Source: a virus. From it: a stretch of 31,365 nucleotides of DNA. A model generated the notes under the pieces. That model saw nothing but the letters and a program-made list of their open reading frames with translations. It had not been told where the DNA came from and ran no database searches. The translations under genes were made by a program, and so were the position numbers. The DNA lies in IMG/VR virus record IMGVR_UViG_3300032265_001511, positions 1 through 31,365 of that record. One strand, written 5' to 3'. Shown here one piece after another: positions 1 through 31,365 of this stretch (positions are counted from its first letter, which is position 1; each line of letters opens with the position of its first letter).

Positions 1-1
1 C

Positions 2-43
2 GGCAGACGCACGCCGATTAAGTGGTATGGGAGAACACCATGA
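2..43 (+). CDS. 3' end of an upstream unknown gene (partial)
   Basis: An open frame enters from the left edge and stops at TGA 41-43, giving a 13-residue tail ending WYGRTP. The stop overlaps the next start in the ATGA arrangement used repeatedly downstream, which is the main reason to think the frame is real. Nothing can be said about function from so short a fragment. Confidence 0.45.
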   Translation, partial: GRRTPIKWYGRTP

Positions 44-213
44 GGTTTATTGTTTCAGATAATTTAGGTGAACTAAGACGCTTTAATTGGCTAGACGAGG
101 CTAAACGTTTTATTGGCGATGACTCCGAAATGTTTCTCACCAAACTACCAAGGCCAGTTAAGCAAGACCCGAACATGAAGGCACAACAGTTACTAGGTGA
201 GGCACTAATATGA
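40..213 (+). CDS. small hypothetical phage protein (57 aa)
   Basis: I do not recognise this protein. It begins MRFIVSDNLGELRRFNWLDEA and is short and mixed-charge, with no membrane segment or cysteine motif. I prefer ATG 40 to the in-frame GTG at 22, because GGGAG at about 28-32 is correctly spaced and the ATG overlaps the previous stop. The 3' end overlaps the next start by ATGA (210-213), so it is translationally coupled within the early operon. A role in host takeover is typical for such genes, but the sequence does not show it. Confidence 0.7.
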   Translation: MRFIVSDNLGELRRFNWLDEAKRFIGDDSEMFLTKLPRPVKQDPNMKAQQLLGEALI

Positions 214-428
214 ACGCAAATGAACTAACAGATGAGGAAATACGGCACATTCAAGCTATATGCCATCTTAAAGATGTTGGTTACAATAATTTTATTATGC
301 GGTTCGCTAGAGCAATACTAAGAAAGGCACAAGAAAAAACAACCGAATCAGTCATGTCAGAGCATTGCACCTGCTACAAGTTAGGCTACAACCCGTTAAA
401 TGATTATAGAAAGGTAAAAGCGAAATGA
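210..428 (+). CDS. small hypothetical phage protein (72 aa)
   Basis: The protein is unrecognised. It starts MNANELTDEEIRHIQAIC and has a predicted helical N-terminal half. Four cysteine/histidine residues lie near ISHLKDVG and SEHCTCYK (C-x-C at about residues 53-55). The cysteines could bind a metal, but there is no recognisable zinc-finger spacing. Both ends overlap neighbours by four bases (ATGA at 210 and 425), placing it firmly in the co-transcribed run of small genes. Confidence 0.7.
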   Translation: MNANELTDEEIRHIQAICHLKDVGYNNFIMRFARAILRKAQEKTTESVMSEHCTCYKLGYNPLNDYRKVKAK

Positions 429-643
429 AGATTATCAAGAGAATGTACTCAGCAGTATTTAGCCCAGCCAGCTCGTTAGACCTGGCTAAGGACGAGCTAG
501 AAAAGTCACGCAAGGCTTTCCTAGTAAACAAGACACACACCGAGTACTACGCTGCACAGGTAGACTTTGAGACCAAGCGCATCAAACGGCTCGAGGAATA
601 CATTAGTGATATGGAACCATCGGCAAGGGCCAAATCAAAATGA
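425..643 (+). CDS. small basic, helical hypothetical protein (72 aa)
   Basis: The family is not recognised. After a short hydrophobic N-terminus (MKIIKRMYSAVFSP) the rest is highly charged and likely alpha-helical (LAKDELEKSRKAFLVNK, then FETKRIKRLEEYISDME), consistent with a small coiled-coil protein. The start overlaps the preceding stop by ATGA, and the stop (TGA 641-643) overlaps the next ATG at 640. The antisense frame through here is a shadow. Confidence 0.7.
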   Translation: MKIIKRMYSAVFSPASSLDLAKDELEKSRKAFLVNKTHTEYYAAQVDFETKRIKRLEEYISDMEPSARAKSK

Positions 644-762
644 GCTTCACAATATACCAAGCAGACGGGCTAAAAGTTATTCAATACTTCTTTAATATAG
701 AAGAACTTATTAAAGCAATGCTTAATAACCCGCATGATGCGTATCACAGGAATGCAAAATGA
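640..762 (+). CDS. very small hypothetical protein (40 aa)
   Basis: This 40-codon frame (MSFTIYQADGLKVIQYFF...) fills the gap between two better-supported genes exactly. It starts in an ATGA overlap at 640 and ends in another at 759-762. The tight packing at both ends is the evidence that it is translated. It has a possible amphipathic helix (FFNIEELIKAMLNN). No family is recognised. Confidence 0.6.
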   Translation: MSFTIYQADGLKVIQYFFNIEELIKAMLNNPHDAYHRNAK

Positions 763-884
763 CACTAGAAGAAGCCCTACTACAAATTGAAGTATTAAAA
801 AAACAGCTCGAGCTGTATCAGTACAGCTACGGCCAGATGATTAAACAAATGAAAGAACTAGATGACAAACGTAAAGAAGATTGA
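759..884 (+). CDS. very small coiled-coil-like protein (41 aa)
   Basis: The frame MTLEEALLQIEVLKKQLELY is a continuous amphipathic helix with leucine/isoleucine heptad spacing. It resembles the short coiled-coil proteins often found in phage early operons. It begins in an ATGA overlap with the previous gene and overlaps the next gene by 23 bases (862-884). Function is unknown; it could oligomerise or bind another protein. Confidence 0.6.
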   Translation: MTLEEALLQIEVLKKQLELYQYSYGQMIKQMKELDDKRKED

Positions 885-1083
885 GTTTGAAGAGGGCTGC
901 TTTGATAACCTTGAAGACGACATGACTCAGGAGGAGATGGAGGCGTTAATCCAAGGTATCCACCAGCTGCTCGAGACGGGCGAGATACTTGAGAACGCTA
1001 CTCCAGTTGAAGACCTGCCCGAAGAAGAGCAGGAAGAGATTGCACGCATGTTTGAGCGCAAAGCAAAACAAACAAGGCACTAA
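862..1083 (+). CDS. acidic hypothetical protein (73 aa)
   Basis: The protein is strongly acidic (EFEEGCFDNLEDDMTQEEME, later PEEEQEEIARMFERK). The composition is reminiscent of DNA-mimic or inhibitor proteins in phages, but that is only an analogy. GAAAGAAC just upstream can serve as the ribosome binding site. It ends immediately before the metallopeptidase-like gene (stop at 1081-1083, next ATG at 1084), so the two are probably co-translated. Confidence 0.65.
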   Translation: MTNVKKIEFEEGCFDNLEDDMTQEEMEALIQGIHQLLETGEILENATPVEDLPEEEQEEIARMFERKAKQTRH

Positions 1084-1668
1084 ATGCTAAAGAAGAAAAA
1101 GAAATACGACTACTACAAGCTGGACGTTGGCTTTTATCCTGACGTGATGAAGCTGTGCTTTGACAACAAGGTATTTCAAGAGATACTCAAAGACCACGAC
1201 ATCAAGTTAAAGACCAGCGCCTTAGACATTGGCATGGCCGAGACGCACCAGATTGGCGACGGCAAGGAGGGCATCATTATCTTGGTGTTTGACCTGAGCG
1301 ACATGGGCGACGACATGGGACTAATAGTCGACACCATAGCACATGAGGTCAGTCACGCAGTCGACCACCTGGCAGAGTTTATTGGCGAGGAGAACAACTT
1401 TGTCGGAGAGACGCGGGCCTACCTTACTGGCTCATTGATGAAACAAATATTTAAGATAACAATGAGCGAGAAAGATAAAAATGTTAGAAAAGCAAATCGA
1501 AAAGTTCTTAGTAAAAAGAGTAGTCGAGTCGGGCGGGATAACGTTCAAGTGGATCAGCACGGTCTCGGGGGTGCCAGATCGCATAGTCTTGCTGAACTCG
1601 AAAGTATTGTTCGTCGAGCTGAAAACGGAGACGGGCAAACTGTCAGGCCGCCAGATCCTAGTGTTTGA
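1084..1668 (+). CDS. putative zinc metallopeptidase-like protein with an out-of-frame tail
   Basis: The core carries a zinc-peptidase signature, HEVSH at residues 87-91 within IAHEVSHAVDHLAEF. A downstream glutamate in GETRAYLTG (about E109) is placed like a third metal ligand. Small phage proteins with H-E-x-x-H-AVD and RAYLTG are common near replication genes, and their substrate is unknown to me. The recognisable protein ends near residue 130. The remaining 60 or so residues are read from DNA that encodes the VRR-NUC nuclease in another frame, an overlap of 188 bases that is very long for this genome. A TAA in the -1 frame at 1476-1478, just before the VRR-NUC ATG, suggests the true end may be there, with an indel or frameshift between. 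Confidence is good for the gene and low for its C-terminus. Confidence 0.75.
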   Translation: MLKKKKKYDYYKLDVGFYPDVMKLCFDNKVFQEILKDHDIKLKTSALDIGMAETHQIGDGKEGIIILVFDLSDMGDDMGLIVDTIAHEVSHAVDHLAEFIGEENNFVGETRAYLTGSLMKQIFKITMSEKDKNVRKANRKVLSKKSSRVGRDNVQVDQHGLGGARSHSLAELESIVRRAENGDGQTVRPPDPSV

Positions 1669-1756
1669 CCAAATAGGCGAGCAGGGATTCCCCGTTCATA
1701 TTCTACGCAGCTACGAAGACATCGAGGAGTTTATCCATGAAACGCTTAAATCCTAA
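1481..1756 (+). CDS. VRR-NUC domain nuclease
   Basis: This 91-residue protein is a stand-alone VRR-NUC domain, a PD-(D/E)xK-superfamily nuclease fold found in phages next to helicases. The signature is visible: an N-terminal E-x-x-I helix (MLEKQIEKFLVKRV), then G-V-P-D-R (residues 30-34) and V-E-L-K (about 45-48) carrying the catalytic D...E-x-K, followed by SGRQILVFDQI. Family members cut branched or structured DNA. Together with the SNF2-type helicase downstream it probably processes replication or recombination intermediates. Its 5' half overlaps the tail of the metallopeptidase-like frame, and its 3' end overlaps the HNH-like gene by 20 bases. Confidence 0.88.
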   Translation: MLEKQIEKFLVKRVVESGGITFKWISTVSGVPDRIVLLNSKVLFVELKTETGKLSGRQILVFDQIGEQGFPVHILRSYEDIEEFIHETLKS

Positions 1757-2459
1757 CACTGGAAAATTGTTTAAACTTGGCGACGTACGAGATGATAAGC
1801 TCGTATTTAAACAATACAAAAAAATAAAAAATAAAAGTGGATTTTTTGTTGAAGAGTGGGTAAATTTAAAAAATTTTATTTTAGGAAAAAGTTTTTCAAA
1901 CGCAAAATCAAGAGCTGTAAAAGATAATTTGCCGTTTAACTTAACCGCAGAATATTTAAAAAGTATAAAGACAGACAATTGCCCAGTGTTTAATATTCCG
2001 TTAACGTGGGATAGGATAGGAAAAGGGTATAAAAATAACAACAACGCACCTTCATTGGATAGGATTATCCCTGAGTACGGGTATATTATTGGCAACGTGG
2101 TTTACATCAGCAAATTAGCAAATGAAATAAAATCAAGTGCCACAGAGGTAGAGCTGTACGCTGTAGCGGACTGGTTGCACAAAGAACGAAAGAGAGTATT
2201 AAATAATGTTGAACCGATCACAGCTGCACCAGTACCAACAAGACCTGATACAAAAGGCAAAGACGATTCCCAATCTGGGACTATTCCTACCGCCGGGGCT
2301 GGGCAAGACGGCGACGACATTGACCATCATAGCGGAACAGTTCAAAGGCAAGACGTTAATCATAGCCCCCAAGCGAGTAGCCCAGACGGTATGGGACACG
2401 GAAATAAGCAAGTGGCAACATCTCAGCAACTTAACCTGCTCGAAGGTATTGGGCAGTGA
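1737..2459 (+). CDS. HNH-like (homing-type) endonuclease with an anomalous C-terminal extension
   Basis: The first 157 or so residues resemble free-standing phage endonucleases of the HNH type. They open with MKRLNPNTGKLFKLGDVRDD and contain CPVFNIPLTW, then SLDRI and GYIIGNVVYISKLANEIK, the conserved block of this family. The DNA from 1737 to about 2205 is far more AT-rich than its neighbours, with long A runs, as expected of a recently acquired mobile endonuclease gene. From residue 157 the frame runs 254 bases into the helicase gene, and this tail is low-complexity (S/T/P/G/Q) and looks non-native. A TAATG stop-start junction lies at 2204-2208 in the -1 frame, so the gene may originally have ended there. 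It could be a homing endonuclease or a domesticated nuclease. Confidence 0.72.
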   Translation: MKRLNPNTGKLFKLGDVRDDKLVFKQYKKIKNKSGFFVEEWVNLKNFILGKSFSNAKSRAVKDNLPFNLTAEYLKSIKTDNCPVFNIPLTWDRIGKGYKNNNNAPSLDRIIPEYGYIIGNVVYISKLANEIKSSATEVELYAVADWLHKERKRVLNNVEPITAAPVPTRPDTKGKDDSQSGTIPTAGAGQDGDDIDHHSGTVQRQDVNHSPQASSPDGMGHGNKQVATSQQLNLLEGIGQ

Positions 2460-3549
2460 AAAGCAGCGACTTGACGCGCTGTCTGTCGAGGCAGATATCT
2501 ACATCATAAACCTTGAGAATGTGGCATGGCTATGTGGCCTCTCAGATAAGTTAGTGTTCACTAACTTAGTGATTGACGAGTCCAGTCGGTTTAAGGACCC
2601 CAGCACCAAGCGCTTTAAGGCGCTTAAAAAGCATTTAAAGGGCTTCTCACGGCGTTTAATACTAACCGGCACACCTACCCCTCAGGGACTACCCGATCTC
2701 TGGTCACAGGTGGGCATATTGGACTTAGGAGAGCGCTTGGAGACAAGCCTAACCAAGTTTAGGGATAAGTACCTAACCCCCAACCAAATGAATCGCCACA
2801 CACACGTTATATACAGCTGGAAACTACAACCCAATGCAGATCAGATTATTAAAAACAAAATTGAAGACATATGCTTTAGCCTTAAAGCTGAGGATTATTT
2901 ACAGCTACCTAGCTGTACGTCGCTTTATCACAAAATTGATTTAGACCCACAAGTAAAGAACAAATACAATGAGCTTAGAAAAGATATGGTCGTTGAAATC
3001 GGTAAGGGGCAGATCACAGCTCCAACAGCAGCGACACTGGCGAACAAGTTACTGCAATTCACCTCGGGCGCAGTCTATGGCCAAGATGGAGAGCCGCAGG
3101 AAATACACCGTACTAAATTGGAATACCTTGAGTCGATCATGGAAGAATCTTCAAGCCCGACACTGGTTTTCTACCATTTCAAGCACAGCCTCAACAGGAT
3201 ACGCCTCCAGTTCCCGCAGAGTGTGGTGCTGGACGATGACAACATTGCAGCGTGGAATCGTGGCGAGATTCGTATGCTGCTTGCCCATCCGCAGAGTGGT
3301 GGTATCGGGATTAATTTACAGTGCAACGCTGGAGAGACAGCCCAAACGGTTTGGTTCGATTTACCATGGAGCTCAGAGAACTACATCCAAGCGAATGCTC
3401 GGGTCTACCGCCAAGGGCAAGAAGTGCCGGTTATATTACACCACCTAGTAGTGGCAAACACAATCGACGAGCAAGTAGTCAAGGTACTAGAAGGAAAAAT
3501 AAATTTGCAGGAGGCCTTGTTAAATGCGCTAGATTTTGCATTAATATAG
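2206..3549 (+). CDS. SNF2-family (SF2) DNA helicase/translocase
   Basis: This 447-residue ATPase has the expected motif order. Walker A is GLGKT (residues 31-35), then APKRVAQTVW (Ia), VIDESSRF (II, DESS at 124-127) and LTGTPTPQ (III, about 153). In the second RecA domain SGGIGINLQ (V) and NARVYRQGQ (VI, arginine finger region) follow. Length and compactness match phage SNF2-like helicases that replace DnaB-type enzymes in many phages. It likely translocates on dsDNA during replication, recombination or fork remodelling with the VRR-NUC nuclease encoded upstream. ATG 2206 is well placed, with the ATPase motif starting 30 residues later. Its 5' 254 bases are overlapped by the HNH-like frame. 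Confidence 0.92.
   Translation: MLNRSQLHQYQQDLIQKAKTIPNLGLFLPPGLGKTATTLTIIAEQFKGKTLIIAPKRVAQTVWDTEISKWQHLSNLTCSKVLGSEKQRLDALSVEADIYIINLENVAWLCGLSDKLVFTNLVIDESSRFKDPSTKRFKALKKHLKGFSRRLILTGTPTPQGLPDLWSQVGILDLGERLETSLTKFRDKYLTPNQMNRHTHVIYSWKLQPNADQIIKNKIEDICFSLKAEDYLQLPSCTSLYHKIDLDPQVKNKYNELRKDMVVEIGKGQITAPTAATLANKLLQFTSGAVYGQDGEPQEIHRTKLEYLESIMEESSSPTLVFYHFKHSLNRIRLQFPQSVVLDDDNIAAWNRGEIRMLLAHPQSGGIGINLQCNAGETAQTVWFDLPWSSENYIQANARVYRQGQEVPVILHHLVVANTIDEQVVKVLEGKINLQEALLNALDFALI
3537..3549 (+). promoter_or_regulatory. partial copy of the phage TGCATTAAT motif
   Basis: TGCATTAATATAG is identical over 13 bases to the start of the intergenic motif found at 24291-24309. Here it forms the last codons and stop of the helicase gene (F-A-L-I-stop), three bases before the ATG of the sigma-like gene. 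A 13-base match is unlikely by chance in a window of this size, but the coding context and very short leader make its use as a promoter uncertain. It could instead be an operator. Confidence 0.4.
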
Positions 3550-3551
3550 CC

Positions 3552-3863
3552 ATGAGAACAAAAACCAAACATAAGATAAACGCTGTAGCCCCCCGACTTA
3601 GTGACGAAGATATTGACCCGATTGAGCAAGATGATTCTGAAAATGTAACCATACCGTCTAACGACGGGTGGCTGCCGTGGGATCCTGAAGACATATCTGA
3701 TATTCGTAGACTAGTTACCGAGAGCATGCCAGAAAAACAGCGTTTTATTATGGAGTCGTTTTTAGATGGGCTAAGTTATGCAGATATTTATGTTACTGAA
3801 AAGTATTGGCGGTACCATTTTGTTAAAGGAATTGAATTTCTTAAAAAGGAGTTAAAGGTATGA
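3552..3863 (+). CDS. putative sigma-70 region 4-like HTH protein (103 aa)
   Basis: The C-terminal half (PEKQRFIMESFLDGLSYADI, then TEKYWRYHFVKGIEFLKKEL) follows the pattern of sigma-70 region 4. Such regions have a P-x-x-Q-R-x-x-x-x helix, a G-x-S-Y-x-x-I turn, and a recognition helix leading into a lysine-rich tail. There is no region 2, so it cannot be a complete sigma factor. It may instead redirect host RNA polymerase or bind DNA alone. The N-terminal half is acidic and probably disordered (DDSENVTIPSNDGWLPWDPED). I chose ATG 3552 over upstream in-frame starts because those lie deep inside the helicase gene. The stop overlaps the next start (ATGA 3860). A copy of the phage motif sits directly upstream. 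Confidence 0.55.
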   Translation: MRTKTKHKINAVAPRLSDEDIDPIEQDDSENVTIPSNDGWLPWDPEDISDIRRLVTESMPEKQRFIMESFLDGLSYADIYVTEKYWRYHFVKGIEFLKKELKV

Positions 3864-4054
3864 GTACATTTGTTGTGGAGCATATTTACAAAGGGTATCC
3901 CATGTTTGAGACTATCCGTGGCGTAGAAGATATAAGCCTGGACCTGTTTGATAAGGTGCAGACAATGTGGGTATGTGACAGTGAAGAAGAAGTTACCGCA
4001 GTTGAGAATGAGTTACGGAGGAAGCATGGTGAACGATCCAGTCAACAACCCTAA
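3860..4054 (+). CDS. small hypothetical protein (64 aa)
   Basis: The family is not recognised. The protein MSTFVVEHIYKGYPMFETIR has alternating hydrophobic strands then an acidic helix (DSEEEVTAVENELRRKHGE), suggesting a small alpha/beta fold. It begins in an ATGA overlap with the sigma-like gene and overlaps the DUF3310 gene by 29 bases, so the three are probably expressed together. Confidence 0.65.
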   Translation: MSTFVVEHIYKGYPMFETIRGVEDISLDLFDKVQTMWVCDSEEEVTAVENELRRKHGERSSQQP

Positions 4055-4463
4055 GCACTACACTGCGCACCCCTCGGGCATTGACTGTATCCAGATTACT
4101 GAGCACATGGGTTTTTGTTTGGGCAATGCGTTTAAATATATTTGGCGAGCAGATTTAAAACACGACGCGATTGAAGACCTACGCAAGGCGCGTTGGTACT
4201 TAGATCGTGAAATAGAAAAAAGGAATAAAGAGATGATACTAGAAATTGATGACGATTTTTCAGATGACATTACCGCAACCAATTTAGCGGAAAGCTATGT
4301 CTCAATATCCAAAAATATAGAAGAGACTGAGTACTTTCACGACGATGATATAGCCGATTGGAAAGAGCTACTGCCAGCGATTATGACTGTCGGCAAATGG
4401 TACAGCTATGACTTTGAAGCTGAAATAAAAAAGGCTAAGGAAAAAAGTGAACAAGAAAATTGA
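4026..4463 (+). CDS. DUF3310 family phage protein
   Basis: The N-terminal 65 residues match DUF3310: NDPVNNPKHYTAHPSGIDCI, QITEHMGFCLGNAFKYIWRA, then a D-x-x-EDLRKARWYLDREI helix. The family is widespread in phages and has been loosely annotated as nucleotide-kinase-like, but its activity is not established. The remaining 80 residues are acidic and family-specific. ATG 4026 is preceded by GGAGGAAG at about 4017-4024 and gives the canonical family N-terminus, so the longer frame from 3948 is rejected. It overlaps the following GTG-start gene by 17 bases. Confidence 0.85.
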   Translation: MVNDPVNNPKHYTAHPSGIDCIQITEHMGFCLGNAFKYIWRADLKHDAIEDLRKARWYLDREIEKRNKEMILEIDDDFSDDITATNLAESYVSISKNIEETEYFHDDDIADWKELLPAIMTVGKWYSYDFEAEIKKAKEKSEQEN

Positions 4464-4746
4464 TTTAGAATCTGCTGTTATGCTGATGTGGCAGACCAGC
4501 GACGACATTGAGTTGCTATACAAGCATTACAGCGACGCACCCAAGCCAATGACAGAAGATGAAGTGGCCAATGCGTTACTTGGTATTAAAACCATACACG
4601 ATATGCGTTGCGCTGCGTTAATGGACATGTACACCCGTAAATTTGAATTAGATGAGTACTGTGTTGACCCAGATATATTAGCAGCAAGAGATAAGTTGTT
4701 TGATGAAGCGTTAATTGAAGCAAAAAGTAAAAGGAAAAAGAAATGA
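4447..4746 (+). CDS. hypothetical protein (99 aa, GTG start)
   Basis: The family is not recognised. It starts with GTG at 4447 behind an AAGGA site (about 4436-4441), inside the end of the DUF3310 gene. The sequence is helical (LESAVMLMWQTSDDIELLYK; TEDEVANALLGIKTIHDMR) and ends with a strongly basic tail (AKSKRKKK). The basic tail could contact nucleic acid. The stop overlaps the next ATG (4743). Confidence 0.68.
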   Translation: MNKKIDLESAVMLMWQTSDDIELLYKHYSDAPKPMTEDEVANALLGIKTIHDMRCAALMDMYTRKFELDEYCVDPDILAARDKLFDEALIEAKSKRKKK

Positions 4747-4979
4747 ATGAAAAAGAAGTGTTAGAGCAATTAGATAATTTTGTAGTTAACTTAGAGATTC
4801 CAGTCAAGCAGTTAAACAGCTGGTTAAACGCTTGGAATCAACCAAATCAAACCCCCACTATTTTTTGGTATGACATGATTACCACGGCACAAGCCCAAGC
4901 AGGCCCGCAGGTTGAACAAGCCAAAAAGTCATTGGAAACTTTAGCGAAGTCCGCTGAGAAAGAAGTAGTCGATGAGTGA
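4743..4979 (+). CDS. hypothetical protein (78 aa)
   Basis: This small protein (MNEKEVLEQLDNFVVNLE...) is predicted helical with a central aromatic segment (PTIFWYDMITTAQAQAG) and an Ala/Lys-rich C-terminal helix. It is coupled by an ATGA overlap to the preceding gene and overlaps the next start by eight bases. I recognise no family. Confidence 0.65.
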   Translation: MNEKEVLEQLDNFVVNLEIPVKQLNSWLNAWNQPNQTPTIFWYDMITTAQAQAGPQVEQAKKSLETLAKSAEKEVVDE

Positions 4980-5187
4980 TTTGTTTAACAAGATGATGGA
5001 GGCCAATAAGTTATCCAACGATCAGGCTAAGGCTAAGCGTGAGGCAGAAATTGAAGCCAAACGGCATGAGATGGCTGGCGCCATGACCCGCATGATGATC
5101 AACGAAGCCCTTGGCCGTGTACAGCAGACAAAACAGGAAAACGAGGCCTTGGCTAAAATTCAAAAAAGTGGGGCGGAAAAGAAGTAA
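4972..5187 (+). CDS. small charged helical protein (71 aa)
   Basis: Nearly the whole protein is one charged helix with coiled-coil character (NKLSNDQAKAKREAEIEAKR, then EALGRVQQTKQENEALAKI). It is the last gene of the first operon. Five bases after its stop the promoter-like motif at 5192 begins. Function is unknown; oligomerisation or binding a partner is plausible. Confidence 0.65.
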   Translation: MSDLFNKMMEANKLSNDQAKAKREAEIEAKRHEMAGAMTRMMINEALGRVQQTKQENEALAKIQKSGAEKK

Positions 5188-5191
5188 TTGT

Positions 5192-5210
5192 TGCATTAAT
5201 GTATATAGGA
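5192..5210 (+). promoter_or_regulatory. phage promoter/operator motif, copy A
   Basis: TGCATTAATGTATATAGGA is identical over all 19 bases to the copy at 30595-30613 on the other strand, and close to copies at 6395 and 24309. It lies in an 88-base gene-free space and points toward 5276, with 65 bases between. The rest of the space (5211-5275) holds only an untranslated leader with a strong ACAGGAG ribosome binding site at about 5261-5267. The 8-base core CATTAATG is palindromic, so an operator is an alternative to a promoter. Confidence 0.65.
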
Positions 5211-5275
5211 GCAGTAGAACTCGTCGGGAGACGCTTTGAACCTCCACTCACACTTTTACACACAGGAGATTTACA

Positions 5276-5533
5276 ATGAACCCATTTGAAATTCGCAATA
5301 GCCTTTTACTTACGGCAAAAGACTTTATGACCCAGCAGTACGACGCACAGATTAAGGTCTGGGAACTGGCAAGTAAGGCAACAGAAAAATTTGAAGCTGC
5401 AGCCCCTAGCTTCCCCACAATGGCAGAAATTATTGAGCACGCCATTGAGATGAACAAATTTATCAGCGGAACCGTAGAGACAGAACTAATCAACGGCGCC
5501 AAAAAACTAAGCAAAATAACTAAGGTATTCTAA
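5276..5533 (+). CDS. hypothetical phage protein (85 aa)
   Basis: The opening NPFEIRNSLLLTAKDFMTQQ resembles a group of short phage proteins of similar length with an NPFEIR start, none characterised as far as I know. The rest is amphipathic helix (AQIKVWELASKATEKFEAAA). It is the first gene behind promoter-like copy A and has the strongest ribosome binding site in the area (AGGAG eight bases upstream), so it is probably abundantly made. It precedes the terminase-like gene and may be involved in virion assembly, which is inference. Confidence 0.7.
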   Translation: MNPFEIRNSLLLTAKDFMTQQYDAQIKVWELASKATEKFEAAAPSFPTMAEIIEHAIEMNKFISGTVETELINGAKKLSKITKVF

Positions 5534-5539
5534 AACACA

Positions 5540-5689
5540 ATGGCAACTAAACCCGGTTTGTATGCAAATATCCACGCCAAAGAGGCGCGTATCAAGGCTG
5601 GCTCAGGCGAGAAGATGCGCAAACCGGGCACCAAAGGCGCACCCACAGCAAAAGCATTTAAAGAATCTGCTAAGACTGCTAAGAAATAA
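5540..5689 (+). CDS. very basic small protein (49 aa)
   Basis: The frame MATKPGLYANIHAKEARIKA, then KPGTKGAPTAKAF, matches a type of very short Lys/Arg/Gly-rich protein common in aquatic phages (GLYANI-x-AK and G-EKMRKPG segments). The function of the group is unknown. It begins six bases after the previous stop and ends in a TAATG overlap (5687-5691) with the next gene. The composition suggests nucleic acid or capsid binding. Confidence 0.65.
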   Translation: MATKPGLYANIHAKEARIKAGSGEKMRKPGTKGAPTAKAFKESAKTAKK

Positions 5690-5964
5690 TGGCGACAAAA
5701 CACGACAAACCAATCCCACGCAAGACCACTGGCGCTGGTAAGACCTACAACCCTACAGACAAGGGCGCAGGCATGACCGCCAAGGGTCGGGCAGAGTACA
5801 ACAGTAAAAACAATAGCAACTTAAAAGCACCAGCACCGCACCCAAAGACAGACGCAGACAAGGGCCGCAAGGCATCGTTTTGTGCTCGTATGGAAGGTGT
5901 TGTCAAAAAATCAAAAGGCCCAGCTGAAAGAGCTAAGGCATCACTAAAAAATTGGAATTGTTAA
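5689..5964 (+). CDS. small basic protein resembling DUF6321
   Basis: This 91-residue lysine-rich protein has a recognisable pattern: GAGMTAKGRAEYN near residues 27-39, then KASFCARMEGV around 62-72, and a C-terminal KASLKNWNC. This FCARM...WNC architecture is seen in a family of small phage proteins that I associate with DUF6321. Its role is not known to me. The two conserved cysteines could form a metal site or disulfide. Both ends use TAATG overlaps, linking it to the gene before it and the terminase-like gene after it. Confidence 0.72.
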   Translation: MATKHDKPIPRKTTGAGKTYNPTDKGAGMTAKGRAEYNSKNNSNLKAPAPHPKTDADKGRKASFCARMEGVVKKSKGPAERAKASLKNWNC

Positions 5965-6341
5965 TGGCCAAAAAATTTAAGTTTAACGAAGATCTTGCCA
6001 AAGTTATTTTGGAGTTGGGCCAACAGGGCGCATCTCAAAAGGCTATGTATGCCGCTATTGGCATCAGCAAAGACACGGCAGCCAAGCTAAAAAAAGAAGA
6101 CCCCTTGTTTGCTGAGACAATGTCCTTAGCCACAACTTACGGCCAAGCATTTTGGGAAAACATGATGTTAGCCAACATTGACAACAAAACGTTTAATTCC
6201 AGGGTAGCGGAAATTAGTCTACGTGGTCAGTACCCAGACGACTACCGTGAGCGCATGGATATAAAACAAGATATAAAACAAGAGGTTAAGATCGATTTCA
6301 ACAAAGAAGTTGCAGAATTGATTGCCGCCCTAAAAACCTAA
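5964..6341 (+). CDS. putative terminase small subunit
   Basis: This 125-residue protein has an N-terminal helix-turn-helix (GASQKAMYAAIGISKDTAAK, residues 22-41), a central helical segment (ETMSLATTYGQAFWENMM) and the C-terminal RGQYPDDYRERMD block typical of small terminase subunits. The small terminase recognises phage DNA and regulates the packaging ATPase. No large subunit is in the window, so if this call is right the two are separated. I chose ATG 5964 (TAATG overlap with the preceding stop) over 5952. A perfect terminator follows. The tail repeats D-I-K-Q twice. Confidence 0.62.
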   Translation: MAKKFKFNEDLAKVILELGQQGASQKAMYAAIGISKDTAAKLKKEDPLFAETMSLATTYGQAFWENMMLANIDNKTFNSRVAEISLRGQYPDDYRERMDIKQDIKQEVKIDFNKEVAELIAALKT

Positions 6342-6370
6342 AAATATTTATTTTCACTTTTCTCTAAATG

Positions 6371-6395
6371 GGGGTCCGAAAGGGCCCCTTTTTTT
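6371..6395 (+). terminator. Rho-independent terminator
   Basis: The stem GGGGTCC / GGGCCCC (one G-T wobble) closes on a GAAA tetraloop and is followed by seven T. It lies 30 bases after the terminase-like stop and ends operon A. The last T is also the first base of the next promoter-like motif. Confidence 0.9.
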
Positions 6396-6413
6396 GCATT
6401 AATATATGTAAGA
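6395..6413 (+). promoter_or_regulatory. phage promoter/operator motif, copy B
   Basis: TGCATTAATATATGTAAGA matches copy A at 15 of 19 positions. It starts at the last T of the terminator and sits 22 bases upstream of the DUF2800 start, so it most likely begins the 6436-8580 transcription unit. Confidence 0.6.
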
Positions 6414-6435
6414 TTAAACAGATTAAAAGGCAAAA

Positions 6436-7569
6436 ATGACAGCTCACGCGATTTTATCAGCTTCAGGCTCCAAGAGGTGGTTATCATGTACACCCAGCGC
6501 ACGCTTAGAGGCCACACTTCCAGAACAAAAAAGAAACCATGGGGCATTTGACTTCTCCCAAGAAGGCACCATGGCGCATTCGTTAGCAGAAGTTAAATTA
6601 CGGCATCATTTTGGTCAAATAGGAATTGAAGAATATGAAAAAGAATACGAAATTATTAAGGCAACACCCTACTACAACGACGACTTTGAGGCTAATGTCG
6701 ATAATTACGTTCTATATGTCCGCAGTCAAATCGGTGAAGGTGATACCCCACTATTTGAACAGCGCGTGGATTTCTCTGACTGGGTTCCTGACGGTTTTGG
6801 TACAGCCGACGTGGTTATACTTTCTAAGCACGCCATTCGTGTCATCGACCTCAAGTTTGGAAAAGGGGTCCCCGTATCCGCGCTCGACAACACACAGCTG
6901 CGACTATACGCGCTTGGTGCGTACAGCAAATTTAAAGAAGAGTACCCAGAAATCAAAGAAGTCAGCTACACGATACATCAACCGCGTCTTGACAGTATCA
7001 GTACCGACGGCACCAGTGTTGCTAAACTTGTCGACTGGGCCAACTACTTTGTCAAACCCAAAGCCAAGAAAGCGTGGAGTGGCAGTGGCGAGTTCCTCCC
7101 CGGCGACTGGTGTCAGTTCTGCAGGGCAAAAGCGCAGTGCCGTGCCCGCAGTGACTTCAACTCGGAGCTCGCAAAGCAAGACTTCAAATCCCCAGCACTC
7201 CTCACCGAAGAAGAAGTCAGTGAAGTCCTTGTCAAAGCGCAAAATTTAAGGACGTGGGCTAACGACGTAGAAGATTATGCATTGTCTAGAGCCGTGGAGC
7301 AAAGCATTATCCCCCCTGGCTTTAAACTATCTACCACAATAACCCACCGTAAAATATCAGACCAGGCGCTAGCTGCCGTGGTGCTAATTGAAAAGGGTAT
7401 GGATGAGGCAATTATCTGGGAGCAACCAAAATTAAAGTCTATTGCAGCGCTTGAAAAGTTAGGACCAAAGGGCCAACTAACGGCATGGCTTGGCGATTTA
7501 GTTATTCGACCAGAGGGCGCACCTAAGCTAGTAAAAGAAAAAGAAAACGCCAAGGAAGATTTTGCGTGA
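6436..7569 (+). CDS. DUF2800 PD-(D/E)xK nuclease-like protein (Cas4/AddB-like, Fe-S)
   Basis: This 377-residue protein belongs to DUF2800, a phage family related to Cas4/AddB-type nucleases. Visible features are SKRWLSC (C18), QEGT (E43), GTADVVIL (D125), VIDLKFGKG (D138, K140) and NTQLRLYALGA (Q154). These form the D...D-x-K nuclease pattern with its QL helix. C226-x2-C229-x5-C235 plus C18 reproduces the four-cysteine arrangement that holds a 4Fe-4S cluster in AddB and Cas4. It probably processes DNA ends in phage recombination together with the ssDNA-binding protein encoded downstream. The ATG follows AAAAGGCAAAA. The C-terminus is lysine-rich and overlaps the next GTG start. Confidence 0.85.
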   Translation: MTAHAILSASGSKRWLSCTPSARLEATLPEQKRNHGAFDFSQEGTMAHSLAEVKLRHHFGQIGIEEYEKEYEIIKATPYYNDDFEANVDNYVLYVRSQIGEGDTPLFEQRVDFSDWVPDGFGTADVVILSKHAIRVIDLKFGKGVPVSALDNTQLRLYALGAYSKFKEEYPEIKEVSYTIHQPRLDSISTDGTSVAKLVDWANYFVKPKAKKAWSGSGEFLPGDWCQFCRAKAQCRARSDFNSELAKQDFKSPALLTEEEVSEVLVKAQNLRTWANDVEDYALSRAVEQSIIPPGFKLSTTITHRKISDQALAAVVLIEKGMDEAIIWEQPKLKSIAALEKLGPKGQLTAWLGDLVIRPEGAPKLVKEKENAKEDFA

Positions 7570-7709
7570 GTACTTGGCTAATAGCGGCCATGGGATTAGT
7601 TTATCTAGTCGTGGCTATTGATCAATTTATAAAGGGCGGCGTGGGCACTGGCATCATGTTTTTAGGTTACGCAATTGGAAACGTGGGGCTAGTAATCGTA
7701 GCTAAATAA
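7566..7709 (+). CDS. small two-helix membrane protein (47 aa)
   Basis: The frame begins GTG at 7566, overlapping the DUF2800 stop (GTGA). It encodes MSTWLIAAMGLVYLVVAIDQ, then a short basic loop (FIKGG) and a second hydrophobic segment (IMFLGYAIGNVGLVIVA). Two transmembrane helices joined by a lysine-containing turn are clear. It lies in the replication unit and is not next to the lysozyme, so a holin is less likely than a membrane-bound accessory role. The function is unknown. Confidence 0.65.
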   Translation: MSTWLIAAMGLVYLVVAIDQFIKGGVGTGIMFLGYAIGNVGLVIVAK

Positions 7710-7727
7710 TAATCATAAAAGGCTGCT

Positions 7728-7985
7728 ATGATGGTACAATGTTATGGTTCGGAGTTTGAAATTCCAGACCTATTAATAAACAAGTTCTTTAAAGATTTTG
7801 ATGGGCTGCCCGGTAGTGGGCAACGAGAAAATATATGTAGTTTAAGAAATTCAGTTGATGAAATTTTAGATGTTGTAGCAGAAGACCCAGAGATGTTGTA
7901 CGAGCCAGAGTATTTGTCTGATTTTTTAAGGGCACTGGCGATGAAGCAAGCACTGGCAAATCATGGTATTCTGTATGACGCTTAG
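7728..7985 (+). CDS. acidic hypothetical protein (85 aa)
   Basis: I do not recognise this protein. It is acidic and helical (SEFEIPDLLINKFFKDFDGL; SVDEILDVVAEDPEML), with two adjacent ATG codons (7728 and 7731) behind AAAGG. It lies between the membrane protein and the ssDNA-binding gene, in the same unit. Confidence 0.65.
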   Translation: MMVQCYGSEFEIPDLLINKFFKDFDGLPGSGQRENICSLRNSVDEILDVVAEDPEMLYEPEYLSDFLRALAMKQALANHGILYDA

Positions 7986-7995
7986 TTATTTAAGG

Positions 7996-8031
7996 GTAGA
8001 CGAACAGGCCCCTATTGAAGTCCTGTTCTAC
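7996..8031 (+). promoter_or_regulatory. RNA hairpin upstream of the ssDNA-binding protein gene
   Basis: GAACAGG (8002-8008) pairs with CCTGTTC (8022-8028). GTA/TAC extends the stem outside a three-base bulge, and the loop is 13 bases. No T run follows, so it is not an ordinary terminator. It sits in the leader of the DUF2815 gene and could stabilise or regulate that mRNA. Confidence 0.4.
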
Positions 8032-8052
8032 AGTTAAAAAGGTAATGTCATC

Positions 8053-8580
8053 ATGGCAGCTAAATCAGTAAGAACAAAACTCGTAACAAACAAAGTTCGT
8101 TTGTCTTTCGTTAACGTATTTGAACCAGCCGAGACTTTAAACGGTGTACTTAAATATTCGACAATGGTATTAATTCCAAAGTCTGATAAAGAAGGTGTCG
8201 CTCGTTTTAATAAAGCATTTGAAGATACTAAGCAGGCCAATGCAGCATTTTTTGGTGGCTCGGTACCTAAGCTATTAAAAGGTGGCTTACGTGATGGTGA
8301 TGCAGAAAAAGAAGATCCAGAATTTGTGGGTCATTATTTCTTTAATGCCTACGCAAATATTGATCGTAAACCTGGCGTTGTAGACGCTGAAGTAAACCCA
8401 ATCCTTGATAAGAATGAGGTTTACAGTGGTTGCTATGGTCGTGTGTCAATTGATCTGTTTCCGTATGACACAGCAGGCGCCCGCGGTATTGCTGTTGGCT
8501 TAAACAACGTTCAAAAGTTGGAAGACGGAGAACGTTTAGGTGGTTCTAGCACATCAGCAGCAACAGATTTTGCAGTATAA
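8053..8580 (+). CDS. DUF2815 family single-stranded DNA-binding protein
   Basis: The 175-residue sequence matches DUF2815, phage proteins with an OB fold related to T7 gp2.5. Supporting segments are VRLSFVNVFEPAE (residues 16-28), YSTMVLIPKSDK, PVLDKNEVYSGCYGRVSIDL-like text around 120-140 (here NPILDKNEVYSGCYGRVSI), and GIAVGLNNVQKLEDGERLGG. The short variable tail ends DFAV, with an acidic residue and a terminal aromatic as in ssDNA-binding proteins of this type. It would coat ssDNA in replication and recombination. AAAAAGG lies 10 bases upstream of the ATG, and a strong terminator follows. Confidence 0.88.
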   Translation: MAAKSVRTKLVTNKVRLSFVNVFEPAETLNGVLKYSTMVLIPKSDKEGVARFNKAFEDTKQANAAFFGGSVPKLLKGGLRDGDAEKEDPEFVGHYFFNAYANIDRKPGVVDAEVNPILDKNEVYSGCYGRVSIDLFPYDTAGARGIAVGLNNVQKLEDGERLGGSSTSAATDFAV

Positions 8581-8609
8581 GTAGTTCCTTTAGTAGTACC
8601 TGTAGTACG

Positions 8610-8644
8610 GGGAGTGTCCATAGAAGCTGTGGCCTCCCTTTTTT
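8610..8644 (+). terminator. Rho-independent terminator with two-part stem
   Basis: GGGAG (8610-8614) pairs with CTCCC (8634-8638). Inside it CCATAG pairs with CTGTGG (one G-T wobble) around an AAG loop, and six T follow. It ends the 6436-8580 unit. The rest of the gap to 8672 shows only direct GTAGTAC repeats (about 8593-8608) and a leader. Confidence 0.88.
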
Positions 8645-8671
8645 ATCCACCAACTAACATAAAAAGAAACC

Positions 8672-10546
8672 ATGGACCAATACCGTGAATACATTGCCGC
8701 CAGCCGCTACGCTAGATACATTGATGACAAAGGTCGTCGTGAAACTTGGGAAGAGACAGTACAACGATTTATAGATTATATTTTTAACAGAACACCAGCG
8801 ATAGCTGAAGACAAAAAAACAAAGAAAGAATTATTTAACGCAATCCTTAACCATGAACTTATGCCGTCAATGCGTGCCTTGATGACGGCAGGAAAGAGTG
8901 CCGACCGTGATAACACTTGCATCTATAATTGCTCGTATCTCCCAGTGGATGACCCCAAGTCATTTGATGAGGCCATGTTTATCCTCTTGTGTGGAACTGG
9001 AGTTGGATTCTCAGTCGAATCAAGGTATATTAATGGTTTGCCGGAAGTGCCGGACCGCCTATTCGATTCCGAGCATACGATTTCCGTCCACGACTCTAAA
9101 GAAGGATGGGCCAAGTCACTACGTCTACTCCTCGCTAACCTCTGGGCTGGAGAAATTCCAAAGTGGGACGTGTCCAATGTCCGCCCTGCCGGAGCACGAC
9201 TCAAAACATTTGGTGGAAGAGCTTCAGGGCCAGAACCACTAGTAGATTTGTTTGAATTTACCGTGGCAATGTTTAAACATGCCAAGGGCAGAAAACTTAA
9301 CTCACTAGAGTGCCATGACCTAATGTGCAAGATTGGTGAGGTTGTGGTTGTGGGTGGTGTGCGAAGATCTGCTATGATTAGCCTATCTGATTTAGATGAC
9401 GAAAGGATTAGACATGCAAAAGCTGGACCATGGTGGGAAACCGCGCCTCACAGAGCGCTTGCTAACAATTCTGCTGTTTATAACGAAACGCCAACCGTTG
9501 GTAAGTTTATGGAGGAATGGGTCTCCCTTTACAACTCGCATAGTGGAGAACGCGGAATTTTTAACAGAGAGGCTGCAAAAAAGACTGTGGCCAAATACGG
9601 TCATCGAGACGTTAATTATGATTTTGGGACTAACCCTTGCAGCGAAATTATTTTACGACCTTATCAGTTCTGTAATCTAACAGAGGCGGTAATACGACAT
9701 GACGACACCAAAGAAACTTTATTGCGCAAGGTTAAACTGGCAGCAATCTTGGGGACAATTCAATCTTCGTTTACCAAGTTCCCTTACCTGCGAAAAGTGT
9801 GGCAACGCAATACGGAAGAAGAAAGACTTCTTGGCGTGTCCTTCACTGGAATTTATGACAACAAACTTACATGCACCCAAGGAGAAGAACTAAATGGCAT
9901 ACTCACAGAGTTACGAGAAATGGCTAGGGCAACAAATAAACAGTGGGCTGAAAGACTTGGAATCCCTACAAGCACAGCTATCACTTGCGTTAAACCTTCG
10001 GGAACAGTATCCCAGCTCGTTGATAGCGCAAGTGGAATCCATCCTCGTCACGCTAAGTATTACATTAGACGGGTTAGAGGAGATAAAAAGGACCCTCTCT
10101 CACGGTTCTTAATACAACAAGGAATACCAAATGAAGAATGCGTATATAAACCAACCCAAACCGTCGTATTTAGCTTCCCTCAAAAAGCGCCTGACGGACT
10201 CACTCGGGATGATGTTACTCCGATTAGCCATTTGGAGCTTTGGCTTACTTATCAAAGATTCTGGTGTGAACATAAACCAAGTGTTACCATCTCGGTCGAA
10301 GAAAAAGATTGGCCAAGCGTCGGTGCGTGGACTTGGGAAAACTTCAGCGAAATCAGCGGAGTCAGCTACCTCCCGTACGACGGCGGCACGTACCGCCAAG
10401 CCCCGTACGAAGAATGCACCGAAGAACAATATAACGAGCTTAAAGCCAAGATCCCCACGATCAACTGGAGCGAGCTTAAAGAAGAAACCGACAATGTAGA
10501 AGGTGCTCAGATGCTTGCTTGTTCTGCGGGTTCCTGCGAAATATAA
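8672..10546 (+). CDS. nrdJ: adenosylcobalamin-dependent (class II) ribonucleoside-triphosphate reductase
   Basis: This is a monomeric class II ribonucleotide reductase of the Lactobacillus leichmannii type. It reduces ribonucleotides to deoxyribonucleotides using a B12-generated thiyl radical, feeding phage DNA synthesis. NPCSEIILRPYQFCNL gives C323, E325 and C334, with the spacing of L. leichmannii C408, E410 and C419. The C-terminal C617-x4-C622 pair (CSAGSC) matches the thioredoxin-reducible cysteines. An N-terminal cysteine pair (C83/C87) and LLCGTGVGFSVE (106-117) are family features. At 624 residues it is shorter than the 739-residue bacterial enzyme, as is usual in phages. It needs host or environmental cobalamin, and I see no B12 riboswitch in the leader. 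The stop overlaps the methyltransferase start (TAATG). Confidence 0.95.
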   Translation: MDQYREYIAASRYARYIDDKGRRETWEETVQRFIDYIFNRTPAIAEDKKTKKELFNAILNHELMPSMRALMTAGKSADRDNTCIYNCSYLPVDDPKSFDEAMFILLCGTGVGFSVESRYINGLPEVPDRLFDSEHTISVHDSKEGWAKSLRLLLANLWAGEIPKWDVSNVRPAGARLKTFGGRASGPEPLVDLFEFTVAMFKHAKGRKLNSLECHDLMCKIGEVVVVGGVRRSAMISLSDLDDERIRHAKAGPWWETAPHRALANNSAVYNETPTVGKFMEEWVSLYNSHSGERGIFNREAAKKTVAKYGHRDVNYDFGTNPCSEIILRPYQFCNLTEAVIRHDDTKETLLRKVKLAAILGTIQSSFTKFPYLRKVWQRNTEEERLLGVSFTGIYDNKLTCTQGEELNGILTELREMARATNKQWAERLGIPTSTAITCVKPSGTVSQLVDSASGIHPRHAKYYIRRVRGDKKDPLSRFLIQQGIPNEECVYKPTQTVVFSFPQKAPDGLTRDDVTPISHLELWLTYQRFWCEHKPSVTISVEEKDWPSVGAWTWENFSEISGVSYLPYDGGTYRQAPYEECTEEQYNELKAKIPTINWSELKEETDNVEGAQMLACSAGSCEI

Positions 10547-11184
10547 TGTCGTTATACCGATACTTTTTAAACAATAACAAAAAGGTAATCCACAAGTGGG
10601 TTCACTACTTTGATATTTATGAAAGGCATTTTGCTAGGTTCAAAGATAAAGCACCTGTTGTATTAGAAATAGGTGTCTTTAAAGGTGGTTCGATGCAAAT
10701 GTGGAAAGACTATTTCGGGCCGGGCACAAAAATCATTGGAATAGACATTGACCCAACTTGCAAACAACATGAAGAAGAAGGAGTTGAAATCTTTATTGGC
10801 AATCAAGATTGTCCTGGGTTGATTAATACTATTTTTAACAAGTACCAAAACATTGACATTGTGATTGACGATGGTGGTCATCACATGAAACCAATGGTTA
10901 ACTCATTTAATTTGATATACGATAGGGTTAACCCCAACGGTGTGTATTTGGTGGAAGACACGCATACATGCTACTGGGAAGAGTACGAGGGCGGTTTAAA
11001 ACTTCCTAGTAGCTTTATGGAGTTTACAAAGAATAAGTTAGACGAGATTAACGCGGTACATTCGAGGGGCACAGTGCCAATCACAAAGTTTACTAAATCG
11101 ACCGATCTTATTGCCTGTTATGATAGCATTGTGGTTTTTGAAAGAAAACCACAATCAGAACGTCAAGCACTTTTTATGCCTTAA
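10546..11184 (+). CDS. class I SAM-dependent methyltransferase (CmcI/MycE-like)
   Basis: This 212-residue protein has motif I VVLEIGVFKGGSMQMW (about 38-53), an acidic post-I strand IIGIDIDP (63-70) and DIVIDDGGHH (104-113). The double aspartate and double histidine of the last are typical of metal-assisted O-methyltransferases related to cephalosporin hydroxylase CmcI and the macrolide-sugar methyltransferase MycE. A later VYLVEDTHTCYW segment fits the same fold. The substrate is unknown; a sugar or surface glycan is plausible. It is translationally coupled to the ribonucleotide reductase (TAATG at 10544-10548), which argues for ATG 10546 rather than the upstream in-frame start at 10519. It is followed by a terminator. 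Confidence 0.78.
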   Translation: MSLYRYFLNNNKKVIHKWVHYFDIYERHFARFKDKAPVVLEIGVFKGGSMQMWKDYFGPGTKIIGIDIDPTCKQHEEEGVEIFIGNQDCPGLINTIFNKYQNIDIVIDDGGHHMKPMVNSFNLIYDRVNPNGVYLVEDTHTCYWEEYEGGLKLPSSFMEFTKNKLDEINAVHSRGTVPITKFTKSTDLIACYDSIVVFERKPQSERQALFMP

Positions 11185-11212
11185 AAATATTTTTTTTGTT
11201 GGTAGTAATATT

Positions 11213-11234
11213 GGGGGCTTCGGCCCCCTTTTTT
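11213..11234 (+). terminator. Rho-independent terminator (UUCG loop)
   Basis: GGGGGC TTCG GCCCCC is a perfect six-base-pair stem with the very stable UUCG tetraloop, followed by six T. It ends the ribonucleotide reductase-methyltransferase unit. The remaining 50 bases before the polymerase gene hold an AT-rich stretch (TTATGTTACAATTAATTT) that could carry a host -10-like element, and a CTTAGGAG ribosome binding site. Confidence 0.93.
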
Positions 11235-11284
11235 ATGTTACAATTAATTTCCGCCAATACGTTGGTTTGCCTTAGGAGCGCATA

Positions 11285-13195
11285 ATGATATATTCAATAG
11301 ACTTTGAAACACGTAGCTTTGCCGACTTAGCAAAAGTCGGGCTTGACAAGTACGCCAACTGTCTATCCACCGAAGTATTATGTATTGCCTTTGGTGCGTA
11401 CCCAGACGTGATACGTCTAGTAGACAAATCCATTTTAAATAAAAACTTTCCATTGCTAGACCACGTCCGCAATGGCGGCAAGATACAGGCATGGAACGCC
11501 TTGTTTGAGTACGCAATCTGGAACTGTGTCTGCGTCCCTAAGTACGGCTGGCCAGAGCTAAAGCTAGAGCAGTGCATTGACACCATGGCCATAGCAGCGG
11601 CTAACAACATCCCCCAGGCCCTTGGTGACGCCGCCTTGTTTATGGATGCGAGCCAGCAAAAAGACACCCGTGGCAGGTACCTAATCCAGAAGCTATGCAA
11701 GCCAGTTAAAGGATCCTTTAATAACGACCCAAAATTGATGGCTGAGATGTTTGAATACTGTAAGCAGGACGTACGCACAGAAATGGCAATTGGAGCCAAT
11801 TTAAGGCCTCTTGTAGCCTCCGAACAGGATGTATGGACCCTTACCCAACGAATCAATTTAAGAGGCGTACCGGTTGATCCTGTAGAGCTGCGCAACGCCG
11901 TCACGGCAGTAGAGGCCACCCAGGCCGCCATTGACGCAGAGTGTGTATCCATAACCGGCTGTAAGCCATCCGAGCGGGCCAAGCTGCTTAAATGGTTAAA
12001 CAATAACAACGCCGAGCTGGACGATTTGACCGCAGACACCGTCTCAAAAATGCTGCAGTGCAGCATTCCTAAGAAAATACGCCGTGTGCTAGAGCTACGC
12101 CAAGATGGCACACAGACCTCAACGGCAAAGTTTGCCAAAATGCAGGAGATACAACGAAATGGCAGAATCAGGAACACGCTCATCTATCACGGGGCTTCTA
12201 CTGGCCGTTGGGCATCTAGGGGTGGTCTCAACCTTCAAAATTTGGCACGTCCTTCACTTACAGATAATGAAGTTGAAGTGGCGCTACCAAAGGTATTTAC
12301 AGGTGCGACTGGTTCAATGGACGAACTGTCCTCACTCGTCCGCTCTGCTATTAAGGCTCCCGAGCAACAAACCTTTGTTGATGTGGATTTTAGCTCAATT
12401 GAAAACAGAGTTGGCGTCTACTTGGCTGGCCAGAAAAATAAGATCGAGCTATTCCGCAGTGGTCTTGACGAGTATAAGACGTTTGCATCTGAGTCGCTAT
12501 ACAATATACCGTACGAGGAAGTCACTAAGGAACAGAGGCAGATAGCCAAGTCAGCCGTATTGGGCGCGATGTTTGGCCAAGGCGCCAAGGGGTTGGTGAA
12601 GTATGCTGGGGGGATGGGTGTCGAGATGGATGAGGCTCAGGCTGAGCTAGCGGTTAGTAACTACCGATCTTCGTACTCGATGGTAAGAGATTTGTGGACG
12701 CTGTTTGACTTTGCTGCTAAAAGCGCAATAAAAGATCCCGGCACGCCTCAATCTGCCGGTAATAAGATTATGATGAAGGTAGTTAAGGGTGTGCTCTGGA
12801 TGCAGCTACCCAGTAAGCGTCTCATCTGCTGGCAGAGGCCAAAGTTCGAGCTGGTCGAAACATCGTGGGGTGACAAGAGGATGGGTGTCACTGTCCACAG
12901 CCAAAACACTTTCACTCGGCAGTGGAGCAGGAACGCCCTGATCGGCAGCAGTATGTTTCAGTCCGCCGTTCAGGCGACTGCTAGAGATTTTCTTGCCGTG
13001 GCTATGCTTAATCTTGAGAAGTCCGGTTACAACGTGATCAACAGCGTGCATGATGAAGTTTTACTCCTTGTGGAAGAACAAAACGGGGAGTCCGCACTGG
13101 CCGACGTAGTCAAGATTATGACTACACCACCAGAGTGGGCGCCCGATTTTCCTCTTGCTGCGGAGGGCTGGCACGGTAAACGCTACAGGAAGTGA
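11285..13195 (+). CDS. family A DNA polymerase with 3'-5' exonuclease domain
   Basis: This is the replicative DNA polymerase (636 residues). The exonuclease motifs are DFETRS (D6, E8), AWNALFEYA (N71, E75) and Y158-CKQD162. Polymerase motifs are GRW (307-309), motif A VDVDFSSIE (D368), motif B R418-QIAK422-SAVLGAMFG and motif C NSVHDEVLL. In the O helix the residue equivalent to E. coli Phe762 is Leu426 and that equivalent to Tyr766 is Phe430. Leu762-type polymerases are frequent in aquatic viruses and have been linked to slower, more accurate synthesis and possibly temperate lifestyles. There is no 5'-3' exonuclease domain, as in most phages. TTAGGAGCGCATA precedes the ATG, and its stop abuts the convergent virion gene. 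Confidence 0.95.
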   Translation: MIYSIDFETRSFADLAKVGLDKYANCLSTEVLCIAFGAYPDVIRLVDKSILNKNFPLLDHVRNGGKIQAWNALFEYAIWNCVCVPKYGWPELKLEQCIDTMAIAAANNIPQALGDAALFMDASQQKDTRGRYLIQKLCKPVKGSFNNDPKLMAEMFEYCKQDVRTEMAIGANLRPLVASEQDVWTLTQRINLRGVPVDPVELRNAVTAVEATQAAIDAECVSITGCKPSERAKLLKWLNNNNAELDDLTADTVSKMLQCSIPKKIRRVLELRQDGTQTSTAKFAKMQEIQRNGRIRNTLIYHGASTGRWASRGGLNLQNLARPSLTDNEVEVALPKVFTGATGSMDELSSLVRSAIKAPEQQTFVDVDFSSIENRVGVYLAGQKNKIELFRSGLDEYKTFASESLYNIPYEEVTKEQRQIAKSAVLGAMFGQGAKGLVKYAGGMGVEMDEAQAELAVSNYRSSYSMVRDLWTLFDFAAKSAIKDPGTPQSAGNKIMMKVVKGVLWMQLPSKRLICWQRPKFELVETSWGDKRMGVTVHSQNTFTRQWSRNALIGSSMFQSAVQATARDFLAVAMLNLEKSGYNVINSVHDEVLLLVEEQNGESALADVVKIMTTPPEWAPDFPLAAEGWHGKRYRK

Positions 13196-13207
13196 TTACT
13201 TCTTTTT
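13189..13207 (+). terminator. possible terminator hairpin spanning the convergent stop codons
   Basis: GAAGT (13189-13193) and ACTTC (13198-13202) form a five-base-pair stem around GATT, followed by five T on the + strand. The hairpin overlaps the polymerase TGA and the stop of the - strand gene. The stem is weak, but this is the only stop signal I see between two converging operons. Confidence 0.4.
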
Positions 13208-16200
13208 AACCTTGCCGCCTTTTTTATATTGCTTGCCGGGGAAGTCACTTAAATTTAATCTTGGGTCATCCCAGCTCGTTGTCTCTAAGCCACGTTTGGG
13301 GGCAATGATCAATGGGCCAGATTGTAATTTTTCTTCAGCAGACCAAACGGGGTTACCAGTAGACTTGTCATAGAACTGAGAGTGCCTACGTGGATCCATA
13401 CCAATTTGAGTGTAGTTAGGATCTTTCATCATCTCGGCCATCATGCGACGAACTTCTTCGTCTGACGTGCCAACATTAGTACCCTTAATCATTGCAAATG
13501 GAGACTTTGCAGATCCCATTTCCGCGCCCATGGGGGTGAGTGCCTGCTGCTTAGTTCCGAGGCCAACACGAACCGCTTGATTAGGTTTAGAACTAAAATC
13601 TACGTTAGATAAGTGGCCAGTCCTGCCGTAACTAATTGCTTTATTGGCTGCGTCATGTGTCGTATCAACATAAACACCATTTTGTGTATACGCTGGAATG
13701 TCTAACCGGTTACCAACTTGCATGCCCACAGGAACTGGAGCCAATGCCTTAGATTGTTTATTTGACGTCAAAGCATTTCTGATTTGTTCGTCAGTATAGT
13801 TAGGCGGCAAATCAGTCCACTGTCTAATTGGCAAATGCTGATTTAAAATATTAATGCGATCTGCTTGACTGATGTTGCCCTTTAAATATTCTTCTAGCGC
13901 TTGAGCCACTCTTGCATCTTGACCATGTGGGTGCTTAATTAATGCTTTACCAAGCAATGCAGCAAGCCCACCAACTTGAAAATGAGGAAGGCTATCTTCA
14001 TTTTGAGTAGCTGTTCCAACACCGGCTGCTCCAATACCGTACATTGGTTTATTACCATGAATAAATCCTTTTAAAACATTTTCTTGAGGTTCTCCAGTGA
14101 TTTTACTAGTCCGGGCAAGCATTTCATTAATCTCTTGCATCATAGGCTTACCAGGATAATCTTTAGCACCGGCCCATGCAACATCTTGAAAGTTAGAAGG
14201 GTTTACGCCGGCTTTAGCAGCCTCATCGGCCAATGCTTTCTGATAAATACCGTAGGCATTTGGTGGAGGAGACATCATTTTTGGATCCCACAATTGACTC
14301 ATTTGTTCATCAATAGTAGATACATCACGATGACCTAAAAAGTTAGCAGAAAAATTATGGCGTTTCGGATTAGTTACAGGAATTTCACCCATTTCAGCTA
14401 ATTTCTTAGCTTGATCCATGTTACCACTTACAAAACGACCACCAATTGGAAATGGTAAGTCTGCTGCTTTAGTAGGAATTTCTTTACCTAAACTTTTTTG
14501 GTAGTTTGTAAATGCTGCCATCATTAAATTTGAGTTAGGATCCGCACCACCAGTTGTGGCCGCCATAGCATCAGCAAAACGATTTTTAAATTGTTTTCTT
14601 CCTTCTTCAACACCCAATTCTTTAATAAATGCTTCTTCTAATTGGCCCATTGCATACCAATCTTTTGCGGCTGGTCGGTCTTTACCTTTTTCAAATGCGC
14701 CGCGTAAACGTGCAAGACTTTCTGGATTATTGGCAAGCTCAGTATATTTTGCAATTGTTTCTGCTTTTTTAGGAACAATATCTGTTTGTGTGTAACCAGC
14801 TGTTGGATAATTTGTAGGATCGGCATAGTATCTTTGATTTACATCAAAGTGAGGCTCATAGTTTCCTTTATCAATTTCTTTTTGTGCTGCTTTACGTGCT
14901 TTTTGAACTTCTAACGCTTCTGGACTATTTGCTTTTTGTAAAAATTCTTTTCCAGTTTTTGGGTCTTTAGCTAACACCGGTGGTATTACATCAGGGTACA
15001 CCTGAGACATCTTGTATCTGTCGTATTTTAATTTTTCTAATGGGTCAATTGGGTTTGATTTTGAAAATGTTTCACCAAAGCTCATACCGGGTGACATTTT
15101 AGCGTTTGGTACAGCATGCGCGACACCGCCAATTTTAGTTAAATAGTCTTCTGCCATACTAGCGGCTTTAGGGCCCAATGCTTTAGCTAAAGGCTTAGCT
15201 GCCATACCAGCAAATGGCAAAGCCATACCAGCGATACCGTAAGGCTCACCTTTTTCGTAGCCTTCTAAGTAACTAGCGTCATTTGGGTTAAGAACGCTAC
15301 TACGATTTGGATCAGAAGGGGCACCTAGTGCTGCGTCTAAAAAACCAGTACCGGAGCCTACTTTTCTATTGCGATTAATTTGTGGGTAACCAACAAAGGC
15401 TGAACCTTCATTGGCTTCAGGCTTTGGGGGCTGACCACCTTCTGCCATTTCTACATGGCCGCCGCTACAAAGATGCATGAATTCTTCTTTAGTTAACCCC
15501 GCCGGTAAAGTATGAATAGTGTACTTAGGCTTGCTTTCTGGTTTAGGTGCAACATTGCCACCTTTTTTATAGTCCAAATGGTGCTGCATAATTTCTCGGG
15601 CCATTGTAGGCATGTCAGGGCCTTTAGCAATACTTCCACCCCCAGCGTAATCACGACCATACAATTTGTCAATACCATAGTTAATAGCTGGTGCAGCTAA
15701 CCCTATTCCAGTTCCAATTAAACGAGTAGCTGGGTGCGGAACTGCTGATGCGGCAGATCCTAGCGCACCAATACCGCTTACAATACCTCGACCTACATCA
15801 CCATGTTCAAAACGAGTTAACGCATCCGCAGTTTGTGCGCCCGCTCCAGCTAATGACGCAATTGGCATGACAGTGTTTAATACTTTACCGGGCAATCCAC
15901 CTGGAGTAATGTATTTTCCATACTGTCCAAGTGCTGCTTTTGCTTTAGCTAACGTAGACGCGTCTTTAGTAGCAGTAGCTGCTTTGGCGGCTTGCGCCGC
16001 TTCTTCAGCTGCGGCCACGCCTTCAGGCATTAAGATAGTGCTATTTCCTGGGGACACGTAACCTGGAGTTTTTAATGCTGCTTGAGCAGCTTTGTTTTTT
16101 AATACTTCGCCAACGTTATGTTCTGCATTTTTTACAGCACCAACACCAACACCGTGTGGCGTATTATAACCAGCTGGGGCCGCCTCAACAGTAACAGATG

Positions 16201-16465
16201 GAGTTTGTTTTGGTATACGATTTAATACTTCAGATAGTACGTATTTGCTACCTACAACAGGCGCAACATATTTTGCACCAGCAGTTGCACCAATCGCAGC
16301 ACCAGCTATACGATTATCACCAATCTCTTCCTTAACCGGTGGCTTTTCTTGAGGAACGGATGCAATTTGTTTTAAGGCCGTGTCAGATAACTGGGAGTAA
16401 TCATTATTGGCTATATGCTGTAAATCTGCATCAGATAATTTGGAGTAATCTAATTCGCCGGCCAT
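13196..16465 (-). CDS. giant internal virion protein, polyvalent-protein-like (1089 aa)
   Basis: This is the last gene of the virion operon. The N-terminus has two copies of a YSxLSDxxLxxIA repeat (residues 6-34), a type seen in phage ejection proteins. An Ala/Gly-rich hydrophobic region follows (about 50-270). GG motifs occur (YAGGGSIAKG, YKKGGNVAPK, FQVGGLAA and the C-terminal YKKGGKVKKK). Around residues 600-660 the segment DWYAMGQLEEAFIKELG to NLMMAAFTNYQ resembles a domain found in phage/plasmid 'polyvalent' proteins. MDPRRHSQFYDKSTG near 1020 also resembles one of their associated domains. I infer a protein carried in the capsid and injected with DNA; no enzymatic active site is clear. 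Its start overlaps the previous stop (TAATG). Confidence 0.7.
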   Translation of the reverse strand: MAGELDYSKLSDADLQHIANNDYSQLSDTALKQIASVPQEKPPVKEEIGDNRIAGAAIGATAGAKYVAPVVGSKYVLSEVLNRIPKQTPSVTVEAAPAGYNTPHGVGVGAVKNAEHNVGEVLKNKAAQAALKTPGYVSPGNSTILMPEGVAAAEEAAQAAKAATATKDASTLAKAKAALGQYGKYITPGGLPGKVLNTVMPIASLAGAGAQTADALTRFEHGDVGRGIVSGIGALGSAASAVPHPATRLIGTGIGLAAPAINYGIDKLYGRDYAGGGSIAKGPDMPTMAREIMQHHLDYKKGGNVAPKPESKPKYTIHTLPAGLTKEEFMHLCSGGHVEMAEGGQPPKPEANEGSAFVGYPQINRNRKVGSGTGFLDAALGAPSDPNRSSVLNPNDASYLEGYEKGEPYGIAGMALPFAGMAAKPLAKALGPKAASMAEDYLTKIGGVAHAVPNAKMSPGMSFGETFSKSNPIDPLEKLKYDRYKMSQVYPDVIPPVLAKDPKTGKEFLQKANSPEALEVQKARKAAQKEIDKGNYEPHFDVNQRYYADPTNYPTAGYTQTDIVPKKAETIAKYTELANNPESLARLRGAFEKGKDRPAAKDWYAMGQLEEAFIKELGVEEGRKQFKNRFADAMAATTGGADPNSNLMMAAFTNYQKSLGKEIPTKAADLPFPIGGRFVSGNMDQAKKLAEMGEIPVTNPKRHNFSANFLGHRDVSTIDEQMSQLWDPKMMSPPPNAYGIYQKALADEAAKAGVNPSNFQDVAWAGAKDYPGKPMMQEINEMLARTSKITGEPQENVLKGFIHGNKPMYGIGAAGVGTATQNEDSLPHFQVGGLAALLGKALIKHPHGQDARVAQALEEYLKGNISQADRINILNQHLPIRQWTDLPPNYTDEQIRNALTSNKQSKALAPVPVGMQVGNRLDIPAYTQNGVYVDTTHDAANKAISYGRTGHLSNVDFSSKPNQAVRVGLGTKQQALTPMGAEMGSAKSPFAMIKGTNVGTSDEEVRRMMAEMMKDPNYTQIGMDPRRHSQFYDKSTGNPVWSAEEKLQSGPLIIAPKRGLETTSWDDPRLNLSDFPGKQYKKGGKVKKK

Positions 16466-18465
16466 TACGGTGTTCCTTTTTTATTTAATCGTCTATTTAG
16501 CTCAGCCTGTGCTTTACTTTGAGGAGATTCACCACCAGTTCCTTCAACTGTAACAAGTCCTTTATATGTATTAATAAAATGATTTTTAGCTTTTTCTCTG
16601 AAGTTAACATATTCAGGAGTTGCTTCAAATTCATCAAAACTGGCTAATTTACCGCCATGTGTTTTAGCCCAATCTTCAAACATATTTTTCTTAGTAACTT
16701 GAAACTCACCAGCGTCACGAATTAAACGAGCATTTTTAGCGTTTATTTCTGGAGGTAATTCAGCTCCAATACCTTTAGCGCCCATTGCCATTTTTTCAAG
16801 GCCAATACCCATACGAGCGCCTTTAAATACATCGGCAGCAAAATCAATACCCAATTTTTGTGCCGAGTTTTGAACCGCACGATAGTCAGCCAATTCTTTA
16901 GGCGAAAATTTATTGGTAATATATTCTTCTTCAAGTTCTGCAGGAGTTTTATTACTAATATGTTTACTTGCTGTAAACAAAGCCGTAGCAACTTTGTTAC
17001 CACCATGTAAATAACCAAGGACATGATTACGTGATGGGTCGGTTGCAATTTTTAATACGCTATCTGCAGCAGGAATAGTATTTAAATCAGCTGTCTCAGC
17101 TAATTTACTCATTTGTGCATAAGACTCACCAGCTTTAGCAGATCTTGTGACACCTTCTTTTTCACTTATAGATAAATTAGCTTTACGAAAATCTTCAGCA
17201 GCTTTTATGTTTTGTTCAACTTGTTTGCTATTAATTGGATTTGCAAAAGGTTTAACAAAATTATTTTGAAGATCAGGAGTAGAAACTGCAGCGGCACTAG
17301 GAGCTGCGGCAGGGAAACCAGCTGGTGCGGCAGGATAGTTATTGCCCGCTTCAAATTTAGTAATTGCTGCTTTTGCTTTTGCTAATGATTCTGGTGTGTT
17401 AGGGATCTGAGCCGTTGGGTCAGCCATGCCTAAAGAATTAGCGATTGCTTTACCATAGTTTTGGGTTGACTCAGGGGAGTTTCCTTTAGCTGTAGACGGT
17501 GCCCAAGTTTCAGCTAATAAAGAAGGACTCATAAAGTTTCCAACTTGTGGTCCAAAACGTTCTTTAACAACTGGGCTTTGACCAGATAACTTTAATCCTA
17601 AATCACTAGTTAACGCGGCGTCACCCGCTTGCGGTGTCGGAAAAGTTTTAATTTGGCCTGTCGTCGTATCAACTAAATTACCTGGGTTGTTTTGTCTTGT
17701 ACTTTTTGGAAGAGCGTCAAGTCCAGAAGTACGAGCACCAGCACCTTGAGGTAATAGTTTGCTGTATCGCTGTGGTAATTTTCCATTTTCAGCATATTCC
17801 TTAGCCTCAAAAGGATTCATATCTAAATCTTCGCTAAGTTCAGCTACAAAAACTGGCTTAGTTGTAAATGACGCAGGATTATATTGTGCTTTATTTGCTT
17901 CGGTAATATCTGTTTTATAATAATTATCTATAATAGCTTGCTTGGCAGCAATGTCTCTTGGGTTAACTGCGTTTAATGCAGTAATAACATTAGCCGGTAA
18001 CCCGCCGGAACCAGCACCACCTGCGCCGCCAACGCCGCCCCTACCCATCAAAGCGTTAATACGTTTGTTTTCAGCTTCTAACTGAAGTTGTGCGTTTTGA
18101 AATGCGGCTTGTTGTTGACGAATATTAAACAAATTTGAACGGTCAGTGTTAGCCGCTTCTTCACGCAAAGCAAATGCAGGCGCTTTGTTATACATAGTCC
18201 AAGCGTTTACGTCTTTTAAGCCTTCATTAAGTTTGCGCCAAGGGTTCTGAATTTCATCAGCCAACTTTTGCATATTTTGCAAGACATTAGCCTGACTTTT
18301 TTCGTCCATTAGCATGCCCTCTTGGGCTTTTACTGCATTAAGTCCGCCTTTTGTTTTAGCTGCCGCTAATTGCACAGGCAAACCTGGGATTATTCCGTTG
18401 TTGGTTAACCTTGCATTTTCATCTGGTAACGCTGTCTCTTCTGACGGTGTGTTTGTAATTGCCAT
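16465..18465 (-). CDS. internal virion protein with muramidase/transglycosylase-like domain (666 aa)
   Basis: The first 160 or so residues are helical and Gln/Ala-rich, ending in a glycine linker (RGGVGGAGGAGSGG). Residues about 255-375 resemble the virion-associated peptidoglycan-hydrolase domains that begin with R-x-NNPGNL. They continue with FPTPQAGDAALTSDL, then a WAP block (LLAETWAPSTAKGNS) and QNYGKAIANSLGM. Such domains digest the cell wall locally during DNA ejection. The C-terminal half is helical, consistent with an ejection protein. It starts ten bases after the preceding gene with an AAGAGAT ribosome binding site, and its stop overlaps the 1089-residue gene's start (TAATG). The catalytic residue cannot be assigned by eye. 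Confidence 0.68.
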   Translation of the reverse strand: MAITNTPSEETALPDENARLTNNGIIPGLPVQLAAAKTKGGLNAVKAQEGMLMDEKSQANVLQNMQKLADEIQNPWRKLNEGLKDVNAWTMYNKAPAFALREEAANTDRSNLFNIRQQQAAFQNAQLQLEAENKRINALMGRGGVGGAGGAGSGGLPANVITALNAVNPRDIAAKQAIIDNYYKTDITEANKAQYNPASFTTKPVFVAELSEDLDMNPFEAKEYAENGKLPQRYSKLLPQGAGARTSGLDALPKSTRQNNPGNLVDTTTGQIKTFPTPQAGDAALTSDLGLKLSGQSPVVKERFGPQVGNFMSPSLLAETWAPSTAKGNSPESTQNYGKAIANSLGMADPTAQIPNTPESLAKAKAAITKFEAGNNYPAAPAGFPAAAPSAAAVSTPDLQNNFVKPFANPINSKQVEQNIKAAEDFRKANLSISEKEGVTRSAKAGESYAQMSKLAETADLNTIPAADSVLKIATDPSRNHVLGYLHGGNKVATALFTASKHISNKTPAELEEEYITNKFSPKELADYRAVQNSAQKLGIDFAADVFKGARMGIGLEKMAMGAKGIGAELPPEINAKNARLIRDAGEFQVTKKNMFEDWAKTHGGKLASFDEFEATPEYVNFREKAKNHFINTYKGLVTVEGTGGESPQSKAQAELNRRLNKKGTP

Positions 18466-18475
18466 AATTTATCTC

Positions 18476-19372
18476 TTAGTTAGGACCGTAAAGATTTTGG
18501 TCAGCAGCTGGATTAACAGGGGTTGTTGATGGCTCATACGGCGAAACAGGGTTGGGCATGTCGCTGTTATTTGAAGTGCCTAAATTACTTAACCAACGAG
18601 ATAAATTACCTCCTATGTTAGTTAACGCACCACCAAGACCTAAAGAATTTAATAAAGTATTGCCCGCACTACTTACCGCGCCGATTTGACTTAACGGAGA
18701 CATTTGGTTTTGCTGCGCTACACTACCAGGAACACTAATGTCGTTAATTAAGTTTGCGTAGCTTCCAAGGTTCTGAAATGGTGCGTTCATCTGAGTATTA
18801 CCAGCTGTCAATTCGGTGCCTAGTTGTTGGTTGGCTACGTTACCCAAAGCGGCTCCTGCTTGTACGCCAGTCGTTTGATTTTGCAATGCGGACTGCAGTT
18901 GCTGAGCGGATAGGTTAGCAAATGCGTCTGCCTTAGCCTTGTCAATCGCGGTCTCCCCACGTAAACTACCAAAGTTTCCAGAGCCAATGTTAGCGCCTTG
19001 TACAGGTGCCGTATAATTTGGCATCAACTGGTTAAGCTGTTGGTTTTGTGCCTGAAACAAACCACCCATTGCCGTGTTGGTATTTGGGGTTACTTGGCCG
19101 TCAGCCCCAGTAATCCAAGGATTAGCCGCTCCTGCGCCAATTTGTCCTAAAAACCCTTGAGATTGATTAAACGCATTATTGGGGTTTTGCAAAGTGTTTA
19201 CAGCCTGCTGCCCCACAGTGTTTTGAAAAGCTGGTGCTGAACCAAGTGCTTGACCTGCCCCCTGCACAATACCCTGCTGCGCGGCGTCGTACCATGACGG
19301 TAGTGTGGTCTCTTTTACATACGTGTCGGTTAAAAAATTGTTTAAACCGGTTGATCCTGTTGTTCCAGCCAT
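18476..19372 (-). CDS. internal virion/ejection-type protein (298 aa)
   Basis: This protein is rich in Gln, Asn, Ala and Gly, with long helical stretches (LSAQQLQSALQNQTTGVQAG; GNVANQQLGTELTAGNTQMN). The pattern LRGETAIDKAKADAFANLS resembles podovirus internal proteins encoded between a tape-measure-like protein and the large ejection proteins. The C-terminus is proline-rich. Its ATG overlaps the previous stop (TAATG at 19372), so it belongs to the same translation-coupled set. The exact family was not recognised. Confidence 0.62.
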   Translation of the reverse strand: MAGTTGSTGLNNFLTDTYVKETTLPSWYDAAQQGIVQGAGQALGSAPAFQNTVGQQAVNTLQNPNNAFNQSQGFLGQIGAGAANPWITGADGQVTPNTNTAMGGLFQAQNQQLNQLMPNYTAPVQGANIGSGNFGSLRGETAIDKAKADAFANLSAQQLQSALQNQTTGVQAGAALGNVANQQLGTELTAGNTQMNAPFQNLGSYANLINDISVPGSVAQQNQMSPLSQIGAVSSAGNTLLNSLGLGGALTNIGGNLSRWLSNLGTSNNSDMPNPVSPYEPSTTPVNPAADQNLYGPN

Positions 19373-22300
19373 TATGCTCTCACTTTACGTTTTGCTTCTA
19401 ATAAATAACCTAGCGCACCCTTACTATCTGGCGGCAATCCATTTTTATTTGCACGATTTTTATGTGATCTAATTGTCTTTAAAAATTCATCAAGTATAGA
19501 TGCACCACTGTCATTACTTCCGTTACCCAAAGATGATACCACATCGGCTGGTATTACAAATTCGCCGTTTGCTAACATCGCCGGGATACTATCACTTGTA
19601 CCGTCTCCGTCACCTTGAACGTAACGATTTTCCATTGCGTTTAAACCACCCTCACTAAAAAATTGTGGGTTATGGTTTTCAACTTCACCGCCAGCGCTAA
19701 ACACTGGTGAGTTGGCCATTACATTTAAACCAACAAATGGCTTATGAAACGAAAATGGTTTTCCTTTAATTTTAACTTCAGTGGCGCCCGCTTCAAACGC
19801 AGGATTTGTGTCACTACCACCGGCGGACATGTGTATGGCACCACCCTGAGCCGCAGCTAAAATTTGCTTTAACACAGTGTCGGGGTTGTACACTGGAGGG
19901 GTGTACGTATACTGTTGTAAGTTATATTTATCAGGCAATGCAGACGCCTGGTCTTTACCTTTAACAAAATTAGCAACTGGGGAGTATGCAGCATCACCTG
20001 GGCCAATACCAATATTAGAACCCGCAGTTGCGCCTGCAGTATTTCCGCCAGTGGCTAGCCGCATTAAACCACCTTCTTTAGCGGCTTTTAATTGGTCTTC
20101 TATATTAAATGGTTTCATAGGTATCACATTGCTCGGTTGGTTTGAGTTAATAATATTCATTTGATTTTCTAAAGGCATTGCATGCTTTCTGCCTTTAATT
20201 ATATCTGCCTGTAAATCTGGTGAATTACTTCCAATAAATTTTTTCTTTTTAAGAACTTGTTTTTTTAATGGTACTGGAGTCTTTGGTGTTTTTGGGGTGC
20301 TTGGTGTTTTAGGACCAACGCTAGGGTTCAGATTTGGGTTTAAATTAATTTCTAAATTAGGGTTCGGATTAGGGTTCGGATTAACGTTAGGGTTCGGATT
20401 AGGGTTCGGATTAACGTTAGGGTTCGGATTAGGGTTCGGATTAGGGTTCGGATTAGGGTTCGGATTAGGGTTCGGATTAGGGTTCGGATTAGGGTTCGGA
20501 TTAGGGTTCGGATTAGGGTTCGGATTAACTAACGGATTTGGATTAAGGTTAGCATCAGGATTAACATTAGGATTAAAATCAGGATTAACATTAGGATTAA
20601 AATCAGGATTAACATTAGGATTAATTGCTGTTTGTTTTTTTAGGGTTTGGTTACGCGCCGCTTGTTCCGCTAGAGCTTGATTACGCAAATCTTCTGCCGT
20701 GTAATCTACATTTTTACCTTGGTTTAGTTCAGATTCAATTCCAGAGGGGGCGTCATACCTTGGCCCATAATTATTTGGAATAGTTCCATTTACCAATCCA
20801 TCTATATAATTTTGTTGCTTTTCAGATGCGTCATTGCCCCTGCTGCCAGATACCATTGAGCTGCCTGGTGTGTTTTTATAGTCACTTACCCATTGGGCAT
20901 CAGCTGGGTCAAGTCTTCCTTCAGCTACCGCTTTCTGCACCAACGGGTGCATGTTACTTGTATCAATTGTGCCTGCACCAGCTACTGAAATTGGCTGCGC
21001 ATTATCAAATGAAGCAGGGGCTTGTTGTACGGTGACTGCCCCAGGGTACGCGCTGATAGTAGCGCCAGTGGCTCCTGCAACGTGAGCGCCAATTAACGCC
21101 GATTCAGTTGCTTCATTCTGAGCTTTTTCCCAGTCAATTTTTCCAGTTGAGGCGTACTGAGTAGCCGCAGACTGTATTATAGTTTCGACGTACTCAGTGG
21201 CGTGCTCTTTAATTCCAACACCAACTACAGTTTTTACAAAACCAGCCTCAACCAAATTACCAGCAAGTCCTTTAAGAAGCGTCGAGTCTACTATACCAGT
21301 TGTTAACGCTGTTGCAGCGGCTGAAATTGCTGAAGGCAAAATTGCCCCTTGACGAGCAGCCTCGTCTCCTGCTCCTTGCGCTCTAAGGTTCTTATATACT
21401 TCACCGTAAGTGTCGCCGTAAGACTCTCCAGATTGTAAAGCTATATCAACACCCAAAGCCGGTATATAACCTGCTAATTTAAAAGCCGCGGCTCCAGTTG
21501 CTAATTGAAAACCTTCTTGTATGCCTTCTCTTTCAAGCCAAGATAAAAACCCCCTTGGATTTTCGTAAGCAGCTTTAATACTTTCAACTACTTTATTACC
21601 GACACCGTCAGCAGCTTTAATTCTGTCGCTAATATTTTTTTCTTGTTGTTTAACTTCATCGGGCATTAAACTTCTAGCGTCTTTAATAATCTTATCAGCT
21701 TCAGCTGTAAACGCATTGTCAGTACCAATTAAACCGCCAGACGCAATCACGTTTGAGTAAGATTTTCCTAACTCGGCTATTCCCTGGCTTCCAGATGATA
21801 CCGTTGCGCGTATTTCATCGCCAACTCTTTTTTGAACATCACTAACGGCTTGTACACCAGCACTATTTTGGTTAATGTTAGCTGCGGTTCCAGAAATTAC
21901 GTTACCTTGTTGATCGTAAACACGCGTATCTGTCTGGTCATTTATGGTTTTTTCTGGACTAGTTGTTTGAGTTGGCAGCAGCGCATTATTGTTATCCCAA
22001 TCTGATACTGGTTTCGGCGTTAACGCTAAATTGGTATTAAAATCTTTACCGTTCCATTCAAACGTCTTAACTCCGGCAGTTCTGGCTTCTTTAAATGCAT
22101 CATCAAATTTGTCTGCCGTAGAAACAAATGGTTTATTTTTAGTTTCTTGACTAACTGGCAAACCACTATTTTCTGGTTTACCCACACCAGCGGCAAGTTC
22201 TGACGAACTAAATGGTGTTCCGTTACCATAAAATCCACCAGGTTGACTTTCAGCGTCACCGTTTTGCGGAGTGTAATTAGAAGTCTGTACTGTATTATCA

Positions 22301-24264
22301 AGACCACGTTGTAACAAATTATCAACACCACCGCTAGTAAATCCAATATTTTCTGTGCCAAACGGTGTGGTTGCGTTTGTTTGATTTTGACTGTTAATAC
22401 TTGTTGAAGCAGCGTTTCCAAAAATGTTTGGAATGTTAGTAAGAATTGCATTTTGAATATTACGGCCGTTTAATGCCGCAGTTGTGCCAATTGAAGCAAT
22501 ACTACTTACTGCGTTAACGGCAGCTAATGACGCTTCAGGATTAATGGCGCTTACTACGTTACCAGCGTATGCTCCAATTGATGACGATGCTAAACTAATT
22601 CCTAATACTTTAATAAAATTTTCACTAGTAACAGCACCCGAAGCTGTTGCGGCAATTGTAGATGCCGTTGTATTAACAATAATACCAGCTACTTGTGATG
22701 GTGTTAAACCTACAGCTGATGCAATGTCTGTAATTACTTGTGAGCCAACTAAACCGGTTGCTGTTGATATTTCTGAGCCAGCCCCACCAACGCCACCACC
22801 AATGGCGCCCATAATGGCGCCTTTTTCAATATTGCCTCCCATGGCGGCGGCAGATAACGCACCCATACCAGCACCCATAACAGCGCCACCTAAAGTTGCG
22901 GCACCTACAGCGCCTGCACCAAGTACAGCCTCTCCAATAGCTAAAGCAGCTCCACCAGTCAAAGCCCCCGCCGCGGCCACAGCAATAAGTGCAAGGCCCG
23001 GTGCGACATCCTTTTGAAAGTTAAACCCACTACCTCCAGCGGCAGCGTTATTAGCTATTCGTTGTTGGTTTAAAACGTTAGCTTCACTAGTTGCAGTATT
23101 AACAATTTTATTAATATCATCAACTGAAACACCGGCTTTGTACGCATCGGGTGCCATTGCTTTAATTTGTTCTATGACAGGGGCGGCTTTGTCTGCGGTA
23201 TTTTGTCCTATCTGCCAGCCAACTTGCCTGCCCAAGAAATCTAGTTCTGCTTTGTAGTATGCTTGCGGGGCTACAGCCGCAAGAGAGTCAAGTGCCTTTA
23301 AATCAGTATCATAATTGGCATTTGTAGTGTAATTAGCAAATACTTGATTTTTTAATCCTTGGGCAACGGTATCATAGTACGCGTTAGGATCTGTCGCTTT
23401 TAAATCAAATAGCGATTGTTTATCCGCCGCATCCATAGATAATTTGGAAATATAAGGATCACTAGCAGCCTGCCCAGATAATAAAAGTTTAGCGTCTGCG
23501 CTTTGGCTGTCGTACACGTTACCTGTTTTTTGGTCAAGGTACTGGTACGTATTAATTCTGTTTCCATCACCATCGTACGTCTGTGATATAACCATGGGCG
23601 CCCATTGACTCGGGTCACTCGGAGTTGAGTCTTGATGCTTTGACTGGTACTCATCACTAGCCATAATACCAGCTGTTATTTGGTCGGGTGTTTGACCAGC
23701 GAAACTAGCCTTACCAGATGAGTCAGCGTTTCGGCCTAAGTACTGCTGGTATAAGGCGTCTATTGGATCAGAAGATGCTGTGCTTGGCGCTCCGCCGTGC
23801 GTGCTAGCGTACTCTGCGCTACCAGTAAGCCCGGCAATAACGTCCGCTGCGCTTTTTCCGGTCCAAGTAGAAGAGCCTGAAGGGTCCACGCCACGGCCTA
23901 AGTACTGCTGGTACATTTGCTCTAATGTTGTTGGGTCAACTCCACCACCCTGTGGCACATTCTGAACTGGTGTTGGGTCACTACCGCCACCATGGGTACT
24001 AGCATATTCACCACTACCCAAAATGCCTTGAAGCACTGTGTTGTAGTCTTGGCCTGTCCAAGTAGAAGAACCAGATGTGTCAACACCACGGCCTAAATAC
24101 TGTTGGTACATCTGCTCTAGCGCATTTTGATCAACGCTGGGGGCAGGTTGAATTGGTGCGGCATTATCAAATTGAGCCGGTGCAGATTCAACCGTTACAG
24201 AGCTATCTGCCGGCGCCGGGTCGTCTACCCAATTTGCACTGTCTCCGCTGCCTACCCAACCCAT
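19372..24264 (-). CDS. very large internal virion protein (1630 aa) with DUF4214-like repeats and an Asn-Pro tract
   Basis: This is the largest protein of the window. Three N-terminal repeats resembling DUF4214 (residues about 49-91, 114-156, 168-210) share M/LYQQYLGR-x-x-D-x-SG and end in S-x-EY. Residues about 415-575 are a Gly/Ala-rich hydrophobic region suggestive of membrane insertion or ejection. Residues about 1211-1302 are Asn-Pro repeats (NPDFNPNV then NPNP). GG motifs follow (MRLATGGN, HMSAGGSD, FSAGGEVE, FFSEGGLNAM). The C-terminal GDGTSDSIPAMLANGEFVIP block (about 1550) recurs in many phage tail/internal proteins. It probably acts as a tape-measure- or ejection-type protein. AAGAAGG precedes the ATG, and a promoter-like motif lies 27 bases upstream. 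Confidence 0.72.
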   Translation of the reverse strand: MGWVGSGDSANWVDDPAPADSSVTVESAPAQFDNAAPIQPAPSVDQNALEQMYQQYLGRGVDTSGSSTWTGQDYNTVLQGILGSGEYASTHGGGSDPTPVQNVPQGGGVDPTTLEQMYQQYLGRGVDPSGSSTWTGKSAADVIAGLTGSAEYASTHGGAPSTASSDPIDALYQQYLGRNADSSGKASFAGQTPDQITAGIMASDEYQSKHQDSTPSDPSQWAPMVISQTYDGDGNRINTYQYLDQKTGNVYDSQSADAKLLLSGQAASDPYISKLSMDAADKQSLFDLKATDPNAYYDTVAQGLKNQVFANYTTNANYDTDLKALDSLAAVAPQAYYKAELDFLGRQVGWQIGQNTADKAAPVIEQIKAMAPDAYKAGVSVDDINKIVNTATSEANVLNQQRIANNAAAGGSGFNFQKDVAPGLALIAVAAAGALTGGAALAIGEAVLGAGAVGAATLGGAVMGAGMGALSAAAMGGNIEKGAIMGAIGGGVGGAGSEISTATGLVGSQVITDIASAVGLTPSQVAGIIVNTTASTIAATASGAVTSENFIKVLGISLASSSIGAYAGNVVSAINPEASLAAVNAVSSIASIGTTAALNGRNIQNAILTNIPNIFGNAASTSINSQNQTNATTPFGTENIGFTSGGVDNLLQRGLDNTVQTSNYTPQNGDAESQPGGFYGNGTPFSSSELAAGVGKPENSGLPVSQETKNKPFVSTADKFDDAFKEARTAGVKTFEWNGKDFNTNLALTPKPVSDWDNNNALLPTQTTSPEKTINDQTDTRVYDQQGNVISGTAANINQNSAGVQAVSDVQKRVGDEIRATVSSGSQGIAELGKSYSNVIASGGLIGTDNAFTAEADKIIKDARSLMPDEVKQQEKNISDRIKAADGVGNKVVESIKAAYENPRGFLSWLEREGIQEGFQLATGAAAFKLAGYIPALGVDIALQSGESYGDTYGEVYKNLRAQGAGDEAARQGAILPSAISAAATALTTGIVDSTLLKGLAGNLVEAGFVKTVVGVGIKEHATEYVETIIQSAATQYASTGKIDWEKAQNEATESALIGAHVAGATGATISAYPGAVTVQQAPASFDNAQPISVAGAGTIDTSNMHPLVQKAVAEGRLDPADAQWVSDYKNTPGSSMVSGSRGNDASEKQQNYIDGLVNGTIPNNYGPRYDAPSGIESELNQGKNVDYTAEDLRNQALAEQAARNQTLKKQTAINPNVNPDFNPNVNPDFNPNVNPDANLNPNPLVNPNPNPNPNPNPNPNPNPNPNPNPNPNPNPNPNPNPNVNPNPNPNPNVNPNPNPNPNLEINLNPNLNPSVGPKTPSTPKTPKTPVPLKKQVLKKKKFIGSNSPDLQADIIKGRKHAMPLENQMNIINSNQPSNVIPMKPFNIEDQLKAAKEGGLMRLATGGNTAGATAGSNIGIGPGDAAYSPVANFVKGKDQASALPDKYNLQQYTYTPPVYNPDTVLKQILAAAQGGAIHMSAGGSDTNPAFEAGATEVKIKGKPFSFHKPFVGLNVMANSPVFSAGGEVENHNPQFFSEGGLNAMENRYVQGDGDGTSDSIPAMLANGEFVIPADVVSSLGNGSNDSGASILDEFLKTIRSHKNRANKNGLPPDSKGALGYLLEAKRKVRA
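20357..20524. repeat. 12-base tandem repeat TTAGGGTTCGGA (13 perfect units)
   Basis: Thirteen perfect copies of TTAGGGTTCGGA occur in blocks of two, two and nine, separated by two TTAACG inserts at 20381 and 20411. On the - strand each unit codes Asn-Pro-Asn-Pro in the 1630-residue virion protein, and each TTAACG codes Asn-Val... in frame as one extra pair. The 12- and 6-base steps preserve the frame, so copy number can change without breaking the protein. Confidence 0.97.
20557..20624. repeat. 24-base tandem repeat, 2.8 copies
   Basis: The unit AGGATTAACATTAGGATTAA followed by AATC is repeated perfectly at 20557 and 20581, with a 20-base third copy at 20605. It encodes NPDFNPNV on the - strand and lies just N-terminal of the Asn-Pro tract, from which it is separated by a degenerate stretch. 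Confidence 0.95.
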
Positions 24265-24290
24265 TTATTGACCTTCTTGGTACGTTATCG

Positions 24291-24309
24291 TTATAACTAT
24301 ATTAATGCA
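24291..24309 (-). promoter_or_regulatory. phage promoter/operator motif, copy C
   Basis: Read on the - strand, TGCATTAATATAGTTATAA shares its first nine bases and overall pattern with the other copies. It lies in the only 66-base gap of the virion operon and points at the 1630-residue gene, 26 bases away. It probably starts a transcript for the four large internal proteins. Confidence 0.6.
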
Positions 24310-24330
24310 GTAAAAGAATGTATTCCGCCC

Positions 24331-24594
24331 TTAATAACTTGGGCCGTTAACAATTTGAGAAAAGTCTTTAGCCCATTCCTGCCACTCTGTGTATAACTCT
24401 GGGCTAGGCACCGGGTAGTTTGCAAAAGTTGCCAATTCTGATACTTGGGATGCCGCTATTTTCCAATCTTCTTCAGCAAAATGCCCAATAGGTTCACGAC
24501 CATAAAACATAACTAAATTGCCGTTATAATCTTCCCAGCTAGAATACTCTGGCCCGCATGGAAAAAATTCTTGTATTGAACTAGGGCCGCTCAT
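24331..24594 (-). CDS. small hypothetical virion-region protein (87 aa)
   Basis: The family is not recognised. The sequence is acidic and aromatic-rich (SSIQEFFPCGPEYSSWEDYN; YTEWQEWAKDFSQIVNGP). I chose ATG 24594, preceded by GCGGAG, over the TTG two codons upstream. It overlaps the end of the gp10-like gene by 14 bases, so the products may work together in the tail. The stop precedes the promoter-like motif at 24309. Confidence 0.62.
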   Translation of the reverse strand: MSGPSSIQEFFPCGPEYSSWEDYNGNLVMFYGREPIGHFAEEDWKIAASQVSELATFANYPVPSPELYTEWQEWAKDFSQIVNGPSY

Positions 24595-26728
24595 CACCAA
24601 ACTCCGCAGTAATTAAGTTGCGCCCCATTTCAAAATTGCCGTCAATTTCGTTTGATTCAAACTTTAGTCTAACTAACCTAAATTCAACACGTAAATCAAT
24701 TTTACCTGTGTTTTCGTCAAAGTAAAACGGCCCAGCCATTTCATCTTCTTGACCACTAGCAAACCGACGACCTAAAACGGTCATTGCCATTGTTCCCGTC
24801 TGTAAAAAGTCTGGTTCAACACGGCGCAAGTGCATACGACGATTTACCCCCTGGGAGGACTCTTGATTAGGGCTACCAGTTAACCAACTAATGTCATTAG
24901 TAGTAATACTAGAGTACACTGCAGTTTCACCAATTACGCTAATTTTATTTTGACCAAACTCATGCTGCCAAATATCATAACCACCAGTTAAACTATAGAC
25001 TAGTGTTCCCTCCACTGGAGATGCACCAAAAGTTGTAGTAGATGTAACTAACGTCACACCAGGGGTATTTACGGTTGTATTAATTATAAACGCACTAGAA
25101 GCTACTTGGTATACCTTAGCTGTCTGAGAATTTGAAAACGAAAAATGATCCCCCGGACTTAATATTGATGTTTGGTTACCAGATAAATAAAATTGAAATG
25201 CAGTAGGTGAAGATAAACTTGGAGGGTTTACTATTACAGTTAAGGGTGAATGAAACACCACATTATAATCCCAACCAGCCCAAATTGGTGTTGGGAAAAT
25301 CTCCGTGGTATAGCCACAAGATCTACGAGCACCGTCTGCTTCGCCTGCGTCATACCACAGCTTATCTTTTACATTATAAATAATGGCGTCAGTGCATTCT
25401 GTGTTTGTGCCACGGGGGTAAAAGAACCAGATCTCATTATAGCGTGGTACTTTAGTTGCCCATACTTTTTGACGTTGTTCATAATTCAAATTATTAAACA
25501 ACCAGTTTACATTCTTGTCATTTGGCAGTACTGCAACAGAGCCGTTATACAAGTAAAAACGGTCAACGCCCATCCAAAAATACGTGCCATCCATCTCAAC
25601 AATTGAGCTAGACGACATAATTGATATTTGACTTGTAACAATATCATACCGCCAATATAACGGTGATGTTCCAGTAAATGAAACACGAATTAAACTATCA
25701 GTTGCCCAAAATAATCCCGATGGTGAGTTAGTACCACCGCGCACTGTAACACCTTTTACAATTTTTGAACTGGCTACGTTGGTCTGGTTAGCTAGTGATC
25801 CATTCCAGTCATAAAAGTTTCTTGTGGCATACGCAGTATTTGTTAAGTCAACATTATTATTGGCAATATACCCGTTAGATCCGTACACAAATATAAACGG
25901 GTACAAAACACAAACACCACCGTCTACTGATATAGGCTTGTATGTTGGGTTTTGCCCGGCACTATCTGATAAACCAGTAAACGTCCAAGAATTTCCAGTT
26001 GACGGTGTAATTTGCCCCGTTAATACTTGACTTACCACACCATTATCAATATTTACTAAATTTTTACCAGGGTGCGCAAATACAGATAAGTTTCCACCTA
26101 GTGGACTAAACTGTGAATCAAACTGCCACAAATTTAAAAATGGGCCCGAGGTTGAGTCCGCCGTAAACACGGCTGAGTTAGCAATGTACGCAGTTGTCGG
26201 TGTGCCAGAAAAACCAGCTGTTAATGTTACTGTTGTGTTTGGTGTTGAGAATACTGAGGCGGATACTGTATAAACTGTTGCTGAGCTAGACTGGGTAAAT
26301 ATAACTTTAGTGCCTGCAGGGAAAACACCAGTAACATTACCGGCCACTACAAACGCTGGTGACGTGGCAGATACCAATGGGACAGAAACTTGACCTGGTA
26401 GAATTGTCGCTGTAAAAGGACCACTACCCGATGCAATTGTTAATCCCGTGGTAAATACATCTAATCCGTACGCGTTACCAGCAAAAATATAGTTAACACC
26501 GTTGTAAGGCTGGGCAACCAAACCTCTATAAATGCCAGTAAAACTGTTAAAAATAGAACGGTAACCACCAATTTTTTTAGGTTCACCGCGTTGAAAACGA
26601 CACCATGTTCCGTCTGTGTAGTTATCAGATTGAAATAGTGTGCCATCACGTTTTATTCCTGCAGGTACTACTAGGGAATATATTTGTGTAAACTGTGTGT
26701 TGGCTTGTTGGGTATTATCCGCAGCCAC
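24581..26728 (-). CDS. tail hub / DNA-stabilisation protein, P22 gp10-like (715 aa)
   Basis: The N-terminal block QIYSLVVPAGIKRDGTLFQS, then WCRFQRGEPKKIGGYRSIF, is the conserved start of phage proteins annotated as stabilisation or tail hub proteins (P22 gp10 type). They close the channel after packaging and form part of the tail. The remainder is beta-rich with repeated immunoglobulin- or propeller-like strands, and a conserved region around YFWMGVDRFYLYNG and YNEIWFFYPRGTNTECTD. It ends with a charged beta segment (VEFRLVRLKFESNE). It starts with GTG at 26728, overlapping the fibre gene stop by one base (TAGTG). Length fits the family. Confidence 0.68.
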   Translation of the reverse strand: MAADNTQQANTQFTQIYSLVVPAGIKRDGTLFQSDNYTDGTWCRFQRGEPKKIGGYRSIFNSFTGIYRGLVAQPYNGVNYIFAGNAYGLDVFTTGLTIASGSGPFTATILPGQVSVPLVSATSPAFVVAGNVTGVFPAGTKVIFTQSSSATVYTVSASVFSTPNTTVTLTAGFSGTPTTAYIANSAVFTADSTSGPFLNLWQFDSQFSPLGGNLSVFAHPGKNLVNIDNGVVSQVLTGQITPSTGNSWTFTGLSDSAGQNPTYKPISVDGGVCVLYPFIFVYGSNGYIANNNVDLTNTAYATRNFYDWNGSLANQTNVASSKIVKGVTVRGGTNSPSGLFWATDSLIRVSFTGTSPLYWRYDIVTSQISIMSSSSIVEMDGTYFWMGVDRFYLYNGSVAVLPNDKNVNWLFNNLNYEQRQKVWATKVPRYNEIWFFYPRGTNTECTDAIIYNVKDKLWYDAGEADGARRSCGYTTEIFPTPIWAGWDYNVVFHSPLTVIVNPPSLSSPTAFQFYLSGNQTSILSPGDHFSFSNSQTAKVYQVASSAFIINTTVNTPGVTLVTSTTTFGASPVEGTLVYSLTGGYDIWQHEFGQNKISVIGETAVYSSITTNDISWLTGSPNQESSQGVNRRMHLRRVEPDFLQTGTMAMTVLGRRFASGQEDEMAGPFYFDENTGKIDLRVEFRLVRLKFESNEIDGNFEMGRNLITAEFGDERP

Positions 26729-27996
26729 TAGAATGTCCCACCCGATATTAACTGAGCATTTAATGTTCCATTAACAGTTACCAAGGGCTGTAATAAATTT
26801 GAACCATCAATTTTTATTAGTTGCGTACCATTTGCAGCTAAACCAAGTATGCTTGTACCCACTAAATACATACCTGTAGTATTGTCGTTACTAAATGAAA
26901 AAGACGGACCACCAGCTGAACCGTTAGAAGCGTAATAAACACTAGATGATCCTTGGTTTAGCAAATACAAATTTGTACCATCACTAAGAACTGTTGCAAT
27001 TGTGCCGTTTGTAATGATTAAAGGAGCTTGCGAACTTCCGCTTATTTGAAATGTTACATTGTAACCAGTTTGATTTGTTTTGTTTGCCCAAACATAAATT
27101 TGTGTGATGGCTGGTAGTGTAACAGCAAGAGTCTGGGTTCTTGTACCAGACTGTGCAATGTAGGTTTGAATTATTGGTGCATAAGATACTAGGCTTAATG
27201 TATTTCCAACAATAGCGTCTACGTCAAATGTCTCAGATGTAAATGTGGCATTAGACGGCGCAGTTAAACCTACTGTTACAAAAGCAGCCGTGGATACATC
27301 ATAAAAAATAAACCCAGAATCACCAGGGTTAACAACGATAGTAGAAAGTTTATTAATTAATGTTGGAGATATTGGAGTAATATTAAGGGAACCAGTGCCA
27401 TTATTTCTAAAACCAATAAACCAACCAGTGGACAACGAATAAGTAGTAGGTAAGTTAAAAGTGCCCGTACCACCGTTCCATACAAAGGTAGACGCACGAC
27501 TTGCATCGTTAATCGTTGGTGAAGATGTTATGTCAACTAAGTTTTGAGTTGTGGCTAATTTACCAGCGACAGTTGTTAGGCCAGCTCCTGCTAGTGTGGC
27601 CGCATCGGCAACAGATGTTCCTGCTGCAAATGTTATGTTTTGCCAAACGCCAGCCTGAGTAGTGTTATCGCTAAGGTAAACATACTTAGCAATGCCAACG
27701 GGGACAGTAAAAGAGCCACCACCGATGTTATCCGTGACAACAAAGCTATAAGCTCCCAAGTTGCGAAAAAGAATATCAGCGCCAACGGTGCCCTGATTTG
27801 CAGCGGGAAGTACAATAGATAATCCACTGGTACTAGGCGTGCAGTCAATAATCCGAGCGGCGGGTGTTTGAGTGCCACTGACGGTTGAAGGCCAGTAAAG
27901 GGTAGTGTTAGAACTAAAGGGAAGTGGAAAGTACGATACCTCAGTTTGGGTAACTACAGTTCCAGTAAAGGGAGAAGTATAGACTGGTGTTGGCAT
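26728..27996 (-). CDS. tail fibre-like / receptor-binding candidate (422 aa)
   Basis: The protein is Ser/Thr/Gly/Val-rich and beta-predicted throughout, with few charged residues, as in phage fibres. Near the C-terminus FSFSNDNTTGMYLVGTSILG and ANGTQLIKIDG form the repeat motif seen in many tail fibres (S-F-x-x-D-x-x-TG-x-Y, then LxxAxNGxxxxxID). The N-terminal third (SNTTLYWP, PARIIDCTPSTSGLSIVLPA) may attach to the tail. It lies between the adaptor and gp10-like genes and so belongs to the tail module. No catalytic residues or chaperone domain are visible. It is probably involved in host recognition. Confidence 0.62.
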   Translation of the reverse strand: MPTPVYTSPFTGTVVTQTEVSYFPLPFSSNTTLYWPSTVSGTQTPAARIIDCTPSTSGLSIVLPAANQGTVGADILFRNLGAYSFVVTDNIGGGSFTVPVGIAKYVYLSDNTTQAGVWQNITFAAGTSVADAATLAGAGLTTVAGKLATTQNLVDITSSPTINDASRASTFVWNGGTGTFNLPTTYSLSTGWFIGFRNNGTGSLNITPISPTLINKLSTIVVNPGDSGFIFYDVSTAAFVTVGLTAPSNATFTSETFDVDAIVGNTLSLVSYAPIIQTYIAQSGTRTQTLAVTLPAITQIYVWANKTNQTGYNVTFQISGSSQAPLIITNGTIATVLSDGTNLYLLNQGSSSVYYASNGSAGGPSFSFSNDNTTGMYLVGTSILGLAANGTQLIKIDGSNLLQPLVTVNGTLNAQLISGGTF

Positions 27997-27999
27997 TTT

Positions 28000-28614
28000 T
28001 TAAGGTTCCTGAATCGTGGTGTTTCTATCGATACGGCGGCTATTATCTTCCTTTTTAATCGCAGTAATTGCGTCCGTGTAGTATTGTTTCCAAACGGGTA
28101 GTTTATCCAAAGCCTTTAAGTACCCTTGCGCTTGAAGCAAAGAACCGTATAACATCGCCTGTGGTGCAATAGCTGTCCAAAGATTTTGTTGGTTGCTTGC
28201 GTCTAGTGGCTGTATTTCAGCGTAATAAATAATTTCTACTGGATATGCCACATCTGGTAACGGTGCAAAATTCCAATTATTGTAGTCATAATCTGCGTAG
28301 TACGCAGGCTGCGCTGCAATAGATTCTGATAAGTACTGAGATACATAGTCTTGGCTGCGTAGTAATATGGGCTGCCCGTTAACCTTCATGCTTACTGTTT
28401 TACGCCAACGAGCTGGCTTGTTTAAAACAGTTTGATTTTGAGCTAGACTTGTCTCAACCACAATCAGTTGTAAAAAAGTTTTTAACTCAGCCGCAATTGA
28501 TGACTCCGCAAGCGCAATTAGATTAGGAATCTGCGCTATAAAGTCGGCGTCGTTCCGCTCCATGTATTGCTGGATGTTAAGCACCAGCGAATCGTAATTC
28601 ATTATTACGCTCAT
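28000..28614 (-). CDS. head-tail adaptor protein, SU10-adaptor-like (204 aa)
   Basis: The start YDSLVLNIQQYMERNDADFI, then IPNLIALAESSIAAELKTFL, matches the phage adaptor family named after phage SU10 (helical N-terminus with ALAESxIxxELK). It is followed by ARWRKTVSMKVNG and a YAEIQPL strand. Such proteins sit under the portal and connect head to tail. It overlaps the upstream tail gene by ATGA (28611-28614) and ends four bases before the fibre gene. Confidence 0.72.
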   Translation of the reverse strand: MSVIMNYDSLVLNIQQYMERNDADFIAQIPNLIALAESSIAAELKTFLQLIVVETSLAQNQTVLNKPARWRKTVSMKVNGQPILLRSQDYVSQYLSESIAAQPAYYADYDYNNWNFAPLPDVAYPVEIIYYAEIQPLDASNQQNLWTAIAPQAMLYGSLLQAQGYLKALDKLPVWKQYYTDAITAIKKEDNSRRIDRNTTIQEP

Positions 28615-29681
28615 CGTGTGTAGTAACTTATATTAGGTTGAAAGTAAATAGGGCTCTTATCGCGGTCTTCTTCACTGGCTTGTATAAATGCGCGTTCTGC
28701 CTGTGCTTCTAGGTATTGAATACGCGGCATATCTACACCCGGTAGTTGTAAAGACAATGAGTGTGATAGTTGTTTTTGTACACAATTTAACCAGCGATCT
28801 GGTACATAAATTTGGTTTGTTAATGATCCAACATCCTGCATTTGTTTTTCAACAATTAACTGAAACATTTGATATGGGTTATTTGGCACAGGCCATAAGT
28901 ACATTGAAGGTTCAATCGTGCGATGGAACCAGTATTGTAAAGAACGCACCGAAGGAAATTGTTTGTTTGGTAAGTTCCAGTAGTCGTCGATATTTAACCG
29001 AGCTAATGGAATTACTTGTTGGCTTGTCGAAAATACAATCTGGCGAACTGTAAATGTTGTCGCTACTGTCTCGCGTAAACGCCAGTATAAATGTGGTTCA
29101 GTAATATCAATGTTATAGTACTGCCACCCGTAGTCAGCCAAAGTAACCGCTGGGAACGTGGCCTTGTTGTGCCAAGTTGTGCCGTCATCGCTGTACTCAA
29201 ACACAAAGTTGTACGTTGCCGCACCAGATGGGGCGTAGGCGTTCCAACCGACATAGTACACGCTTTGGGATTGCTGGTAAGAAGAACCAAACCAGTTTTT
29301 GACCGTGGTGGATGTTGCAGTTGTGCTGAGCGTTGGGCTAAGGTCAAAAGCCGCAGGTGATGTAGTGTTGTCTGTAGGTAAATACGAAGATGCTTGAATA
29401 TTTTGAATGTATACCCAGTTAGCCTCACGTACGTCAATGGTCGTCTTTGGGAGGACTATTTGCTGTTGTGCTGTTAACGCACCATACAATTGATTTTCTA
29501 ATAGCCATAGATTAACACCGCGATTAGACAAATTTTGTAAATTATAAAATAGCGCTTGTTTAGCTGCACCGATATACTCAGGCGTCATTTCTTCTGCTGT
29601 TTTACCAGCATCACGAAATGCGTAGGAGATTAACTGGTCAACATTTATTGTGGTGCTGCCAGTGGTTTCGCTATAAGCCAT
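28611..29681 (-). CDS. head-to-tail adaptor/connector protein with inserted beta domain (356 aa)
   Basis: The N-terminal part (VDQLISYAFRDAGKTAEEMT, then QALFYNLQNLSNRGVNLW) and the C-terminal part (LNIDDYWNLPNKQFPSVRSL, then PNNPYQMFQLIVEKQMQDVG and IYVPDRWLNCVQKQLSHSL) resemble P22 gp4/tail-adaptor-like phage proteins. Residues about 98-220 interrupt this pattern with a Ser/Thr-rich beta segment. YNFVFEYSDDGTTWHNKAT and YWRLRETVATTFTVRQIVF there resemble discoidin (F5/8 type C) carbohydrate-binding domains. That insertion could decorate the neck. Its start directly follows the stop of the 55-residue gene, and its end overlaps the next adaptor. Confidence 0.66.
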   Translation of the reverse strand: MAYSETTGSTTINVDQLISYAFRDAGKTAEEMTPEYIGAAKQALFYNLQNLSNRGVNLWLLENQLYGALTAQQQIVLPKTTIDVREANWVYIQNIQASSYLPTDNTTSPAAFDLSPTLSTTATSTTVKNWFGSSYQQSQSVYYVGWNAYAPSGAATYNFVFEYSDDGTTWHNKATFPAVTLADYGWQYYNIDITEPHLYWRLRETVATTFTVRQIVFSTSQQVIPLARLNIDDYWNLPNKQFPSVRSLQYWFHRTIEPSMYLWPVPNNPYQMFQLIVEKQMQDVGSLTNQIYVPDRWLNCVQKQLSHSLSLQLPGVDMPRIQYLEAQAERAFIQASEEDRDKSPIYFQPNISYYTR

Positions 29682-29849
29682 TTATCGTCCTCGACCAGCT
29701 GATCGTTTCATTACTTTTTTGGGTAGATTATTAGATGCAAAGCCCGACTTGACAAACTCTTTGCCAACTTTTTTAGGAATACCGATAGTGCTTTTGCCTT
29801 CAGCAGCAGCATACATTGCACCTTGTTGCGCCTTTGATTTAATCGGCAT
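29682..29849 (-). CDS. small basic phage protein (55 aa)
   Basis: The frame [20 protein letters not shown], then [16 protein letters not shown], belongs to a recurrent short phage sequence (S-x-x-Q-x-x-AMYAAA-x-GKSTLGIPKKVG) that can also occur as the tail of larger proteins. The function is unknown to me. It lies two bases after the preceding stop and its TAA abuts the next ATG. It is very basic (Lys/Arg), consistent with a nucleic acid or capsid contact. Confidence 0.72.
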
Positions 29850-29851
29850 AA

Positions 29852-30553
29852 TTAATAGCCCTTTTTAACTTTACCACCACGTTTTTGACCGGTCACGTTA
29901 CTCATGGCATCGACAGCAACTGGGGCTTGGCTTTGTGCTCCAGCCATTGCGCCTTGTTGTGCTGCCATTGGGGCGCCTAAGCCACCTAAAAGGGCGGCTT
30001 GTTGTGCTGCTTTTTTGGCTTTGATTTTATCCATCATTGCCTGTGCTATATTGTTTTGCTGTGGGGTGCCCATTACGTTGTTAGCTAGCGCAGTCCCAGC
30101 AGAACGGATTGGATCAAGCAGTGCACTGGCGTCAGTTACCGCCGATCCTCCAGGTGCATATTTTTTAACTTTACCGCCGCATTTAAATTTATTTACGGTG
30201 CCTGCAAACGCTGGTTTGATTGCTTTTTCTTTAGCAATGTTGGCCTTGTCGTTAGAAGTTTTTTTGGCTTCGTAAACGTTGGTAACTAAACCACCGGCTT
30301 GGTATTTTTTAACGGTACCACAATCTTTCTTAGCGCGGCCGCCTTTACGTAACTTGGACAAGTCAGTCTTTTCACCAGGGTGCTCTTGTTTATCGTGCAA
30401 GCCAATGGCTTTTTTAACGACGGCTTTATCTTGGGCCATGTCAGCTTTTTCTTCAGTCTTGCGCTCGCGTTTCTCGTAGTTAGCGATTTGCTTTTGTACT
30501 GAGCCACCCTCTTTGAAGTGCTGCATCTTAGGTAATTTAGTAAAGCCTTCCAT
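29852..30553 (-). CDS. lysine-rich GG-motif virion-region protein (233 aa)
   Basis: The protein is Lys/Ala/Gly-rich with at least six copies of a short motif around [43 protein letters not shown] and the C-terminal KRGGKVKK. The same motif occurs in the 1630- and 1089-residue internal proteins. The central region is helical ([20 protein letters not shown]). No catalytic features are visible. It is the first gene behind promoter-like copy D (41 bases away) and has GAGGAATTACC as ribosome binding site. It may be a scaffold-like or internal component, which is inference from composition and position. Confidence 0.62.
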
Positions 30554-30594
30554 GGTAATTCCTCGAGGTTAAGTTGTTGATTGGATTGATCAGA

Positions 30595-30613
30595 TCCTAT
30601 ATACATTAATGCA
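30595..30613 (-). promoter_or_regulatory. phage promoter/operator motif, copy D
   Basis: On the - strand this reads TGCATTAATGTATATAGGA, identical over 19 bases to copy A at 5192-5210 on the opposite strand. It lies in an 80-base gap after the lysozyme gene and points toward the GG-motif protein at 30553. No clear terminator precedes it, so read-through from the lysozyme gene is possible. Confidence 0.65.
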
Positions 30614-30633
30614 TAAAATTAGGTATTTACGCC

Positions 30634-31155
30634 CTAAACGCCGCTTAAAAACAGTGCTCTTTCTTTCCTACGGCGGCCTTCCAATATGGCTGGCTTGTTC
30701 CAGTTAAGGATGGCATCTGCCGCGCCCTTGTAGTCGCCCTTGTTGAGCCTTTGGACTACCTCAGATTTCTTAAAGTTTGTCTCGCCAATATTAAAGCAGA
30801 GGCTGTACAGGGCGTCATATTGGTTCTGGGTAAGGGGTACCCTCACGGAACTTGCTACCGCCTCGTCACACCACCTTAAATCGCTTTTAAATAGGTCTTC
30901 TACCTGCGCGTCTGTCAGCGTGGTGTCAAGCAGGTGTTTTTCATCAGCCTTGATAAGGTGCCCCACGCCAATGGTATAGAGCCCCTTTGAGTCCTTGTAG
31001 GCCTTATTGCGTTTGCCTTCAAGGTTGGTAATAAAGTGAAATGTTGATTCAGTTATGGCCATAAACAGGTTGTCGTATTTCTCTGCGGTTTCTAGGTTAA
31101 ACAGGACTGCCAAGGACAGGACAAGCACCCAGAACACCGTTATAACTCGGTTCAT
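30634..31155 (-). CDS. GH24 phage lysozyme (endolysin) with N-terminal membrane anchor
   Basis: This 173-residue endolysin hydrolyses peptidoglycan for host lysis. The catalytic triad of the GH24 family is intact: E46 (TNLEGKRNKAY), then D55 (KDSKGLYT) and T61, in the spacing E-x8-D-x5-T. IGVGHLIK follows, and CFNIGETNFKKSEVVQRLN and RRRKERALFL are family blocks. Residues 4-19 form one hydrophobic helix (VITVFWVLVLSLAVLF) after a single Arg, so it is probably a signal-anchor (SAR-like) endolysin exported by the host Sec system. It is less Gly/Ala-rich than the classic P1/P21 examples. AAGGAGC precedes the ATG. No holin or spanin is visible. Confidence 0.9.
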   Translation of the reverse strand: MNRVITVFWVLVLSLAVLFNLETAEKYDNLFMAITESTFHFITNLEGKRNKAYKDSKGLYTIGVGHLIKADEKHLLDTTLTDAQVEDLFKSDLRWCDEAVASSVRVPLTQNQYDALYSLCFNIGETNFKKSEVVQRLNKGDYKGAADAILNWNKPAILEGRRRKERALFLSGV

Positions 31156-31182
31156 ACTAGCTCCTTATTGAAGGGCGTTAGT

Positions 31183-31365
31183 TTACTTTGTTTTAACGAA
31201 CTCTTGCAAGTTAGTTAGCTGGGATGCTAGTTTGTTGTATTTTTCGTTGTTTTCTGTGAGGGTGCCGAGTAGGGTAGCAGGGTCAAGGGCTGAGGGGGTA
31301 CCATCAGCGCCGCTGGGGCTTGAGGCCTGATTACTTGCACTGGCGTTGTACACCCTAATAAAGCC
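31183..31365 (-). CDS. 3' end of an unknown gene upstream of the lysozyme (partial, 60 aa)
   Basis: An open frame enters from the right edge and stops at 31183-31185, ending LQEFVKTK. The visible part has a flexible Ser/Ala/Pro/Gly stretch (NASASNQASSPSGADGTPSA) and a C-terminal amphipathic helix (LLGTLTENNEKYNKLASQLT). No family is recognised. It ends 27 bases before the lysozyme ATG and is probably in the same unit. Confidence 0.65.
   Translation of the reverse strand, partial: GFIRVYNASASNQASSPSGADGTPSALDPATLLGTLTENNEKYNKLASQLTNLQEFVKTK

Follow-up and report, generated by a model that had tools for sequence, protein, structure and literature searches.

Phage polyvalent proteins are large, multidomain proteins that are encoded in the late virion gene neighbourhood, and both packaging and injection have been predicted for them (Iyer et al. 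2017, PMC5512222). T4 Alt and the N4 virion RNA polymerase are likewise virion-carried, injected enzymes (general knowledge and PMC5512222); their domains are unrelated to those described below, and their injection is proven, whereas for the protein considered here we infer it. Other families relevant to this protein are the solo DUF7178 proteins of phages, such as Caviar gp76, SIO1 gp9, and prophiGD54-2 gp151, which are ~200 aa long and lie mostly among small non-structural genes; the Mycobacteriophage L5 gp82 family (PF25735, phrog_586), whose members are small solo proteins; and the Ogg2 8-oxoguanine DNA glycosylases, represented by the PDB entries 3n0u, 3fhf, 3knt, and 3fhg. Searches of a library of open-access papers found no relevant report on DUF7178 or on phage-injected or ejection-protein DNA glycosylases, and the word 'glycosylase' is absent from the main text of the polyvalent-protein paper (PMC5512222). 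There appears to be no earlier description of a phage that injects a base-excision enzyme.

We analysed a 1089-aa protein encoded in a viral DNA of 31,365 nucleotides (IMG/VR record IMGVR_UViG_3300032265_001511), the whole of which is termed the window. The open reading frame is real and lies on the minus strand, and the coordinates of its features and neighbours are collected in Table 1. The protein is similar to the polyvalent proteins in that it is large and multidomain, lies near late virion genes, and has relatives with ART, GNAT, and lytic transglycosylase domains, and the genomic context of its cargo slot is as described for that group (PMC5512222). It differs in that it matches no LPD family of Pfam, and comparison with Pfam, PHROGs, and NCBIfam gave only sub-threshold matches to DUF7178 and phrog_3842. 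The predicted structures contain two separately folded, mutually unrelated domains. The initial annotation had read the protein as a terminal virion protein resembling co-injected polyvalent proteins, with two domain-like segments and perhaps an undescribed activity; both segments fold confidently in AlphaFold, so the purely coiled or disordered structure that would have spoken against this reading was not what the models showed. The analysis points to a polyvalent protein of the ejection type that contains a glycosylase-like domain not described before, and the modelled HhH-GPD DNA glycosylase-like domain is a concrete candidate for that activity.

Table 1. Coordinates in the window of the 1089-aa gene, its neighbours, and its predicted features.
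Feature	Coordinates	Strand	Basis or remark
1089-aa terminal protein of the ejection-type module	13196..16465	(-)	open frame; homologues in IMG/VR; conserved slot
Two YSxLSDxxLxxIA copies, residues 7-19 and 23-35; swappable N-terminal tag	16361..16447	(-)	other short tags there in relatives
Middle domain, residues 474-828, DUF7178-related, HhH-GPD DNA glycosylase-like	13982..15046	(-)	alignment of 32 relatives; AlphaFold
Glycosylase-like core, residues ~581-775, matching full-length Ogg2	14141..14725	(-)	VIA-align, Foldseek
K701, predicted catalytic lysine (counterpart of MjOgg K129)	14363..14365	(-)	invariant in relatives; site of K to Q in 3knt
D719, predicted catalytic aspartate (counterpart of MjOgg D147)	14309..14311	(-)	invariant; paired with the Ogg2 Asp in HHalign
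Gly-Gly hinge (FQVGGLAALL...), residues 829-850, apparent fusion point of two genes separate in relatives	13916..13981	(-)	
C-terminal domain, residues 829-1089 (folded ~847-1081), distant L5 gp82/phrog_586 relative	13199..13981	(-)	
DPRRHSQFYD motif, residues 1024-1033	13367..13396	(-)	in the conserved core of the C-terminal family
666-aa upstream protein, ejection-type module	16465..18465	(-)	neighbour conserved in relatives
298-aa protein, ejection-type module	18476..19372	(-)	neighbour conserved in relatives
1630-aa protein, three N-terminal DUF4214 repeats	19372..24264	(-)	Pfam E 2.2e-11; conserved neighbour
Convergent family A DNA polymerase gene (polA), closing the cargo slot	11285..13195	(+)	slot boundary conserved in relatives

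The 1089-aa gene is the last of the ejection module and is convergent with the polymerase gene that it abuts, for which the 'family A' label is a reading of the sequence and not a profile match. Because its start codon overlaps the stop codon of the 666-aa gene (TAATG) and is preceded by the purine-rich AAAAAAGGA, translation of the 1089-aa frame is probably coupled to that of the upstream gene, whose product has no match among Pfam, PHROG, or NCBIfam profiles. Comparison with relatives demonstrated purifying selection on the middle and C-terminal domains, with dN of 0.11-0.23 and dS above 2. When bacterial genomes were searched for a host, the only matches were two binned contigs, from Pseudomonadales and Nitrosomonadales MAGs, which do not establish one.

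The N-terminal repeat YSxLSDxxLxxIA is present in two copies as initially described, YSKLSDADLQHIA at residues 7-19 and YSQLSDTALKQIA at residues 23-35, and 0 of 2000 residue shuffles contained even one match to the pattern. Relatives carry different short tags at this position. The hydrophobic region reported alongside the repeats stood only in part: Ala/Gly-rich stretches occur near residues 53-71 and 195-245, but they are weaker than had been claimed. Since the best 19-residue Kyte-Doolittle mean in the protein is 1.34, there is no clear membrane helix, and a transmembrane segment is unsupported.

Relatives were drawn from an IMG/VR scan, which gave 51 loci, and two further scans with alignments added more. 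In dozens of contigs, among the related phage contigs that reach far enough, the genes follow one order: a homologue of the 1630-aa protein, a homologue of the 298-aa protein, an ORF of ~550-700 aa that is a recognisable homologue of the 666-aa protein in only part of the contigs, the cargo, and the convergent polA. The cargo slot in relatives contains one to three large ORFs followed by polA in the opposite direction, and it is this variable slot that the 1089-aa ORF occupies. The slot ORFs differ in content: some have just the middle domain and others just the C-terminal one, the two may occur in consecutive genes, and further domains are found as well. Pfam detected ART-PolyVal in slot ORFs of seven loci (L002, L007, L013, L014, L074, L087, and L110), SLT at the N-terminus of slot ORFs in L087 and L110, and also DUF6321, and this content supports the reading of the slot as polyvalent cargo. 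The polyvalent character suggested at the outset is borne out as well by the C-terminal domain, which in relatives shares a polypeptide with ART-PolyVal, SLT transglycosylase, DUF6321, and, in another contig type (L121), GNAT. In other phages the gene for the middle domain adjoins terminase, portal, or head genes (L028, L037, L044, and L199). The record of Tunturiibacter phage Tunturi_3 suggests that the glycosylase-like domain is fused to a portal protein, but this is a mis-annotation of a 198-aa solo gene.

The AlphaFold model of residues 474-828, built with 32 homologues, has a pLDDT of 90.2 and a pTM of 0.89, and the segment at about residues 600-660 that had been singled out lies inside this larger folded domain. 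When the model was compared with the PDB by VIA-align, four Ogg2 glycosylases ranked first (Z 8.9-9.9, rmsd 3.5-3.6, 170-177 of 206-214 residues), with the core matching 3n0u over nearly the full length of the enzyme (Z 9.9, rmsd 3.6, 177/209 residues), although helical folds may reach Z values of this size by chance. OGG1, Qng1, AGOG, MagIII, MutY, and EndoIII follow in the ranking. Apart from an AGOG-like entry that is uncharacterised, all PDB rows with Z of at least 4 are HhH-GPD glycosylases or Qng1, a queuosine glycosylase, and unrelated rows have Z of 2.5 or less. The top Foldseek match of the domain is also 3n0u (probability 0.99, E 0.05).

DUF7178 had been named as a family to search, and the guess proved sound. 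HHalign of the middle domain against 11 solo phage DUF7178 proteins, which themselves score far above the DUF7178 cut-off, gave a probability of 97 and an E value of 1.2e-10 over 177 columns, and the homologous domains share the Lys/Asp pair and a C-terminal Q-x-x-x-W. Unlike the solo proteins, the middle domain is larger, contains an insertion, and sits inside a 1089-aa ejection-module protein. Because the protein scores only 13.4-15.8 bits against DUF7178 (PF23802), below the gathering score of 27 bits, we treat the middle domain as a divergent relative of the family rather than a member; the nearest named relative, from phage MJing1, scores 29.1 bits. DUF7178 occurs in at least 150 phage records, and several of its members, including several of the 11 solo proteins, are labelled 'glycosylase' or 'N-glycosylase/DNA lyase', labels that are unproven predictions of the annotators.

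The solo DUF7178-type proteins aligned with Ogg2 by HHalign with a score of 35.6, compared with 18.6 for the best of 60 column shuffles, whereas the direct alignment of the middle domain with Ogg2 was marginal (25.8, with a best null score of 23.6). The link to Ogg2 consequently leans on the fold match and on DUF7178 as a bridge. The middle domain differs from Ogg2 in going undetected by single-profile sequence search: HMMER of its profile against PDB sequences returned no glycosylase, and the PF22175 (Ogg-HhH) profile had no match to the phage MJing1 protein. The same HMMER search gave a weak match to an RxLR effector (E 0.1) that was judged to be chance. The glycine-rich helix-hairpin-helix of Ogg2, GIGxKEA, is absent, and the middle domain instead reads NPKRHNFSAN, in which the lysine is kept and the GxG is lost. 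We therefore call the domain glycosylase-like and do not name it Ogg2.

The Ogg2 chains in the PDB were located with a consensus peptide, and the later comparisons used the retrieved sequences. The catalytic lysine of Ogg2 lies within GIGYKEASHFLRN in 3fhf and is changed from K to Q in GIGYQEASHFLRN of 3knt, at chain position 129, and the catalytic aspartate follows 18 residues past the lysine, within AIIDRH. The predicted counterparts in the middle domain, K701 and D719, show the same spacing of 18 as in MjOgg (context PKRHNFSANFLGHRDVSTIDEQM). Among 71 unique relatives, K701 is conserved in 68/68 and D719 in 69/69 of those with a residue at the position, and both the lysine and the aspartate are present in all 11 of the aligned solo DUF7178 proteins. 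In one HHalign alignment the lysine is off by one. The sequence VCIDRHA, present in two solo DUF7178 proteins, resembles the VCILDRHI seen in viral Ogg2 proteins.

The C-terminal domain was modelled with a pLDDT of 86.5 and a pTM of 0.82, and the segment at residues 1018-1058 with the DPRRHSQFYD motif, rightly picked out as domain-like, falls inside it. Neither Foldseek nor VIA-align listed a PDB match for this domain, a result that does not show a new fold. Among predicted viral structures, the fold matches parts of large proteins labelled as ART-PolyVal-like, PcfJ-like, LT_GEWL, Zeta toxin, and tail lysozyme. Solo proteins that it matches come from Bacillus phage Staley, Mycobacterium phage SWU2, and Streptomyces phage Muntaha. 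Members of the C-terminal family are distant sequence relatives of L5 gp82, with 19 of 42 matching PF25735 (best E 5.2e-7) and 20 of 42 matching phrog_586. The domain of the 1089-aa protein itself has no match to PF25735 at the gathering score of 27 bits, and since its relatives do match, we regard it as related to that family without counting it among the members. At least 896 phage records contain solo gp82-like genes. These genes lie 0.2-0.9 kb from DUF7178 genes in Caviar, Phantastic, BabyRay, and DroogsArmy, and 2.8 kb in Kumao; this proximity is suggestive only, because the phages apart from Kumao may be closely related.

The 1089-aa protein is the only one with both domains in a single ORF among the loci examined. 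Relatives that have both domains encode them in separate ORFs that are as a rule consecutive, and the second ORF usually opens with an ART-like part (FYHGS...GVTFVT), which is detected by Pfam in L013 and falls below the cut-off in L006. The Gly-Gly hinge also precedes the C-terminal domain in relatives. The 1089-aa protein looks like the first ORF joined at this hinge to the C-terminal domain of the second, and the ART-like part and the downstream cargo would have been lost.

The explanation that we favour, with moderate confidence, is that the protein is polyvalent cargo of a podovirus-like ejection module, that it is injected, and that it combines Ogg2-type base excision with an L5 gp82-like effector. 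The N-terminal repeats and the Ala/Gly-rich part would most likely place the protein in the virion, and its position and relatives suggest that at infection it most likely accompanies the DNA into the cell. Judging from the fold, the DUF7178 homology, and the residues, the middle domain would most likely excise a damaged or modified base and open the abasic site. The C-terminal domain, which is related to L5 gp82, a small phage protein, would probably be a second early-acting effector. Ejection proteins are normally present in only few copies and the DNA enters alongside, and for these reasons the substrate that we tentatively prefer is the incoming phage genome, from which oxidised or modified bases would be removed before it is replicated. 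Given the ART companions in the slot, modified bases in the DNA of the host or of a rival are nearly as likely a target. In the fullest form of the proposal, the virion would bring an active HhH-GPD DNA glycosylase/AP lyase, with an L5 gp82-like effector fused to it, into the host along with the phage genome, and the enzyme would either clean the incoming genome or attack modified DNA; this is plausible, though we place it somewhat short of probable.

The middle domain could have kept the glycosylase fold without being an enzyme, and serve as a structural module that binds DNA or the capsid within the ejection apparatus. In contigs with identified neighbours it is always found among virion or ejection genes, and the GxG of the Ogg2 N-terminal hairpin is lost, as such a role would allow; against this, both catalytic residues are invariant in the unique relatives and in the aligned solo DUF7178 proteins, and the solo genes mostly sit among small non-structural genes, so that we consider loss of catalysis unlikely. 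An enzymatic domain could also be an N-glycosidase whose substrate is not genomic DNA but nucleosides, tRNA, or something else, as for the queuosine salvage enzyme Qng1 (DUF2419), structures of which match with Z 5.5-5.9 over 185-188 residues. The Z scores for Ogg2 are clearly higher and the rmsd lower, and the Lys/Asp spacing is that of Ogg2, and we give a Qng1-like activity little credence.

The preferred reading, base excision by an injected protein, must also be set against the possibility that the 1089-aa protein is a purely structural, gp16-like ejection protein rather than an injected effector, and that its two domains merely assemble the channel. The operon position is that of the last ejection protein, and the N-terminal repeats and Ala/Gly-rich stretches would suit this role. 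However, the slot content changes while the upstream genes stay, it includes ART and transglycosylase enzymes, and in other phages the middle domain lies beside portal and terminase genes; a structural protein seems rather improbable to us. That no related locus examined has both domains in one ORF would also be expected if the single frame had arisen in assembly, by the false joining of two genes that all relatives keep apart. Contrary to this, the frame is open through the Gly-Gly hinge, itself found ahead of the C-terminal domain in relatives, both parts of the protein match the same phage group, and the fusion has a simple explanation in the loss, by a deletion that kept the frame, of the ART part in between, making an artefact very improbable.

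If injected base excision is indeed what this protein provides, a base-excision enzyme would be deployed at the moment of DNA entry, from a slot that in sister phages carries ADP-ribosyltransferases, and base excision would be added to the activities that phages may inject. For DUF7178, the analysis yields a hypothesis of function that is based on structure and names the catalytic residues, and two unexplained families, DUF7178 and L5 gp82, are linked through a natural gene fusion and through gene neighbourhood. The conserved slot offers a place in which injected effectors may be looked up systematically in these phage genomes.

In five Mycobacterium phages (Caviar, Phantastic, BabyRay, DroogsArmy and Kumao), solo L5 gp82-like and DUF7178 genes lie close together on the same strand, 0.2-2.8 kb apart. 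In the window protein, the predicted polyvalent cargo of 1089 residues, this pair occurs as a fusion. Elsewhere, Tunturiibacter phage Tunturi_3 (PP885686.1) encodes a 198-aa DUF7178 protein, gp111, beside a gene annotated as an ATP-dependent DNA ligase; the label 'portal protein' carried by gp111 looks wrong for this product. Rhodococcus phage Dorin (PQ114736.1) has two DUF7178 gene copies with equal scores, one near each end of the record, and they probably lie inside a terminal repeat. Canonical Ogg2-type 8-oxoguanine glycosylases are also encoded on IMG/VR virus contigs (L137, L139, L140 and L141), with KEASHFLRN and DRH motifs.

GG motifs of the window protein (for example YAGGGS, YKKGGNV, MAEGGQ and KKGGKV) are positioned mostly outside its domains. 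Among relatives, GG pairs per 100 aa number 1.42 outside domains, above the 0.80 of the DUF7178-related middle domain and the 0.07 of the L5 gp82-like C-terminal domain. Two other virion-type window proteins also contain GG motifs, and one of them, the 1630-aa protein bearing N-terminal DUF4214 repeats, carries a long Asn-Pro run (NPNPNPN...).

Features of the window protein, its relatives and other phage records
Feature	Position	Motif or detail
N-terminal tag 1		VNGxxVEVDDSFxxLxxEQQ
N-terminal tag 2		LQxAYxALxxAHxAGNxxDAxxLADYI
N-terminal tag 3		YDxxAAxxAGHSxxDxLxYLA, in tandem
N-terminal tag 4		FDPDxF repeats
N-terminal tag 5		YSxLSDxxLxxIA, the window protein's
GG motifs, window protein	residues 275, 302, 335, 343, 832, 1083	
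Other window proteins with GG motifs	19372-24264; 29852-30553	
Asn-Pro run	20297-20680	minus strand, 1630-aa gene
Caviar gene neighbours	44211-45435	L5 gp82-like + DUF7178
Tunturi_3 gp111	74402-74998	
Dorin DUF7178 copies	3021-3569; 135269-135817	

Short tags of at least five kinds, unrelated to one another, stand at the N-termini of homologous cargo proteins (middle-domain ORFs of related loci L001-L051; example N-termini of such ORFs are L001:7374, L003:6303, L015:6663 and L074:3418). The tags are swapped as modules between these homologs, and they may be signals for packaging or docking.
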